Below, piece by piece: positions 1 through 64,000 of a stretch of 64,000 nt of DNA (the first letter of the stretch is position 1; every line of letters begins with the position of its first letter). The notes beneath the pieces were generated by a model. That model did not search any database. It saw only the letters and a list, made by a program, of their open reading frames with translations, and was not told the origin of the DNA. The stretch comes from Actinomycetospora lemnae (lineage in GTDB: Bacteria > Actinomycetota > Actinomycetes > Mycobacteriales > Pseudonocardiaceae): positions 372,001-436,000 of the forward strand of contig NZ_JAQZAO010000006.1 in NCBI RefSeq assembly GCF_028737315.1. Reading direction: 5' to 3'. The position numbers and the translations under genes are program-made.

Positions 1-2
1 AG

Positions 3-1277
3 GAGCACATCACCGGGCTGCGCGCCCACGTCGACATGCTGTCGATGTCGGCGACGCCGATCCCGCGCACGCTGGAGATGAGCCTCGCGGGGATCCGCGA
101 GATGTCGACGATCCTCACCCCGCCCGAGGAGCGGCACCCGACGCTGACCTACGTCGGCGCCTACGAGGAGAAGCAGGTCGCCGCCGCGATCCGGCGCGAG
201 CTGCTGCGCGACGGGCAGGTCTTCTACATCCACAACCGCGTCAGCTCGATCGACGACGCCGCCGCGCGCCTGCGCCGCCTCGTGCCCGAGGCGCGCATCG
301 CCACCGCGCACGGGCAGATGGCCGAGGAGCGCCTCGAGCGCACGGTCAACGAGTTCTGGGAGCGCGAGCACGACGTCCTCGTCTGCACGACGATCGTCGA
401 GAACGGCCTGGACATCGCCAACGCCAACACGCTGGTCGTCGAGCGCGCCGACACCCTGGGGCTCTCGCAGCTCCACCAGCTGCGCGGGCGCGTCGGCCGC
501 GGCCGCGAGCGGGGCTACGCCTACTTCCTCTACCCGGCCGACCAGCCGCTCACCGAGACCGCGCACGACCGCCTCGCCACCGTCGCCCAGCACTCCGAGC
601 TCGGGGCGGGCACCGCGGTGGCCATGAAGGACCTCGAGATCCGGGGCGCGGGCAACATCCTCGGCGCCGAGCAGTCCGGGCACATCGCGGGCGTGGGCTT
701 CGACCTCTACGTGCGCCTCGTCGGCGAGGCCGTCGAGGCGTTCAAGGCCCACGCGGGGGCCGACGGCGGCGAGGAGCCGCTGGCGGAGGTGCGCGTCGAC
801 CTCCCGATCGACGCCCACGTGCCGCACGACTACGTCGACACCGAGCGCCTGCGCCTCGACGTCTACCGGAAGATCGCCGAGGCCGCGGACGCCGCCGCCC
901 TCGACGCGGTGCGCGAGGAGCTCGTCGACCGCTACGGCGAGCCGCCGACGCCGGTCGGCAACCTGCTCGCCGTCGCCGCGTTCCGGCAGGCGTGCCGGCG
1001 CCACGGGATCACCGAGGTCGCGGGGCAGGGCAACATGATCCGGTTCGCGCCGGTCGAGCTGCCCGAGTCGATGCAGATGCGGCTGCGGCGCCTGCACCCG
1101 CGGGCGCAGTACAAGGCCGCGTCGCGCACGCTCTCGCTGCCCCGGCCGGTCGAGGGCTCGGACGGCAAGGGGCCGGTGCGCATGGGTGCGGCCCCGCTGC
1201 GCGACCTCGCCCTGCTGGCGTGGTGCGAGCAGCTGTTCGGCCAGCTCTTCCCGGAGCCGGCGGCCGCGACGACCTGA
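3..1277 (+). CDS. mfd: transcription-repair coupling factor Mfd, C-terminal part
   Basis: Mfd is the ATP-driven translocase that removes stalled RNA polymerase at DNA lesions and recruits UvrA. The frame is open from base 3, so the start lies upstream of the window; 424 C-terminal residues are present. The segment opens in the end of helicase domain 1 ([12 protein letters not shown]), continues through helicase domain 2 with [17 protein letters not shown], and motif VI-like QLRGRVGRG followed by YAYFLY, and finishes with the TRCF C-terminal domain that masks the UvrA-binding surface. The residues around [13 protein letters not shown] are typical of the family. It is followed by a lipoprotein gene and mazG on the same strand, the usual actinobacterial neighbourhood. 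Identification is very secure. Confidence 0.97.
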
Positions 1278-1300
1278 TCACCGCGCGGGTGGGGTGATCA
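1275..1300 (+). terminator. short dyad at the mfd stop codon
   Basis: The bases TGATCACC (1275-1282) and GGTGATCA (1293-1300) are perfect complements around a 10-nt loop; the left arm starts with the mfd stop codon itself. There is no T-run, so termination is possible but not shown. Confidence 0.35.
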
Positions 1301-1343
1301 GGGGCCGTCACGCTCGGGTGGGCGCGGTGTCGGCCCCGCCGAC

Positions 1344-1393
1344 GCGAACGGGGACTTCGCGCGCCTAGAAGCAGCGAACAGCGCGTTCGCTGC
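1344..1393 (+). repeat. dispersed palindromic repeat family A, copy 1
   Basis: A roughly 50-bp element containing GGGGACTTCGCGCGCCTAG and ending in a hairpin with arms GCAGCGAAC (1371-1379) and GTTCGCTGC (1385-1393) around AGCGC. Closely related copies lie at 29496-29549 (minus), 38010-38064 (plus) and 48025-48078 (minus). This copy sits between mfd and the next same-strand gene. Confidence 0.75.
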
Positions 1394-1395
1394 AA

Positions 1396-1440
1396 CCCAA
1401 CCCAACCCCACCCAACCCCACCCGACCCGCACCCCCGCCC
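1396..1440 (-). repeat. C-tract array, predicted G-quadruplex on the minus strand
   Basis: At least eight runs of three or more C (for example 1396-1398, 1401-1403, 1406-1409, 1411-1413, 1416-1419, 1421-1423) are separated by one or two bases. The minus strand therefore reads as GGGTTGGGTTGGGGT-like sequence, a textbook parallel G-quadruplex pattern. It lies just 5' of the lipoprotein gene ribosome binding site. Confidence 0.6.
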
Positions 1441-1481
1441 GGCGTGCGGGACGCCGCCGCCCGGGTGAGAAGGTGGCGCCC

Positions 1482-2483
1482 GTGCCTCGCCTGTCTTCCC
1501 TGGTCGCCTCGGTGGTCGTGGCTCTGGTCGTCCTCGCCGGGTGCGGGACGGGCCCGGACCGCACGGGGGCGGCGGCGATCGTCGGCGACACCGTGATCCC
1601 GATCAGCGAGATCCAGAGCGGCCTGCGCACGGCGGCGCCCGACCTGCGCGTCGCGGTCGACCAGCAGGGCGCGGCGCAGGGCATCCCGCCGGGCGCGCCG
1701 ATCCCGCCACAGCTGCTGGCGCAGGAGTCGCGCCGGCTCGTGACGGTCCGGGTGCTCCACGAGCTCATCGCCGAGCAGTCGCGCCGCGACGGCATCGTCG
1801 TCACCCCGCAGCGGGTGGACGCGGCGCTGGCGCGCGCGGGCGGCGCGGAGGCGGCGGCCCAGGGCAGCGGGTTCGACCCGGCGACGATCCGCGGGCTCGT
1901 CGCCGACCAGATCGCCGCGAGCGACATCGGCCGCGCCGTGTTCGACCGGCTCCAGGTCACCATCGACTACGCCACCGCCCCGGACCGCGCGAGCGCCGAG
2001 GCCCTGGCCCGCGCGGTCGCCGCCGACCCGGCGCGCGCCCCGCAGCTCTTCGGGTCGGTGGGCGGCACGCCGCCGACCGGGCTGACCGTGCGCCCGGGCC
2101 AGGACCAGGGCGCGGGGCTGCAGTCGTCGGCGTCGTCGCTGCTCTTCGGCCTGCCCGCCGGCACGGTGACGATCACGCCGGGCCGCTCGTCGTCGCAGGC
2201 GAGCGGTCAGGACCCGGCGCAGGGCCCGTGGTCGGTGGTCCACGTGCGCGAGCGGACGCTCGCCGCGCCGGGCACCCCGCCGCCCCCGGGTGTCACCCCG
2301 GCCGCCGCGGTCGACGACGACACGATGTTCGGCTTCGGCCTGCGCCAGCTCCAGCCGCTCGCGCTCGAGCTCGGCGTGACGGTGAGCCCGCGCTACGGCG
2401 CCTGGGACCCGACGCAGCTCGACGTCGTCCAGGACCCGGACGCGGTGGGCGTCGTGACCCCGGTCCGCAGCCCGGCACCGTGA
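1482..2483 (+). CDS. SurA-like N-terminal domain lipoprotein
   Basis: Predicted exported lipoprotein of 333 residues. A hydrophobic signal sequence (VASVVVALVVLAGC) ends in a lipobox whose Cys would be lipidated, so the protein should be anchored outside the cytoplasmic membrane. The body around VGDTVIPISEIQSGL resembles the N-terminal chaperone domain of SurA/PrsA-like peptidyl-prolyl isomerases, suggesting extracytoplasmic folding work; I do not see a clear parvulin catalytic domain. I chose GTG 1482 because GAGAAGG at 1466-1472 is correctly spaced for it, whereas the in-frame GTG at 1473 abuts that site. The stop overlaps the mazG start by 4 bp (GTGA), so the two are translationally coupled. 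Confidence 0.75.
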   Translation: MPRLSSLVASVVVALVVLAGCGTGPDRTGAAAIVGDTVIPISEIQSGLRTAAPDLRVAVDQQGAAQGIPPGAPIPPQLLAQESRRLVTVRVLHELIAEQSRRDGIVVTPQRVDAALARAGGAEAAAQGSGFDPATIRGLVADQIAASDIGRAVFDRLQVTIDYATAPDRASAEALARAVAADPARAPQLFGSVGGTPPTGLTVRPGQDQGAGLQSSASSLLFGLPAGTVTITPGRSSSQASGQDPAQGPWSVVHVRERTLAAPGTPPPPGVTPAAAVDDDTMFGFGLRQLQPLALELGVTVSPRYGAWDPTQLDVVQDPDAVGVVTPVRSPAP

Positions 2484-3382
2484 GGCCGCAGACCGTCACC
2501 GTCGACCCCCGGCTCGGCGCCGTCCTGCCCGCCGCGGCGGTGCGCGCGGTGGCCGCGGCCGACCAGGTCCGCCTGCACCCCGACCTGCCCGCCGACGTCG
2601 CCGACGCCTTCGCGCGCGACCTGGGGGCGGTGGGTCCCGACGCCCCGCTGGTCGACGGCACCGTCGTCGAGCTCGTGCCCGGACCCGCCGGCGCCCCGCC
2701 CGGCGCCGAACTGCTCGAGGCCGTGCGCGTCATGGACCGCCTGCGCTCGCCCGGCGGCTGCCCCTGGGACGCCGCGCAGACCCCCGCGTCGCTGCTGCGC
2801 TACCTCGTCGAGGAGACCTACGAGCTCTACGACGCGGTCGCCGACGACGACCGGGTCGCGGTGCGCGAGGAGCTCGGCGACGTCCTGCTCCAGGTGCTCT
2901 TCCACGCGCGGATCGCGCAGGAGGACCGCGCCGACCCGTTCGGGATCGACGAGGTGGCCGCCGAGCTCGTCGGCAAGCTCGTGGGCCGCCACCCGCACGT
3001 CTTCGGCGAGGGCGAGAAGATCACCGGCGCTGTGATGACCCCCGGGGAGCAGCAGGTGCGCTGGGAGGAGCTCAAGGCCGTCGAGAAGCGGCGCGCGTCG
3101 GCCCTGGAGGGCGTCGCGCGGGCCCAGCCGGCGGCGGCGCTCGTCGCCAAGTACCTCTCGCGGGCCCGCCGGGCCGGGATCCCCGACGACCTCCTCGCCG
3201 GCGCCTCGGGGGATGCGCTGTACGCGGCCGTCGCGGACCACGCCGACCCCGAGGGCGACCTGCGCGCCGCCGCGAGCGAGCTCGCGCGCCGGGTCCACGG
3301 GGCCGAGGGCGCGGCGCGCGCGGCGGGCGAGGACCCGACCGCCCTCGACGAGCAGGGGTGGCGCCGGTTCTGGCCGGCGTGA
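2480..3382 (+). CDS. mazG: nucleoside triphosphate pyrophosphohydrolase MazG
   Basis: MazG hydrolyses (d)NTPs to monophosphate and pyrophosphate, cleaning damaged nucleotides from the pool. The 300-residue protein has a variable N-terminal third, then LRSPGGCPWDAAQT and the metal-binding EExxE...ExxD signature: VEETYELYD starts near residue 110 and REELGDVLLQVLFHARI follows. The C-terminal part (KYLSRARRAGIP onward) is that of the longer actinobacterial MazG. GTG 2480 overlaps the upstream stop by 4 bp, which is why I start here although the frame stays open far upstream. The order mfd-mazG-transglycosylase-eno is conserved in mycobacteria; here efeUOB lies between mazG and the transglycosylase. 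Confidence 0.93.
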   Translation: MRPQTVTVDPRLGAVLPAAAVRAVAAADQVRLHPDLPADVADAFARDLGAVGPDAPLVDGTVVELVPGPAGAPPGAELLEAVRVMDRLRSPGGCPWDAAQTPASLLRYLVEETYELYDAVADDDRVAVREELGDVLLQVLFHARIAQEDRADPFGIDEVAAELVGKLVGRHPHVFGEGEKITGAVMTPGEQQVRWEELKAVEKRRASALEGVARAQPAAALVAKYLSRARRAGIPDDLLAGASGDALYAAVADHADPEGDLRAAASELARRVHGAEGAARAAGEDPTALDEQGWRRFWPA

Positions 3383-3457
3383 GGTCCACGTCAGGAAACG
3401 GACAAATCGGTCACCTTCTGTGATCAGGTCGAGGCCGTCTTCCCTCGTCCGGCTGAG

Positions 3458-3476
3458 CCAGGCTAGCCTCACCTCA
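3458..3476 (+). promoter_or_regulatory. iron box (IdeR/DtxR-type operator) upstream of efeUOB
   Basis: CCAGGCTAGCCTCACCTCA matches 14 of 19 positions of the mycobacterial/corynebacterial iron-box consensus TTAGGTTAGCCTAACCTAA, including the central TAGCCT core. It is 41 bp upstream of the efeU start, where an Fe(II)-bound IdeR/DtxR repressor would shut off iron uptake. Confidence 0.7.
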
Positions 3477-3517
3477 CCGCAGGTGAGCATCACCTGACCT
3501 CGAGGTGAGAGGACGCC

Positions 3518-4387
3518 ATGCTGGGCAACGCGCTGATCGGGCTGCGCGAGGGCCTCGAGGCCTCCCTCGTCGTGAGCATCCTGGTGGCGTTCCTGGTGCG
3601 GACGGACCGCCGGCGGGAGCTGCCGAAGGTCTGGCTCGGCGTCGGCGCGGCGATCGCGGTGAGCGTCGGGGTCACGCTCGCGCTGACGCTGTCCCAGCAG
3701 GCGCTGACGTTCGAGGCCCAGGAGGCGCTCGGCGGCTCGCTGTCGATCATCGCGGTCGGCTTCGTCACCTGGATGATCTTCTGGATGCGCCGCGTCGGGC
3801 GGACGATCGCCGCCGAGCTCGAGGGCGGCCTGGAGAAGGCGATCGCGATGGGCTCGATCGCGGTGGTCGTCATGGCCGCGCTGGCCGTGGGGCGCGAGGG
3901 CCTCGAGACGGCGGTGTTCTTCTTCGCGGCCGTGCAGGCGGCGGGGGACACCACGGGCCCGCTCGTCGGGTTCCTCGTCGGGATCGCGATCGCGATCGTG
4001 CTCGCGTACCTCGTCTACCGCGGTGCGGTGCGGCTGAACCTGGGCAGGTTCTTCACCGTCACCGGCATCCTGCTGATCTTCGTCGCCGCCGGCATCCTCG
4101 CCTACGGCGTCCACGACCTGCAGGAGGCCGGCATCCTGCCCGGCCTGAACACCCTCGCCTTCGACGTCAGCGCCGTGATCCCGGCCGACTCCTGGTACGG
4201 CGTGCTGCTCAAGGGCGTCTTCAACTTCTCCCCGCAGACCACCGTGCTCGAGGCGGTCGTGTGGGTGCTCTACGTGGCGACCGTGCTCACGCTCTTCGTC
4301 CGCCGGCCGCGCCGCACCGCCCCGGCCGCCGCGCCCGACCCGGCGCCCACCCCGGCGCCCGACCAGCCGGCCGACCGGGCCGTCTGA
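3518..4387 (+). CDS. efeU: iron permease EfeU (FTR1 family)
   Basis: Inner-membrane permease of the EfeUOB system, which imports iron at the expense of ferrous oxidation. The 289-residue protein carries both diagnostic REGLE motifs, at residues 10-14 (REGLEASL) and 126-130 (REGLETAVFFF), each in a membrane helix; about seven hydrophobic segments are visible and the C-terminus is Pro/Ala-rich (PAAAPDPAPTPAPD). GAGAGGA precedes the ATG at good spacing. efeO and efeB follow on the same strand, giving a complete operon, and the iron box at 3458-3476 indicates repression by iron. Confidence 0.95.
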   Translation: MLGNALIGLREGLEASLVVSILVAFLVRTDRRRELPKVWLGVGAAIAVSVGVTLALTLSQQALTFEAQEALGGSLSIIAVGFVTWMIFWMRRVGRTIAAELEGGLEKAIAMGSIAVVVMAALAVGREGLETAVFFFAAVQAAGDTTGPLVGFLVGIAIAIVLAYLVYRGAVRLNLGRFFTVTGILLIFVAAGILAYGVHDLQEAGILPGLNTLAFDVSAVIPADSWYGVLLKGVFNFSPQTTVLEAVVWVLYVATVLTLFVRRPRRTAPAAAPDPAPTPAPDQPADRAV

Positions 4388-4446
4388 ACCCCCCGAGAAC
4401 CCCGATCCGCTCGACCAGCGCACCGACGCGCGCCCGGAGGAGAACG

Positions 4447-5589
4447 ATGTCCCGCAGGTCCCTCGCCGCCAGCACCGCGGCGCTGGCCGTTGTCGCCCTG
4501 AGCGCGCTGTCGGCGTGCACGAGCACGGCCCCGCCGCCGGGCGGTGCCGCCGGGGGCGGGCCGGTGCAGGTCCGCGCGTCCGACACGGCCTGCGAGGTCT
4601 CGGTCACCGAGGCGCCCGCCGGCAACGTGTCGTTCTCCGTGCAGAACACCGGCACCAAGGTCACCGAGTTCTACCTGCTCGGCACCGGCGACCGGATCCT
4701 CGGCGAGGTCGAGAACATCGGCCCGGGCCTGACCCGCCAGCTCATCGTCGAGGTGCCCCAGGGCGGCCAGTACACGACGGCGTGCAAGCCGGGCATGGTC
4801 GGCGACGGCATCCGCGGCCCGTTCACCGTGACCGGCGACGTCCCGGGTTCCGCCGAGGGCGACGCCCTGCTCGCGGGCGCGGTGTCGGGCTACAAGCGGT
4901 ACACGACGTCGCAGGTCGAGGCCCTGGTGACGCGCACGCAGGAGTTCGTCGACGCGGTCGAGCGCGGCGACGTCGAGGGCGCGAAGCAGCTCTACCCGGT
5001 CGCGCGGACCTACTGGGAGCGCATCGAGCCGGTGGCCGAGTCGTTCGGCGACCTCGACCCGCGCATCGACGGGCGCGACGACGGCGAGCCCGGCGTGGAG
5101 TTCACCGGCTACCACCGACTCGAGCGCGACCTGTGGGTCACCGGGCTGCAGCCCGACTCGACCGCGATGGCCGACCGCCTCATGGCCGACATCCGCGAGC
5201 TCCAGGCCCGCACCGCCGGCATCGAGCTGACGCCGCTGCAGCTCGCCAACGGGGCGAAGGAGCTGCTCGACGAGGTCGCCACCGGCAAGATCACCGGTGA
5301 GGAGGACCGCTACTCGCACACCGACCTCTGGGACTTCCGCGCCAACGTGGACGGCTCGCAGGCCGCGGTCGCGGCGCTGCGCCCGGTGATCGACCAGCGC
5401 GACCCGGCCCTGGGCCCCGTCCTCGACCAGCGCTTCCGCGACATCGACGTGCTCCTCGAGGGCTACCGCCAGGGCGACGGGTTCGTCCTCTACACGGCCC
5501 TGACCGAGCAGGACAAGCAGCGCATGACCCAGGCCGTCGACGCCCTCGGCGAGCCCGTCAGCCAGGTCGCGGCGGTGATCTCGGCGTGA
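4447..5589 (+). CDS. efeO: iron uptake lipoprotein EfeO (cupredoxin + M75 domains)
   Basis: Extracytoplasmic component that presents iron to EfeU. The 380-residue product begins with a signal peptide ending ALSALSAC (lipidated Cys about residue 24), so it is membrane-tethered. An N-terminal cupredoxin-like EfeO domain occupies about residues 35-130 (SFSVQNTGTKVTEFYLL), followed by an M75 imelysin-like helical domain with the HxxE iron-binding motif in GYHRLERDLW (His223, Glu226). The frame is open far upstream, but the ATG at 4447 with GGAGGAGA just before it gives the expected signal peptide. It lies 59 bp after efeU and 10 bp before efeB. Confidence 0.95.
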   Translation: MSRRSLAASTAALAVVALSALSACTSTAPPPGGAAGGGPVQVRASDTACEVSVTEAPAGNVSFSVQNTGTKVTEFYLLGTGDRILGEVENIGPGLTRQLIVEVPQGGQYTTACKPGMVGDGIRGPFTVTGDVPGSAEGDALLAGAVSGYKRYTTSQVEALVTRTQEFVDAVERGDVEGAKQLYPVARTYWERIEPVAESFGDLDPRIDGRDDGEPGVEFTGYHRLERDLWVTGLQPDSTAMADRLMADIRELQARTAGIELTPLQLANGAKELLDEVATGKITGEEDRYSHTDLWDFRANVDGSQAAVAALRPVIDQRDPALGPVLDQRFRDIDVLLEGYRQGDGFVLYTALTEQDKQRMTQAVDALGEPVSQVAAVISA

Positions 5590-5599
5590 CGGTGGTGGC

Positions 5600-6838
5600 A
5601 TGACGCGCGCAGGCATGCGGGGCATCTCCCGGCGCCGGCTCCTCGGGTGGACCGGCGCCGGGGCCGCCCTGGCCGGGGCCGGCGCGGTCGCCGGGTTCGC
5701 GGCGGGGGAGTCGGCGGAGGCACCGGTCGACCCGAGCGGGGGCGTCGTCCCGTTCCGCGGCGTGCACCAGGCCGGGATCGTCACGCCGGCGCAGGACCGG
5801 CTGCACTTCGTCGCCCTCGACCTGACGACGACCGACCGCGCCGCGGTGATCAGCCTGCTCAAGCGCTGGACGACGGCCGCGGAGCGGATGACGGCCGGCG
5901 CCGAGGCCGCGCCGGGCGGGGCGGTGCAGCGCAACCCGGAGGCCCCGCCCAGCGACACCGGCGAGGCCCTCGGGCTCCCGGCCGCCGCGCTGACGATCAC
6001 GTTCGGGATCGGCGGGAGCCTGCTCGACAAGCTCGGCATCCCGCGCCCGCCCGAGCTCGCGGACCTGCCGCCGTTCCAGGGCGACCAGCTCGACCCCGCG
6101 CTCTCGGGTGGTGACCTGTGCCTGCAGGCCTGCGCCAACGACCCGCAGGTCGCGGTGCACGCCGTGCGCAACCTCATCCGGACCGGGTTCGGGACGACGA
6201 CGGTGCGGTGGTCGCAGCTCGGGTTCGGGCGGACGTCGTCGACGTCGACCACGCAGCAGACCCACCGCAACCTCTTCGGCTTCAAGGACGGCACGAACAA
6301 CCTCAAGGCCGAGGACACCGCGCTGCTCGACGAGCACGTGTGGGTGCCGCCGGCCCAGGGGCCGGCGTGGCTCGCGGGCGGCACGTACCTCGTCGCGCGC
6401 CGGATCCGGATGCACGTCGAGACGTGGGACCGGACCTCGCTCGCCGAGCAGGAGTCGCTCACCGGTCGCACGAAGGGCGAGGGCGCGCCGATCGGGCAGG
6501 CGCGGGAGTTCGACCTGCCGGACCTCGGCCCGGGGTCGCCGATCGGTGCCGACGCGCACATCCGCCTCGCCTCGGCGCAGAACAACGGCGGCGCGCGGAT
6601 CCTGCGGCGCGGCTACAACTTCGTCGACGGCTCCGACGGGTTCGGGCACCTCGACGCGGGCCTGTTCTTCGTGGCGTTCATGCGTGACCCGCACCGGCAG
6701 TTCGTGCCGATGCAGAGCCAGCTGGCGCGCCAGGACAAGATGATGGAGTACATCGAGCACACGGGGTCGGCGGTCTTCGCGGTCCCGCCGGGGCTCGGCG
6801 ACGGCGCGTACTGGGGCCGAACGGTCCTGGAGGGTTGA
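5600..6838 (+). CDS. efeB: deferrochelatase/peroxidase EfeB (DyP-type, Tat substrate)
   Basis: Haem-dependent DyP-type peroxidase, third component of EfeUOB; the family oxidises ferrous iron and has been reported to release iron from haem. The 412-residue protein starts with a twin-arginine signal (ISRRRLLGWTGAGAALAGAG), so it is exported folded with its cofactor. The DyP signature GFKDGTNN with the catalytic Asp at about residue 230 is intact, and a distal RILRRGYNFVDG segment follows. An alternative ATG at 5615 lies just before the Tat motif. Only 10 bp separate it from efeO. Confidence 0.95.
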   Translation: MTRAGMRGISRRRLLGWTGAGAALAGAGAVAGFAAGESAEAPVDPSGGVVPFRGVHQAGIVTPAQDRLHFVALDLTTTDRAAVISLLKRWTTAAERMTAGAEAAPGGAVQRNPEAPPSDTGEALGLPAAALTITFGIGGSLLDKLGIPRPPELADLPPFQGDQLDPALSGGDLCLQACANDPQVAVHAVRNLIRTGFGTTTVRWSQLGFGRTSSTSTTQQTHRNLFGFKDGTNNLKAEDTALLDEHVWVPPAQGPAWLAGGTYLVARRIRMHVETWDRTSLAEQESLTGRTKGEGAPIGQAREFDLPDLGPGSPIGADAHIRLASAQNNGGARILRRGYNFVDGSDGFGHLDAGLFFVAFMRDPHRQFVPMQSQLARQDKMMEYIEHTGSAVFAVPPGLGDGAYWGRTVLEG

Positions 6839-6876
6839 GCCGCCCGGGCGAACCGGAGGCCTTGTCTACCGCCGCG

Positions 6877-6882
6877 TAATCT
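6877..6882 (+). promoter_or_regulatory. -10 element of a probable leaderless promoter
   Basis: TAATCT lies 8 bp before ATG 6891, placing the transcription start at or next to the start codon of the transglycosylase gene. Confidence 0.45.
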
Positions 6883-6890
6883 CCCCCGCG

Positions 6891-7802
6891 ATGAGTGCGC
6901 CGACCGATCCCACCCCGGGTTCCCGCGACCGTCAGCCGGCGCCGCGCCGCTCGACGGTGCGCAGCGGTGTCGCGGCGGAGGAGGCGGCGCCGCGGCGTCG
7001 GCTCGCGGTCCTCGGGCGGCTCGGCCTCGTCGTGGTGCTGCTCGCGGCCGTCGTCGGGACCGTCGTGCTGGTCAGCCAGCGCAACCAGTTCGGCCGGCCG
7101 GACGCGGGCGCCGAGGAGATCCCGGCGCTCGAGGTCGAGCCCGCGCCGGTGCAGCTCGGCACGGTCGCGCAGCCCGACGCGCTCGCCCCGCCGTCGCTCG
7201 GGCTGCCCGGGCGCGCCCCGGCCGGCGGCGGTGCCCCGACCTCGCTCGCGAGCTGGGCCGAGGGCATCGCGAGCCGCGTCGACGTGCCCGCCCGTGCGCT
7301 GCAGGCGTACGGCGTCGCCGACCTCGCGGTGAAGGCCGAGGAGCCGGGCTGCAACCTGTCGTGGGTCACGATCGCGGGCCTCGCGCGCATCGAGTCGAAC
7401 CACGGCCGCTACCGGGGCGCCTCGATCGCCGGGAACGGCGACGTCACCCCGCGGATCATCGGCGTCCCGCTCGACGGCACCGGCGGAAACCGGACCATCG
7501 GCGACACCGACCGCGGCGTCCTCGACGGCGACACCGCGCTCGACCGCGCCGTCGGCCCGCTGCAGTTCATCCCGTCGACCTGGGCGAGGTGGCGCTCCGA
7601 CGGCAACGGCGACGGCGTCGCGGACCCGAACAACATCGACGACGCCGCCCTCGCCGCCGGTCGCTACCTCTGCGCGGGCGGGCGCGACCTCGCCACCGGC
7701 CCGGGCTGGCGCAACGCCGTGCTCTCGTACAACTACTCCGACGAGTACGGCCGCCGCGTCTACGCCGCCGCCGACTCCTACGCCTCCGCCAGCCAGGGCT
7801 AG
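6891..7802 (+). CDS. membrane-anchored lytic transglycosylase (LpqU-like)
   Basis: Predicted peptidoglycan-cleaving lytic transglycosylase of 303 residues. A basic N-terminus is followed by one membrane helix (about residues 43-65, [20 protein letters not shown]) and a Pro-rich linker; the C-terminal catalytic domain is extracytoplasmic. The active-site glutamate should be in LARIESNHGRY, and VGPLQFIPSTW plus LSYNYSDEYGRRV match the MltB/SLT fold. It sits one TPR gene away from eno, the position of lpqU in M. tuberculosis, but that protein is a lipoprotein whereas no lipobox is visible here. Start: the ATG with a -10 hexamer 8 bp upstream. Confidence 0.88.
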   Translation: MSAPTDPTPGSRDRQPAPRRSTVRSGVAAEEAAPRRRLAVLGRLGLVVVLLAAVVGTVVLVSQRNQFGRPDAGAEEIPALEVEPAPVQLGTVAQPDALAPPSLGLPGRAPAGGGAPTSLASWAEGIASRVDVPARALQAYGVADLAVKAEEPGCNLSWVTIAGLARIESNHGRYRGASIAGNGDVTPRIIGVPLDGTGGNRTIGDTDRGVLDGDTALDRAVGPLQFIPSTWARWRSDGNGDGVADPNNIDDAALAAGRYLCAGGRDLATGPGWRNAVLSYNYSDEYGRRVYAAADSYASASQG

Positions 7803-7810
7803 CGAGGTCT

Positions 7811-7933
7811 GTCAGCGAAGTGGCGTCGCGGACACTCAACGTCCGTATTCATCCTTCGATCATGAACACGGCCCCGGCCCATGATCGAAGTACCGATACG
7901 GACGCTCAACGTCCGTGACGGGACTTCGCTGAC
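7811..7933. repeat. long nested inverted repeat, family B copy 1
   Basis: Outer arms 7811-7848 and 7896-7933 (38 bp each) are largely complementary, beginning GTCAGCGAAGT and ending ACTTCGCTGAC. Each arm also contains a local hairpin ACGGAC/GTCCGT around GCTCAAC or ACTCAAC. Nested inside is a perfect 11-bp inverted repeat CTTCGATCATG (7854-7864) / CATGATCGAAG (7880-7890). It lies between two convergent genes and could act as a bidirectional terminator. The related locus is 45033-45081. Confidence 0.75.
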
Positions 7934-7942
7934 ACGAGAGGG

Positions 7943-9819
<1,877 letters not shown>

Positions 9820-9824
9820 GCCGC

Positions 9825-10505
9825 GTGGCCGGCCCCGAGCGCACCCCCGACGACGGTTCCGCCGACCGCGGATCCGCCGGCCGGTCCGGCGCACGGGGCC
9901 GGGGACGGCGCGGGGGCCGGACCGGGGCGAGCTCGGGCACCCGCGGGTCCGCCGGTCGGTCCGGTGGGGCGCGCGGGCGCACGCGCGCCCGGCAGGGGCC
10001 CCGGCGCGACCCGCAGCGCGTCGTGCGCCGGCGCCATCCGCTGCGCGTGCCGTCGGGCCCGGCCGCGGCCGCCGCCCGCGCCCGGCGGGCCGCGCAGGCC
10101 ACCGGGGGCGCGCTGGGCCTGTCCACGGCGCGGCGCGCCGCGGTGCTCGCCGTCGTCGTCTGTGCCCTCGCGCTGACCGTCGCCGTGCCGCTGCGCAACT
10201 ACGTCACCCAGCGCCACGAGATCGCCGCCGTGACCGCCGAGCAGGAGCGCCTCGCCGGCGACGTCCGGCGGCTCACCGACGAGCGCGCCGCCCTGCGCGA
10301 CCCGGCGCACATCGAGGCCCTGGCCCGCGAGCGGCTCGGCTACGCCCGCCCGGGCGAGGTGCCCTACCGCGTCCAGCTCCCCGGTGACGCCACCGCGCCG
10401 CGCGACCCCCGCGACACCGACCCCCGCGCCGGGCTGCCGCCCGCCGAGGCCGAGCTGCCCTGGTACGCGCGCGTCGCCCGGTCGACGCTCGGCACCGCGC
10501 CGTGA
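9825..10505 (+). CDS. FtsB/DivIC-family septum formation initiator
   Basis: Divisome protein of 226 residues, probably bitopic. A long Arg/Gly-rich basic cytoplasmic N-terminus (about residues 1-100) precedes one membrane helix (about 105-124, AVLAVVVCALALTVAVPL). The extracytoplasmic coiled coil (YVTQRHEIAAVTAEQERL) then ends in LARERLGYARPGEVPYRV, the characteristic end of DivIC/FtsB proteins that assemble with FtsL and FtsQ. It is the positional equivalent of M. tuberculosis Rv1024 between eno and a DUF501 gene. It starts 5 bp after eno and overlaps the next gene by 4 bp, so the three form an operon. Confidence 0.88.
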   Translation: MAGPERTPDDGSADRGSAGRSGARGRGRRGGRTGASSGTRGSAGRSGGARGRTRARQGPRRDPQRVVRRRHPLRVPSGPAAAAARARRAAQATGGALGLSTARRAAVLAVVVCALALTVAVPLRNYVTQRHEIAAVTAEQERLAGDVRRLTDERAALRDPAHIEALARERLGYARPGEVPYRVQLPGDATAPRDPRDTDPRAGLPPAEAELPWYARVARSTLGTAP

Positions 10506-11023
10506 GCGGCGGGACCCCCGAGCCGCCCACCGACGCCGACCGCGCCGCCGTCGAGGCCCAGCTCGGCCGGCGCCCCCGCGGGCTGCGCCGGGTCGCGCAC
10601 CGCTGCCCGTGCGGGCTGCCCGACGTCGTCGAGACCGCCCCGCGGCTCGAGGACGGCACGCCGTTCCCGACGCTGTACTACGCGACCTGCCCGCGCCTGA
10701 CCTCGCGCATCGGGACGTTGGAGGCCGACGGGCTCATGCGCGAGCAGACCGAGCGCCTCGGCACCGACCCCGACTTCGCCGCCCGCTACGCGCAGGCCCA
10801 CGCCGACTACCTCGCCGACCGCGACGCGATCGAGCCGCTCGGCACCGACGTCAGCGCCGGCGGGATGCCCGGACGGGTCAAGTGCCTCCACGTGCACGTC
10901 GCGCACACCCTGGCCCGCGGCCCGGGCGTGAATCCCGCGGGTGACGAGACCCTCGAGCGGCTCGACGACTGGTGGCACGCGGGGCCGTGCGTGGGCCCCG
11001 ACCACGGGGACCCGACGGACTGA
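10502..11023 (+). CDS. DUF501 family protein
   Basis: Conserved actinobacterial protein of unknown function, 173 residues. The family hallmarks are present: VAHRCPCGLPDVVETAPRL near the start, GTPFPTLYYATCPRLTSRI with a conserved Cys, and the C-terminal GRVKCLHVHVAHTLARGPGV. The Cys and His clusters suggest metal binding, but that is inference. GTG overlaps the upstream stop (GTGA). The eno-divIC-DUF501-ppx order matches mycobacteria (Rv1023-Rv1026). Confidence 0.88.
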   Translation: MSGGTPEPPTDADRAAVEAQLGRRPRGLRRVAHRCPCGLPDVVETAPRLEDGTPFPTLYYATCPRLTSRIGTLEADGLMREQTERLGTDPDFAARYAQAHADYLADRDAIEPLGTDVSAGGMPGRVKCLHVHVAHTLARGPGVNPAGDETLERLDDWWHAGPCVGPDHGDPTD

Positions 11024-11424
11024 CACCCGGTCACCCGCCGGGCGACGGGTCGGGCGCGACCGACCGGCACGCTCGGTGGCCGCCCGTCCCCGGACCGGTG
11101 CCGATGCGCCCCGGCCCGGTACCGACCCCCGCGCTGAGTTGATCGACGTCCGCGGCGCGCCCAGGATGGACAGAGCCGGTTCCCCCGACCGGCCCAGCGC
11201 GGCGGTGCGGACGGCCCGTCGCGCGACCGGGCGGCGATCCACCGCACGGCGCCCCTCCCGGCTGCCGACGGATCGTGCCCGCGGACCGGTCGCCGGGCGA
11301 CCCCACCCGCCTGGGGTCGCCCGGTGTCCGGCACCCCGCGGCGGGCGTGTCCGGGGCGTCCTCGCTAGCGTCGTCGGGTAGCCGGGTCCGCCGGGGACGC
11401 CGAGCGCAGCAGGGGGAGCACCAG
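11024..11424. other. 401-bp intergenic region before ppx
   Basis: I see no convincing gene. It holds the 13-bp-stem hairpin at 11293-11324 and a likely -10 element TAGCGT at 11366-11371, which would give the ppx transcript a leader of about 47 nt with the ribosome binding site AGGGGGAG at 11411-11418. Confidence 0.5.
11293..11324 (+). terminator. 13-bp perfect hairpin upstream of ppx
   Basis: Arms CCGGGCGACCCCA (11293-11305) and TGGGGTCGCCCGG (11312-11324) surround a 6-nt loop. There is no U-tract. It is a plausible terminator for the eno-DUF501 operon, separated from the ppx promoter just downstream. Confidence 0.5.
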
Positions 11425-12399
11425 ATGCCACGGGTCGCGGCCGTCGACTGCGGGACCAACTCGATCCGCCTGCTGGTGGCCGACGTGACCGTGCGCGAGG
11501 ACGGCTCGGCCTGGCTGCGCGACGTCCACCGCGAGATGCGGATCAACCGCCTCGGGCAGGGCGTGGACGCCACGGGCCGGCTCGCGCCGGAGTCGCTCGC
11601 GCGCACCCGCGAGGCCCTGGGCGCCTACGCCGAGATGCTGCGCCGCCACGGCGTCGCCGTCTCCCCGGAGACCGTGCGCGTCTGCGCCACGTCCGCCACG
11701 CGTGACGCCGCGAACCGCGAGGAGTTCTTCGGCGCGGTGCGCGAGGTCATCGGGGTCGACGCCGACGTCATCACCGGCGACGAGGAGGCGCGCCTGTCGT
11801 TCGCGGGCGCGGTCGCCGACCTCGACCCCGACGAGGGCCCGTTCGTCGTCGCCGACGTCGGCGGGGGCTCCACCGAGCTCGTCACCGGCACCTGGGACGC
11901 GGTCCACGCGGAGGTCACCGCCGCGCGCTCCACCGACGTCGGCTGCGTGCGCCTGACCGAGAAGTTCCTCCACGACGACCCGCCGACCGGCGAGCAGATC
12001 GCCGAGGCCGAGGAGTTCACCCGCGCGACGCTGGCGCCGGCGTTCGCCGAGGTGGCGGTCGACGAGGTCCAGACCTGGGTGGCGGTCGCGGGCACGGCGA
12101 CCACGCTGGCGGCGGTGGCGATGGACCTGCGCACCTACGACCCCGAGCGCATCCACCTCTCGCGGCTCGGTCTCGACGACGTGCGCGCCACCGCCCGCCG
12201 GCTCGAGGCGATGCCGCGCGAGCAGCGGGCCGCGCTCGGGCCCATGCACCCGGGCCGCGTCGACGTCATCGGCGGCGGGTCGCTCGTCATGCGGGTGCTC
12301 GCCGAGGAGCTCGCCGAGCGCACCGACGTCACCGAGCTCGTCGTCTCCGAGCACGACATCCTCGACGGGATCGCGCGGGAGCTGGCCGCGCGGTGGTGA
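11425..12399 (+). CDS. ppx: exopolyphosphatase / pppGpp phosphohydrolase (Ppx/GppA)
   Basis: Member of the ASKHA-fold Ppx/GppA family that releases phosphate from polyphosphate chains or converts pppGpp to ppGpp, linking phosphate storage with the stringent response. The 324-residue protein has the two phosphate-binding loops AVDCGTNSIRLLVADV near the N-terminus and VVADVGGGSTELVTG in the middle, plus VICATSATRDAxN-like VCATSATRDAANREEF. The short form (about 320 residues, no C-terminal HD extension) is typical of actinobacteria. ATG 11425 is preceded by AGGGGGAG; the frame remains open upstream to 11275 but lacks a good start. Confidence 0.92.
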   Translation: MPRVAAVDCGTNSIRLLVADVTVREDGSAWLRDVHREMRINRLGQGVDATGRLAPESLARTREALGAYAEMLRRHGVAVSPETVRVCATSATRDAANREEFFGAVREVIGVDADVITGDEEARLSFAGAVADLDPDEGPFVVADVGGGSTELVTGTWDAVHAEVTAARSTDVGCVRLTEKFLHDDPPTGEQIAEAEEFTRATLAPAFAEVAVDEVQTWVAVAGTATTLAAVAMDLRTYDPERIHLSRLGLDDVRATARRLEAMPREQRAALGPMHPGRVDVIGGGSLVMRVLAEELAERTDVTELVVSEHDILDGIARELAARW

Positions 12400-12433
12400 G
12401 GGCGGTCCTGAGCACGGTGGTGGGGGTGGTGAC

Positions 12434-13084
12434 GTGGTGAGCGCCCGTCCGGCCGACCCGCCCGGCGCCGTCCCGGGCGTGCTGCCGCTGGCGGCGCTCG
12501 TGCTCGCGCGGCGGGTGCGGGCGCTGGTGGCCGTGACGGTCGTGCACACCGTCGTCCTCGCCGTCGCCGCGTGGTTCGCCGGCAACGGGCCCACGCTGCC
12601 GGGCGTCGCGTCGCTCGTCGCACACCTCGCCGTCTCACTGGGCGCGGCGCTGCCCGTGCGCTGGCAGTTCGCCGGCGACCCGGCGCGCCGCGAGGCCCGG
12701 GCGGTGCGCGCGATGACGGTGTCGTTCGTGGTGCTCGCGGTCTACAGCGCCGTCGACGCCGTCGCCGACGCCCTCACCCCGGGCCGCCCGGGGGAGGCCC
12801 TGGTCGGCGGCCTGCTCGGGCTCGCGGGGGCGGTCGCGCTGCCGGTGCTCGTCGCGCTCGACGCGCGCGCCGGGCGGGAGGAGGGCGCGTTCCGCGACCC
12901 ACGGGTCCGCCGCGCCGCGCCCGCGCCGCTCGTCGCCGCGCTCGTCGTGGTGCTGCTCGCCGCGAGCGCCGTCGACCTGCTCGCCAGCACCGGCCCCGTC
13001 ACCGCGTCGCTGGCCGCGCCGGCGGTGTCGGCGGTCGTCGCCGTCCTCGCCGCGCGGGAGGCCTGGGGTGCCTGGCACGGCTGA
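12434..13084 (+). CDS. polytopic membrane protein, function unknown
   Basis: 216 residues with about six hydrophobic segments ([61 protein letters not shown] and others), organised as two roughly similar halves. It looks loosely like a small cation-efflux or DUF-type transporter, but I do not recognise the family. The GTG at 12434 follows a G-rich Shine-Dalgarno stretch; GTG 12437 is an equal alternative. Its 3' end overlaps udgB by 17 bp, so the two are probably co-transcribed. Confidence 0.7.
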
Positions 13085-13868
13085 CCCCGCGTCGCTCGGT
13101 CCCGCCGACGCGCCCGACCTGCCGACCCTCGACGCCGCGGTCGCCGAGTGCCGCGCCTGCCCGCGGCTCGTGGCGTGGCGGGAGGAGGTCGCCGCGACCA
13201 AGCGCGCCGCCTTCCGCGACCAGACCTACTGGGGTCGCCCGGTGCCCGGGTTCGGCGCCACCGACGCGCGGCTGCTCATCGTCGGCCTCGCCCCGGCCGC
13301 GCACGGCGCCAACCGCACGGGGCGCATGTTCACCGGCGACCGCAGCGGCGACGTCCTCTACGCCGCCCTGCACGCCGTCGGGCTCGCGTCGCAGCCCACG
13401 GCGGTCGCGGTCGGCGACGGCCTCGAGCTGTACGGCACCCGCATCACCGCCCCGGTGCGCTGCGCCCCGCCGGAGAACAAGCCGACGCCCGCCGAGCGCG
13501 ACCGCTGCCGCCCGTGGCTCGCCCGCGAGCTCGCGCTGCTGCGGGGCACCGTGCGCGCCGTGGTGGTGCTGGGCGGCTTCGGGTGGCAGGCCCTGCTGCC
13601 CGTGCTCGCCACCCCCGACCCGGCCGGCGGGCACCCCGGCTGGGTCGTCCCGCGGCCCCGGCCGGCGTTCGGGCACGCCGTCCACGTGACGCTGGCGCCG
13701 GCGGACGAGCAGGCGGCCGCCCCGCTCGAGCTCTTCGGCTGCTACCACGTCAGCCAGCAGAACACCTTCACCGGACGCCTCACCCCGGCGATGCTCGAGG
13801 ACGTCCTGGCCGGCGCCGCCCGGGCCGCGGGGCTGGAACCGGCGGTGCCCGCGCGCGCCGACGACTAG
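13068..13868 (+). CDS. udgB: family 5 uracil-DNA glycosylase (UdgB)
   Basis: Base-excision-repair glycosylase removing uracil and other deaminated bases; iron-sulfur protein. The first motif [14 protein letters not shown] lacks the catalytic Asp/Asn of other UDG families, which is the mark of family 5. Candidate Fe-S ligands are Cys28 and Cys31 in CRACPRL and two cysteines in [10 protein letters not shown] and DRCRPWL. The second motif [17 protein letters not shown] is near the C-terminus. Length 266 residues is normal. ATG 13068 overlaps the upstream gene. The gene stop TAG is also part of the probable -10 of the following tRNA (TAGGGT, 13866-13871). Confidence 0.93.
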
Positions 13869-13889
13869 GGTCGAGCGGACGGGAGTTCC

Positions 13890-13963
13890 GCCCCTGTAGC
13901 CCAATCGGCAGAGGCAGGCGACTTAAAATCGCCGCAGTGTGGGTTCGAACCCCACCGGGGGCA
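13890..13963 (+). tRNA. tRNA with anticodon UAA (Leu codon UUA) but a short, class-I variable loop
   Basis: The 74-nt cloverleaf is complete. Acceptor arms are GCCCCTG (13890-13896) and CGGGGGC (13956-13962) with discriminator A13963. The D arm runs 13899-13915. The anticodon arm is GGCGA-CTTAAAA-TCGCC with anticodon TAA at 13924-13926. The variable loop GCAGT has five bases, and the T arm is GTGGG-TTCGAAC-CCCAC. CCA is not encoded. UAA reads leucine UUA, yet bacterial leucine tRNAs normally have a long class-II variable arm; this one does not, so its charging identity is uncertain. A likely -10 (TAGGGT) lies 18 nt upstream of the mature 5' end. Confidence 0.85.
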
Positions 13964-14260
13964 CGCACGGCGGGACCACGGCAGGGCTCCGCATCCCCGG
14001 TGCCACCGGGCGCATCGACGTCACCCACCGCACGCCGCCACCCCGCCGGTCGCCGGGACGTCACCCGATCCACCCCGTCACGTCAGCTCGCCGTCACCCG
14101 CCCGTCGCAGCGGTCACGCGGAGAGCGGTCGGTCCCACGACCGGGTGCGTGACGCCCGACCGCTCGGGCGCCCCGGACGGACCGCTCGACGCCGACCCGC
14201 CGAAGCTGCTCCGAACGGGCGAGAAGATCGGCCACACTCGTCGGTGGGAGGTGAGGCGTC

Positions 14261-15121
14261 GTGGCTGATCCGGGGGACCTGGCGGGTCGGATCCCCGCGC
14301 CGGGTGGTGCACGTCCGCCGTGGCGCGAGCTCGAGGGGCTGCGCCCGCTGACGCTGCGGGAGTGCCGGCGGCTCGTGGTCGTCGCGCCCCACCCGCGCGA
14401 CGAGATCCGGGCGGCCGGCGGGCTGCTGCGCCGGCTCGCCGCACGCCACGCCGAGGTCGACGTCCTCGCGCTCACCGACGGCCCCGGCCGCACCTGCACG
14501 CCGCCCGAGGGCCTCGCCGTGCCCCGCGAGCGCGAGCGCCCGCTCGGCGACCTCGTCGTGCGCCCCGACGACCTCGCCGACCCCGACACCCTCGCCTCCG
14601 TGCTCGCGCGCCTCGAGGGCGCCGAGGAGCCGGAGGAGGAGGCACCCGGCGCCGTCGACCACGAGGAGGCCGAGCTCGCCGCGGCCTACGAGGCGCTGGG
14701 TGTCGTGGAGGTCCGCCGGCACCGCCTCGGGCTCCCCGACGCCGGGCTCTCCGGGTGCGAGGCCGACGTCGTCGCCGCGCTGAGCGAGATCGTCGGGTTC
14801 GCCGACGACCCCCACGGGCTGTGCGTGCTCGCGCCCTGGTCCGGGGACGGCGACGACGACCACGAGGCCGCGGGCCGCGCCGCCGAGACGGTGTGCGCCG
14901 CCTACCGCGTGCGTCTCGTCCGCTGGCTCGACCAGGCGTGGAGCTGGGCCGGTCCGGAGTCCGCGGAGGTGCCGTGGCGACGCGCGCGCCAGCTCGCGCT
15001 GTCGGAGACCGTGCAGGCCCGTAAGCTCGCGGCCAGCGCGGCGTTCGGTGGCCGTCCCGGACGCGACCGCGAACTGCCCGACGGTTCCGCCCCCGGTCCT
15101 CGCGAGGTCTTCCTGGTGTGA
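14261..15121 (+). CDS. PIG-L family deacetylase-like protein
   Basis: 286-residue member of the LmbE/PIG-L fold, zinc-dependent N-acetyl-sugar deacetylases that include MshB and Mca. The zinc motif is VVVAPHPRDE rather than the usual PHPDDE, so one acidic metal-site residue is Arg; the downstream region APWSGDGDDDHEAAGRAA keeps the DHE portion. The rest (AAYEALGVVEVRRHRLGLPD) fits the fold. Substitution of the DD pair suggests altered or lost metal binding, or a different substrate. GTG 14261 is preceded by GGGAGGTGAG. The neighbouring genes give no pathway hint. Confidence 0.75.
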   Translation: MADPGDLAGRIPAPGGARPPWRELEGLRPLTLRECRRLVVVAPHPRDEIRAAGGLLRRLAARHAEVDVLALTDGPGRTCTPPEGLAVPRERERPLGDLVVRPDDLADPDTLASVLARLEGAEEPEEEAPGAVDHEEAELAAAYEALGVVEVRRHRLGLPDAGLSGCEADVVAALSEIVGFADDPHGLCVLAPWSGDGDDDHEAAGRAAETVCAAYRVRLVRWLDQAWSWAGPESAEVPWRRARQLALSETVQARKLAASAAFGGRPGRDRELPDGSAPGPREVFLV

Positions 15122-15244
15122 GCAGGTCTCCCGTCACCCGGACGGGCGTGTCGGCACGCTCCGTTCCGTCGCAGCCGCAGACGCTCCTCGTCACGACCGC
15201 GCCCCATGGGGGTCACACCCGGCTCGGCGATCGGTTGGGGCCGA

Positions 15245-15250
15245 TAGGCT
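15245..15250 (+). promoter_or_regulatory. -10 element before the LOV-phosphatase gene
   Basis: TAGGCT lies 7 bp before GTG 15258, the spacing expected for a leaderless transcript. Confidence 0.5.
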
Positions 15251-15257
15251 TCGGCAG

Positions 15258-17513
15258 GTGACGGGCAGGACGAACGGCGACCACGGCGAGGTGGCGACCG
15301 ACCCTTCCGGCCCAGCCCCCGAGCTGGGTCAGGACTACGCCACCGAGGCGCAGCGCGTGCGCGACGCCGTCGTCGACCCGAGCGGCGTGCGCGAGCCCGA
15401 CCTGCCGCAGGTGCTGCACACCGCGCCGGCCGCCGTCGCGCTCATCGACCTCGGTGAGGGCCTCGTCACCTACGCCAACGACTCCGCCGCCGCGCTCACC
15501 GGTGGCCGCGCCTCGCTGCCCGTCGACATCGACGCCTGGAGCGAGGCGGCGGGCCTCACCGACCTGTCCGGCCGCCCCATGCGCGACACGGCCTCGCCGC
15601 TCTCGCGCGTCGCCCAGGGCATCCCGGTCTCGGGCGAGCCGGTCGCGGTCGCCGACGCCGCCCGCCGCGGCTCGGAGGCGACCGAGGAGGAGCGCGAGGA
15701 GGCCGAGGGCCGGCTGCTGTGGGTCACCGGCTTCCCGCTGTCGGAGGTGGTGAACGACGACCAGCGCCGGCTCGCCCTGGTCGTGTTCCTGCAGCTCTCC
15801 GGCGCCGGCGCCCAGCGCCACCTCGAGATGGTGCGCGACCGCGCCGTCGTGGCCACCGAGCTGTCGTTCACGATCTCCGACCCGGCCCGCGAGCAGAACC
15901 CGCTGGTCTGGGTCAACCCGGCGTTCACGCGGCTGACCGGCTACGAGCTCGACGAGGTGCTCGGCCGCAACTGCCGCTTCCTGCAGGGCCCGAACACCGA
16001 CCCGGCCTCGATCTCGCGCATCCGCACCGCGCTGGACGAGGAGCGCCCGATCACCGAGGTGCTCCTCAACTACCGCCGCGACGGCACCGCGTTCTGGAAC
16101 CAGGTCTCGATCACCCCGGTGCTCGACGGCCAGGGCCGCGTGGTCAACTTCGTCGGCGTCCAGTCCGACGTCACCGAGCGCGTCATGGTCGAGAACGAGC
16201 GGCGCGCCGCGCTGGCCGCCGCGGAGGAGACCCGCGAGCAGCTGCGCCTGCTCACCGAGTCGACCTCGGCGATGTCGGCGAGCCTCGACACCGTCGGCGT
16301 CGCCGAGGCCCTCGCCCGCATCGTGGTGCCGGCCATGGCCGACTTCTGCTGCGTCGACCTGCTCGAGGACGTCGAGGGCAACTCCTCGGTGCGCCGCGCG
16401 GCGGTCAACCACCGCGACGAGACGAAGGTCGAGGAGGTCCGCGGGCTCGGGCGCTGGGTGAGCCCCACCGAGGACGGCCGCGACCCCATCGGCCAGGCGC
16501 TCGGCTCGGGCACGCCGTCCCTGCTGCCCGAGCTGCCCGTCCGGCCCGCCGGCATCTCCGACCAGCCCGACCTGCTGCGCCGCTACGAGGCGCTGCGGCC
16601 GCGCTCGGCGATCGTCGTGCCGCTGCGGGCCCGCGGGCAGATGCTCGGGGCGCTGACGCTCGGCACCGAGCTGCCCTACGGCCGCCGCTACTCCCAGCGC
16701 GACCTCTACCTGGCCGCGGACCTCGCCGCCCGCGCCGGCCTCGCGGTGGACAACGCCCGCCTCTACGCCCGCGAGCACGGGGCGGCGGAGACGCTGCAGC
16801 GCAGCCTGCTGCCCGCCGTCCCGCGGATGGCGGGCATGACGATCGCGTCGCGCTACCTGGCCGCGACCGACGGCGCCCAGGTCGGCGGCGACTGGTACGA
16901 CATGCTCTCGCTGCCCGACGGCGCGGTCGGCCTCGCCGTCGGCGACGTCGTCGGCCACGACCTGCGGGCGGCCGCGGCGATGGGCGAGCTGCGCGGGGTG
17001 CTGCGCTCGTACGCGTGGGAGGGCCTCGGGCCCGCCGACGTCGTCGACCGCTGCGACGACGTCGTGCAGGGTCTGGGCATGGCCGCGATGGCCACCGCTG
17101 TCTACGCGCGCCTCGAGCGCGGTGAGCAGGGCGACTGGGTGCTGCGGTACTCGAACGCCGGCCACCCGCCGCCGCTGCTGCGGCGGGCCGACGGCACCGT
17201 CGAGCTGCTCACCGGCAACCTCTCCCCGCTGATCGGGGCCACCCGCGCCGTCACCCGCGAGGAGACGACGGTGCACTGCCGCCACGGCGACCTGCTGGTC
17301 CTGCACACCGACGGCCTCATCGAGGCGCCGGGTGCCGACCCGGACGACCGCACGCAGCTCATCGCCGACACCCTGGCCGCGCAGTCGGCCGACATGCCCG
17401 TCGAGGAGCTCTGCGACCGGCTGCTCGGCATGCTCGGCGTCGACGGGCTGCGCGACGACGCGGTGCTGCTCGCGATCCGCCTCGACGGCGAGGGCGAGCC
17501 CGCGCCGGCGTAG
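15258..17513 (+). CDS. blue-light LOV sensor - GAF - PP2C (SpoIIE/RsbU) phosphatase
   Basis: Predicted photoreceptor phosphatase of 751 residues. Domains in order are: a PAS-like region at about 50-175; a LOV domain at about 190-310 with FTISDPAREQNPLVWVNPAF, the flavin-adduct motif GRNCRFLQGPNTD (photoactive Cys239) and FVGVQSDVTER; a GAF domain at about 330-505; and a PP2C/SpoIIE domain from LQRSLLPAVPRM (about 513) through VGGDWYDMLSLPDG, VGDVVGHDLRAAAAM, YSNAGHPPPLL and the metal Asp in LRDDAVLLAIRL. Related proteins dephosphorylate anti-sigma-factor antagonists, so it probably couples blue light to an alternative sigma factor, but no RsbV/RsbW pair is adjacent. GTG 15258 is chosen from the leaderless promoter spacing; the frame is open to 15048. 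Confidence 0.9.
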   Translation: MTGRTNGDHGEVATDPSGPAPELGQDYATEAQRVRDAVVDPSGVREPDLPQVLHTAPAAVALIDLGEGLVTYANDSAAALTGGRASLPVDIDAWSEAAGLTDLSGRPMRDTASPLSRVAQGIPVSGEPVAVADAARRGSEATEEEREEAEGRLLWVTGFPLSEVVNDDQRRLALVVFLQLSGAGAQRHLEMVRDRAVVATELSFTISDPAREQNPLVWVNPAFTRLTGYELDEVLGRNCRFLQGPNTDPASISRIRTALDEERPITEVLLNYRRDGTAFWNQVSITPVLDGQGRVVNFVGVQSDVTERVMVENERRAALAAAEETREQLRLLTESTSAMSASLDTVGVAEALARIVVPAMADFCCVDLLEDVEGNSSVRRAAVNHRDETKVEEVRGLGRWVSPTEDGRDPIGQALGSGTPSLLPELPVRPAGISDQPDLLRRYEALRPRSAIVVPLRARGQMLGALTLGTELPYGRRYSQRDLYLAADLAARAGLAVDNARLYAREHGAAETLQRSLLPAVPRMAGMTIASRYLAATDGAQVGGDWYDMLSLPDGAVGLAVGDVVGHDLRAAAAMGELRGVLRSYAWEGLGPADVVDRCDDVVQGLGMAAMATAVYARLERGEQGDWVLRYSNAGHPPPLLRRADGTVELLTGNLSPLIGATRAVTREETTVHCRHGDLLVLHTDGLIEAPGADPDDRTQLIADTLAAQSADMPVEELCDRLLGMLGVDGLRDDAVLLAIRLDGEGEPAPA

Positions 17514-17530
17514 CCGTCCCGGACGTGCGA

Positions 17531-17563
17531 CGGCCCGGCCCCGCGAGCTGCGGGACCGGGCCG
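17531..17563. terminator. GC-rich hairpin between convergent genes
   Basis: Arms CGGCCCGGCCCCGC (17531-17544) and GCGGGACCGGGCCG (17550-17563) pair with one mismatch around GAGCT. It can serve both the phosphatase gene and the opposing small gene. Confidence 0.6.
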
Positions 17564-17577
17564 GTGTACGTCGTGCC

Positions 17578-17847
17578 TCAGGGCCGCGGGGGCTCCTGGC
17601 CCGGCGGGGGCGGCGGGGGCGCCTGCCCCTCGGGCGGCGGCGGGGCCTGGCCCTCGTGCGGCCGGCCCGGTGCCTGGTCGCCGTGCAGGAACTGCTTGGC
17701 CCGGTCGCCGGCCTGGTCGACCTGCTCCTCGTGGCCGTAGCGCTGCCCGACGTAGTCGCTGCCCTTGTCCACGTAGGAGTCGGCCTTGTCCGGGTTCTTG
17801 CCGGCCCAGTCCTTGGCCTTGTCCACCATCTTGCCGAAGTCGACCAT
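17578..17847 (-). CDS. MT0933-like antitoxin-family small protein
   Basis: 89-residue hydrophilic protein: MVDFGKMVDKAKDWAGKNPD, then ADSYVDKGSDYVGQRYGHEE and a tail of Gly/Gln/Pro-rich repeats (PPPPEGQAPPPPPPG). The helical N-terminal half with repeated DKAKD/ADK heptads matches the actinobacterial MT0933/Rv0909 antitoxin family. No recognisable toxin gene is next to it, so the antitoxin role is only a family-level inference. GAGGAGG precedes the ATG at 17847. Confidence 0.7.
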   Translation of the reverse strand: MVDFGKMVDKAKDWAGKNPDKADSYVDKGSDYVGQRYGHEEQVDQAGDRAKQFLHGDQAPGRPHEGQAPPPPEGQAPPPPPPGQEPPRP

Positions 17848-18147
17848 CGCCACCCTCCTCGTCGCTGCGTGCGAGGTCTCGGGCGCAGCATGCCCCGTCC
17901 CGCCCCGGGGCCACACCTGCGACCGGGACGGGTGCCGCCGATCGGGGGGATAGACTTCCTGGGGGACCCCATCCCGGGGCGAAGCGGACACGCTCCGTCC
18001 ACCGCGGGTCCGGTAAAGTTCTTTTTACCGAGACGGGAACCGATCCACCCACCCCGTCGTTGCACCGGGTGGACGAACAGTCCGCGGTCGACCCGGCCGA
18101 TGACATCCCGCCATCGGTGCCGGCTCCGCGTAGGAGGAGGACGAGAG
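17848..18147. other. 300-bp divergent intergenic region
   Basis: Contains start signals for both flanking genes, a possible -10 TAGACT near 17952, and the AT-rich inverted repeat at 18011-18030. No gene is apparent. Confidence 0.45.
18011..18030. promoter_or_regulatory. AT-rich inverted repeat, possible operator
   Basis: CGGTAAA (18011-18017) and TTTACCG (18024-18030) form a perfect 7-bp dyad around GTTCTT, conspicuous in sequence of this GC content. It is 118 bp upstream of the Bax-inhibitor-1 gene. Confidence 0.35.
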
Positions 18148-18963
18148 GTGCGCACCAGCAGCAACCCGGCGTTCCGCAACCTGCCCACCTCGCCGGGTGG
18201 GTACGCGCGGTTCGGCGACGCCCCGGCCGGTATGGCCGGTGGCATGTTCGGCGGGGGCGGCAGCCCCATGCCGACGGCGGCGGCCGACGACCGTCCGCTC
18301 ACCGTCGACGACGTGGTCCAGAAGACCGCCATCAACGTGGTCCTGGCCCTCGCGGTCGGCGTGGTGACGGCGTGGAGCGGCCTCTACGTGCTGGGCCTGC
18401 TCGGCTTCGTGGTCGGGCTGGTCCTGGCGCTGATCATCATCTTCAAGCAGAGCACCAACAAGTTCCTGGTGCTCGGCTACTCGGCCGCCGAGGGCATGGC
18501 GCTCGGCGCGATCACCGGGGTGTTCCAGAACATCGCCACCTCGCCGGGCGGCACGAGCTACGCCGGCATCGGCGTGCAGGCCGTCCTCGGCACCCTCGGC
18601 GTGTTCATCGGCATGCTCGTCGTCTACAAGACCGGCGCCATCCGCGTCACGCCGCGCCTGACCAAGATGGTCATCGGCGCCGCGATCGGCGTGGTCGTGC
18701 TGATGCTGGCCAACCTCGTCGCGGGCTTCTTCGTCCCCGGCGGCATGGGCCTGCGTGACGGCGGCACCCTGGCGATCATCTTCAGCCTGGTCTGCATCGC
18801 GATCGGTGCGTTCATGCTGATGCTCGACTTCGACCAGGCCGACCAGGCGGTCAAGGCCGGCGTCCCCGCGCGCTTCGCGTGGTACCTCGCCTTCGGCTTC
18901 ATGACCACGCTGGTCTGGCTCTACATCGAGATCCTGCGCCTGCTGAGCTACTTCCGCGAGTGA
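18148..18963 (+). CDS. Bax inhibitor-1 / YccA family membrane protein
   Basis: 271 residues with about seven membrane helices (NVVLALAVGVVTAWSGLYVL, LLGFVVGLVLALIIIF and so on) after a flexible Gly-rich N-terminus (AGGMFGGGGSPMPTAAADD). Conserved BI-1 features are visible: SAAEGMALGAITGVFQ and, near the end, LMLDFDQADQAVKAGVP with the paired Asp residues that in related channels form a pH-sensing site. The bacterial family is thought to mediate Ca or H leak; the physiological role is unknown. GTG 18148 has an excellent AGGAGGAGG upstream; the frame is open far upstream in antisense of another gene. Confidence 0.9.
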   Translation: MRTSSNPAFRNLPTSPGGYARFGDAPAGMAGGMFGGGGSPMPTAAADDRPLTVDDVVQKTAINVVLALAVGVVTAWSGLYVLGLLGFVVGLVLALIIIFKQSTNKFLVLGYSAAEGMALGAITGVFQNIATSPGGTSYAGIGVQAVLGTLGVFIGMLVVYKTGAIRVTPRLTKMVIGAAIGVVVLMLANLVAGFFVPGGMGLRDGGTLAIIFSLVCIAIGAFMLMLDFDQADQAVKAGVPARFAWYLAFGFMTTLVWLYIEILRLLSYFRE

Positions 18964-18983
18964 GCTGACCACTCGCAGCCGAG

Positions 18984-19022
18984 ACGACGGCCCCTCCCGC
19001 CCCGTGCGGGAGGGGCCGTCGT
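18984..19022. terminator. perfect 17-bp hairpin terminator
   Basis: ACGACGGCCCCTCCCGC (18984-19000) pairs perfectly with GCGGGAGGGGCCGTCGT (19006-19022) around CCCGT. It lies between the convergent Bax-inhibitor and thiolase genes. Confidence 0.8.
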
Positions 19023-19032
19023 GCGTCGGGGG

Positions 19033-20277
19033 TCAGCTCAGGCGCTCGAGCACCATCGCCATGCCCTGCCCGCCGCCGACGCACATGGTCTCGAGGCCCA
19101 GGGTGGCGTCGCGCTCGCGCAGGCCGTTGATCAGCGTGGTGGCGATCCGCGCGCCGGTCATGCCGAACGGGTGGCCGACGGCGATGGAGCCGCCGTGCAC
19201 GTTGAGCTTGGCCTCCATGTCCTCGTCGCTCATCCCCAGCCCGCGGGCCGAGGGGATGACCTGCGCGGCGAAGGCCTCGTTGATCTCGACGAGGTCGACG
19301 TCGCCGATCCTGAGCCCGGCGCGGGCCAGGGCGCGGGCCGACGCCTCGATCGGCCCGAGGCCCATGATCTCGGGGGACAGCGCGCTGACGGCGGTGGACA
19401 CGATCCGCGCGAGCGGGGTGATCCCGAGCGCCTCGGCCCGCTCCGCCGACATGACCACGAGCGCCGCGGCGCCGTCGTTGAGCGGGCAGGCGTTGCCGGC
19501 GGTGATGCGCCCGTCGGGGCGGAAGACGGGCTTGAGGTCGGCGAGCGCCTCGTACGTCGTGCTCGGCCGCGGGCTGTCGTCGTGCTCCATCACCGAGCCG
19601 TCGGGCAGGCGCACCGGCGTGATCTCGCGGGCCCAGAAGCCCGACTGCTGCGCCCGCGCGGCGTTCTGCTGGCTGCGCAGCGCGAAGCGGTCCATCTCCT
19701 CGCGGCTCACGCCCTCGGCGAGCGCGACGTTCTCGGCCGTCTGCCCCATGGCGATGTAGGGGTCGGGGAGCAGGCCGTCGGCGCGCGGGTCGTGCCACTG
19801 CGACGCGCCGGCCGCGGCGACCTCGGCGGTGCGGCGCTCGGCGTCGGCGAACAGCGGGTTGTGGGTGTCGGGCAGCGAGTCGGAGTTGCCCTTCTCGAAC
19901 CGCGACACGGTCTCGACGCCGGCGGCGAGGAAGACGTCGCCCTCGCCGGCGCGGATGGCGTGCGCGGCCATGCGCGCGGTCTGCAGCGACGACGAGCAGT
20001 AGCGCGTGATGGTGGCGCCGGGCAGCCGGTCCATCCCGAGCTCGACGGCGACGATGCGCGCGAGGTTGTGTCCCTGCTCGCCGCCGGGCAGCCCGCAGCC
20101 GAGCAGCAGGTCCTCGACCTCGGCGGGGTCGAGGGCGGGGACGGCGTCGAGCGCGGCCGTCACGACCTGCGCGGTGAGGTCGTCGGGGCGCATCGCGGCC
20201 AGCGAGCCCTTGCGGGCGCGGCCGATGGGCGAGCGGACGGCGGACACGATGACGGCCTCGCGGCCAGGGTCGACCAT
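19033..20277 (-). CDS. thiolase (acetyl-CoA C-acyltransferase)
   Basis: Type II/degradative thiolase of 414 residues that cleaves 3-ketoacyl-CoA to acyl-CoA in beta-oxidation (or runs in reverse). The nucleophilic Cys is in TRYCSSSLQT (Cys94), the catalytic His in NVHGGSIAVGHPFGMTGAR, and the second Cys in MCVGGGQGMA; all are intact. FGNTIQ-like substitutions such as LPLNDGAAALVVMS are typical of FadA3/FadA-type enzymes. ATG 20277 is preceded 7 bp upstream by the -10 TAGTCT on the same strand, implying leaderless expression. It diverges from cbs, as fadA3 does in M. tuberculosis. Confidence 0.94.
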   Translation of the reverse strand: MVDPGREAVIVSAVRSPIGRARKGSLAAMRPDDLTAQVVTAALDAVPALDPAEVEDLLLGCGLPGGEQGHNLARIVAVELGMDRLPGATITRYCSSSLQTARMAAHAIRAGEGDVFLAAGVETVSRFEKGNSDSLPDTHNPLFADAERRTAEVAAAGASQWHDPRADGLLPDPYIAMGQTAENVALAEGVSREEMDRFALRSQQNAARAQQSGFWAREITPVRLPDGSVMEHDDSPRPSTTYEALADLKPVFRPDGRITAGNACPLNDGAAALVVMSAERAEALGITPLARIVSTAVSALSPEIMGLGPIEASARALARAGLRIGDVDLVEINEAFAAQVIPSARGLGMSDEDMEAKLNVHGGSIAVGHPFGMTGARIATTLINGLRERDATLGLETMCVGGGQGMAMVLERLS

Positions 20278-20284
20278 GCGCGCG

Positions 20285-20290
20285 AGACTA
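20285..20290 (-). promoter_or_regulatory. -10 element of the thiolase gene
   Basis: On the minus strand TAGTCT lies 7 bp before the ATG at 20277, giving a probable leaderless mRNA. Confidence 0.5.
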
Positions 20291-20395
20291 CGACGACGCG
20301 GCGCCCCCGACAGCGGTCGTGGACACCACCGTGATCCCGCGCACGACCGTGGGGCCGGGCGGCGTGGCGGGGCCGCGACGTCGGAGGATGGGGGC

Positions 20396-21799
20396 ATGCG
20401 CTACGTCGAGCACGTCGCCGAGCTCATCGGGAACACGCCGCTGGTCCGTCTCAACCACGTCGTGCCGACGGGCCCGGACGCGCCGTTGGTGCTCGCGAAG
20501 GTCGAGTACCTCAACCCCGGCGGCAGCGTGAAGGACCGCATCGCCGAGAGGATGATCGACGCCGCGGAGGCGTCCGGCGAGCTCAAGCCGGGCGGCACCA
20601 TCGTCGAGCCGACCTCGGGCAACACCGGGATCGGCCTGGCGATCATCGCCCAGCAGCGCGGCTACCACTGCATCTTCGTGTGCCCCGACAAGGTCAGCGT
20701 CGCCAAGCAGGACGCGCTGCGCGCCTACGGCGCCGAGGTCGTCGTGTGTCCCGCGGCCGTCGAGCCGGAGAGCCCGGAGTCGTACTACTCGGTGTCCGAC
20801 CGGCTCTCCCGCGAGATCGAGGGCGCCTGGAAGCCCAACCAGTACGCCAACCCCGCGAACCCCGCCTCGCACGTCGCGTCCACCGGCCCCGAGATCTGGG
20901 AGCAGACCGAGGGCCGCATCACCCACTTCGTCGCCGGCGTCGGCACCGGCGGCACCATCACGGGCACCGGCCACTACCTCAAGGACGTCTCCGACGGGAA
21001 GGTGCGCGTCGTCGGCGCCGACCCGGTCGGCTCGGTGTACTCCGGCGGCGACGGGCGTCCGTACCTCGTCGAGGGCGTCGGCGAGGACTTCTGGCCCAGC
21101 ACCTACGACCACGACATCGCCGACGAGATCGTCGCGGTGCCCGACCGCGACTCCTTCCTCATGACCCGCCGCCTGGCCCGGGAGGAGGCGCTGCTCGTCG
21201 GCGGCTCGTGCGGCATGGCGGTGTGCGCGGCGGCGAAGGTCGCGGAGAGCGCGGGTCCGGACGACGTCATCGTCGTGCTCCTGCCCGACGGGGGTCGCGG
21301 CTACCTGTCGACGGTGTTCAACGACCAGTGGATGGCCTCGTACGGCTTCCTCGCGCCCGACACCGGCGAGTGGACGGTCGGCGACGTGCTGCGCCGCAAG
21401 GACGGGTCGATCCCCGACCTCGTGCACGGGCACCCCAGCGAGACCGTCGCCGACGCCGTGTCGATCATGCGCGAGTTCGGGGTCTCGCAGATGCCGATCG
21501 TCCGCGCCGAACCGCCGGTCATGGCGGCCGAGGTCCGCGGCGCGGTGACGGTCCGCGACCTGCTCGACAAGGTGTTCAACGAGCAGGCCTCGCTCACCGA
21601 CCCCGTCGAGCGCCACCTGTCGAAGCCCCTGCCGAGTCTGGGCAGCAACGAGCCCATCTCCAAGGCGGTGGAGGCGCTGCGCGGCGGCGACGGGGCACTG
21701 GTGGTGGTCGACGGGCGGCCCGCGGGCATCGTCACCCGCGCCGACGTCCTCGCGTTCCTCGCCACCGGCAGCCGCTACGACGTCGGTGGACCGGCGTAG
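20396..21799 (+). CDS. cbs: cystathionine beta-synthase
   Basis: PLP enzyme condensing serine with homocysteine to cystathionine, first step of reverse transsulfuration. The 467-residue protein has the catalytic fold with the PLP lysine in NPGGSVKDRIAE (Lys46), the SGNTGIGLAI substrate loop and the phosphate-binding GVGTGGTITGTG. Two C-terminal CBS modules (about residues 335-460: VHGHPSETVADAVSIMREF, then LSKPLPSLGSNEPISKAVEA) form the regulatory Bateman domain. ATG 20396 has GGAGGATGGGGG before it. A cystathionine gamma-lyase/synthase starts 25 bp after its stop. Confidence 0.96.
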   Translation: MRYVEHVAELIGNTPLVRLNHVVPTGPDAPLVLAKVEYLNPGGSVKDRIAERMIDAAEASGELKPGGTIVEPTSGNTGIGLAIIAQQRGYHCIFVCPDKVSVAKQDALRAYGAEVVVCPAAVEPESPESYYSVSDRLSREIEGAWKPNQYANPANPASHVASTGPEIWEQTEGRITHFVAGVGTGGTITGTGHYLKDVSDGKVRVVGADPVGSVYSGGDGRPYLVEGVGEDFWPSTYDHDIADEIVAVPDRDSFLMTRRLAREEALLVGGSCGMAVCAAAKVAESAGPDDVIVVLLPDGGRGYLSTVFNDQWMASYGFLAPDTGEWTVGDVLRRKDGSIPDLVHGHPSETVADAVSIMREFGVSQMPIVRAEPPVMAAEVRGAVTVRDLLDKVFNEQASLTDPVERHLSKPLPSLGSNEPISKAVEALRGGDGALVVVDGRPAGIVTRADVLAFLATGSRYDVGGPA

Positions 21800-21811
21800 G
21801 AACGCGCGGCC

Positions 21812-21817
21812 TACCCT
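21812..21817 (+). promoter_or_regulatory. -10 element before the cystathionine lyase/synthase gene
   Basis: TACCCT, 7 bp before GTG 21825, indicates an additional leaderless promoter in the short gap after cbs. Confidence 0.45.
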
Positions 21818-21824
21818 GGACGGG

Positions 21825-22970
21825 GTGAACGGTTTCTCCACCCGCGCCCTGCACGACGGCCAGGAGCCCGACCCGACGACGGGCGCGGTCGTGGTGCCGA
21901 TCCACGCCACGTCGACGTTCGCCCAGGACGGCGTCGGCGGCCTGCGGTCGGGCTACGAGTACGCGCGCACCGGCAACCCCTCCCGGACCTCGCTGGAGAC
22001 GACGCTCGCCTCCCTCGAGGGCGCCCGGCACGCCCGCGCCTTCGCGTCCGGCATGGCCGCCGAGGACGCCCTGCTGCGCGGCGTCCTGCGCCCCGGCGAC
22101 CACGTGCTCATCCCGCTCGACGCCTACGGCGGCACCTACCGGCTGATCTCGACGGTCTACGCCGACTGGGGCGTCGAGTACACAGCGGTCGACACGGCCG
22201 ACCTCGACGCCGTGCGCGCCGCGATCCGGCCGAACACGAAAATCCTCTGGTGCGAGACGCCGACCAACCCGCTGCTCGGCATCGCCGACATCGCCGGGCT
22301 CGGCACCCTGGCCCGCGAGCACGACCTCCTGCTCGTCGTCGACAACACCTTCGCCTCGCCCTACCTGCAGACGCCGATCGGGCTCGGCGCGCACGTCGTC
22401 GTGCACTCGACGACGAAGTACCTCGGCGGGCACTCCGACGTGGTCGGCGGCGCGCTCGTCACCGACGACGACGAGCTGCACGCGACGCTCGGGCGCATGC
22501 AGAACGGCATGGGCGCGGTGCCCTCGCCGTTCGACTGCTTCCTCACCCAGCGCGGGATCAAGACGCTCGCGGTGCGCATGGAGCGCCACAGCGACAACGC
22601 CGAGCGGGTCGCCGACGTGCTCGCCGCCCACCCGGCGATCACCGCGGTGCTCTATCCGGGCCGCGCCGACCACCCGGGCCACGAGGTGGCCGCGAAGCAG
22701 ATGCACCGCTTCGGCGGCATGGTCTCGGTGCGCGTCGCCGGGGGCGAGCAGGCCGCGCGCGACCTGTGCGCCGCGACCCGCGTGTTCACGCTCGCGGAGT
22801 CGCTGGGCGGGGTCGAGTCGCTCATCGAGCACCCCGGCGCCATGACGCACGCGTCGGCCGCCGGCTCGCTGCTCGAGGTGCCCGCCGACCTCGTGCGCCT
22901 CTCGGTGGGGCTGGAGGACGCCGACGACCTCGTCGACGACCTGCGCCAGGCCCTCGACGGCCTCTCCTAG
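21825..22970 (+). CDS. cystathionine gamma-lyase / gamma-synthase (PLP)
   Basis: Cys/Met metabolism PLP enzyme of 381 residues; next to cbs it most likely splits cystathionine to cysteine, 2-oxobutyrate and ammonia, although gamma-synthase (MetB) activity cannot be excluded from sequence alone. The PLP lysine is in HSTTKYLGGHSD (Lys198); SGMAAEDALLRGVLRPGDHV and WCETPTNPLLGIADI are family signatures, and TLAESLGGVESLIEHPGAMT closes the active site. GTG 21825 is preferred over GTG 21786, which overlaps cbs, because the product then begins NGFSTRALHDGQ. Its stop shares CTAG with the stop of the convergent flavoprotein gene. Confidence 0.93.
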   Translation: MNGFSTRALHDGQEPDPTTGAVVVPIHATSTFAQDGVGGLRSGYEYARTGNPSRTSLETTLASLEGARHARAFASGMAAEDALLRGVLRPGDHVLIPLDAYGGTYRLISTVYADWGVEYTAVDTADLDAVRAAIRPNTKILWCETPTNPLLGIADIAGLGTLAREHDLLLVVDNTFASPYLQTPIGLGAHVVVHSTTKYLGGHSDVVGGALVTDDDELHATLGRMQNGMGAVPSPFDCFLTQRGIKTLAVRMERHSDNAERVADVLAAHPAITAVLYPGRADHPGHEVAAKQMHRFGGMVSVRVAGGEQAARDLCAATRVFTLAESLGGVESLIEHPGAMTHASAAGSLLEVPADLVRLSVGLEDADDLVDDLRQALDGLS

Positions 22971-23416
22971 CCCCGGACGCTGTCGCCGTAGATCCGCTCG
23001 ACGGTCATGACCATCAGCACGCGGCGGTCGGCGACCATCGTCGCGCGGTACTCGTCCCAGTCGGGGTGCTCGCCGGCCGCGGTGCGGTAGTACGCGACGA
23101 GCGCCTCGACCTCGGCCGAGTGCGGGTCGTCACCGGGTCCGGTCAGCGTCACCGGGCCCTCGGCGGTGGCCCACGCCCACCCGTCGGGCGCGGTGACCTC
23201 GACGGCGGCCCGGGGGTCGCGCCGCAGGTTGGCGGTCTTGGCCCGCCCCTCGGTCATCGACACCGACAGCGTGCCCGCGGCGGGGTCGTAGAAGGGCATG
23301 ACGGGGGAGAGCTGGGGCAGCCCGCTGCGCTTGATGGTGGCGAGGACACCGAGGCGGCTCGCGGCGAGCAGGGCCGCCGGGTCGAACGTGGGGGGATCGA
23401 ACGAGGACGTGGTCAC
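22967..23416 (-). CDS. PPOX-class flavin/F420-dependent oxidoreductase-like protein
   Basis: 149-residue split-barrel protein. AALLAASRLGVLATIKRSG, SPVMPFYDPAAGTLSVSMTE, and GRAKTANLRRDPRAAVEV are the hallmarks of the pyridoxamine-phosphate-oxidase-like family, many actinobacterial members of which bind F420 or FMN and reduce diverse cofactors or xenobiotics. The GTG at 23416 gives VTTSSFDPPTFDP; the frame is open further upstream. It ends by overlapping the stop of the transsulfuration gene on the other strand. Confidence 0.8.
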   Translation of the reverse strand: MTTSSFDPPTFDPAALLAASRLGVLATIKRSGLPQLSPVMPFYDPAAGTLSVSMTEGRAKTANLRRDPRAAVEVTAPDGWAWATAEGPVTLTGPGDDPHSAEVEALVAYYRTAAGEHPDWDEYRATMVADRRVLMVMTVERIYGDSVRG

Positions 23417-23451
23417 GTCCTCGATGATGGCCCTCGTCGGGCCCGCGGGCG

Positions 23452-23697
23452 TCAGCCGCGGCGGGCGGCCGGGTCGCCGTCGCTCGGGTGTCCGACCAGC
23501 GGGTCGATCTTCCCGGGGGAGAGGCAGCCGCCCTCGAGGGAGATGCCGTCGGGGGTGGTGACGTAGCGCGCGGGGTCGTCGCAGCCCGCCGACCCGACGG
23601 TGCCGACGGCGCCGAGCGCGAGCAGCGCGGCGAGCAGCAGCGGCAGCGCCCGGGCGAGGCGCGTGATGCGCGCGCCGGATGTCGGGACCGTGCCCAC
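23452..23697 (-). CDS. small secreted protein of unknown function
   Basis: About 81 residues: a short basic start, a hydrophobic signal segment (ARALPLLLAALLALGAVGTV) and a mature part of about 45 residues, CDDPARYVTTPDGISLEGGC followed by LSPGKIDPLVGHPSDGD. The Cys right after the hydrophobic stretch (VGSAGC) could be a lipidated Cys, and a second Cys might form a disulfide. GTG 23697 follows a GGGGTGGGG Shine-Dalgarno-like run; the start is uncertain. It is 35 bp upstream of the PPOX gene on the same strand and is probably co-transcribed. Confidence 0.55.
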   Translation of the reverse strand: MGTVPTSGARITRLARALPLLLAALLALGAVGTVGSAGCDDPARYVTTPDGISLEGGCLSPGKIDPLVGHPSDGDPAARRG

Positions 23698-23936
23698 GGT
23701 GCCCCACCCCCCAGCGCTCGAGGCCGGCGCCTCACGCCGACACCACGAGGCTACCGACGCCCGGGGGGCGCTGACCCGTCGCGCACCATCGGGCGACCGG
23801 TGACGGGACGGGCGCGACGACCGGTCACACACCCGGTGTGCTATGGGCGCCGTCGGCGCCGCCCACCGCTCACGGACCGCTCGTCGGAGAGCAGGGCCTG
23901 GGGGAACGGGTCGCCGGGAGCTGCCAGGATCGCGGG

Positions 23937-25175
23937 GTGGAGCTCGTCCGTCCCGCCGACGTCGAGGCCGCGCGCGCGGCGCTGGCCGGCGTGGTGCGCG
24001 AGACGCCGGTGACGCCGTCGCGGGCGCTGGAGGGGCTGGTCTCCCACCACGGGTCGAGCTCCGCTGCGCTCCGTCTCCCAGCCGGCCCGGTGCTCCTCAA
24101 GTGCGAGAACCTGCAGCGCACCGGCAGCTTCAAGATCCGGGGTGCCTACCGGCGCATCCAGCGCCTCGACGCCGCCGAGCGGGCCGCCGGCGTCGTCGCC
24201 GCGAGCGCCGGCAACCACGCGCAGGGCGTCGCGCTCGCCGCGCAGCTGCTCGGCACGCGCGCGACCGTGTTCATGCCGGCCGGCGCGCCGCTGCCCAAGG
24301 TCGAGGCCACCCAGGAGTACGGCGCCGACGTCGAGCTCGTCGACTCGCTCGACGACACGTTCGCCGCGGCCGAGGCGTTCGCGGCGCGGACCGGGGCGGT
24401 GCTCATCCACCCCTTCGACCACCCCGACATCGTCGCCGGCCAGGGCACCGTCGGGCTGGAGATCCTCGAGCAGGTCCCGGACGTCGCGACGATCGTCGTC
24501 TGCACCGGCGGGGGCGGCCTGCTCTCCGGCATCGCCGCGGCGTGCGTCCCGGCCGGCGTGCGGGTCGTCGGCGCGCAGGCGGCGGCGCTCGCGGCGTGGC
24601 CGCCGTCGCTCGCCGCCGGGGCGCCGACGGGGGTCGTGGGCGCGACGATCGCCGACGGCATCGCGGTCTCCCGACCTGGCGAGGTGACGTTCGCGCACGT
24701 CCGGGCCCTGGTCGACGAGGTCGTCACCGTGTCCGAGGAGGCGCTGGCGCGCGGCGTCCTGCGCTGCCTCGAGCGCGACAAGCTGCTCGTGGAGCCCGCC
24801 GGCGCCGCGGCGGTCGCGGCCGTCGCCGAGCACCCGGGACGCTGGCCCGCGCCCGTCGTCGCCGTCGTCTCGGGCGGCAACGTCGACCCGATGCTGCTCG
24901 AGGACATCGTGCGCCGCGGCCTCGTGGCCGCCGGACGCTACGCGGCCCTGCGGGTCCGGCTGAGCGACCGCCCGGGCTACCTCGCCGACGTGCTGCGTCG
25001 CGTCGGGCAGGCGGGCGGCAACGTCGTGGACGTCGTGCACCGCCGCCTGTCCGGGGCGGGCACGACGCCGGGCACCGTGGACGTGGCCCTCACGCTCGAG
25101 GCGCGGGGCCACGACCACCGGGCGGCGATCCTGGCCGACCTCGCGGCGGCGGGCTACGAGGTGGCGGCGGAGTAG
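23937..25175 (+). CDS. ilvA: threonine dehydratase (biodegradative-type, with C-terminal ACT-like domain)
   Basis: PLP enzyme deaminating threonine to 2-oxobutyrate, the isoleucine precursor. The 412-residue protein has the PLP lysine in RTGSFKIRGAYRR (Lys66), ASAGNHAQGVALAAQ, the phosphate-binding loop TGGGGLLSGIA and a C-terminal ACT-like domain (about 330-410, RYAALRVRLSDRPGYLADVL). An odd extra segment, SHHGSSSAALRLPAG, sits just before VLLKCENLQRTGSFK and is encoded across an 18-bp repeat that also occurs inside the DNA ligase gene. GTG 23937 is selected because upstream in-frame residues look non-coding. Confidence 0.92.
   Translation: MELVRPADVEAARAALAGVVRETPVTPSRALEGLVSHHGSSSAALRLPAGPVLLKCENLQRTGSFKIRGAYRRIQRLDAAERAAGVVAASAGNHAQGVALAAQLLGTRATVFMPAGAPLPKVEATQEYGADVELVDSLDDTFAAAEAFAARTGAVLIHPFDHPDIVAGQGTVGLEILEQVPDVATIVVCTGGGGLLSGIAAACVPAGVRVVGAQAAALAAWPPSLAAGAPTGVVGATIADGIAVSRPGEVTFAHVRALVDEVVTVSEEALARGVLRCLERDKLLVEPAGAAAVAAVAEHPGRWPAPVVAVVSGGNVDPMLLEDIVRRGLVAAGRYAALRVRLSDRPGYLADVLRRVGQAGGNVVDVVHRRLSGAGTTPGTVDVALTLEARGHDHRAAILADLAAAGYEVAAE
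24057..24074 (+). repeat. 18-bp repeat inside ilvA
   Basis: AGCTCCGCTGCGCTCCGT occurs here and, identically, at 38730-38747 within the ligase gene. In ilvA it encodes SSAALR in an insertion relative to the usual N-terminus of the family. Confidence 0.7.
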
Positions 25176-25191
25176 GTGTCGCGGCCGCGGA

Positions 25192-25686
25192 TCAGGGCGA
25201 GTAGGGCTCGGCCGAGACCAGCGTGACCTCCATCGACCCGCCGTCGGGCAGGTCGTAGCTCACGGTGTCGCCGGCCTTGGCGCCCATGAGGGCGGAGCCG
25301 AGCGGGGAGTTCGGCGAGTAGACCTCGATGGTCCCCGACGAGCCCTCCTCGCGGGAGCCGAGCAGGAAGGTCTCGGTGTCGTCGTCGCCCTCGAAGCGGA
25401 CGGTGAGCACGGTGCCCGGGACGGCGACGCCGCTCTCGGTGGGCGTCTCGCCGACCTTCGCGGTGTGCAGCAGCTCCTGGAGGTGGCGGATGCGCGCCTC
25501 CATGACGCCCTGCTCCTCGCGGGCGGCGTGGTAGCCGCCGTTCTCCTTGAGGTCGCCCTCCTCGCGCGCGGCGTTGATCTTCTGCGCGATCACGGGACGC
25601 TGGGCGACGAGGTCGTCGAGCTCGGCCTTCAGCCGGTCGTGCGCGTCCTGGGTCAGCCAGGTCACCTGCGTCTGCGTCTCGGTCAC
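25192..25686 (-). CDS. greA: transcription elongation factor GreA
   Basis: Binds the RNA polymerase secondary channel and stimulates cleavage of backtracked RNA. 164 residues: an N-terminal antiparallel coiled coil ([20 protein letters not shown], then [20 protein letters not shown] with the acidic tip) and a C-terminal FKBP-like domain ([20 protein letters not shown]). The signature [17 protein letters not shown] is textbook. The GTG at 25686 has GAGGAG upstream. It converges on ilvA and diverges from mca; a strong intrinsic terminator sits in its leader. Confidence 0.95.
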
Positions 25687-25806
25687 GTCGATCAACTCCT
25701 CGGAGGTCCGGTCCCGCGCTGCGCGGGTCGGCGGCCTGCTCTCCTCGCGGGCCCCTTGGCATCGCCCCGGGTGGTGCGGTGCCGGCGGCCCGGGGGCCAC
25801 AGACGG

Positions 25807-25837
25807 AAAAACACGGCCCGCGGCATGCGGGCCGTGT
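25807..25837 (-). terminator. intrinsic terminator in the greA leader
   Basis: Read on the minus strand, an 11-bp perfect stem (positions 25837-25827 with 25821-25811, loop of five) is followed by TTTTT (25811-25807). It lies 121 bp upstream of the greA start codon and downstream of any greA-directed promoter beyond it, so it may attenuate greA or end an upstream antisense transcript. Confidence 0.7.
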
Positions 25838-25959
25838 CGATCCACGGTAACACGAGACGGGCCGTGTGGAACCCGTTCGACGGTGCCGCCGCAGGGGTCG
25901 GCTGGGCGTGAAGGGCCTTGACCACCTGCGCTTTTCCGTGTCAGGGGCCTCTCGGCCAA

Positions 25960-26025
25960 GGTCCACGGCGGGTCCACGGCGGGTCCACCGCGGGTCCACC
26001 GCGGGCCCACCGCGGGCGCACGGCG
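25960..26025. repeat. six tandem 11-bp repeats between greA and mca
   Basis: Units GGTCCACGGCG, GGTCCACGGCG, GGTCCACCGCG, GGTCCACCGCG, GGCCCACCGCG and GGCGCACGGCG follow one another without gaps. The remainder of the 479-bp gap (25687-26165) holds the greA leader hairpin and direct repeats CGGTGAA near 26101 and 26114 before mca; I see no gene in it. Confidence 0.75.
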
Positions 26026-26165
26026 GGGCCCGCGCGGCCCGCGACCGGGGCTGTCGGGGGTGCCCGGGATGATGGAGGGGAGCGGGGGCGTTGTACCCCC
26101 CGGTGAATCGATCGGTGAACCCGTTGGTCAGCAGGACGACGCACGAGGACGGCTCCGGACAGACG

Positions 26166-27077
26166 ATGAGCGCACTTCCCTCCGACCAGCCGCTGCGGCT
26201 GATGACGGTGCACGCCCACCCCGACGACGAGTCCAGCAAGGGCGCCGCCACGTGCGCGCGCTACGTCGCGGACGGCATCGAGGTCATGGTCGTGACGTGC
26301 ACCGGCGGCGAGGCCGGCAGCATCCTCAACCCCGCGATGGACACCCCCGAGGTCCGCGCCGACATGCCCGGCACCCGGTACGCCGAGATGGCCAAGGCCG
26401 CCGCGATCCTCGGCGTGGCGCACCGCTGGCTCGGCTTCGTCGACTCGGGCCTGCCCGAGGGCGACCCGAAGCCCCCGCTGCCGCCGGGCTGCTTCGCGCT
26501 CGAGCCCCTCGAGGTGCCCACCGAGGCGCTCGTGCGGGTCATGCGCGAGTTCCGCCCGCACGTCGTCGTCACCTACGACGAGACGGGCGGCTACCCCCAC
26601 CCCGACCACATCCGCTGCCACGAGGTGTCGATCGCGGCGTGGGAGGCGTGCGGCGACCCGGACCGCTTCCCCGAGGCGGGCGAGCCGTGGCAGCCGCTGA
26701 AGCTCTACTACTCGCACGGCTTCTCGAAGGCGCGCATCCTGGCCTACCACGAGGCGCTGCTGGAGGCGGGCATGGAGTCGCCGTGGGCGGAGTGGCTGGA
26801 GCGGTGGGACGACTCGCGTCCCGACCCGGGCGCGCGGGTCACCACGCGGGTGCGCTGCGCCGAGTACTTCCCCGTGCGTGACGACGCCCTGCGCGCCCAC
26901 GCCACCCAGATCGACCCCAACGGCCGCTGGTTCGCCATGCCGATGGAGATGCAGCAGCGGGTCTGGCCCACCGAGGAGTACGAGCTCGCGCGCTCGCTCG
27001 TCGGTGAGGTGATGGAGACCGAGTCGGCCGAGGACGGCGACCTGTTCGCGGGCATCCGGGAGCGGGTCGACGCATGA
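26166..27077 (+). CDS. mca: mycothiol S-conjugate amidase
   Basis: Zinc amidase that cleaves mycothiol S-conjugates, releasing mercapturic acids during detoxification; this identifies a mycothiol-producing actinobacterium. The 303-residue LmbE-fold protein has the zinc motifs [13 protein letters not shown] near residue 15 and [13 protein letters not shown] in the middle. The length and the segment [16 protein letters not shown], plus the C-terminal [14 protein letters not shown], distinguish Mca from the shorter MshB. ATG 26166 gives the expected N-terminus. It overlaps the following small membrane gene by 4 bp (ATGA), as in the mycobacterial mca locus. Confidence 0.95.
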
Positions 27078-27415
27078 CCCGCCTCGCCGTCTGGTGGACG
27101 CTGCTCCCGATGGCGGCGCCCCCGCCCGGGGCGCCGCCCGGCAGCGAGCGCGGCGAGGAGTTCGGCAAGACCTCGCCGATCGCGCTCGTCGTCATCCTGC
27201 TGCTCGGGCTGGCCACCGCGCTGCTCATCCGATCGATGACCAAGCGGCTGCGCAACGTCCCCGCGTCGTTCGACCCGCCGGAGGAGACGGCCCCGTCCGA
27301 CCGTCCGGAGCAGGACGGAGGGCCGGACGAGGAGGGTCGTCCGCCCGCCGCGCAGGGCAACGGACAGGGCGGGACGGACCGGACGGACAGGCCGCCACCC
27401 GCCGGCTCGCCCTGA
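27074..27415 (+). CDS. small single-pass membrane protein linked to mca
   Basis: 113 residues with one clear membrane helix ([20 protein letters not shown], about residues 35-54) followed by [17 protein letters not shown] and a charged, Pro/Gly-rich tail. The KRLRNVPxSF sequence right after the helix is a conserved feature of the Rv1083-type proteins found next to mca. Function unknown. Its ATG overlaps the mca stop; M13 is an alternative start. Confidence 0.8.
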
Positions 27416-27443
27416 CCCCACCCGGCTGCGACCATTCCCGGTC

Positions 27444-29480
27444 ATGGCCAACCGGCTCGCCGGCTCCACCAGCCCCTACCTGCGGCAGCACGCCGACAAC
27501 CCGATCGACTGGCAGCCCTGGTCGGGCGAGGCGTTCGCGGAGGCGCGGCGGCGCGAGGTGCCGGTCCTGCTCTCGGTCGGCTACGCGGCCTGCCACTGGT
27601 GCCACGTCATGGCGCACGAGTCGTTCGCCGACGAGGAGGTCGCGGCGTTCGTCAACGAGCACTTCGTGCCGATCAAGGTCGACCGCGAGGAGCGCCCGGA
27701 CGTCGACGCGGTCTACATGGAGGCCACCCAGGCCATGACCGGCCAGGGCGGCTGGCCGATGACCTGCTTCCTCACCCCCGACGGCGACCCGTTCCACTGC
27801 GGCACCTACTACCCGGCGCGCCCGCACGGCGGGATGCCGTCGTTCACCCAGCTGCTCGGGGCCGTGGTGCGGGCGTGGACCCAGGAGGGGGAGCGGGTGC
27901 GCGACGCCGCCCGCGCCATCACCGGGCGGCTCGCGTCGGTGTCGCGGTCGCTGCCGGCCGCGGGCGTCGACGCCGACACGCTCGCCGGGGCCGTCGCGGC
28001 GCTCACCGAGGACTTCGACGAGGCGCGCGGCGGGTTCGGCGGCGCGCCGAAGTTCCCGCCGTCGGCGGTGCTCGAGTTCCTGCTGCGCCACCACGAGCGC
28101 ACCGGCAGCTCCGACGCGCTGGCGATGACCGAGATCACCGCCGAGGCCATGGCCCGCGGCGGGGTGTTCGACCAGCTCGCGGGCGGCTTCGCGCGGTACT
28201 CCGTCGACCCGGACTGGGTCGTGCCGCACTTCGAGAAGATGCTCTACGACAACGCGCAGCTCCTCGGCGTCTACGCCCACCTCGCCCGGCTGACCGGGTC
28301 GGAGGCCGCCGCGCGGGTCACCGACATGACCGCCGCGTTCCTCCTGCGCGACCTGCGCACCCCCGAGGGCGGCTTCGCCTCGGCCCTCGACGCCGACGCC
28401 GCCGGCGAGGAGGGCACGACCTACGTGTGGAGCCCGGCCGAGCTCGCCGAGGTGCTGGGTCCCGACGACGGGGCGTGGGCCGCGGGGCTGCTGGGGGTCA
28501 CCGAGGAGGGCACGTTCGAGCACGGCCGCTCGACCCTGCAGCTGCGCGCCGACCCCGACGACCCCGGCCGCTGGCAGGCCGTGCGCAAGGCCCTGCTCGC
28601 CGCCCGCGGCCGGCGCCCGCAGCCCGAGCGCGACGACAAGGTCGTGGCCGCGTGGAACGGGCTCGCGGTCACCGCGCTCGTCGAGGCGTCGGCGGCGCTG
28701 GGGCGCAGCGAGTGGCTCGCCGCCGCCCGCCGGGCCGCGGCGCTGCTGCTGCGCGTGCACCTCGTCGACGGCCGGCTGCGGCGCACCTCGCGCGACGGCG
28801 TGGTCGGCGACGCCCCCGCCGTGCTCGAGGACCACGCCGCGCTGGCCGGGGCCCTGCTCGCGCTGCACCAGGCCACCGGCGAGGCGCGCTGGCTCACCGA
28901 GGCCCGCGCGCTGCTCGAGACCACGCTCGACCACTTCGCCGAGACCGGCGACGACGGCGCGTTCACCGGCCGGTTCTGGGACACCGCCGACGACGCGGAG
29001 TCACTGGTCACCCGGCCCCGCGAGGTCACCGACGGCGCCTCGCCCTGCGGGTCCTCGCTGGTGGCGGGCGCGCTGCTCACGGCGTCGCTGCTCGTGGAGC
29101 CCGCGGCGTCCGGGCGCTACCGGGAGCTCGCTGACGCCGCGATCACCGAGGTCGGGGGCCTGCTCGCCCGGCACGCGCGGTTCGCGGGCCACTGGCTCGC
29201 CGTCGCCGAGGCCGCGGCGCACGGGCCGCTGCAGGTCGCCGTGGTGGCGGCCGACGACCCCGACGGCCGCGCCGGGCGGGACCGCCTCGCCGACACGGCC
29301 CGGCGCCACGCCCCCGGGGGCTCGGTGGTCGTCGCGGGCGAGCCCGACGCCGACGGCGTGCCGCTGCTCGCCGACCGGCCCCTGGTCGACGGCGCGCCCG
29401 CGGCCTACGTGTGCCGGGGCTTCGTGTGCGACCGCCCCCGCACCGCCGTCGACGACCTCGCGGCGGCCCTCGCTCGCTGA
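27444..29480 (+). CDS. DUF255 thioredoxin-domain protein (YyaL/SPATA20 family)
   Basis: 678 residues: an N-terminal thioredoxin-like DUF255 domain beginning [20 protein letters not shown] with the CxxC-type pair in [14 protein letters not shown] and [14 protein letters not shown], followed by a long alpha/alpha-barrel resembling glycan-modifying enzymes ([20 protein letters not shown]-like segment and MLYDNAQLL). The family is widely conserved but has no firmly established biochemical role. The position after mca and the small membrane gene matches Rv1084. The start ATG 27444 is 28 bp after the previous stop. Confidence 0.92.
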
Positions 29481-29495
29481 GCGCGCGGGCCTTGC

Positions 29496-29549
29496 GCAGC
29501 GAACGTGGTGTTCGCTGCTTCTAGGCGTCCGAACTCCCCGTCGATCACC
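29496..29549 (-). repeat. dispersed palindromic repeat family A, copy 2
   Basis: Hairpin arms GCAGCGAAC (29496-29504) and GTTCGCTGC (29510-29518) around GTGGT, continuing as TTCTAGGCGTCCGAACTCCC, which is the inverse of copy 1. It lies 16 bp after the DUF255 stop. A degenerate second hairpin-like stretch follows near 29582-29600. Confidence 0.75.
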
Positions 29550-29648
29550 CCCGTCGGCGCCGGCCGACGCCTTCGCCGCGGGCGAACACCGCGTTCACCG
29601 TTGCTGTGTAATCCTGTAAGCGTTGCAGGAGCGCGGAGGGAGAGCGCG

Positions 29649-30356
29649 ATGATGGTGGGACGCGGACACCGGGGTCGGCCGGGTCGTGGTGGTCCGGGGC
29701 GCCGGGGCAGCGGTCGGGTGCCGACGGACCTGCCCGGCACCGACGACCTCACCGGCTGGCTCACCGGGCGGCTGCCGGACGGGTGGTTCGTCGGCGCGCC
29801 GTCGGTGACGGTCGACCGGGAGGAGATCCTCGTGGTCGGCGAGCTGCCGGCCCCGAGCCTCGACGAGGGCGCCGACGAGGCGGCCCACAGCGCCGCGGCG
29901 CGCGGGCGCATCGAGCGGTTCCGCGAGGAGACCCGGACCGAGCGCATGGAGGTCGCCCGGCAGGCCGAGCACCGCTACGGGCGCAAGGTCGCCTGGGGCG
30001 CACGGATCGGTGAGGTCGAGGAGCTGTTCACGACGCTGTCGGTGCCGGTGATGACGCGGCTGCGCCAGCAGGAGCGCCTGGTGCTCGACACGCTGGTCGA
30101 CGCCGGCGTGGCCCGCTCGCGCTCGGACGCGCTGGCGTGGGCCGTCGCCCTCGTCGGCGAGCACGCCGGCACCTGGCTCGAGGACCTGCGCGGTGCGATG
30201 AGCGCGGTCGACGAGCTGCGCGCCAAGGGCCCGGTGCTCGACGACGACGGGACCGCCGGCCAGGAGGGCAGCCAGGAGGGCAGCCAGGAGGGCACTGCCG
30301 GTGCCCCCGACCCCGGCGACGAGGGCGGTGGCGACCCGATCCCCCCGCAGGGCTGA
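29649..30356 (+). CDS. conserved protein of unknown function
   Basis: I do not recognise this 235-residue protein. It has a short Arg/Gly-rich start (GRGHRGRPGRGGPGRRGSGR), an alpha/beta-looking middle (PDGWFVGAPSVTVDREEILV), an acidic/basic helical stretch (RIERFREETRTERMEVARQA) and a compact helical region near RLRQQERLVLDTLVDAGVAR, whose SRSDALAWAVALVGEHA could be a ribbon-helix-helix-like DNA-binding fold. The C-terminus is low-complexity with three QEGS units from a 12-bp tandem repeat (30261-30296). GGAGGGA precedes the two adjacent ATGs at 29649/29652. Cytosolic; function open. Confidence 0.75.
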   Translation: MMVGRGHRGRPGRGGPGRRGSGRVPTDLPGTDDLTGWLTGRLPDGWFVGAPSVTVDREEILVVGELPAPSLDEGADEAAHSAAARGRIERFREETRTERMEVARQAEHRYGRKVAWGARIGEVEELFTTLSVPVMTRLRQQERLVLDTLVDAGVARSRSDALAWAVALVGEHAGTWLEDLRGAMSAVDELRAKGPVLDDDGTAGQEGSQEGSQEGTAGAPDPGDEGGGDPIPPQG

Positions 30357-30362
30357 CGGGAC

Positions 30363-30405
30363 GAGGGACGCCCCTGCTGCGCACGACGCAGCGGGGGCGT
30401 CCCTC
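30363..30405. terminator. 19-bp hairpin between convergent genes
   Basis: Arms GAGGGACGCCCCTGCTGCG (30363-30381) and CGCAGCGGGGGCGTCCCTC (30387-30405) pair with a single T-G wobble around CACGA. Likely bidirectional terminator. Confidence 0.75.
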
Positions 30406-30460
30406 GCTGCGTCGGGGCGGGGCCGGTCGGGACACTCGGTCGGGACACTCGGCGGGACCC

Positions 30461-31138
30461 TCAGCCGGCGTAGAGCACCAGCCAGATGGCGACGTGGTGG
30501 CAGGCCGCGGCCACCACCGTCGCGGCGTGGAAGAACTCGTGGTACCCGAAGGTCCGCGGCCACCCCACCGGGCGGCGCCAGGCGTAGAAGACGGCGCCGA
30601 GGCTGTAGAACACGCCGCCGACCACCAGCAGCACGAGGGCCGCGACGCCCCCGCGGTGGAGCAGGTCGGGGATGACGAACACCGCGACCCACCCCAGGGC
30701 CAGGTAGATCGGCACCCCGACCCACCGCGGCGCGTGGGGCCACGCCACCTTGAGCACGACGCCCCCGAGCGCGCCCGCCCACACGATGGCGAGCACGATC
30801 AGGCCCGTGCGCTCGGGCAGCGCGAGCACCGCGAACGGTGTGTAGGTGCCGGCGATGAAGATGAAGATCATCGCGTGGTCGAGGCGCTTCATCAGCGCCC
30901 GGCCGCGCGGCGTCACCCACGTCCGGCGGTGGTAGAGGGCGCTGATGCCGAAGACGCCGCAGACGGTCACCGAGTAGACGGCGACGGCGGCCGCGGCCTC
31001 CGCGGAGACGGTGGCGCCGGCGAGGGAGACCAGCACGATGCCGGCCGCCACGGCGACGACGAAGGACCAGAGGTGCAGCCAGCCCCGCATCCGCGGTTTG
31101 ACCGGCGTCGGCTCGGCGGTGGGGTCGATGACGGTCAC
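30461..31138 (-). CDS. hemolysin III / PAQR family membrane protein
   Basis: 225 residues with seven predicted helices. The conserved motifs are SALYHRRTWVTPRGRALMKR, LDHAMIFIFIAGTYTPFAVL and FGYHEFFHAATVVAAACHH, supplying the Ser, Asp and three His residues of the PAQR metal site, which suggests hydrolase-like chemistry in the membrane; the haemolysin name is historical. The GTG at 31138 lies 6 bp from a -10 TACCCT, so it is probably leaderless; the frame is open further upstream. It corresponds to Rv1085c between the DUF255 gene and the cis-prenyltransferase gene. Confidence 0.9.
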   Translation of the reverse strand: MTVIDPTAEPTPVKPRMRGWLHLWSFVVAVAAGIVLVSLAGATVSAEAAAAVAVYSVTVCGVFGISALYHRRTWVTPRGRALMKRLDHAMIFIFIAGTYTPFAVLALPERTGLIVLAIVWAGALGGVVLKVAWPHAPRWVGVPIYLALGWVAVFVIPDLLHRGGVAALVLLVVGGVFYSLGAVFYAWRRPVGWPRTFGYHEFFHAATVVAAACHHVAIWLVLYAG

Positions 31139-31144
31139 GGCCCC

Positions 31145-31150
31145 AGGGTA
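31145..31150 (-). promoter_or_regulatory. -10 element of the hemolysin III gene
   Basis: TACCCT on the minus strand, 6 bp before GTG 31138. Diverges from the promoter at 31244. Confidence 0.45.
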
Positions 31151-31243
31151 GGTGCGGTTCCTGTGCGTGACCGCGTCCGGCGGTGACGTTCGCGGGGCCG
31201 TCACCGCCCCGTCACGGGGGTCCGCGCCGTCACGGCCACCGGC

Positions 31244-31249
31244 TAGCGT
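31244..31249 (+). promoter_or_regulatory. -10 element of the cis-prenyltransferase gene
   Basis: TAGCGT, 8 bp before GTG 31258; leaderless spacing. Confidence 0.45.
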
Positions 31250-31257
31250 GGTGGCCC

Positions 31258-32037
31258 GTGACACTCCGGGACGATCTGCGCAGGGTCGCCTACTCGCTCT
31301 ACGAACGCCGGCTCCGCCGGCGGGGTGCGACGAGCGCGCCGCCCCGTCACATCGGGGTCATCCTCGACGGCAACCGCCGTTGGGCGCGCGAGGCGGGGCT
31401 GGCCGACCCGAGCGCGGGACACCGCGCCGGCGCGGAGAAGATCGTCGACCTGCTCGACTGGAGCCAGGAGGCCGGCGTCGAGGTCGTCACGCTGTTCCTG
31501 CTCTCGACCGACAACCTCGACCGGCCCGCCGCCGAGCTCGACGCGCTCCTCGAGATCATCGCCTCGGCGGTCGAGGGGCTCGCGGCCCCGGACCGGCGGT
31601 GGCGGCTGCGCGTCGTGGGCAACCCGGACGCCCTGCCGACGGCCATCGCCGAGCGGGTCGAGGCGGCCGCGTGCAGCACCGCGGGGCGCGACGGCATGCA
31701 GGTCAACGTCGCGATCGGCTACGGCGGGCGTCAGGAGATCGCCGACGCCGTGCGCAAGCTGCTGCTGCGCCACGCCGAGGCGGGGACGTCGATCGAGGAG
31801 CTCGCGGAGGTCCTCGACGTCGACCACATCGCCGAGCACCTCTACACCTCGGGCCAGCCCGACCCGGACCTCGTGATCCGCACCTCCGGCGAGCAGCGTC
31901 TCTCGGGGTTCCTCATGTGGCAGTCCGTCTATTCGGAGTTCTACTTCACCGAGGCGCTGTGGCCGCAGTTCCGCCACATCGATTTCCTGCGCGCGCTGCG
32001 CGACTATTCCCGGCGAAATCGCCGGCTCGGTCAGTAG
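31258..32037 (+). CDS. (2Z,6E)-farnesyl diphosphate synthase-type cis-prenyltransferase (UppS family)
   Basis: Cis-prenyltransferase of 259 residues making Z-prenyl diphosphates from IPP, feeding decaprenyl/undecaprenyl carrier lipids for the cell wall. The catalytic Asp is in HIGVILDGNRRWAREAGL, followed by GHRAGAEKIVDLLDWS, the substrate-binding DLVIRTSGEQRLSGFLMWQ and YSEFYFTEALWPQF. By position (next to the hemolysin III gene) it matches Rv1086, the short-chain Z-farnesyl synthase, but chain length cannot be read from sequence with certainty. GTG 31258 is supported by the promoter spacing. Confidence 0.93.
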   Translation: MTLRDDLRRVAYSLYERRLRRRGATSAPPRHIGVILDGNRRWAREAGLADPSAGHRAGAEKIVDLLDWSQEAGVEVVTLFLLSTDNLDRPAAELDALLEIIASAVEGLAAPDRRWRLRVVGNPDALPTAIAERVEAAACSTAGRDGMQVNVAIGYGGRQEIADAVRKLLLRHAEAGTSIEELAEVLDVDHIAEHLYTSGQPDPDLVIRTSGEQRLSGFLMWQSVYSEFYFTEALWPQFRHIDFLRALRDYSRRNRRLGQ

Positions 32038-32045
32038 GCACGCGA

Positions 32046-32081
32046 GAACGGCCCCGGGAGCGATTGCTCCCGGGGCCGTTC
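32046..32081. terminator. perfect 16-bp hairpin terminator
   Basis: GAACGGCCCCGGGAGC (32046-32061) and GCTCCCGGGGCCGTTC (32066-32081) around GATT, between convergent genes. Confidence 0.8.
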
Positions 32082-32153
32082 GTCACCCGTGGCCCACCCG
32101 CGGCCGCGCCATCCCCCGATGGGCGCGGACACGGGTCGCGGGGCGATGTGGAC

Positions 32154-32639
32154 TCAGCCGTCGATGTTGCTCAGGATGCCGAGCTGGTTGATCGGCACCT
32201 GGACGTTCGTGTTGTTGATGCCGATGAGCTGGTCGCCGGTGTTGAGCTGGCCGCGCTGGACCGCCCGGGCGCCGCCGCCGTCGTCGTCGCGGTCGCGGTC
32301 GCGGTCGCGGTCGTGGTCGTGGTCGTGGTCGTCGCCACCCTTGTGGTGGTGACGACCGCCGTGGTGGCGGCCCTCGTCGTCGTCGCAGTCGCTGTCGAGC
32401 GAGCTGAGCACACCGAGCTGGTTGATCGGGGCCTGGACGTTGGTGTTGTTGACGCCGACGAGCTGGTTGCCCGTGTTGGCCTGCCCGCCCTGCACCGCCG
32501 AGGCGCCGCAGTCGGAGGACGACGAGTGGGAACGGTCCTCGTCGTGGTGGTGGCCCGCCTCGCCGGCGCTCGCCAGCGGGGCGAGGGAGAGCATGCCCGC
32601 CGTCGCGCCCAGGACGACGATTCCCGCCTTCTTCAGCAT
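32154..32639 (-). CDS. secreted two-repeat protein with a His/Asp/Arg-rich linker (chaplin/rodlin-like layout)
   Basis: 161 residues with a clean signal peptide (MLKKAGIVVLGATAGMLSLA, cleavage after PLASA). Two homologous modules of about 36 residues follow: AVQGGQANTGNQLVGVNNTN with QAPINQLGVLSSL, and AVQRGQLNTGDQLIGINNTN with QVPINQLGILSNI. Between them is HHGGRHHHKGGDDHDHDHD and a run of RD pairs from a 6-bp DNA repeat (32278-32335). The first module is bracketed by Cys residues (DCGAS and DSDCDDD). The layout recalls Streptomyces chaplins/rodlins that assemble on cell surfaces, but I cannot assign it to either; the linker could bind metal. The protein is probably extracellular. Confidence 0.75.
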   Translation of the reverse strand: MLKKAGIVVLGATAGMLSLAPLASAGEAGHHHDEDRSHSSSSDCGASAVQGGQANTGNQLVGVNNTNVQAPINQLGVLSSLDSDCDDDEGRHHGGRHHHKGGDDHDHDHDRDRDRDRDDDGGGARAVQRGQLNTGDQLIGINNTNVQVPINQLGILSNIDG

Positions 32640-32970
32640 CCAGTGCTCCAGTTTCGTTCGTGGTCATCGGCGGGAATTCGGGGTCCCCGTCGAATGTCTC
32701 CAGCCCCACGGACGGTGCGGCTGACGGGAGAAAAGCTATCCGTCGCCGGAGCGGCATTTCCAGCTGCGGACCACCATCGAGTGATTGACAATTCCGAGCG
32801 CGACTGTAGTGCGATATCCGGGTGATCCACCGCGCGGTCGCACCCCGTTTTCCGCGGCCGCCGGCGCATTCAGTGGCCGTGCGTCGCAGCCCTCGACACC
32901 CGGGTGTCGTATCAAGGCCGGTGCGCCGCGGGACGAGGCTCCGGGGCGCCACTCGGCGTAGCCTCGTCCG
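32640..32970. other. 331-bp divergent intergenic region
   Basis: Comparatively AT-rich for this genome. It contains TTGACA at 32785-32790 with TAGTGC 16 bp downstream (32807-32812), a possible plus-strand promoter, a possible minus-strand -10 TAGCTT near 32732-32737 for the secreted repeat protein, and the -10 TAGCCT (32959-32964) 6 bp before the DUF885 start. No gene is apparent. Confidence 0.4.
32959..32964 (+). promoter_or_regulatory. -10 element of the DUF885 gene
   Basis: TAGCCT, 6 bp before GTG 32971; leaderless spacing. Confidence 0.5.
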
Positions 32971-34344
32971 GTGGTTGCGGACCCGGGCCTCGACGGGGGT
33001 CTCGACGGGCTCGCGCGGGCCTACGTCGATCTCGCGCTGCGGCTCGACCGCGTGGTGCCCGGGGTGCTCGACGCGCACTTCGGCGACCCGGCCCACGCCG
33101 CGCGGGTGGCGGCCGCGCCGGCGCCCGACCCCCACGACCTCGTGCGCGAGGCCGACCGCCTGCGCGCCGCCCTGCCCGGCGACGGTGCCGACCCCGCCCG
33201 CGCGGCCTTCCTGGACGCGCAGCTGCGGGCCTGCCGCGTCCTCGCGGAGCGGGCGGACGGGCGGGACGTCGGTTTCGTCGACGAGGTCGAGCGCTGCTTC
33301 GACGTGCAGGTCGCCCGCGGGGACGAGGACCTCTACCGCGAGGCCCACCGCGACCTGGACGCCCTGCTCGGCGGCTCGGGCGCGTTGTCCGACCGGCTCG
33401 CGGCGTTCCGCGACGGCGACCGCCTGCCCGCCGAGCACCTGTCGACGGCCCTGGCCGCGGCCGTCGCGGCGCTGCGCGAGCGCACCGCGGCCACGGTCGG
33501 CCTCCCGCCGGGCGAGGACGTGTCGCTCGAGGTCGTCGACGCGGCGCCGTGGAGCGGGTTCAGCCGCTGGGTCGGCCCCCGGCGCTCCGCGGTCGCCGTC
33601 AACGGGGGCATCGGGCACCGCGTCACGCACCTGCCGCTGCTCGTGGCGCACGAGGCCTACCCCGGCCACCACACCGAGCACGCCCGGACGGCCGCCGACC
33701 TCGCCGACGACGCGGGACGGCGCGCGCGCCCCGAGCGGGAGGTCTTCCTCGCGCGCACCCCGCAGAGCCTCGTGGCCGAGGGCGCGGCCGAGCTGGGCCT
33801 CGAGGCGGTGGTCGGGCCGGGGTGGGGCCGGTGGAACGCCGAGGTCCTCGCCGCCGCGGGCGTGCCCACCGACCCGGAGCGGGGCGCGCTCGGCGAGGCC
33901 GTCGAGGACGTCATGGCCCGGCTCGCGCCGGTGCGCCAGGACGCCGCCCTGATGCTGCACGACGAGCACCGCTCGCCCGACGAGGTCGTCGCGCACCTGT
34001 GCCGCTGGCTGCTCCTCGACGAGCCCCGGGCGCGGCGGATGCTCGAGTTCCTCGGCCACCCGCGCTGGCGCACCCACACCACGACCTACGTCGAGGGCGC
34101 CCGCCTCCTGCGGCCGTGGCTGCTCGGCACCGACGGCGCCCGCTCCCAGGAGGCGGTCACGGCGCGTCTCGTCCGCGTGCTCGACGCCCCGCCGACACCC
34201 GCCGAACTGCGGGCCGAGCGGCGGGCCGACCGGCGCGCCGAGGCCCCTCACACCCCGTCGCCTGCGACGGGCGGTCACACCGTCCGGTCCCCGGTGCTGC
34301 GCCGAACGGTCGGCGACCGCCGAAGGTCGCCCGAAAATCGGTGA
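32971..34344 (+). CDS. DUF885 / HEAYPGHH-motif putative metallopeptidase
   Basis: 457 residues. The zinc-binding motif LLVAHEAYPGHHTEH (His, Glu, His-His) in the middle identifies the DUF885 family, gluzincin-like proteins related to M32-type carboxypeptidases. The downstream LVAEGAAELGLEAVVGP provides the third metal-ligand glutamate region, and DAALMLHDEHRSPDEVVAHL precedes a helical C-terminus. There is no signal peptide, so it is cytoplasmic; the substrate is unknown. The C-terminal 50 residues are Arg/Pro-rich and probably disordered. GTG 32971 is supported by the promoter spacing. Confidence 0.85.
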   Translation: MVADPGLDGGLDGLARAYVDLALRLDRVVPGVLDAHFGDPAHAARVAAAPAPDPHDLVREADRLRAALPGDGADPARAAFLDAQLRACRVLAERADGRDVGFVDEVERCFDVQVARGDEDLYREAHRDLDALLGGSGALSDRLAAFRDGDRLPAEHLSTALAAAVAALRERTAATVGLPPGEDVSLEVVDAAPWSGFSRWVGPRRSAVAVNGGIGHRVTHLPLLVAHEAYPGHHTEHARTAADLADDAGRRARPEREVFLARTPQSLVAEGAAELGLEAVVGPGWGRWNAEVLAAAGVPTDPERGALGEAVEDVMARLAPVRQDAALMLHDEHRSPDEVVAHLCRWLLLDEPRARRMLEFLGHPRWRTHTTTYVEGARLLRPWLLGTDGARSQEAVTARLVRVLDAPPTPAELRAERRADRRAEAPHTPSPATGGHTVRSPVLRRTVGDRRRSPENR

Positions 34345-34707
34345 GTCACGTCACCAACTCGTCACGCTCGGCGCGCGACAACGACCGGCTACCGGCGGTA
34401 GCGTCCGCGCCGACGGACCCGCACCGGATGCGGGGCGTCCGGGGAGGCCGGTAGTGGCAGATCGGGGCGGGACGGGGACGTCCACCGCTCACGGCACGGG
34501 TGCCGACACGGCGCCGGTGACCGTGGCCGGGGCGACGCGACCGCCGCGCTCCGGTCCCGGGGGAGGGCCGGCACCCGGCACTGCCCCGCGATGGCGCAGG
34601 ACGGCCCCCGGGCCGCGCCACCGCGCCGTCGAGCCACCGGACTAGTCGACCCGTTCCTCCGAGGAACACAGTGGTCGCGGGTGCCGTGGCCGCTCGAGGG
34701 AGTAGTC
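34345..34707. other. 363-bp region upstream of phoH2 with a possible small ORF
   Basis: A plausible -10 TAGCGT lies near 34398. A 63-codon frame runs 34454-34645 (GTG preceded by GGGGAGG; product starts [20 protein letters not shown]) but its composition is low-complexity Gly/Pro/Arg. In mycobacteria phoH2 has a small antitoxin gene (phoAT) upstream; whether this ORF plays that part is unproven. Otherwise it could simply be a long leader. Confidence 0.35.
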
Positions 34708-36093
34708 GTGAGCGCAGCACCAGCCGAGCGTCCCGCTTCCGTGAGCACCGCCAGCACCCCCGCCGTGGACCCCTCCGGGGCCGCGGACGGCGTGCGCTGT
34801 TACGTCCTCGACACCTCCGTGCTGCTGTCGGACCCGTGGGCCCCCACGCGGTTCGCCGAGCACGAGGTCGTCCTCCCGCTCGTGGTCATCTCCGAGCTCG
34901 AGGGCAAGCGTCACCACTCCGAGCTGGGGTGGTTCGCCCGCGAGGCGCTGCGACTGCTCGACGACCTCCGCATCAACCACGGCCGCCTCGACCAGCCGCT
35001 GCCCATGACGCCCGAGGGCGGGACGCTGCGGGTCGAGCTCAACCACTCGGACCCGTCGGTGCTGCCGGCCGGGTTCCGGACGGCGGAGAACGACAGCCGG
35101 ATCCTCGCCTGCGCCCTCAACCTGGCCGCTGAGTACGCTCCCACCCGACCCGACGCTGTCACCCTCGTCACCAAGGACATGCCGCTGCGGGTCAAGGCGG
35201 CGTCGGTGGGCCTGCCCGCCGACGAGTACCACGGCCAGGACGTCACGACGACGGGCTGGACGGGTACCGCGGAGGTCACGGCCACCCCCGACGAGGTGTC
35301 GACGCTGTTCGCCGACGGCCTCGCCGACGTCGAGGCCGCCCGCGAGCTGCCGTGCCACACCGGGCTGCGCCTGCTCGGGGGCACGTCCTCGGCGCTGGGC
35401 CGCGTCACCCCGGACAAGCAGGTGCGCCTCGTGCGCGGCGACCGCGACGTGTTCGGGCTGCACGGCCGCTCCGCGGAGCAGCGCATCGCGATCGACCTGC
35501 TCTCCGACCCCGAGGTCGGCATCGTGTCCCTCGGCGGGCGCGCCGGCACCGGCAAGTCGGCGCTCGCGCTCTGCGCCGGGCTCGAGGCCGTCCTCGAGCG
35601 CCAGCAGCACCGCAAGGTCGTCGTCTTCCGCCCCGTCTACGCGGTGGGGGGCCAGGACCTCGGCTACCTGCCCGGCGGCGAGAACGAGAAGATGGCGCCC
35701 TGGGCACAGGCGGTGTTCGACACCCTCGGCGCGCTGGTCTCGTCGAACGTCGTCGAGGAGGTCATCGAGCGCGGGATGCTCGAGGTCCTGCCGCTGACCC
35801 ACATCCGCGGGCGCTCGCTGCACGACGCCTTCGTCATCGTCGACGAGGCCCAGTCGCTGGAGCGCAACGTGCTGCTGACCGTGCTCTCGCGGCTGGGCAC
35901 CAACTCGCGCGTCGTGCTCACCCACGACGTGGCCCAGCGCGACAACCTGCGCGTCGGGCGCCACGACGGCGTCGCCGCCGTGATCGAGAAGCTCAAGGGC
36001 CACCCGCTCTTCGCCCACGTCACGCTGACCCGGTCCGAGCGCTCCCCGATCGCCGCGCTCGTCACCGAGATGCTGGAGGGCGAGCGGCTCTAG
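34708..36093 (+). CDS. phoH2: PhoH2: PIN-domain ribonuclease fused to PhoH ATPase
   Basis: 461-residue fusion that acts in mycobacteria as an ATP-dependent RNA helicase/ribonuclease. The N-terminal PIN domain (about residues 30-165) starts [15 protein letters not shown] and keeps acidic metal ligands in [13 protein letters not shown] and [13 protein letters not shown]. The C-terminal PhoH domain has Walker [14 protein letters not shown], Walker [15 protein letters not shown] and the arginine-rich [15 protein letters not shown] 34708 follows GAGGGAG; the frame is open to 34591. It converges on guaB1 with a strong hairpin between. Confidence 0.93.
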
Positions 36094-36108
36094 GTGCGCT
36101 CCGCGCTC

Positions 36109-36148
36109 GTGAGCAGAAAGGAGTGCTCCAGCACTCCTTTCTGCTCAC
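36109..36148. terminator. 19-bp perfect hairpin (palindrome family C)
   Basis: GTGAGCAGAAAGGAGTGCT (36109-36127) is perfectly complementary to 36130-36148 with only CC between. It is flanked on both sides by GCGCTCCGCGC, a direct repeat. Much less GC-rich than its surroundings; located between convergent phoH2 and guaB1. Confidence 0.75.
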
Positions 36149-36164
36149 CTGCGCTCCGCGCACC

Positions 36165-37610
<1,446 letters not shown>

Positions 37611-37679
37611 TCACGAGCCTACGCGTGGCGATCGCCGCACTGCTCTCCCGACCCGGGATCGTCCGGGCAGAGTGGAGGT

Positions 37680-38039
37680 GTGTCGTCCGCCCTGACCAGC
37701 CCCACCGCGCGGCGCGCCGCCGCCCTCGCCCGCACCTTCCGCGCCGTCGCGATCGCCGAGGCCTGCTCCTGGATCGGGCTGCTGGTCGGCATGGTGTTCA
37801 AGTACCTCGTCGTGTTCGACGACGTCGGCGTCCGCGTGTTCGGCCCGATCCACGGCGCGCTGTTCGTCGCGTACGTGGTGATCGCGCTGGTCACGGCCCG
37901 GGTGTTCCGCTGGAGCGTGCCGACGACCCTGCTCGCGCTGGCCGCCAGCATCCCGCCGGCGGCGACGATCTGTTTCGAGCGCCGGGCGGTCCGCCGCGGC
38001 GAGCTGGGCGACGAACGGACGGGGAGTTCGCGCGCATAG
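37680..38039 (+). CDS. DUF3817 small membrane protein
   Basis: 119 residues with about three membrane helices: AEACSWIGLLVGMVFKYLVV, IHGALFVAYVVIALVTARVF and SVPTTLLALAASIPPAATIC. The histidine after FGPIHG and the pattern EACSW...KY fit the actinobacterial DUF3817 family of unknown function, often found as a tail on other transporters. GTG 37680 is 6 bp after CAGAGT. The last five codons and the stop are supplied by the family A repeat (38010-38064), so that repeat has altered the C-terminus. Confidence 0.78.
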   Translation: MSSALTSPTARRAAALARTFRAVAIAEACSWIGLLVGMVFKYLVVFDDVGVRVFGPIHGALFVAYVVIALVTARVFRWSVPTTLLALAASIPPAATICFERRAVRRGELGDERTGSSRA

Positions 38040-38064
38040 AAGCAGCGAACAGCACGTTCGCTAC
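38010..38064 (+). repeat. dispersed palindromic repeat family A, copy 3
   Basis: ACGGGGAGTTCGCGCGCATA leads into the hairpin GCAGCGAAC (38042-38050) / GTTCGCTAC (38056-38064, one mismatch) around AGCAC. It overlaps the end of the DUF3817 gene and lies 12 bp from the ligase stop on the other strand. Confidence 0.75.
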
Positions 38065-38075
38065 GGCACCACCCG

Positions 38076-39671
38076 CTACAGCCGCAGCGCCCGCACCGTC
38101 TCGATCGTGTCGGCCTCGGACGCCGGCTTGTCGTCGCGGTAGCGCACGACCCGCGCGAAGCGCAGGGCCACGCCGCCGGGGTAGCGGGTGGAGGTCTGGA
38201 CGCCGTCCAGCTCGATCTCGACGACGATCTCCGGTCGCAGGTGGACGGTGTGCGCGTCCCGGTGCGTCTCGTACCGCGGGAACGTCTCGGTCTGCCAGGC
38301 GAGCGTCGCGTCGGTCATGCCCTTGAAGGTCTTGCCGATCATGACGAAGTCCCCGTCGGGACCCCGCGCCCCGAGGTGGATGTTCGACAGCCACCCGCGC
38401 CGCCGTCCCGAGCCCCACTCGCAGGCCAGGACGACGAGGTCGAGCGTGTGCGACGGCTTGACCTTCTGCCACGCCCGCCCGCGCCGGCCCGCCGAGTAGG
38501 TCGAGTCGAGGGCCTTGACCATCGACCCCTCCTGCCCCGCGGCCAGCGCGTCGGCGACCGCGGCCTGCGCCTGCGCGACGGTCGGGCGGACGACACCGGG
38601 GATGAGCCGGTCCCCGACGACGTCGGCCAGCACCTCCCGCCGGGTCGCCAGGGGCTCGTCGACGAGGTCGACGCCGTCGCGGTGCAGGCAGTCGAAGAAC
38701 CACGGCTGCATCACCCGCTCGATCGCGTCAGCTCCGCTGCGCTCCGTGCCGCGGGCTCCGCTACCGAGGCCCTTCATCGACTCCTGGAACGGGCGCGGCC
38801 GGCCGTCCTCGGCGACGGCGAGGGTCTCGCCGTCCAGCACGACGGTGTCGACGGCGAGCCCGCGGACCAGCCCGACGATCTCCGGGACCGCGTCGGTGAT
38901 CTCGTGCAGCGTCCGCGACCACACCCGCACCTCGTCGCCTTTGCGGTGCACCTGGATGCGCGCGCCGTCGAGCTTGTGCTCGACGACGACGCCCGGGTCG
39001 CCGTCGGGGGCGCCGAGCTCGGCCAGCGCCGCGTCGAGCGAGTCACCGGGCGAGGCGAGCATCGGGCGGACGGGCCGGAGCACCTCGAGGCCGATGGCGG
39101 CGAGGTCGGCGACCGGGTCCGCGCTGGTCAGGGCCACCTGCGCGGTGGTCGGCAGGCGGCCCGAGAGCATGAACGCGCGGCGGACGGCGTCGGCGGGCAC
39201 CTCCACCCGACTGCCCGTCGCTTCGCTCGCCAGGGTCGCGGCCGCCGCCACCGCCTCGATCATGATCCCCTCGAGCGCGCCCTGGCGGAGCTCGCCGCCG
39301 AGCAGCCGCACGAGGAAGCGGCCCTCGTCCTCGGTCGCCGCGTCGAGCAGCCCGCCGAGCTCGGCGGCGCGGCGTGCCCCGACGCCGGTGCCCGAGCCGG
39401 CGAGCGCGGCCAGCCGGTCGAGGGTGGCGTCGACGTCGCCGACGGTCAGCGTCGGGTCCGGCGCCGGCGTCGGGGTCACGGCCTGCAGCGTGCGCCAGCC
39501 GATGCCCGTGCGGCCCTGGAGCATCTCGCCGGCGAGCCATGCCGTCGCCGGCCTGACCTCGTCGGGCTCCAGGGACGCGAGCAGCGTCGCGAGCGCCGCC
39601 GTCTTGGCCTTGCGCGAGCGGGTCGCCGCCACCTCGGACGAGGTGGCGACGACCGCGCCCAGCAGCGTCAC
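38076..39671 (-). CDS. ligB: ATP-dependent DNA ligase (LigB type)
   Basis: 531-residue second ligase (besides the expected NAD-dependent LigA), joining DNA nicks with ATP in repair. The nucleotidyl-transfer Lys is in [16 protein letters not shown] (Lys233); [16 protein letters not shown] is motif III-like, [13 protein letters not shown] motif IIIa/[22 protein letters not shown] motif IV-V, and WQKVKPSHT motif V. An N-terminal DNA-binding domain spans about 1-200. Between MKGLG and [10 protein letters not shown] there is an unusual insertion encoded partly by the 18-bp repeat shared with ilvA. GTG 39671 overlaps the fumC stop by 4 bp (GTGA). Confidence 0.93.
38730..38747 (+). repeat. 18-bp repeat inside the ligase gene
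   Basis: AGCTCCGCTGCGCTCCGT, identical to ilvA 24057-24074. On the ligase coding strand it encodes TERSGA within an insertion of about 20 residues. A related short palindrome (GTCGCTTCGCTCG) is at 39223 in the same gene. Confidence 0.7.
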
Positions 39672-41092
39672 GTCTGGTCGACCCGCGTCATCGCCAGCAC
39701 GTCGAGCGCCTCGTCGAGCTGCTCCTGCGTGAGGCGGCCGTCCTGCACGTAGCCCTCGGCCTCGATGACCTCGCGGATCGTCTTGCGCTCCTTCATCGCC
39801 TGCTTGGCGATCTTCGCGGCCTCCTCGTAGCCGATGAGGCGGTTGAGCGGCGTGACGATCGCCGACGACGACTCGGCGTAGCGCCGGCACGCCTCCTCGT
39901 CGGGCACCGTGTCCTCGAGGACGCGGTCGGCGAGCAGCCGCGCGGCCGCGGAGAGCAGGCGCGCCGACTCGAGGACGTTGTAGCCCATCACCGGCATCAT
40001 GACGTTGAGCTCGAGGTTGCCCTGGCTGCCCGAGAACGCGACCGTCGCGTCGTTGCCCATGATCTGCGCGGCGACCATCATCGTCGCCTCGCAGATCACC
40101 GGGTTGACCTTGCCGGGCATGATCGACGAGCCGGGCTGCAGGTCCGGGATGCGGATCTCGGCGAGGCCGGTCGAGGGCCCCGAGGACAGCCAGCGCACGT
40201 CGTTGGCGATCTTGTAGAGGCTGACGGCGACGGTGCGCAGCGCGCCGGAGGCCTCGACGAGCCCGTCGCGGGCGCCCTGGGCCTCGATGTGGTCGCGGGC
40301 CTCGGAGAGCTCGGGGATGCCGGTGGCCTGGCGCAGCTGCTCGACGACCCGGCCGCCGAAGCCCTCCGGGGTGTTGATGCCGGTGCCGACCGCGGTGCCG
40401 CCGATGGGCAGCTCCGCGAGGCGGGGGAGCACGGCGCGCAGGCGCTCGGTGCCGTGGCTGCACTGGCTCGCCCAGCCCCCGGCCTCCTGGCCGAGCGTGA
40501 TCGGCACGGCGTCCATCAGGTGGGTGCGCCCGGCCTTGACGACGTGGCGCCACTCCTGGGCCTTGCGGTTGAGCACCGCGCCGAGGTGGTCGAGCGCCGG
40601 GACGACGTCACGCACGATCGCCTCGGCGGCCGCGACGTGGATGGTCGTCGGGAAGACGTCGTTCGAGCTCTGCGACGCGTTGACGTGGTCGTTCGGGTGG
40701 ACCTTGTGGCCAGCCCCGGAGTTCTGCAGAGCGCGCGACGCGAGGGTCGCGATGACCTCGTTGGCGTTCATGTTCGAGCTCGTGCCCGAGCCCGTCTGGA
40801 ACACGTCGATGGGGAACTCGGCGTCGTGGGCGCCGGAGGCCACCTCGTCCGCGGCGGCCGCGACCGCGTCGGCGACCTCGGCGTCGAGCACCCCGAGCTC
40901 GCGGTTCACCCGCGCGCACGCGCCCTTGACCAGCCCGAGCGCCCGGATCTGCGCGGGCTCGATGGGACGTCCGGAGATCGGGAAGTTCTCGACGGCACGC
41001 TGGGTCTGCGCGGCCCACAGCGCCTTCGCCGGCACCCGGACCTCGCCCATGGTGTCGTGCTCGGTCCGGTACTCCTGCTCGCTGTCGGTCAT
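39668..41092 (-). CDS. fumC: fumarate hydratase class II
   Basis: TCA-cycle enzyme hydrating fumarate to L-malate; tetrameric and iron-free. 474 residues. The family signature [19 protein letters not shown] is present, along with [35 protein letters not shown] and [16 protein letters not shown] that build the active site. The N-terminus [20 protein letters not shown] is typical for actinobacteria. Its stop overlaps the ligase start, so the two are co-transcribed. In M. tuberculosis fum lies beside glpX, as here with the transpeptidase gene between. Confidence 0.96.
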
Positions 41093-41131
41093 GCCCCGCA
41101 GTCTTTCATCGGGGCAAGTCTTTCACCGGAC

Positions 41132-41665
41132 TCAGCGGACCACCTGCACGGTGTCACCCGGCGAGAGGTCCGCGAAGAAGCGCTTGGAGGCCGTCTTCCC
41201 GAGGTGGAGACAGCCGTGCGAGCGCTCCGAGAGGCTCCCGGTGTGGAACGCGATCGCCGGCGCGAAGAACACGGAGTACGGCATGTCGGCGTCGTAGAGG
41301 TTGCTGACGTGGTCGCGGTCCTTGTAGTCGACCGTGAACGTGCCGGTCGGCGTCGGGTCCTTCCGCGTGCCGCCCAGCGCCCCGACCGGCCCGTAGGTGA
41401 CGGTGCCCGCCCCGTCGGTGAGCCACGCCCGCTGCTCGGAGAGGTCGACGCACGCGTCGACGGTCGCCGCGCACGGCGTGCCGGCGGTCAGGGCGACGGC
41501 CGGCGCGGGAGGGACGGCGACCGGCGGCGGGGCCTGCAGCGGGAGCTGGCCCGGTGCCGGGGCGGGTGCGGCGGTCGCGGCGCCGGCCCCGACGAGGAGC
41601 GCGGCGAGCACGCCGAGCACCACGGTCACCAGGGCCGACGGGGACCGGTGCACGTGGGTCGACAC
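41132..41665 (-). CDS. secreted L,D-transpeptidase (YkuD domain)
   Basis: Cell-wall cross-linking or related enzyme of 177 residues. The N-terminus has a signal segment (ALVTVVLGVLAALLVGAGAA, then TAAPA), a Pro-rich linker and the YkuD catalytic domain. VDLSEQRAWLTDGAGTV and TPTGTFTVDYKDRDHVSN lead to the His/Cys catalytic motif RSHGCLHLG (canonical SHGCxR with Leu-His in place of Val/Ile-Arg). GTG 41665 has GGAGG 6 bp upstream; the frame is open to 41761. The substitution of the usual Arg after the Cys is worth noting. Confidence 0.88.
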   Translation of the reverse strand: MSTHVHRSPSALVTVVLGVLAALLVGAGAATAAPAPAPGQLPLQAPPPVAVPPAPAVALTAGTPCAATVDACVDLSEQRAWLTDGAGTVTYGPVGALGGTRKDPTPTGTFTVDYKDRDHVSNLYDADMPYSVFFAPAIAFHTGSLSERSHGCLHLGKTASKRFFADLSPGDTVQVVR

Positions 41666-41733
41666 GGGGACCTCCGAGAAGATCTGGTCACATCGGACTA
41701 CCCCGCGTGACGCCGGATCATCCCATCCTCGTG

Positions 41734-42807
41734 CTAGAGGGACGAGTGCTCGGGACCCCACGCCGGGGTGACGTCGAGGTCGTCGGCGCCGCCGAAGTCG
41801 ACGTTCGAGTACTCCCGCAGCTTGTGGAGGCGGTGCCAGGCGTCGATCATCCGCACGGTCCCGGACTTGGAGCGCATCACCAGCGACTGCGTCGACGCGC
41901 CGCCGGCCCGGTAGTGCACCCCGCGCAGCAGGTCACCGTTGGTGACGCCGGTGGCGCAGAAGAAGATGTTCTCGCCGCGGACGAGGTCGCCGGTGCGCAG
42001 CACGCGGTCGAGGTCGTGGCCCGCGGCCAGCGCCTTCTCGCGCTCGGCGTCGTCCTTCGGCCAGAGCTTGGCCTGCAGCTCGCCGCCCATGCAGGCCAGC
42101 GCCGCGGCCGTGATGATCCCCTCGGGCGTGCCGCCGATGCCGAGCAGGATGTCCACGCCGCTCTCCGGGCGGGCCGCGGCGATGGCGCCGGCGACGTCGC
42201 CGTCGGAGATGAAGCGGATGCGGGCGCCGGCGTCGCGGATGTCCTGGACCAGCTGCTCGTGGCGCGGCCGGTCGAGCACGACCACGGAGACGTCGGAGAC
42301 GTTGATGCCCTTCGCCCGGGCGACCGCGCGCAGGTTGTCGCGCACCGGGGCGTTGATGTCCACCACGTCGGCGCACTCGGGGCCGACGGCGAGCTTCTCC
42401 ATGTAGAAGACGGCCGACGGGTCGAACATCGCGCCCCGCTCGGCGACCGCGAGCACGGCCAGCGCGTTCGGCATGCCCTTGCTCATCAGCGTGGTGCCGT
42501 CGACGGGGTCGACGGCCACGTCGACCTCGGGGCCGTCGCCGTTCCCGACCTCCTCGCCGTTGTAGAGCATCGGGGCCTCGTCCTTCTCGCCCTCCCCGAT
42601 GACGACCGTGCCGCGCATCGACACCGAGCCGATGAGCTTGCGCATCGCGTCGACGGCGGCGCCGTCCCCGCCGTTCTTGTCGCCGCGGCCGACGAAGCGG
42701 CCGGCGGCCATCGCGGCGGCCTCCGTGACCCGGACCAGCTCGAGCGCGAGGTTGCGGTCGGGCCGCTCGGTGGTCCGGGCGCGGGACGCGGCTTCCTGCG
42801 AGCTCAC
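41734..42807 (-). CDS. glpX: fructose-1,6-bisphosphatase class II (GlpX)
   Basis: Gluconeogenic phosphatase of 357 residues, the main FBPase in mycobacteria. [40 protein letters not shown] and [20 protein letters not shown] are the metal- and substrate-binding motifs of the lithium-sensitive phosphatase fold; [20 protein letters not shown] is the class II signature. GTG 42807 is preferred for its ACGGAGG spaced 7 bp upstream; GTG 42816 is an alternative. It diverges from the DUF4245 gene, as glpX does from Rv1100. Confidence 0.96.
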
Positions 42808-42951
42808 CGGGTGCACCTCCGTGGGGCGGGACGGGGTCGTGCGCACCGGCCGGTGGTACCCGGTCGGGCGCGGCCGCCCATCCTCGCAGAACCGGGCGTG
42901 TCGGGCCGGTGTACCGGAGCGCCTCACACCACCGATTGCGAGGATGACGCC

Positions 42952-43551
42952 GTGTCCACCTCCCCCGGCGAGCCCGGCGCGCGCGATCCCGGTCCCCGCA
43001 GTGGGCCGGCGGCGCTGCTGCGGGGCTTCGTGGTGCTCGGCGTCGCGGTACTGCTGCTGGCGGGACTGCTGCGGGCGTGCTCGTTCGCCCCGGGCCAGCC
43101 CGAGGTCGACCGGGAGAGCCTGCCGCGGGTCGACCCGGCCGCCGAGCTGCGCCGCGCCCAGCCGTCGGTGGGCGTCCCGCTGCGGGTGCCGACGCTGCCG
43201 CCGGACTGGATCGCCCAGTCGTCCGACGTCGTCGTCGTGGGCCCGCCGGGCGACACCGCCGCGCCACGGGCGGCGCGGGTCGGGTGGGTGACGCCGGAGG
43301 ACGAGTTCGCGCGGCTGGTGCAGTCCGACGCCGACGAGGTCGCGCTGGTCGTCTCGGAGGCGGGGGACCCGACCGCGACGGGCACCGCGGAGGCCGGCGG
43401 CCGGACCTGGGTGACGCACACGGGACGGCGCGGCGAGACGCTGTGGGTCACCGACGTCGACGGCGTGCGCCTGCTCGTCACGGGCAGCGCGCCGGTCGAG
43501 CGCTTCCGCCAGCTCGCCGAGGCCACGCTCGCCGCGCCGTTCGTGCGCTGA
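42952..43551 (+). CDS. DUF4245 membrane-anchored protein
   Basis: 199 residues: cytoplasmic start, one membrane helix ([20 protein letters not shown], about 25-45) and an extracytoplasmic domain. [20 protein letters not shown] and [20 protein letters not shown] are conserved DUF4245 segments. Function is unknown, but the family is restricted to actinobacteria and sits opposite glpX in many of them (Rv1100). GTG 42952. Confidence 0.85.
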
Positions 43552-43558
43552 GGTCGGC

Positions 43559-44722
43559 TCACCAGCGGTCCCGCGGCGGCGGGCCCCAGCCGTCGTCGGT
43601 GTGGCCGTCGGTGTCGCCGTGGGTGTCGCCGTGGGTGTCGTGCCGGGTGTCGTTCCGGTCGGCCTCGCGGGTGCCGGCACCGCGGCGGGGTGTCTCGCGG
43701 TGGGGGGACTCGCGGCGGGCGCCGACGAGGTCCTCGTCGCCGTAGCCGGGCGCGGTCGCCGACCAGCCCCCGGTCCACGCCTGCTCGTCCGGCCCGGCGG
43801 TCGGGAGCGCGCCCGACGGTGACGGATCGGCCGGGCCGGCCGGACCGGTCGGGGGCTGCTGGGCCTGCCACGACCGGCCGTTCGCCTCGGTGGGGGCGGC
43901 GTGGGGCTCGGCCCGGTGGCCGTACCGGGCGTCGGGGTCGGGCTGGGGGCCGGCGGCGTACGGGTGGGGCCCGGGGGCGGGGACCGGGGCGGCGTTCAGG
44001 GCCGCGGCGACCCCCTCGCGCGACAGCGAGTGCACGCTCTCGCGCAGCGCCCGGGTCGCGGCGGCGCGCAGCTCGGCGGAGAAGCGCGGCGACGGGGCGA
44101 AGCGGCCGAAGGTGTCGCGCAGGAAGTGCAGCAGGAGCGTGGCCGTGGAGCGCGAGCGCCACATCGTCCAGCCGACATAGAGGTCGCGGCCGTAGGGCTG
44201 GACCAGCAGCATCGCGCGCTCGCTGTACTGCTCGAAGATCAGCACGGGCACGCCCGCCACGCTCGACGGGTGGACATCGGCGGGGCTGCGGCGCGCCTCG
44301 GCGGCCGCACGCACGTACTCGAACGCGGCGCCCGCCGCGTCGCCGCGGTTCTCGAGCAGCCGCGCGTGCTCGGCGATCGGCTCCTTCGCCGGGGCGAAGA
44401 ACGACGCGATGCCCGCGAGGTAGAGCACGACGATGACGAGCCCGAGCAGCAGGGAGACGACGTCGGTGAGGTCGTCGGGCGTGGACATGGCGGCCAGGTA
44501 GTCGATGACCGCCTTGAGCAGGAGCAGCACCGTCGGCATGACGAGGAACAGCAGCGTGCGCATGAGGTGCGGCGCGAGCATCCGGTAGGTGACGACGTCG
44601 TCGACCAGGCCGTCGGGCTCGACGTGCTGCTGGATCTCGCGGTGGTAGTCGGCGTGGGCGTCGGAGACCGCCCGGTCGACGTCGCCGCCACCGTTCCCGC
44701 GCGGGGTGTACGGGCTGCTCAT
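43559..44722 (-). CDS. two-helix membrane protein with a disordered His/Asp-rich tail
   Basis: 387 residues of unknown function. Two adjacent helices ([20 protein letters not shown] and [20 protein letters not shown], about residues 54-110) are followed by a cytosolic domain of about 140 residues ([40 protein letters not shown]). The last third is low complexity, ending in [20 protein letters not shown], produced by 12-bp DNA repeats near 43600-43650. The domain resembles proteins seen beside xseB in actinobacteria, but I cannot name the family. Confidence 0.75.
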
Positions 44723-44789
44723 GGGCGTCGAGTCTGCGCCATCGCGGCGCCGCGGCGGCTGTCCCTCGCCCGGGTGTCGCCCGGGTGTC

Positions 44790-45011
44790 TCAACCGTCGT
44801 CGCGGTGGCCGCCTTCGGCCTCGCCCAGCACGGTCTCGACGCGCTCGCGGGCCCCGGCGAGGTGGCGCTCGCAGAGCCGCGCGAGGGTCTCGCCGCGCTC
44901 CCACAGCGCGAGCGAGTCCTCGAGGCTCAGCCCGCCGGACTCCAGCCGTCCCACGACCTGCTCGAGCTCCGCCCGCGCCTCCTCGTAGCCCGGCTCGTCG
45001 CTCTCCGTCAT
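44790..45011 (-). CDS. xseB: exodeoxyribonuclease VII small subunit
   Basis: 73-residue helical-hairpin subunit that assembles in multiple copies on XseA to form exonuclease VII, which degrades single-stranded DNA from both ends. SDEPGYEEARAELEQVVGRL followed by ESGGLSLEDSLALWERGETL is the family signature. ATG 45011 is chosen because GGGGGAAG lies 9-10 bp upstream; ATG 45020 abuts that site. A 21-bp-stem hairpin (family B) separates it from xseA, so it may be expressed at a different level. Confidence 0.93.
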   Translation of the reverse strand: MTESDEPGYEEARAELEQVVGRLESGGLSLEDSLALWERGETLARLCERHLAGARERVETVLGEAEGGHRDDG

Positions 45012-45032
45012 GCGCGCCATCTTCCCCCGTGC

Positions 45033-45081
45033 CAGCGAAGTCCCGTCACGGACACTCAACGTCCGTGACGGGACTTCGCTG
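45033..45081. repeat. family B palindrome, perfect 21-bp stem
   Basis: CAGCGAAGTCCCGTCACGGA plus C (45033-45053) is perfectly complementary to 45061-45081 around ACTCAAC. It lies between xseA and xseB. The second locus is 7811-7933, whose arms share the same sequence and the same loop. No T-run follows. Confidence 0.8.
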
Positions 45082-45093
45082 ACACCCCGGGCC

Positions 45094-46338
45094 TCAGTCG
45101 TCGTCGCGGTCGGTGACGGGCCGGACGACGGCGTGGACGGCCCCGTCGGCGAGGCGCACGCGCAGGTGGTCGCCGGGCGCCGGGGTCTCCGCGGAGCGCA
45201 GGACCGGGGCGTCGACGGCGTCCCCGTGCTGCACGATCGCGTAGCCGCGCGCGAGGGTCGCGGCGGGCCCGAGGGCGGTGAGCGAGGCCCGCAGGTGGCG
45301 CACGTCGGCCTCGCGGGCGGTCAGGCCGGCCTCGAGCACCTGGCCGGCGCGGGCGCGCAGGACCGCGACGGCGTCGGCGCGCGCCGTGACGGGTCCGAGC
45401 GGGTCGGCGAGCACCGGGCGGCGGCGCAGCGCGGCGAGGCCCGCCTCCTCGCGCTCGACCCACGCGTGCAGGGCCCGGTGGGCGCGGCGGCGCAGCTGGG
45501 CGAGGTGCGCGGTCTCCTCGGCGAGGTCGGGGACGATCCGCTTCGCCGCGTCGGTCGGCGTCGCCGCGCGGAGGTCGGCGACGTGGTCGACGAGCGGGGT
45601 GTCGGGCTCGTGGCCGATCGCCGAGACGACGGGCGTGCGGCACGCCGCCACCCCGCGGCACAGCGCCTCGTCCGAGAAGGGCAGCAGGTCCTCGACGCTG
45701 CCGCCGCCGCGGGCAAGGACGATGACGTCGACGTCCGGGTCACGGTCGAGCGCGCGCAGGGCGTCGAGGATCTCGGGCACCGCCTGCGCGCCCTGCGTCG
45801 GGGTGTTGCAGGTGCGGAAGCGGACCGCCGGCCACCGCGACGTCGCGACCGTGACGACGTCGTGCTCGGCGGCACTCGCCCGCGAGGTGATGAGGCCCAC
45901 GCAGCGCGGCAGCCGCGGCGGGCGGCGCTTGCGGCCCGGGTCGAACAGGCCCTCGGCGGCGAGCAGTGCGCGCAGGCGCTCGATGCGGGCGAGCAGCTCG
46001 CCGACCCCCACCGGACGGATCTCGTCGACCCGCAGCGAGAGCGTCCCGCGCCCGAAGAAGTACGACGGCTTGCCGTGCACCACCACCCGCGCGCCCTCGG
46101 CCAGCGGCGGCACCGCGCCGCGCACCATCGACGTCGGCGCGGTCAGCCCCAGCGACACGTCGGCCGCGGGGTCGCGCAGCACGAGGAACGCCGTCGAGCT
46201 GCCGGGCCGCGCGGTGACCTGCGTGAGCTGGCCCTCCACCCACACGGCGCCGAGCCGCTCGATCCAGGCCGCGATCTTGCGCGCGACCGTGCGGACCGGC
46301 CACGGCTCCTCGGCGCTGGTGGGCGGCGGGGTGGTCAC
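45094..46338 (-). CDS. xseA: exodeoxyribonuclease VII large subunit
   Basis: Catalytic subunit, 414 residues: N-terminal OB-fold ([20 protein letters not shown]), then the catalytic region [20 protein letters not shown] with [20 protein letters not shown] and [20 protein letters not shown], and a C-terminal coiled coil. All key motifs are present; the protein is slightly shorter than the E. coli enzyme, as is common in actinobacteria. GTG 46338 overlaps the preceding gene stop by 4 bp. Confidence 0.96.
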
Positions 46339-46898
46339 TCGGCGTGCAGCGTCGCGATCCGGTTCGACAGCATCGTGACGAACGGCGGGCGCGCGGCGTG
46401 CGCCTGCTCCCAGGCGAGCAGCTCCTCGACGTCCTCGACCGACAGCGAGCGCAGCTTCCCGCGCAGCTGGGCGATGGTCATCGTCTCGTAGCCCGGCAGC
46501 ACGTCGGGGGTCACCGACGCCGTCTCACCGTCCTCGCCGACGACGCCGAGCGCGGGCGCGTGGCCGTTGACGCGCGGGGCCTCGGCGAGGTCGGAGCGCG
46601 CGAGCGAGGGGTCGTCGACCTCGTACGACGCGTACCCGCTGGGCAGCGCCTCGGGCAGGTCGTCGTCGAAGCGCGCCCACGACGGCGCTTCCTCGACCGG
46701 CCGCATCCCGTCGAGCGCGGTGTCGCCCTTGATCGCCAGCTCGGTGACGACCTGCTGCGCCCGCATCGTCATCTGCAGCACGCGGCTGACGGCGGTGATG
46801 GGCAGGCCCGCGACCGTGCGCGGGAGGTCCTTGGCCTCCTCGACGGCGGTGACGACCAGACCGGCGGCGACCCGCACCGGGAACGGGAGCGAACTCAT
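46335..46898 (-). CDS. lipid-droplet-associated protein (Rv1109c-like)
   Basis: 187 residues, cytosolic. The N-terminal [20 protein letters not shown] followed by [20 protein letters not shown] is an amphipathic region characteristic of the Rv1109c family; the C-terminal [20 protein letters not shown] with [19 protein letters not shown] is also conserved. Family members have been reported on actinobacterial lipid droplets. It overlaps xseA by 4 bp and heads that operon. ATG 46898 is chosen for the conserved N-terminus; the frame is open to 47078. Confidence 0.85.
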
Positions 46899-47010
46899 AC
46901 GGAACAGGGTGCCAGCAGCGGGCGGATGATGTGCGGACGGCCACGGGCGGGGGAGGGGAGCGCGACCCATGATCCGGGTCGCACGCCCGGTCGGTGCCAC
47001 GCGTCGCCCG

Positions 47011-47016
47011 TAGGCT
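47011..47016 (+). promoter_or_regulatory. -10 element of ispH
   Basis: TAGGCT, 6 bp before ATG 47023; leaderless spacing. Confidence 0.5.
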
Positions 47017-47022
47017 GGGGGT

Positions 47023-48009
47023 ATGTCCCCTGAGCACCCGGCCGAGCCCGCCAGCGCGCCCCGCGTGCTGCTCGCCAAGCCCCGCGGCTACTGCGCCGGC
47101 GTCGACCGCGCCGTCGTGGCCGTGGAGAAGGCGCTGGAGACCTACGGCGCGCCCGTGTACGTCCGCAAGGAGATCGTCCACAACCGTCACGTCGTGAACA
47201 CCCTCGCCGAGCGCGGCGCGGTGTTCGTCGACGAGACCGACCAGGTGCCCGAGGGCGCCACCGTCGTCTTCTCGGCGCACGGCGTCTCCCCGGCGGTGCA
47301 CGCCGAGGCCGCGGCCCGCGAGCTGCGCACCGTCGACGCCACCTGCCCGCTGGTGACCAAGGTGCACCAGGAGGCCAAGCGCTTCGCCCGCGACGACTAC
47401 GACATCCTGCTCATCGGCCACGAGGGCCACGAGGAGGTCGAGGGCACCGCCGGCGAGGCGCCCGACCACGTGCAGCTGGTCGACGGGCCCGGCGCCGTCG
47501 CCGACGTCACCGTCCGCGACCCCGAGAAGGTCATCTGGCTGTCGCAGACGACGCTGTCGGTCGACGAGACGCTCGAGACCGTGCGCGCCCTGCGCGAGCG
47601 CTTCCCCGCGCTGTCCGACCCGCCGTCCGACGACATCTGCTACGCCACGCAGAACCGCCAGGTCGCGGTGAAGCAGATGGCGCCCGAGTGCGACCTCGTC
47701 CTGGTCGTCGGGTCGCGGAACTCCTCGAACTCCGTGCGCCTGGTCGAGGTCGCACTGCAGGCCGGGGCCGACGACGCGCACCTCGTGGACCACGCCGGCG
47801 AGATCGACGAGGCGTGGCTGTCCGGGGTGCGGACGGTCGGGGTGACCAGCGGCGCCTCGGTGCCCGAGATCCTCGTCGGTGACGTCCTGCACTGGCTGGC
47901 CGAGCGCGGCTGGGTCGACGTCGAGGAGATCACCACGGCGAACGAGAAGCTGACCTTCTCCCTGCCCCGCGAGCTCAAGCGCGACATGAAGCCGCAGGCG
48001 GTGCGCTGA
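47023..48009 (+). CDS. ispH: 4-hydroxy-3-methylbut-2-enyl diphosphate reductase
   Basis: Last enzyme of the MEP isoprenoid pathway, producing IPP and DMAPP with a 4Fe-4S cluster. 328 residues; the three cluster cysteines are Cys24 (GYCAGVDRA), Cys108 (DATCPLV) and Cys206 (DDICYATQ). The substrate His residues in [16 protein letters not shown] and [11 protein letters not shown] are intact, as is [10 protein letters not shown]. Its product feeds the cis-prenyltransferase at 31-32 kb. It corresponds to lytB2 (Rv1110) opposite xseA. Confidence 0.97.
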
Positions 48010-48024
48010 CGGTTCGCCGTGGTG

Positions 48025-48078
48025 GCAGCGAACGGCGTGTTCGCTGCTTCTACGCGCGCGAAGTCCCCGTTGATCACG
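48025..48078 (-). repeat. dispersed palindromic repeat family A, copy 4
   Basis: Hairpin GCAGCGAAC (48025-48033) / GTTCGCTGC (48039-48047) around GGCGT, continuing TTCTACGCGCGCGAAGTCCC and GTTGATCAC. It lies between convergent ispH and the DUF6542 gene. Confidence 0.75.
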
Positions 48079-48100
48079 GAGGGGAACCGGGAGTGCGGCC

Positions 48101-49024
48101 TCAGCGGGGGCCGTCGGGCCCGTCGACGCGGCGCGGCACGCGGCGGACGCCCGGGCCGAACTCGTCGTCCGGGTCGTCGGGACGCACCGGGCGGCGCCGG
48201 TCGTCGGCCGGGCGACGCCCCTCGTCCCGCGCGGACCGGGCCTGGATGCGCACCCGCCGGGGCCGGTCGAGGTCGTCCCGGTCACGCGGGTCGCGGTCGC
48301 GCGGGTCGCGGTCCCGCTCGCGCCCCTTCGACGGCCGGTCGCGGTCGCGGTCCCTGGGGGGCCGGTCGCGGTCGCGGTCCTTGGGCGGCCGGTCGCGGGG
48401 GTCGCGGTCCTTGGGCGGCCGGTCGCGGTCGCGGTCCTTGGGCGGCCGGTCGCGGGGGTCGCGATCCTTCGGTGGCCGGTCACGCGGGTCACGGTCCTTG
48501 GGCGGCCGGTCGCGGGGGTCGCGGGCCGGCCGATCGGGGCGCTCCGGGCGGGCGTCGGGGTCGAGCTCGTCGTCCGGGCGCCGATAGGGCTCGAGACGGG
48601 TCCGGATGAAGCCCATCGCCAGGCAGATCGTCGTCGTGACGGCCAGGGTGGGGAAGGCGTTGACCAGCGGCCCGCCGACGGCCAGCAGCGTCGATGCGGT
48701 GCCGCCGGAGCGGGGCAGCGAGCCGGTCGCGGCGACGACCACCGGCACGCCGATCGCCAGCAGCAGCGGCGGCTGCACGAGCGGGACGAACAGCGAGTCA
48801 CGGCGCGCCCAGGCCGTCGCGAGGATGCACCCGGCGGCGAAGCAGGCGGTGAACACGACGCCGAGCTCGCCGGCGGTCAGGAGGTCGACCGCGATCCCGA
48901 CGCCGGTGAGCGCCGCGGCGAGCAGGAGCGACCCCCACCACCGCAGTCCGCGCAGCGACCGGACGACGGAACGCTCGCCGGGCCCGACGGCCCCGGTCCC
49001 GGCGTCCTCCCGTGCGCTGGTCAC
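48101..49024 (-). CDS. DUF6542-type membrane protein with a long RPPKDRD repeat tail
   Basis: 307 residues. Four hydrophobic segments occupy about residues 28-140 (WWGSLLLAAALTGVGIAVDL, LGVVFTACFAAGCILATAWA, PPLLLAIGVPVVVAATGSL, AFPTLAVTTTICLAMGFI), the actinobacterial DUF6542 core of unknown function. The remaining half is an extremely charged, Pro-rich tail of DPRDRPPKDR-type units that is probably disordered and cytosolic. Position beside ispH and before ychF matches Rv1111c. Confidence 0.8.
   Translation of the reverse strand: MTSAREDAGTGAVGPGERSVVRSLRGLRWWGSLLLAAALTGVGIAVDLLTAGELGVVFTACFAAGCILATAWARRDSLFVPLVQPPLLLAIGVPVVVAATGSLPRSGGTASTLLAVGGPLVNAFPTLAVTTTICLAMGFIRTRLEPYRRPDDELDPDARPERPDRPARDPRDRPPKDRDPRDRPPKDRDPRDRPPKDRDRDRPPKDRDPRDRPPKDRDRDRPPRDRDRDRPSKGRERDRDPRDRDPRDRDDLDRPRRVRIQARSARDEGRRPADDRRRPVRPDDPDDEFGPGVRRVPRRVDGPDGPR
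48283..48520 (-). repeat. in-frame minisatellite in the DUF6542 gene
   Basis: About nine units of 27 or 30 bp encode DPRDRPPKDR or DRDRPPKDR variants. Unit lengths are always multiples of three, so the frame survives expansion or contraction. Confidence 0.7.
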
Positions 49025-49110
49025 CCCTCAACGCTAGCGGTCGGGGTGTGCCGTTCCGTCCGGCCGCCACGGCGCCCCGCGATCTCCGTGACGTGGACCA
49101 CCCGAACGCC

Positions 49111-50295
49111 CTACCTCGCGGTGTCGGCGTCGTCGGCGGGCGCCCGCGGGCGGCGTTCGACCTGATCCGGGGGCTCGAGGTCGGCACTCGTCACGGACAG
49201 GTCCGCGAACCGGCGGGCGCTCACCAGGACGCGCGACTCGAGCGAGCTCACCGTCTCGTTGAACGACCGCACGCTGCCGTCGAGGGAGCGCCCGAGGCGC
49301 GTCAGGTGTCCCGAGAGCGTGGCGAGGCGGCCGTGCAGCTCGCGGCCCAGCGCGTGCACCTGCGCCGCGTTGCGCGCCAGCGCCTCCTGGCGCCACGCGT
49401 ACCCGACGGTGCGCAGCAGGGCCATGAGCGTGGTGGGCGTCGCGATGACGACGTCGGAGCCGAACGCGTGCTCGAGCAGCGCGGGATCGGCCTCGAGCGC
49501 CGCGGAGAGGAAGACCTCGCCCGGCACGAACATCACCACGAACTCCGGCGACGGGTCGAAGCGCCGCCAGTAGGCCTTGGCCCCGAGCGCGTCGACGTGC
49601 GCGCGGACCTGCTTGGCGTGCGCGGCCACCCGCTCGCGGCGGGCGGCGTCGTCGCGCGCCTCGGTCGACTCCACGTACGCCGCGAACGGGACCTTGGCGT
49701 CGACGACCACCTGCTTGCCGCCCGCCAGGTGCACGACGAGGTCGGGCCGCTGGGCGCCGTCGTCGTCGCTGCCCGCCGCGTGGGCCTGGCGGGTGAAGTC
49801 GCAGTGCTCGACCATGCCCGCGAGGTCGACGACGCGCTCGAGCTGGAGCTCGCCCCACCGCCCGCGCACGTGCGGGGCGCGCAGGGCCCCGGCCAGCGCC
49901 CGCGTCTCGCCGGCCACGCCCTGCGCGCTGGTCGCGACCGCCCCCACCTGCTCGCGCAGCGACGCGAACGCGACCTCCCGCTCCCGCTCCGCGCCGGCGA
50001 GCTGGCGTTCCATGCGCTGCAGCGTGGCGGCGACCGGCTCGAGCACCCGGTCCAGCGCGTCCGACGACGCCGCGCGCACCGCGGGCACCATCGCCCGCTC
50101 GCGCTCGCCGGCGCCCCGCCGCTCCGCGTCGAGCTCCGCCCGCGCCGCCGCCACCTCCGCGCCGGCCCGCCGCACCGCCTCGGACACCGCCGCGTCCCGC
50201 CACGCTCGTGCCAGGCGCAGCGCGAACCACGCGCCGATCGCCGCGCCCAGCACGAGCCCCAGCAGGAGGCCGGCGAGCACACCCTCCACGGTCAT
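49111..50295 (-). CDS. rmuC: DNA recombination protein RmuC
   Basis: 394 residues. One N-terminal membrane helix (GVLAGLLLGLVLGAAIGAWF) is followed by a long coiled coil (RAELDAERRGAGERERAMVP) and the RmuC core, a nuclease-like fold: GRWGELQLERVVDLAGMVEH, KQVVVDAKVPFAAYVESTEA, AYWRRFDPSPEFVVMFVPGE and VVIATPTTLMALLRTVGYAW. The family limits DNA inversions and is thought to be a membrane-tethered nuclease. ATG 50295. Confidence 0.93.
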   Translation of the reverse strand: MTVEGVLAGLLLGLVLGAAIGAWFALRLARAWRDAAVSEAVRRAGAEVAAARAELDAERRGAGERERAMVPAVRAASSDALDRVLEPVAATLQRMERQLAGAEREREVAFASLREQVGAVATSAQGVAGETRALAGALRAPHVRGRWGELQLERVVDLAGMVEHCDFTRQAHAAGSDDDGAQRPDLVVHLAGGKQVVVDAKVPFAAYVESTEARDDAARRERVAAHAKQVRAHVDALGAKAYWRRFDPSPEFVVMFVPGEVFLSAALEADPALLEHAFGSDVVIATPTTLMALLRTVGYAWRQEALARNAAQVHALGRELHGRLATLSGHLTRLGRSLDGSVRSFNETVSSLESRVLVSARRFADLSVTSADLEPPDQVERRPRAPADDADTAR

Positions 50296-50311
50296 GGTCA
50301 CCGACGATGGA

Positions 50312-50845
50312 TCACACCCCCGACAGTGCTCCCCCGGACTGCTCGGGGAGCCACGACTTCTCCATCGCGAGCAGCCGCTCCTTCCGCTCCAGCCCCCAGC
50401 GGTAGCCGCCGAGCGCCCCGCCGCGGCGCACGACGCGGTGGCACGGCACGAACAGGGTGGCGGCGTTGTGCACGCAGGCACGGGCGGCGAGGCGGTGGCC
50501 GTTCGGGTGCCCCGCGGCCGCGGCCAGCTCGCCGTAGGTCGTCGGCGCCCCGGCCGGCACCGCGCGCAGCGCCGTCCAGATCGCCGTCGTCGCCGGCCCG
50601 CCGAGCTGGCGCACGGGCACGGCCGCCGCCGGCGCCGGGTCGCCGTCGTGGAACGCGGTGACCGCGGCGGTGACGGCGCCGAGCTCGTCGCGGCGGCTCG
50701 GGTCGGCGGGCCGCAGCTCGGCGTGCACGAGGGCGAGCAGGCCGTCGACGTCGTCGGTCCAGCCCGACGCGAGGACGGTGCCCTCGTCGTCGACGAGCGT
50801 CGTGAAGGGGCCGAGGGGGGTGGGGATCGTGGCGATCGCGGGCAC
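50312..50845 (-). CDS. ogt: methylated-DNA--protein-cysteine methyltransferase
   Basis: Suicide repair protein that removes alkyl groups from O6-alkylguanine. 177 residues; the acceptor Cys is in FVPCHRVVRRGGALGGYRWG, and PAGAPTTYGELAAAAGHPNG is the DNA-binding helix-turn-helix. The N-terminal domain (IPTPLGPFTTLVDDEGTVLA) is intact. GTG 50845 has CGGAGG upstream; the frame is open to 51004 in antisense of ychF. It is 16 bp upstream of rmuC on the same strand, giving a small DNA-maintenance operon. Confidence 0.94.
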   Translation of the reverse strand: MPAIATIPTPLGPFTTLVDDEGTVLASGWTDDVDGLLALVHAELRPADPSRRDELGAVTAAVTAFHDGDPAPAAAVPVRQLGGPATTAIWTALRAVPAGAPTTYGELAAAAGHPNGHRLAARACVHNAATLFVPCHRVVRRGGALGGYRWGLERKERLLAMEKSWLPEQSGGALSGV

Positions 50846-50930
50846 GGGGGCCTCCGGGTGAGAAGTGTCGTCACCCTGGTTGGACGCCGCCGGGACCTTC
50901 CCGGATCCCTCGCTGGCAGACTGGGATCCC

Positions 50931-52004
50931 GTGAGCTTGACCCTCGGCATCGTCGGACTGCCCAACGTGGGCAAATCGACGATGTTCAACGCCCTGACCC
51001 GCAACGACGTCCTCGCCGCGAACTACCCGTTCGCGACCATCGAGCCGAACGTCGGCGTGGTGCCCCTGCGCGACCCGCGCCTCGACCGGCTCGCGGCGAT
51101 GTTCTCCTCGGAGAAGGTCGTGCCGGCGACGGTGTCGTTCGTCGACATCGCCGGCATCGTCGCGGGCGCGAGCGAGGGCGCCGGGCTGGGCAACAAGTTC
51201 CTCGCCAACATCCGCGAGGCCGACGCGATCTGCCAGGTCGTGCGCGTCTTCGCCGACGACGACGTGGTCCACGTCGACGGCCGCGTGGACCCCGCGGCGG
51301 ACATCGAGACGATCGCCACCGAGCTCGTCCTCGCCGACCTGCAGACGATCGACAAGGCCCTCCCGCGCCTCGAGAAGGAGGCCCGGGTCAAGAAGGAGAT
51401 GAAGGCCGCCGTCGACGAGGTCCAGCACGCGCAGTCGGTGCTGAACGAGGGCCGCACGCTGTTCCAGGCGGGCCTCGACTCGCCGCGGCTGCGCGAGCTG
51501 AACCTCATGACGGTCAAGCCGTTCCTCTACGTCTTCAACGCCGACGAGTCGGTCCTCACCGACGACGCGCGGCGCAAGGAGCTCGCCGAGCTGGTCGCGC
51601 CCGCGGAGGCGGTGTTCCTCGACGCGAAGGTGGAGGCGGAGCTCCTCGAGCTCGACGCCGAGTCCGCCCAGGAGCTGCTCGAGTCGATCGGCCAGCCCGA
51701 GCCCGGTCTCGACGCGCTGGCCCGCGCCGGGTTCCGCACCCTCGGCCTGCAGACCTACCTCACGGCCGGGCCCAAGGAGTCGCGGGCCTGGACGATCCCC
51801 ATCGGCGCCACGGCGCCGGAGGCGGCCGGGGTCATCCACACCGACTTCCAGAAGGGCTTCATCAAGGCCGAGATCGTCTCGTACGACGACCTCGTCGAGG
51901 CCGGCTCCATGGCCGCGGCCCGCAGCGCCGGCAAGGTGCGCATGGAGGGCAAGGAGTACGTGATGCAGGACGGCGACGTCGTGGAGTTCCGCTTCAACGT
52001 CTGA
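50931..52004 (+). CDS. ychF: redox-regulated ATPase YchF (Obg family)
   Basis: Universally conserved ribosome-associated P-loop NTPase of 357 residues that prefers ATP. GIVGLPNVGKSTMFNALT is G1, SFVDIAGIVAGASEGAGLGN contains G3, and the altered G4 NADE in LYVFNADESVL is the YchF hallmark. A coiled-coil insertion and a C-terminal TGS domain (GVIHTDFQKGFIKAEIVSYD) complete it. GTG 50931, with CAGACT 8 bp upstream, starts directly at the family N-terminus; the frame is open to 50865. Confidence 0.96.
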   Translation: MSLTLGIVGLPNVGKSTMFNALTRNDVLAANYPFATIEPNVGVVPLRDPRLDRLAAMFSSEKVVPATVSFVDIAGIVAGASEGAGLGNKFLANIREADAICQVVRVFADDDVVHVDGRVDPAADIETIATELVLADLQTIDKALPRLEKEARVKKEMKAAVDEVQHAQSVLNEGRTLFQAGLDSPRLRELNLMTVKPFLYVFNADESVLTDDARRKELAELVAPAEAVFLDAKVEAELLELDAESAQELLESIGQPEPGLDALARAGFRTLGLQTYLTAGPKESRAWTIPIGATAPEAAGVIHTDFQKGFIKAEIVSYDDLVEAGSMAAARSAGKVRMEGKEYVMQDGDVVEFRFNV

Positions 52005-52017
52005 TCGCGGGCGGCCG

Positions 52018-52023
52018 TAGTCT
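52018..52023 (+). promoter_or_regulatory. -10 element before a polytopic membrane protein gene
   Basis: TAGTCT, 7 bp before GTG 52031. Confidence 0.45.
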
Positions 52024-52030
52024 CCGCCCG

Positions 52031-53473
52031 GTGACCCCGCGCCGGGCGGCCCCGACCCCGTGGGGCCGCGCCGACCTCGTCGTCGCCGTCGTCCTCTACG
52101 CCGCCGCCGCGGCGTGGTTCCTGTGGCTCGCGGCCGGCGCGTCGGCGCAGGGCGTGATCACCGGCGAGGAGGCCTCGGTCTCGCACCGCGACGCGATGGC
52201 GCTGGCGGTGCGCTGGCAGCCCTCGATCTGGAGCACGAACGCCGCCGGCCAGCTCTTCTACTGGGCGGCCGGGCACCTCGACCCCGACTACGGGCTGCTC
52301 TACGCCCGGAAGTGGAAGGCCGTCGCGACCGCGCTGCTGGCACCCCTGCTCTACGCCACCGCGCGGCGCCGGCTGGGCTGCGGACGCCCGAGCGCCGTCC
52401 TCGCGGGCGTCGTCGGCGTCGTCGTCCCCGCCGTGTCGCTCCTGGCCTGGGTCGGCATCGAGACCCCGCTCGACGTCGTGGCCGGGCTCGCCGCGCTGCT
52501 CGTCGTCACGTCCCGGACGCGCTGGTGGTGGCTCGGTCTCGTGCTGGCCGGCGTGGCGGTCTCGCTCTACACCGCGGCGCTGGCGAGCGCGGCGGCGGTC
52601 GTCGTCGTGGCCCTCGTCCGGGCCGTGCGGGCCCCGCTCGCGTTCCTGGTCGGGGCGGCGGGCGGCGCGCTCGTCGTCCTCGCGCCGCTGGCGTGGTGGC
52701 GCAACGGCGGGATCGTCGTCACCGGCGGCGGGCGGGCCGGCCCGCAGCCCGCGGCCGCCGGCGAGAACCTGCGCGACCTCGCCGGCCACGCGCTCGACTC
52801 GGGGTCGTCGTACTACTGGTTCGCCGACCTCCCCGCGCTCGGCGCACCCTGGATCGCCGCCGTGCTCGCCGGTGCGGCGCTCGTCGGGACCGCCGCCCGC
52901 TCCGGACAGCTCTGGCCGTGGGTGCTCGCGGGGCTGCTCGCCGTCGGGCTCTACGCCGTCGCGAGCGGTGTGCCCGGCACCCGACGGGTGCTGCTCGTCG
53001 CGACCGTCCTGGGTCTCGCGGCGGCCGTCGGCGTCGACGTGCTGACCGGGTTCGGGGGACGGGCGGTCCCCGTCGTCGTCCCGGCCGTCGTCCCGCTCCT
53101 CGTGCTGGTCGTCGTCGCGACGCCGATGACGACGGCGACGACCGCGTGGCGCGCCGAGGTCGCGGCCGGGCGGCCGGCCCTGCCGATCGACTGGCCGTTC
53201 CCGGTCGACCCCGGCGGCGACCAGGCCTCGACGCTGGCCCGTCTCGCCGACGACCTGCGCGCGGGCCGCACGACACCGCGCGCCGTCGGCGACGGGTGGG
53301 GCGGAACCCGCACGCTCGCCATGATCTTCATGCTCGACGAGCGTGCGGGTCGCGCGCCCGCCCTCGGTCCCGGCGACGTCCTCGCGTACTACCGGGTCTC
53401 CGAGGACTGTCCGCCGCTCGACGGCCCCGCGTGCGGGGTCAGCGCCAGCCCAGCTCCGGCGCCAGGTGGGTGA
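52031..53473 (+). CDS. polytopic membrane protein (GT39-like topology), function unknown
   Basis: 480 residues with about ten membrane helices (LVVAVVLYAAAAAWFLWLAA, WLGLVLAGVAVSLYTAALAS, LLVATVLGLAAAVGVDVLTG and others). The first loop (TGEEASVSHRDAMALAVRWQ) and the layout resemble membrane glycosyltransferases of the ArnT/PMT-like superfamily, but the acidic catalytic loop is not convincing. The C-terminal extracytoplasmic part includes GDGWGGTRTLAMIFMLDERA. Its end overlaps the convergent oxidoreductase gene by 35 bp. Confidence 0.7.
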   Translation: MTPRRAAPTPWGRADLVVAVVLYAAAAAWFLWLAAGASAQGVITGEEASVSHRDAMALAVRWQPSIWSTNAAGQLFYWAAGHLDPDYGLLYARKWKAVATALLAPLLYATARRRLGCGRPSAVLAGVVGVVVPAVSLLAWVGIETPLDVVAGLAALLVVTSRTRWWWLGLVLAGVAVSLYTAALASAAAVVVVALVRAVRAPLAFLVGAAGGALVVLAPLAWWRNGGIVVTGGGRAGPQPAAAGENLRDLAGHALDSGSSYYWFADLPALGAPWIAAVLAGAALVGTAARSGQLWPWVLAGLLAVGLYAVASGVPGTRRVLLVATVLGLAAAVGVDVLTGFGGRAVPVVVPAVVPLLVLVVVATPMTTATTAWRAEVAAGRPALPIDWPFPVDPGGDQASTLARLADDLRAGRTTPRAVGDGWGGTRTLAMIFMLDERAGRAPALGPGDVLAYYRVSEDCPPLDGPACGVSASPAPAPGG

Positions 53474-54458
53474 GGACGGCCTCGACGACGTGGGCGTTGT
53501 AGTCGACGCCCAGCTGGTTGGGCACGGTGAGCAGCAGCGTGTCCGCGGCCGCGACGGCCTCGTCCTCGGCGAGCTCGGCGATCAGCTTGTCCGGCTCGCC
53601 GGCGTAGGTCTTCCCGAAGCGGGCGTCGCCGCCGTCGAGGTGCCCGACCTGGTCGGTCGAGTGCCGCTCGCGCCAGAAGAGCTGGCGGTCGAGGTCGCTG
53701 ACGATCGGGAAGATGCTGCGGCTCACCGAGACGCGGGGCTCGCGCTCGTGGCCGGCGGCGGCCCACGCGTCGCGGAAGCGCTGGATCTGCTCGGCCTGCA
53801 GCCGGTGGAACGGCACGCCGGTGTCCTCGGTGAGCAGCGTCGAGCTCATGAGGTTCATGCCCTGCTCGGCGGTCCACTCCGCGGTCGCGCGGCTGCCCGC
53901 GCCCCACCAGATGCGGTCGCGCAGGCCCGGGGCGTGCGGCTCGAGGCGCAGCAGGCCGGGCGGGTTGGCGAACATCGGGCGCGGGTTGGGCTGCGCGAAA
54001 CCCTCGCCCTCGAGGACGTCGAGGAACAGCGCGGTGTGGTGGCGGGCCATCTCGGCGTCGGTCTGGCCCTCGGGCGGGACGTAGCCGAAGTAGCGGTAGC
54101 CGTCGACGACCTGCTCGGGCGAGCCGCGGCTGATGCCGAGCTGCAGGCGTCCGCCGGAGATGAGGTCGGCGGCGCCCGCGTCCTCGGCCATGGAGAGCGG
54201 GTTCTCGTAGCGCATGTCGATGACGCCCGTGCCGAGCTCGATCCGGCTCGTGCGCGCCGCGGCCGCGGCGAGCAGCGGGAACGGCGAGGCGAGCTGGCGC
54301 GCGAAGTGGTGCACGCGGAAGTACGCGCCGTCGGCCCCGAGCTCCTCGGCGGCCACGGCCAGCTCGATCGACTGCAGCAGGGCGTCGGCCCCCGACCGCA
54401 CCTGCGACTGCGGGGACGGCGACCAGTGCCCGAAGGACAGGAACCCGATGCGCTTCAC
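53439..54458 (-). CDS. LLM-class flavin-dependent oxidoreductase
   Basis: 339-residue bacterial-luciferase-like TIM-barrel flavoprotein (FMN or F420). IELAVAAEELGADGAYFRVH, SRIELGTGVIDMRYENPLSM, AEDAGAADLISGGRLQLGIS and GKTYAGEPDKLIAELAEDEA are typical. Members oxidise diverse small molecules; the substrate cannot be inferred. Start ATG 54458 (MKRIGFLSFGHW). It is downstream of the SDR gene on the same strand but separated by a 16-bp-stem terminator. Confidence 0.9.
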   Translation of the reverse strand: MKRIGFLSFGHWSPSPQSQVRSGADALLQSIELAVAAEELGADGAYFRVHHFARQLASPFPLLAAAAARTSRIELGTGVIDMRYENPLSMAEDAGAADLISGGRLQLGISRGSPEQVVDGYRYFGYVPPEGQTDAEMARHHTALFLDVLEGEGFAQPNPRPMFANPPGLLRLEPHAPGLRDRIWWGAGSRATAEWTAEQGMNLMSSTLLTEDTGVPFHRLQAEQIQRFRDAWAAAGHEREPRVSVSRSIFPIVSDLDRQLFWRERHSTDQVGHLDGGDARFGKTYAGEPDKLIAELAEDEAVAAADTLLLTVPNQLGVDYNAHVVEAVLTHLAPELGWR

Positions 54459-54502
54459 GTTTCAACCAACGGTCCGTGACGGTGCGCCATTCCCGGGCGG
54501 CA

Positions 54503-54550
54503 CCGGCCCGCACGGTCGCGATGGAGATCGACACCGACCGTGCGGGCCGG
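54503..54550 (-). terminator. 16-bp-stem terminator after the SDR gene
   Basis: CCGGCCCGCACGGTCG (54503-54518) and CGACCGTGCGGGCCGG (54535-54550) are perfect complements around a 16-nt loop, 4 bp beyond the SDR stop. Confidence 0.65.
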
Positions 54551-54554
54551 GCCG

Positions 54555-55451
54555 TCAGCCCCGCATCGCGCTCGTGGCCGTCTCGCGGAAGTAGTGGCCG
54601 GCCTCGAGGTCCGCGAGCAGCCCGATCTCGGTCGGCGCCCAGGCGAACCGCTTGCGGGTGAGCGCGCTCGAGGCCGCCATGTCCATCGCGAGGAACATCC
54701 CGAGCCACCCGAAGTGCTCGGTCGGGACGCCCTGCACGGGCAGGTCGAGGTGGCGGGCGACGACCTCGGCGATCTCCCGTACCGGCACGCCCTCGTCGGC
54801 GACGGCGTGCAGGACGCTGCCCGCGGGCGCCGACCCGAGCGCCAGGCGGTAGAGCCGCGCCGCGTCGCGGCGGTGCACCGACGCCCAGCGCTGCGCGCCG
54901 TCCCCGGGGTGGCCGGCCACGCCGGTCTCCCGCGCGATCTCGATGGCGCGCGGGACGAACCCGTGGTCGCCCTCGCCGTGGACCGACGGCGGCAGGCGCA
55001 GCGCGATCGCGCGCACGCCCCGGTCGGCGAACGCCAGCGCCGTCTGCTCGGACACCCGCGGTGACCCCTCGCCCGGGGCGTCGTCCTCGGTGGCGAGCCG
55101 GCCGGGCGCGAGCCCCGCGGTGCCGGCGCTGACGACGAGCGGACGGTCGGAGCCCACCAGGGCCTCGCCGAGGGCCTCGATGGCGCGCCGGTCGGTCTCG
55201 GCGGATGCCGCGAACGCCGAGAAGTCGTGAACGAAGGCGGTGTGCACCACCGCGTCCGCCGCCGCGGCGGCCTCGCGCAGGCCGTCGAGGTCCGCGAGGT
55301 CGCCCCGGCGCGCCTGCGCACCCGCCGCGATCACCGCCGCGGCGCCGTCCGCCGACCGCGCGAGACCCACCACCTCGTGCCCCGCGGCGACCAGCTCGTC
55401 GACGACGGCGCTCCCCACGAAACCCGTCGCACCCGTCACGAAGACCTTCAT
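54555..55451 (-). CDS. extended SDR / NAD(P)-dependent epimerase-like oxidoreductase
   Basis: 298-residue Rossmann protein. KVFVTGATGFVGSAVVDELV is the nucleotide-binding GxxGxxG motif; the usual YxxxK appears altered (VSEQTALAFADRG in that region), so it may be an atypical family member such as those acting on NmrA-like or dihydroflavonol-reductase-like substrates. HAVADEGVPVREIAEVVARH marks the substrate-binding C-terminal part. It diverges from a LysR gene 145 bp away, which probably controls it. Confidence 0.87.
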   Translation of the reverse strand: MKVFVTGATGFVGSAVVDELVAAGHEVVGLARSADGAAAVIAAGAQARRGDLADLDGLREAAAAADAVVHTAFVHDFSAFAASAETDRRAIEALGEALVGSDRPLVVSAGTAGLAPGRLATEDDAPGEGSPRVSEQTALAFADRGVRAIALRLPPSVHGEGDHGFVPRAIEIARETGVAGHPGDGAQRWASVHRRDAARLYRLALGSAPAGSVLHAVADEGVPVREIAEVVARHLDLPVQGVPTEHFGWLGMFLAMDMAASSALTRKRFAWAPTEIGLLADLEAGHYFRETATSAMRG

Positions 55452-55549
55452 CACGCACTCCCGAGGTGGTCCCGCCGGACCGCGCGGCCCGGCACGACCA
55501 CCGTCGGCCCGGGGACGGCCCGGGGTCCAAGACCCGTCCCGCACGTCCC

Positions 55550-55566
55550 GATGCCTCACAGGCATC
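55550..55566. promoter_or_regulatory. 17-bp palindrome, probable LysR-type operator
   Basis: GATGCCT-CAC-AGGCATC is a perfect 7-bp dyad with a 3-bp centre, lying between the divergent SDR and LysR genes and 17 bp upstream of the LysR -10 element, i.e. around its -35. Confidence 0.55.
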
Positions 55567-55582
55567 ACCGCTGGTCGCGGCG

Positions 55583-55588
55583 TACGTT
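55583..55588 (+). promoter_or_regulatory. -10 element of the LysR gene
   Basis: TACGTT, 7 bp before GTG 55596; leaderless spacing. Confidence 0.45.
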
Positions 55589-55595
55589 GGGCGTC

Positions 55596-56480
55596 GTGAG
55601 CGACCTCGAGCTGCGGGTGGTGCGGTACTTCACCGTCGTCGCCGCGCACCAGCACTTCGGGCGCGCCGCCGAGGAGCTGCGGATCGCCCAGCCGTCGCTG
55701 AGCCGCCAGATCGCCCGCCTCGAGCACGACCTCGGGGTGCGCCTGCTCGACCGCACACCGCGCGGCACCCGGCTCACCGGCGCGGGCGAGGCGTTCCTGC
55801 CCCGCGCGCGGGAGCTGCTCGCCGCCGCGGCCCGCGCGGGCGCCGAGGCCCGCGCCGCCGGCACGAGCCACCGGATCACCGTCGGCTACGTCAGCGGGCT
55901 GATCGTCACCCCGGCGGTGCGGGCGCTGCGGCGGCGCCACCCCGAGGCCGAGGTGCTCGCCCGGCACGTCGACATGACCGTCGCGGCGGCCGCGCTGCGC
56001 GACGGCGAGGTCGACGCGGTCGTCTCGCGCCTGCCGTTCGCCACCGACGGCCTCGAGGTCACCGAGCTCTACGCCGAGCCCCGCGTGGTCGTCGTCCCGC
56101 GCGACCACCGGCTCGCCGGCAAGGAGTCGGTCGGCGTCGACGACATCGCCGACGAGCCGCTGCCCCGCGTACGCGGCGCGGACCCGGCGTGGACCGCGTT
56201 CTGGCTGCTCGAGGCACATCGCGGCGGGCGGCCCGTCCCGGACGGGCCGCTCATCGAGGACCTCGAGGACAAGTTCGAGACGGTGGCCGCCGGCGAGGCC
56301 CTGGCGATCGCCGTCGGCACGCCGGGCATGCGGCTGCGGCCCGACCTCGTGGCCGTGCCGCTCGACGGCGTCGAGCCCGTGCGGGTGGTCGTCGCGACCC
56401 GCGCCGGGGAGCGGCACCCGCTCGTCGTCGACTTCCTGCGCTGCGCCGCCGCGACCCTGCCCGACCGACCCGAGGCTTGA
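55596..56480 (+). CDS. LysR-family transcriptional regulator
   Basis: 294 residues. The N-terminal winged helix-turn-helix (VRYFTVVAAHQHFGRAAEEL, then IAQPSLSRQIARLEHDLGVR and LLDRTPRGTRLTGAGEAFLP) is textbook LysR. The effector-binding domain has two lobes ([40 protein letters not shown]). It likely autoregulates and controls the divergent SDR gene through the palindrome at 55550-55566. The effector is unknown. GTG 55596. Confidence 0.93.
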   Translation: MSDLELRVVRYFTVVAAHQHFGRAAEELRIAQPSLSRQIARLEHDLGVRLLDRTPRGTRLTGAGEAFLPRARELLAAAARAGAEARAAGTSHRITVGYVSGLIVTPAVRALRRRHPEAEVLARHVDMTVAAAALRDGEVDAVVSRLPFATDGLEVTELYAEPRVVVVPRDHRLAGKESVGVDDIADEPLPRVRGADPAWTAFWLLEAHRGGRPVPDGPLIEDLEDKFETVAAGEALAIAVGTPGMRLRPDLVAVPLDGVEPVRVVVATRAGERHPLVVDFLRCAAATLPDRPEA

Positions 56481-56541
56481 CGCCCGCCCCGCGGGCCCCG
56501 ATGGTGCGCACACCGACGATCACCGGTCTCGAGGAGGAGCC

Positions 56542-57435
56542 GTGGGGCAGCAGGACTTCGACGTGGTGTCCGACGGCTGGTCGTTCCTCGAGGGCCCGCG
56601 ATGGCACGAGGGCCGGCTCTGGGCCTCGGACTTCTACACCGAGCGGGTCGTCGCGATCGAGCCCGACGGCGGTCACGAGGTGATGGCCGAGGTCCCCGGG
56701 CAGCCGTCCGGGCTGGGCTTCCTGCCCGACGGCCGCGCGCTGATCGTCTCCATGCGCGACCGGCGCATCCTGCGCCGGGAGCAGGACGGGTCGCTGGTCG
56801 AGCACGCGGACCTCTCGGGGCTGGTCACGTCGGTGCTCAACGACATGATCGTCGACGACCGGGGCGGCGCGTACGTCGGCAACTTCGGCTTCGACCTCAT
56901 GGCGGGCGCGCCGCTCGCCCGCACGACGCTGGTCTACGTCGACCCCGACGGCACCCCGACGACCATCGCCGACGACCTGCTCTTCCCCAACGGCATGGTG
57001 CTGTTCGACCGCGTGCTCGTCGTGGCCGAGACCTTCGGCGCGCGCCTGACGGCCTTCGACGTCGCCGCCGACGGTGGCCTCGCCCGGCGGCGGGACTGGG
57101 CGCGGTTCGGCGCTCCGCCGGCCACCGAGGACGTCGGCGAGGCGCTCGGTGCGCTCGCCGTCGCGCCCGACGGGATGGGCGGCGACGCCGAGGGCGCGAT
57201 CTGGGTGGCCGACGCCCTGCACCAGCGGGTCCTGCGGGTCGCCGAGGGCGGCGAGGTGCTCGAGGAGCGACCGACCGGCGGGCTCGGCGTCTACGCCTGC
57301 ATGCTCGGCGGCGACGACGGGCGCACCCTCTACGCCTGCGCGGCCCCGTCGTTCGCCGAGCACGAGCGCCGGCCGGTGCGCGAGGCCGTCCTGCTCGCCA
57401 CCCGGGTCGACGTGCCCCACGGCGGGCGGCCCTGA
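56542..57435 (+). CDS. SMP-30/gluconolactonase-family protein
   Basis: 297-residue six-bladed beta-propeller. FLEGPRWHEGRLWASDFYTE contains the first metal Glu; SVLNDMIVDDRGGAYVGNFG the Asn-Asp pair; LLFPNGMVLFDRVLVVAETF another ligand; and GAIWVADALHQRVLRVAEGG a further Asp. The family hydrolyses sugar lactones or related esters. GTG 56542 follows GAGGAGGAG. It is 61 bp after the LysR gene and may belong to the same regulon. Confidence 0.9.
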   Translation: MGQQDFDVVSDGWSFLEGPRWHEGRLWASDFYTERVVAIEPDGGHEVMAEVPGQPSGLGFLPDGRALIVSMRDRRILRREQDGSLVEHADLSGLVTSVLNDMIVDDRGGAYVGNFGFDLMAGAPLARTTLVYVDPDGTPTTIADDLLFPNGMVLFDRVLVVAETFGARLTAFDVAADGGLARRRDWARFGAPPATEDVGEALGALAVAPDGMGGDAEGAIWVADALHQRVLRVAEGGEVLEERPTGGLGVYACMLGGDDGRTLYACAAPSFAEHERRPVREAVLLATRVDVPHGGRP

Positions 57436-57573
57436 CGGCTGGCTGCTCCGCGCCCGCAGGCCCGTGACGGGCAGGGGCGGCGGGGCGGCTGCCGACCACG
57501 CCGCCGGGGTCGACGTGGCGCAGCTCGTCGGCGGGCACCGCCCTCGCCGCGGCGGAGGAGCGCACCGAGGAGA

Positions 57574-58614
57574 TCAGCCGAGAGCTGTGACCGGCGTGTC
57601 CGCCGGCAGCGTGACCGGCAGGCCGACCAGCGCCAGGTGCTCGGGACCGATGAACGCGGTGACCTCGGCGATGCGACCGTCGGGGGCGAGCGTGAGCACG
57701 TCGAGCACCATGCCCCGCCAGGCGCCGGCGTCGTCGTCCCACGTGTAGCAGCCGACGGCGAGCTGGCCGTTGGCGCGCGCGGGGACGTGGCGCCAGGGCG
57801 TGCGCAGCGGCGCGGCCTCGAGGAACGCGGTGACCGCCGCGGTGCCCCGGTACCACTCCGCGTTCGGCGGCATGGCCCAGGTGACGTCGGCGGTGAGCAA
57901 CCCGACCAGCGCCTCGGTGTCGCCCGCCTCGAGCGCGGCGGTGTAGCGCGCGACGGTGGCGGCGAGCCGGGCGTCGGACAGGGCGCGCAGGGTGCGCTGC
58001 TGGCTGGGGCCCTCGACCTTGGCGGCGAGCGTCGCGCGGGCGCGCTGGACGGCGCTGTTCACCGACGCCGTCGTCGTCGCCATCATCGTCGCGACCTCGG
58101 CGGCGGAGAACCCGAGGACCTCCGTGAGCAGCAGCGCCGCCCGCTGGTTGCCCGGCAGGTGCTGCAGCGCGGCGACGAACGCGAGCTCGACCGACTCGCG
58201 CTCCTCGACCGTCGCGTCCGGGAGGTCCGGGTAGGGGCCGAGCCAGGCCACCTCGGTGCGCGGGGGGTCGTCCCCGGGCTGCTCGCTCGACGGGCCCAGG
58301 TCCATCGGCAGCGCGCGCCGCCCCCGCCGACCGACGGCGTCGAGGCTCGCGTTGGTGGCCACCGTGTAGAGCCACGAGCGCAGCGCGCCGGGACGGTCCG
58401 GCCGGCCCTCGAAGCGCTCGATCGCCCGCCACGCCCGCAGCAGCGCGTCCTGCAGGGCGTCGTCGGCGTCGTGGACCGACCCGAGCATGCGGTAGCAGTG
58501 GGCGTGCAGCTCGCGGCGCAGCGGCGCGACGAGCCGCTCGAACGCCGCGTCGTCGCCCGCCCGCGCGCGCTCGAGATCGGGGTCCGGGGCGGGCCCGACC
58601 GGCGTCGTGCTCAT
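57574..58614 (-). CDS. ECF sigma factor with SnoaL-like C-terminal domain (SigG/SigX5 type)
   Basis: 346 residues. Region 2 (residues about 20-95): AFERLVAPLRRELHAHCYRM, LGSVHDADDALQDALLRAWR and RSWLYTVATNASLDAVGRRG; region 4 (about 145-200): AALQHLPGNQRAALLLTEVL and GFSAAEVATMMATTTASVNS. The C-terminal third (ALEAGDTEALVGLLTADVTW) is a SnoaL/NTF2-like domain that in these sigma factors replaces a separate anti-sigma factor. No anti-sigma gene is adjacent. G-rich repeats lie just 5' of the gene. Confidence 0.93.
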   Translation of the reverse strand: MSTTPVGPAPDPDLERARAGDDAAFERLVAPLRRELHAHCYRMLGSVHDADDALQDALLRAWRAIERFEGRPDRPGALRSWLYTVATNASLDAVGRRGRRALPMDLGPSSEQPGDDPPRTEVAWLGPYPDLPDATVEERESVELAFVAALQHLPGNQRAALLLTEVLGFSAAEVATMMATTTASVNSAVQRARATLAAKVEGPSQQRTLRALSDARLAATVARYTAALEAGDTEALVGLLTADVTWAMPPNAEWYRGTAAVTAFLEAAPLRTPWRHVPARANGQLAVGCYTWDDDAGAWRGMVLDVLTLAPDGRIAEVTAFIGPEHLALVGLPVTLPADTPVTALG

Positions 58615-58642
58615 GGCAGGAGTGTGCCGCGTGGGTCCGACA

Positions 58643-58689
58643 CCGCCGACCCCTCCGCCGACCCCTCCGCCGGCCCTCCGCCGACCCCA
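58643..58689. repeat. 12-bp tandem repeats upstream of the ECF sigma gene
   Basis: CCGCCGACCCCT twice, CCGCCGGCCCT, then CCGCCGACCCCA, immediately 5' of the sigma gene. The rest of 58615-58834 contains only the GOLPH3-like gene promoter. Confidence 0.6.
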
Positions 58690-58822
58690 CCGCCCCGCCC
58701 CTCACGGGCTGCCACCGGTCCTCCGGCCGCACGGCCGACCCGTGTGACCCGGGCGGACGCACCGTTCGACGCCGTGTGCCGCCGTCCAGGGACTGCTCGC
58801 TCGGGTGGGGGAAGAATCTGCC

Positions 58823-58828
58823 TAGGCT
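58823..58828 (+). promoter_or_regulatory. -10 element of the GOLPH3-like gene
   Basis: TAGGCT, 6 bp before GTG 58835; leaderless spacing. Confidence 0.5.
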
Positions 58829-58834
58829 GTCTCC

Positions 58835-59542
58835 GTGCGCTCGGATCGGTGGTCGTCCCGGACCGCGGACCTGACGTTGCCCGAGCGGGTGGCGTGGGTC
58901 CTCGGCGACGACCACGGCCGGCCCGTCTCCACGTTGACCGAGCCCGCCGGCCTGCTCGTCGCGGCCGCGATGGTGGAGCTGCTGCTCGACGCGTCCCTGC
59001 TCGACGCGGGGACGGCCTACCGCCGCGGCCCGGTCGAGGTGCACGACCCGCTGCTGTCCTGGGTGGCCGACGGCCTGCTCGCCCACGGCGGCGCGAAGGC
59101 CGACCTGCAGCACGCGGTGACGGGCGCGCGGGGTGCGCAGATGATCCGCCGCACGATGGACCGCCTCGTCGAGCGTGGCCTCGCGGGCCGGGAGCCGCGG
59201 CGGGTGTTCGGCTACCTCGCGATGCCGGTGTTCGGGTCGGCGCTGCGGGTCCACGAGGTCGACGCGCTGCACCACGACCGCTCCGCGGTGCGGGCCGTCC
59301 TCGACGGCGAGGACCCCGACGAGGCGCTCGCGATGCTCGTCGTCCTGCTGCACCACGGGCGCCGGGTGCGCGACCTCAGCCCGTCCGACCCCGCCCGCGC
59401 GTCCCGCCGCGCGCGGGCCGTCGCCGACGGCCGGCACGTGACGCTCGGGGTCGCGCAGGACATCCGCCGGCTCGTCTCGCCGACGGTCGCCACGGTGCTG
59501 GCCGCGCTCACGGCGACGACGGTGATCGGTTCGGACCACTGA
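58835..59542 (+). CDS. GOLPH3/VPS74 (GPP34) family protein
   Basis: 235 residues. TLPERVAWVLGDDHGRPVST, AAAMVELLLDASLLDAGTAY and LVERGLAGREPRRVFGYLAM are the characteristic helical segments of the GOLPH3 fold, which in eukaryotes binds phosphoinositides at the Golgi; in actinobacteria, where these genes occur in several copies, the role is unknown. The protein is cytosolic, possibly peripheral to the membrane. Confidence 0.85.
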   Translation: MRSDRWSSRTADLTLPERVAWVLGDDHGRPVSTLTEPAGLLVAAAMVELLLDASLLDAGTAYRRGPVEVHDPLLSWVADGLLAHGGAKADLQHAVTGARGAQMIRRTMDRLVERGLAGREPRRVFGYLAMPVFGSALRVHEVDALHHDRSAVRAVLDGEDPDEALAMLVVLLHHGRRVRDLSPSDPARASRRARAVADGRHVTLGVAQDIRRLVSPTVATVLAALTATTVIGSDH

Positions 59543-59652
59543 TCGCGTCCGAGCGGCCGCAACCCGGCGATTCCCCCGTCCGGACCCCCTGCCGCGGCGC
59601 GAAAAACGGATTACGGTAGGGCCTCCGAACCGGGCGCGAGGGCCCGGGGCCG

Positions 59653-59668
59653 GGGAAGGGAGCTTCCC
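59653..59668 (+). promoter_or_regulatory. hairpin overlapping a ribosome binding site
   Basis: GGGAAG (59653-59658) and CTTCCC (59663-59668) pair around GGAG, directly abutting the ATG at 59669 and enclosing the purine-rich Shine-Dalgarno stretch. Confidence 0.4.
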
Positions 59669-60283
59669 ATGACGTCCACACGCCCTCCGGAGGGCCTGCC
59701 CGTCCTCGAGGCCGGCGCGCACCGCGACGCGGAGGCCGGCAGCTGTCTCATGGAGTACGTCTCCGTGCTCGCCGGTGAACGCTTCACCGACCGGCCGCGC
59801 TGCACCCATCCCGCGCTCGCGGCGGTGGCGTGGCAGGTCAACGACGCCGTGTCGTCGGCGACCCGTCAGCAGTTGGCCACCCGCGCGGTGACCCTGATCG
59901 GTCTCGGCCGCCAGGCGGGTGTCGAGGTCCGCCCGATCGTCCTCGCGACGATCGCCCGCGCGGGTCTCGCGATCGACCCGGGCAACCGCTTCTTCCCCCG
60001 CCTGCAGCGCCGCCTCGAGCGCCGCGCCGCCGTGACGCCGGGTCGCCGGGGACGCGGCGAGAACGGCGACGGCGGGCGGCTCGCGACGCTGCTGCACGTC
60101 GGGCCGGTCAACCACGCGTGCGCGCACCTGCTCGTCGCCGCCCGCGTGGCCGACCTCGACGCCGAGGCCCGCGACCGGGTGCTGCTCGGGCTCCTCGACG
60201 ACACGATCGCCGCGGTGCGCGACGCCGAGCGCCGCGCCCGCGCCGAGGGGACCGTCCTGCCCGCGGCGGTGCCCGCCGGCTGA
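59669..60283 (+). CDS. conserved actinobacterial protein of unknown function
   Basis: 204 residues, cytosolic. The N-terminal half contains DAEAGSCLMEYVSVLAGERF then TDRPRCTHPALAAVAWQVND, a motif I associate with a widespread but uncharacterised actinobacterial family; a Cys appears in both halves of it (SCLME and PRCTH). The rest is helical and Arg-rich. The start codon abuts a small hairpin that encloses the ribosome binding site. Confidence 0.75.
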   Translation: MTSTRPPEGLPVLEAGAHRDAEAGSCLMEYVSVLAGERFTDRPRCTHPALAAVAWQVNDAVSSATRQQLATRAVTLIGLGRQAGVEVRPIVLATIARAGLAIDPGNRFFPRLQRRLERRAAVTPGRRGRGENGDGGRLATLLHVGPVNHACAHLLVAARVADLDAEARDRVLLGLLDDTIAAVRDAERRARAEGTVLPAAVPAG

Positions 60284-60303
60284 GGCGGGTCAGCCCCGGG
60301 GCG

Positions 60304-60834
60304 TCAGCCCAGCCCCACGCGCACGCAGGTCCCGTCGAGCAGCCGTTCGAGGCAGACGCGCACGCCCGCGCCGGCGGACGAGCCGTCCGAGGAACCGTTC
60401 GAGGAACCGCTGTCCGGCCTGCTCGCCGGGCGCTCGGCCCCGCCCGACGAACCGCCCGACCGCGCCGGTGGGTCGTCGCGGTCCTCCTCCGAGCCCGCGT
60501 CGGACCCGCGCGACGTCGCCGCGCGCTGCCCCGTGCTCCCGGCCGCCGGGCGGTCGGCGCGCGGGGCGGGGTGCGGCGAGCTCGGCCCGGTGACCGCGGC
60601 GTTCGCTGGGCTCGGGGTGCCGGCCGGGTCCGCGGGCGCGCCGGGGATCGCCGTACCGGGCGGCGGCGGCGCCGGCGTCGTGCCGGGAGGTGCGTGCGCC
60701 GCGTCCGGCACGGTCGCACCCGGGCGGCCCGTGGTCGTCGAGTCGGTGAGCGTGCCCGGCGTCAGGTAGCCGACCTGCGCGGAGCCGAGCATGACGACGG
60801 CGCCGAGCAGCGCCGCGAGCAGCACCTTCTTCAC
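60304..60834 (-). CDS. secreted or membrane-anchored Pro/Ser-rich protein
   Basis: 176 residues: one N-terminal hydrophobic segment (KKVLLAALLGAVVMLGSAQV) acting as signal or anchor, about 120 residues of low-complexity Pro/Thr/Ser/Asp-rich sequence, and a short conserved-looking C-terminus VCLERLLDGTCVRVGLG whose two Cys could pair. It looks like a cell-wall stalk presenting a tiny domain. GTG 60834 has GGAGG 8 bp upstream (GTG 60837 is less well placed). Confidence 0.6.
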   Translation of the reverse strand: MKKVLLAALLGAVVMLGSAQVGYLTPGTLTDSTTTGRPGATVPDAAHAPPGTTPAPPPPGTAIPGAPADPAGTPSPANAAVTGPSSPHPAPRADRPAAGSTGQRAATSRGSDAGSEEDRDDPPARSGGSSGGAERPASRPDSGSSNGSSDGSSAGAGVRVCLERLLDGTCVRVGLG

Positions 60835-61050
60835 CACGCCGGCCTCCGAGAACGCCCACCCCGGTGATCTCCCCGCGCCCCGGGCAGCCGGACATCGCGG
60901 ACGGGATCGGGCTCGTGACCGGCGATGACGTGCTCTCGCCCGAACGCGCACGGGGATCACCCGAGGGGACGTCCAGTCAACCGCCTGCGTGATCGGCAGC
61001 GGCTGGACGGGCGATGGGCCCACCACGGACGAGCGACGGGGCCCTCCGGC

Positions 61051-62187
61051 TCAGGGACCGGGCGCGCCACCCCGCCCACCGAGCACCGCGACCGGGACGG
61101 CGAGGAGGCAGGCCGCGCCCGCGACGACGAACGACGCCGGGCCGCCGGCCGCCCCGAGCACCGCGGCGAGGGCGGCCGCGCCGAGGCCCGTGCCGGCGTC
61201 GTAGGCCGTGTTCCACCAGGTGCTCGCGGCGCCGGAGCGCTCGGGGCCGGCGCGGGCGAACAGCGCGATCAGGGTGTCGCTCTGGACCGCCCCGAACCCG
61301 AGGCCGACGAGCACCGCGCCGGCGAGCACCGCCGCGCCCGCGCTCGTCCCGCCGGCGGCGACCACCCCGGCGCCCGCGGCGACGAGCAGCAGGCCGATCA
61401 CGGTGACGACCGGCGTGCGCACCCGGCGCCCCGGCCGGTCGGCGAGCTCGCCCGCGAGCCCGCGCCCGGCGAGCTGGCCCGCGGTGAGGACGGCGAGGGC
61501 GACCGCGGCGGTGGCGGTGCCGCCGGCGAGCCCGACCGAGGACGCGGACCCCGTGCCCGGCGTCCACAGCGGCAGCACGGTGATCACGCCGCCCGCGGCC
61601 GCCGCCGACACCACCATCGCCGACCACGGCGCCACGACGATCGACGCCGGCAGGCCGCCGGCCCGCTGACGGGGTGCCGCGCGGGTCGTCGGCAGCCGCC
61701 CGCACAGCAGCGCGGCCACCACGGGCAGCGCCGCCCCCACCAGCAGCACGACGGCCGCGTCGAGCGCCTCGTAGGCCCACACACCGCCGCTGAGCAGGAC
61801 GAGCTGGGGCAGGCCGACCGCGACGCCGTAGAGACCGATCGCGCGGCCGCGTCGTGACGGCGGGGCGAGGTCGGCGGTCAGCGCCGCCCCGGTCACCGTG
61901 ACCAGCCCGAACCCGAGCCCGCGCACCACGGCCACCGCGAGCAGGACCGGCAGGGCCGCCGTCGCCGCGAGCAGGACCGCCGGGGCGCCCATCGCGAGGA
62001 CACCGGCGATCATCGCCGCGCGCGGGCCCACCCGGCGCAGCACGGCGGGCACCGTGAGCTGCGCGGCGACCGTCGCCGCCATGAACACGCCCGTCGTCGC
62101 GCCCGCGGCCGCCGGGCTCGCCCCGCCCGCGGCCGCGTGCACCGGCACCACGGGCAGGAGCAGCGCGTACCCGCCGAAGGCGAGCAC
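61051..62187 (-). CDS. MFS transporter
   Basis: At least 378 residues with 11-12 hydrophobic segments, e.g. AVAVVRGLGFGLVTVTGAAL and AVVLLVGAALPVVAALLCGR; APPSRRGRAIGLYGVAVGLP is the conserved loop after TM4 of drug-efflux-type MFS proteins. The end given is GTG 62187, but this truncates TM1; the frame stays open to a CTG at 62256 that overlaps the previous stop (CTGA) and would add STSPQPGDSLWSPAFVAVLA, completing the first helix. The true start is therefore probably 62256. Substrate unknown. Confidence 0.82.
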   Translation of the reverse strand: MLAFGGYALLLPVVPVHAAAGGASPAAAGATTGVFMAATVAAQLTVPAVLRRVGPRAAMIAGVLAMGAPAVLLAATAALPVLLAVAVVRGLGFGLVTVTGAALTADLAPPSRRGRAIGLYGVAVGLPQLVLLSGGVWAYEALDAAVVLLVGAALPVVAALLCGRLPTTRAAPRQRAGGLPASIVVAPWSAMVVSAAAAGGVITVLPLWTPGTGSASSVGLAGGTATAAVALAVLTAGQLAGRGLAGELADRPGRRVRTPVVTVIGLLLVAAGAGVVAAGGTSAGAAVLAGAVLVGLGFGAVQSDTLIALFARAGPERSGAASTWWNTAYDAGTGLGAAALAAVLGAAGGPASFVVAGAACLLAVPVAVLGGRGGAPGP

Positions 62188-62252
62188 GGTGGCCGCGAGG
62201 ACCGCGACGAACGCCGGCGACCACAGGGAGTCGCCGGGCTGCGGGGACGTGC

Positions 62253-62555
62253 TCAGGAGGCGCCGCGGCGGTCGAGCACCGAGGAGATCTTCGCGGCGAG
62301 GTCGGTGTCCTTGGCGGTGAGCCCGCCCTCCGAGTGGGTCGACAGCTTGAACTTCAGGCTGTTGAAGCGGATGTCCATGTCCGGGTGGTGGTCGGCCTCC
62401 TCGGCGAGGTCGGCGACGTCGCCGACCGTCGCGATCGCCTCGCGGAAGCTCGGCAGCTTCGCGAAGCGGACGATCGTCGCGTCGTCCTCGCGCTGCCAGC
62501 CGGGCAGGCCGTCGAGGGCCTGCGCGATCGCGTCCTCTCCCAGGAGCTCAGCCAT
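62253..62555 (-). CDS. pterin-4a-carbinolamine dehydratase
   Basis: 100 residues. LDGLPGWQREDDATIVRFAK and DVADLAEEADHHPDMDIRFN with the catalytic histidines, then LKFKLSTHSEGGLTAKDTDL, match the PCD/DCoH family that dehydrates 4a-hydroxy-tetrahydropterin. In bacteria lacking aromatic hydroxylases the role is unclear, sometimes linked to molybdopterin or folate-type metabolism. ATG 62555 lies 6 bp after CAGGAT, suggesting leaderless transcription. It is upstream of the MFS gene, possibly overlapping it. Confidence 0.93.
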   Translation of the reverse strand: MAELLGEDAIAQALDGLPGWQREDDATIVRFAKLPSFREAIATVGDVADLAEEADHHPDMDIRFNSLKFKLSTHSEGGLTAKDTDLAAKISSVLDRRGAS

Positions 62556-62642
62556 GCCCGGATCCTGGCACGCCGACCGCGGCCCGGACAGGCGGCACGG
62601 AGCCGGCGGAGCCGCCGCGACGGAGGCGGGATACTGATCACC

Positions 62643-63050
62643 GTGGACCGGGTCGTCGTCGGGGCCGCGCTCGTCCGGGACGGGCGGGTGCTCGCCGCGC
62701 GCCGCACGCGCCCGGCCGCCGCCGCCGGGCGCTGGGAGCTGCCCGGGGGCGCGGTGGAGCCGGGCGAGGACGAGGCGACCGCGCTCGCCCGGGAGCTGCG
62801 CGAGGAGCTGGCCGTCGCCGTCGTCGTCGGCGACCGGGTGGGCCCCGAGGTCCCGCTGCCGGGGGAGCGGGTGCTGCGCATCCGTGCCTGCGCGACGGCG
62901 GGCGAGCCGACGGCGCTCGAGCACGACGCCCTGCGCTGGCTGGGTCCCGATGAGCTCGACGACGTCGACTGGCTCGACACCGACCGCGCCGTCCTGCCGG
63001 CGCTCGCGGACCTCCTCAGGCCGCCCGGGCCTTCTTCAGCGCCTTCTTGA
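62643..63050 (+). CDS. Nudix hydrolase (MutT-like)
   Basis: 135 residues, cytosolic; hydrolyses nucleoside diphosphate-X compounds, plausibly 8-oxo-dGTP. The Nudix box is complete: GGAVEPGEDEATALARELRE followed by ELAV. The N-terminal VVVGAALVRDGRVLAARRTR is typical of MutT. GTG 62643. Its last 35 bp overlap the convergent Cys/Lys-rich gene. Confidence 0.92.
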   Translation: MDRVVVGAALVRDGRVLAARRTRPAAAAGRWELPGGAVEPGEDEATALARELREELAVAVVVGDRVGPEVPLPGERVLRIRACATAGEPTALEHDALRWLGPDELDDVDWLDTDRAVLPALADLLRPPGPSSAPS

Positions 63051-63267
63051 GGTCCTTGCCCGAGACGCCGGCCTCGGACAGGCGCGCGGCCTGCAGCAGC
63101 AGCACCGGGCAGCCCTTGCAGCGCGGTGACGACCGGCAGCACTTCTTCTTGATCTTCTTGGCGCCGGTGAGCGGGGCGGCGTGTGCGAGGTGGGCCAGGT
63201 GGAGGGGCACCTTCGGGGCCTTGAGCGGCTCGGGCTCCTTCTCGTGCTTCTTCCCGCCCTTGCCCAT
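63016..63267 (-). CDS. small Cys/Lys-rich protein under an iron box
   Basis: 83 residues: Lys-rich start (MGKGGKKHEKEPEPLKAPKV), PLHLAHLAHAAPLTGAKKIK, then a cysteine cluster KKCCRSSPRCKGCPV, and a basic tail KDLKKALKKARAA. Four Cys within about 13 residues plus several His suggest metal or Fe-S binding, but I do not recognise a characterised family. ATG 63267 is leaderless: -10 TAGCCT lies 6 bp upstream and is embedded in an IdeR-type iron box (63267-63285). Confidence 0.75.
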   Translation of the reverse strand: MGKGGKKHEKEPEPLKAPKVPLHLAHLAHAAPLTGAKKIKKKCCRSSPRCKGCPVLLLQAARLSEAGVSGKDLKKALKKARAA

Positions 63268-63285
63268 GAGGTGAGGCTAACCTCT
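63267..63285 (-). promoter_or_regulatory. second iron box (IdeR/DtxR-type)
   Basis: Read on the minus strand, AGAGGTTAGCCTCACCTCA matches 15 of 19 positions of TTAGGTTAGCCTAACCTAA. It covers the -10 element and transcription start of the small Cys/Lys-rich gene. Confidence 0.65.
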
Positions 63286-63421
63286 GTTCTGCCGCCCGGA
63301 CCAGACCCCTCGGACCCCCACCTCGGGCGACCGTGTCACGATGGCCATTCCCGGTACGGCCGGTGGTCGCCGACCGGGTCGTCCAGGAGCAGCACCCCCG
63401 AGGCAGAAGGGCCGGCGAAGG

Positions 63422-64000
63422 CGTGAGCGGTCCCCGACCTGCCGTCGGAGTCCTCCCCGCCCTCCTGTTCGCCCTCGCGATCCTGGCGGGCTGCACCGGC
63501 GCGCCCCCGCCCGTCGTCGGCCAGGTGCCGACGCCCGCACCGGCCCCGACCCCGCAGCTCGAGCCCGACCCCACCGAGCTGCGCATCGGCGTCGACGACC
63601 TCGGGGTCGGCTTCAACCCCCACCGCGTCGCCGACGAGACCCCGCTCTCCCGCGCGATGGCGGCGCTGGTGCTCCCCTCGGCGTTCCGCCCCGGCCCGGA
63701 CGGCGAGCCCCGGCTCGACACCGCCGTGGTGACCTCGGCGCGTGTGACGGAGACCGCGCCGTTCACCGTCTCCTACGAGATCGCGCCGGCCGCGAGCTGG
63801 TCGGACAACGCTCCGATCGCCGCCGAGGACTTCGTCTACCTCTGGCAGCAGATGCGCAGCCAGCCCGGCGTCGTGGGCGCGGCCGGCTACCGCGCGATCA
63901 GCGACGTCCGGTCCCGGGCGGGCGGCAAGGCCGTCGACGTCGTGTTCGACCGGCCCTACCCGGCGTGGCCGACGCTGTTCGACCACCTGCTGCCCGCGCA
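63422..64000 (+). CDS. lpqW: LpqW-like ABC substrate-binding-protein-fold lipoprotein (5' part)
   Basis: Runs off the window; 193 codons visible. The signal peptide ends FALAILAGC (lipidated Cys), followed by a Pro/Ala linker and then ELRIGVDDLGVGFNPHRVAD, ALVLPSAFRPGPDGEPRLDT, FTVSYEIAPAASWSDNAPIA and DFVYLWQQMRSQPGVVGAAG, which closely resemble M. tuberculosis LpqW. LpqW has a peptide-binding-protein fold but regulates PIM/lipoarabinomannan synthesis rather than transport. The GTG at 63422 gives this layout. It diverges from the iron-boxed small gene. Confidence 0.88.

What the first reader, a model, noticed from the sequence alone, without database searches (positions are those of the whole stretch)
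25960..26025. Six perfect-register 11-bp repeats upstream of mca
The unit is GGTCCACSGCG. Eleven base pairs is close to one helical turn, so any bound protein would sit on the same face of the DNA each time. It lies between divergent greA and mca.
Basis: seen in the sequence. Interest (0 to 1): 0.36.

Follow-up and report, generated by a model that had tools for sequence, protein, structure and literature searches.

The report
Slippage-made 11-bp repeats between promoters
Six side-by-side copies of an 11-letter DNA unit sit between two genes in one bacterium and are missing from the close relatives that could be examined, so they are most likely a recent copying slip, though the length they add fits a whole-helical-turn spacing pattern that the relatives also seem to follow.

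Summary
The array is real: six 11-bp units in register at 25960-26025; 0 of 2000 shuffles of the spacer reached its score. Four of six units fit GGTCCACSGCG; the last two diverge.

It lies in the divergent greA/mca spacer, outside both inferred transcripts, 26 bp before a conserved mca promoter-like block. It is absent from 16 of 16 other genus loci with an mca orthologue, including a sister with 98% identical Mca. Two exact tandem units occur nowhere else in its genome, but a 436-kb sample holds nine other non-coding array places. Best explanation: lineage-specific replication slippage, no dedicated binding function.

One result keeps the helical-turn idea alive. The distance from a conserved ACCTGC element to the mca promoter takes 7 lengths in 17 genomes (52-128 bp), all 7-9 modulo 11 (p 0.0006 post hoc; 0.008 with near-equal lengths merged). 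Thirteen block-to-block spacers elsewhere gave p of 0.29 or more. The window spacer is 54 bp (5 x 11 - 1) longer than the sister's.

By-product: a strongly conserved promoter-hairpin-T-run leader before greA.

The parts
25960..26025 (.). Tandem array, six 11-bp units (GGTCCACGGCG x2, GGTCCACCGCG x2, GGCCCACCGCG, GGCGCACGGCG); TRF adds 2 bases to 26027
   Evidence: absent in 16 of 16 other genus loci with an mca orthologue
25192..25686 (-). greA (GreA_GreB_N + GreA_GreB domains), divergent neighbour; GTG start at 25686 judged from the sequence
26052..26073 (+). Conserved mca promoter-like block TGTCGGGGG-N7-GATGAT; TGTCGG and GATGATGG start 16 nt apart in 17 of 17 genus loci; in one clade (7 loci) a GTG follows a few nt behind GATGATGG (leaderless-like)
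   Evidence: promoter function inferred; the consensus scan flagged no sigma-70-type promoter
25924..25929 (.). ACCTGC element, present in 17 of 17 genus loci; wider block AAGGGCCTTGACCACCTGCGC 25911-25931, in L019/L020 a GCGCAGG-N10-CCTGCGC inverted repeat by eye; operator-like by inference
25844..25854 (-). greA extended -10-like element CGTGTTACCGT (CGTGnTAnnnT); promoter function inferred
25807..25837 (-). greA leader hairpin (11-bp stem, arms 25811-25821 / 25827-25837) followed by a T run; intrinsic-terminator-like
   Evidence: z -5.09 for 25808-25850; not flagged by the stricter rule

Best explanation
The array is a young, lineage-specific tandem expansion made by replication slippage of an 11-bp GC-rich unit in a fast-evolving spacer between two divergent genes. 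It has no dedicated function as a row of protein sites. Shown: the array, its absence in the relatives examined, and the +54 bp against the sister. Inferred: slippage as the mutational step; the promoters, and so the position outside both transcripts; neutrality, or tolerance because 11-bp steps leave the rotational setting of the flanking conserved elements almost unchanged.
For: Absent in 16 of 16 other genus loci with an mca orthologue, including the sister; the remaining genus genome, G010, 59% complete, gave only a distant hit. Element-to-promoter distance 128 bp here against 74 bp in the sister, a difference of 54 = 5 x 11 - 1. Copies 1 and 2 are identical, so are 3 and 4, and copies 5 and 6 have diverged, as expected of slippage with edge decay. 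Two exact units are unique in the own genome, and the one GTDB-contig hit is in an unrelated Deltaproteobacterium MAG; the own record may be left out there. A 436-kb sample of the same genome has 10 non-coding array places (13 TRF rows, this one included) with score 70 or more, periods 9-33, on a crude gene map. No strand-specific structure.
Against: No second strain of the species was available, so copy-number instability is not shown. The sister's matching stretch shows only a weak proto-unit by eye (about 6 of 11). The array keeps perfect register without indels. Only 3 non-coding arrays of the sample score 90 or more, this one among them, so it is at the upper end. The modulo-11 spacing across the genus suggests that spacer length may not be wholly neutral.
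Confidence: 0.78

Rival explanations
1. Phase-keeping spacer: a regulator at the ACCTGC element, or the two divergent promoters themselves, must face the mca promoter with a fixed rotational setting, so only indels of whole turns (about 11 bp in supercoiled DNA) survive. The array is one lineage's way of lengthening the spacer by five turns. This does not exclude slippage as its origin.
For: ACCTGC-to-TGTCGG distances in 17 of 17 loci are 52, 73, 74, 108, 118, 119 or 128, all 7-9 mod 11. R(11) = 0.909, uniform-null p = 0.0006; 0.0012 without the window lineage; 0.0076 with near-equal lengths merged, 0.0114 merged and without the window lineage. Six of six length changes that I read by hand from the tree (1-bp changes left out; one of the six is in the hairpin-to-ACCTGC stretch) lie within 1 bp of 11n (p 0.0004). 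ACCTGC to the greA hairpin is 117-118 or 128, i.e. about +11. Thirteen block-to-block spacers from other intergenic regions all have p of 0.29 or more. The 7 expanded and 9 unexpanded spacers of the other loci show no lag-11 self-similarity (16 of 16 p >= 0.198), so the pattern there is not made of 11-bp repeats. [quoted passage not shown]
Against: Post hoc, from 5-7 distinct lengths in one genus. If any period 6-16 is allowed p is 0.014. At 10.5 bp/turn the fit is poor (R 0.62). Only 3 of 6 inferred changes are exact multiples of 11 (p 0.012). The whole greA-mca gene-to-gene gap shows only R 0.52, exceeded by 3 of 19 other gaps (0.54, 0.58, 0.74). No binding protein is known.
Confidence: 0.3
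2. Array of binding sites for a winged-helix regulator (OmpR/PhoB or SARP type) that recognises 11-bp direct repeats, activating mca from about -55 to -120 of the inferred start.
For: 11-nt direct repeat units with a GTTCACC heptamer are the PhoP PHO-box format in Streptomyces (PMC6283541, passages). Units 3-4 read GTCCACC-GCGG, 6 of 7 matches. A PHO-box-like GTTCACCTCGCGTTCATA lies upstream of pstS in this genome. The PHO-like pattern is commoner in the genome than its backward control (67 against 2), for whatever reason.
Against: The array match (2 mismatches) is one of those 67; I did not check how many lie in genes. It is missing in 16 of 16 genus relatives. Units 1, 2, 5 and 6 fit worse.
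Confidence: 0.08
3. The repeats act in RNA, as a leader structure or small RNA of either strand.
For: Inverted matches between array and flanks exist.
Against: The array lies upstream of both inferred promoters. Folding energies are ordinary on both strands with DNA parameters (z -0.25, -0.31). No Rfam match in 25600-26300 at E up to 1.
Confidence: 0.03

Closest known systems
Lineage-specific intergenic tandem repeats (minisatellite / VNTR-like) of GC-rich bacteria (recalled class)
   Same: Short GC-rich unit, few copies, copies identical in pairs and diverged at one edge, absent from close relatives, other arrays in the same genome
   Different: Copy-number variation among strains not testable here; unit length equals about one helical turn and the net length change fits a genus-wide modulo-11 pattern
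PhoP PHO boxes (11-nt direct repeat units) of Streptomyces (PMC6283541, passages)
   Same: 11-nt direct repeats; 6 of 7 heptamer matches in two units
   Different: One of 67 matches with up to 2 mismatches in the genome; not conserved; six units, where that paper's example has two boxes of two units
Phase-dependent promoter/operator pairs, e.g. lac repressor looping
   Same: Spacing preference with about 11 bp period in vivo (PMC8501960, passages)
   Different: Here only comparative spacing data; no protein, loop or expression evidence

Membership tests
Slippage-type tandem repeat (minisatellite) | Head-to-tail copies beyond chance | tested here: met
   TRF score 94; 0 of 2000 shuffles
Slippage-type tandem repeat (minisatellite) | Not conserved between related species | tested here: met
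   absent in 16 of 16 other orthologous spacers
Slippage-type tandem repeat (minisatellite) | Copy number varies between strains | not testable with these tools
   the genome collections that I searched hold one genome per species
PhoP PHO box | 11-nt units with conserved GTTCACC heptamer | tested here: inconclusive
   4 to 6 of 7 matches per unit by eye; the best pair has 2 mismatches, as have 58 of the 67 matches in the genome, the other 9 having 1
PhoP PHO box | Site kept at orthologous promoters | tested here: not met
PhoP PHO box | Binding by PhoP | not testable with these tools
   needs a binding assay
Phase-keeping regulatory spacer | Length between conserved sites varies only by whole turns | tested here: inconclusive
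   17 of 17 lengths 7-9 mod 11, p 0.0006 to 0.014 by treatment, post hoc
Phase-keeping regulatory spacer | Half-turn insertions impair regulation | not testable with these tools
   needs a reporter experiment

The most novel reading that the evidence does not exclude
The divergent greA/mca control region of this genus is a natural helical-phase experiment: conserved elements at the two promoters hold a fixed rotational relation while the DNA between them is replaced and lengthened by 2 to 7 whole turns in different species, with an effective 11.0 bp/turn, and slippage of a one-turn (11-bp) unit is one route by which the spacer can grow without breaking phase.
Probability: 0.27. Interest if true: 0.55.

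Novelty: new member of a known kind. Interest (0 to 1): 0.27.

Why it matters
Taken alone, the array is an ordinary lineage-specific repeat. If the modulo-11 spacing holds in more species it would be comparative evidence that divergent bacterial promoters are coupled through helical phase, with an effective 11 bp per turn read from evolution rather than from designed constructs. It would also explain why one-turn repeats can expand there.

Tried and rejected
Coding reading rejected: 11 bp per unit cycles the frame, and the open frames crossing the array look like unsupported extensions. RNA-element reading rejected. PHO-box reading kept only as a weak rival. RecA-NDp/PafBC reading of the mca promoter block not established: no passage read gave the letter consensus, and my pattern was shaped on this very site, so its rank there proves nothing. 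Alternative that 11-bp repeats cause the modulo-11 lengths everywhere: no lag-11 signal in the other 16 spacers. Unit elsewhere: 16 of 61 genomes including the own have matches with up to 2 mismatches, outside the own genome only isolated ones in the listing. The consensus scan found no sigma-70-type promoter in 25100-26300 and one terminator-like site, inside greA; it flagged neither the promoter-like blocks nor the leader hairpin that I describe.

Rows dropped before counts: G010 (59% complete, distant hit only) from the 18 genus genomes. In one search only spacers between blocks of 6 or more invariant columns, with at least 9 genomes and at least 3 distinct lengths, were tested (16 in all, 3 of them in the greA-mca region). 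In one search the pairwise comparison used 10 other spacers; four narrow-range ones were left out, and 1-bp changes were left out of the six tree changes. The tree was midpoint-rooted, with few sites for G014 and G011, and the six changes were read from it by hand. For the greA leader I had loci of 30 of the 60 genomes searched; alignment A2 used 26 of these 30 (L077, L080 and L088 left out as near-duplicates, L063 missed by the regex).

Papers: passages only for PMC2965389, PMC6283541, PMC11804915, PMC6789036, PMC8223512, PMC13236596, PMC8501960 and PMC5081198; outline with abstract for PMC6829880. The hits for greA in PMC11678152 and PMC8780764 were only words such as 'great'. PMC2275107 was not held. 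Search 53, on phasing at divergent promoters, listed nothing that I judged relevant from titles and abstract starts.

Full report
What is there. The stretch 25960-26025 holds six 11-bp units without indels. The first four fit GGTCCACSGCG, the fifth and sixth diverge. TRF scores the array 94; in 2000 dinucleotide shuffles of the 476-bp spacer the best array scored 77. The neighbours are greA on the minus strand and a PIG-L-family Mca-like gene on the plus strand. The genome is about 6.06 Mb in 30 contigs, with 75% G+C in the 436 kb read.

How unusual it is in this genome. A crude gene map of 436 kb of the same contig leaves 72 kb non-coding. It holds 13 TRF rows at 10 places (this array included) with score 70 or more, of periods 9 to 33, among them one more 11-bp array at contig position 11614. 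Some of these may be missed genes. Three non-coding arrays score 90 or more, this one included. Period 11 is not special: 2 of 46 non-coding rows with score 50 or more, one of them this array. Two exact tandem units occur only at this array in the own genome and once in the held GTDB contigs, in an unrelated Deltaproteobacterium MAG; the own record may be left out there. With up to 2 mismatches, 16 of 61 genomes including the own show matches, isolated ones outside the own genome.

Conservation. Of 18 genus genomes 17 (own included) gave a strong mca orthologue; the last, 59% complete, gave only a distant hit. In none of the 16 others does the spacer hold the array, not even in the sister with 98% identical Mca. 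Much of the spacer does not align, but these are kept in 17 of 17: a hairpin with a T run before greA, a TAACACG (CGTGTTA on the greA strand) 41 nt from it, an ACCTGC element, and TGTCGG and GATGATGG before mca, starting 16 nt apart. In one clade of seven relatives a GTG lies a few nt behind GATGATGG, which fits a leaderless mca transcript from that block. Promoter status is inferred: the consensus scan flagged none, and a pattern for the block matched 0 of 28 loci from other genera, where by eye a TGTCGG...AACAATGG stretch seems to stand in its place in some. On this inference the array sits between two divergent promoters and in neither transcript.

A gene loss frames the spacer. In 28 of 28 loci from other genera of the family, greA and mca are 689-857 nt apart, against 299 and 478 in the two genus loci of that call. 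In the one locus that I checked, the gene between them is DUF4307 (PF14155, E 2.9e-35). DUF4307 was found in 0 of 18 genus genomes. So the short spacer of this genus probably dates from loss of that gene; I did not check the other 27 loci.

Helical phase. The distance from ACCTGC to TGTCGG is 128 in the window, 74 in the sister, and 52, 73, 74, 108, 118 or 119 elsewhere; all are 7-9 mod 11. Against uniform lengths, R(11) = 0.909 has p = 0.0006 for 7 distinct values, 0.0012 without the window lineage, 0.0076 with near-equal lengths merged, and 0.0114 merged without the window lineage. Allowing any period from 6 to 16, p = 0.014. On a tree of 25 genes I read six length changes by hand, leaving out 1-bp changes; six of six are within 1 bp of 11n (p 0.0004), three of six exact (p 0.012). 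As an empirical control, 16 spacers between invariant blocks were tested: the greA 5' leader gave p 0.25, TAACACG to ACCTGC 0.0185, ACCTGC to TGTCGG 0.0015, and the 13 from other intergenic regions 0.29 or more. Pairwise differences in ten other spacers (nine from other regions and the greA 5' leader) fall within 1 bp of 11n in 90 of 340 cases, as expected by chance, against 15 of 19 here; these pairs are not independent. Against the reading: whole gene-to-gene gaps give only R 0.52 here, exceeded by 3 of 19 other gaps. The idea was tested on the data that suggested it, and the lineages are few. The other 16 spacers carry no lag-11 self-similarity, so the pattern is not simply more 11-bp repeats. 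Period 11 rather than 10.5 fits reported looping periodicity in vivo (PMC8501960, passages).

Mechanism. Most likely slippage duplicated an 11-bp stretch several times in one recent lineage; copies 1 and 2 are identical, so are 3 and 4, and the right edge has diverged. The net +54 bp against the sister is 5 x 11 - 1. Whether this was neutral or tolerated because phase was kept is open; I give phase keeping about 0.3. Binding of a regulator to the repeats themselves is unlikely, since the array is not conserved. Its PHO-box likeness (format from PMC6283541, passages) is one of 67 matches with up to 2 mismatches in the genome; the backward control pattern gave 2, and I did not sort the 67 into genes and spacers. 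The pstS upstream region carries a PHO-box-like pair.

By-product: the greA leader. Before greA, on its strand, lies CGTGnTAnnnT, then after 5-10 nt a GC hairpin, then a T run, about 71-88 nt from greA in other genera and about 120 in the window. The hairpin plus T run was found in 29 of 30 family loci by one script (L087 has the hairpin with an interrupted T run), and the -10 plus hairpin in 29 of 30 by another (L063, missed by the pattern, has the hairpin). In 26 aligned leaders 234 of 234 stem cells pair, but the stem hardly varies, so covariation is weak. No Rfam family matches 25600-26300 at E up to 1. A covariance model found only the own genome among 149 of the phylum, with strict prefilters; no other member of the family appears in that listing, which shows 21 of 149, so the leader may be family-restricted. 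E. [quoted passage not shown] Listings of searches and the passages that I opened showed none for Actinobacteria; that is only part of the literature.

Verdict. Observation confirmed; repeat-binding interpretation not borne out; helical-turn idea alive in changed form. The array itself is an ordinary lineage-specific tandem repeat.

Noticed in passing
window 25807-25854, minus strand (and L062-L091): Conserved greA leader across the family: extended -10 (CGTGnTAnnnT), 5-10 nt, GC hairpin GCACGGCCC/GGGCCGTGT, T run, then greA; works-like candidate for a GraL-type attenuator or GreA feedback element, with the hairpin at or near the 5' end of the RNA if the inferred promoter is right. No Rfam match; not flagged by the simple scan.
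   Followed up: partly
window 25690-26165; L064-L091: The gene between greA and mca in other genera (DUF4307, confirmed by Pfam in the 1 of 28 loci checked) is absent from 18 of 18 genomes of this genus.
   Followed up: partly
window 25911-25931: Conserved block around ACCTGC, in L019/L020 a GCGCAGG-N10-CCTGCGC inverted repeat by eye: an unassigned operator-like site between divergent promoters.
   Followed up: partly
window 26052-26073: mca promoter-like block TGTCGGGGG-N7-GATGAT resembles, from memory, the RecA-NDp/PafBC-type promoter; consensus not confirmed from any passage read.
   Followed up: partly
window 48278-48524: Long imperfect tandem array (periods 27/30/57, TRF score up to 311), not examined.
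   Followed up: no
L061 1217-1234 (G000:C25:146958-146975): PHO-box-like pair GTTCACCTCGCGTTCATA upstream of pstS.
   Followed up: no
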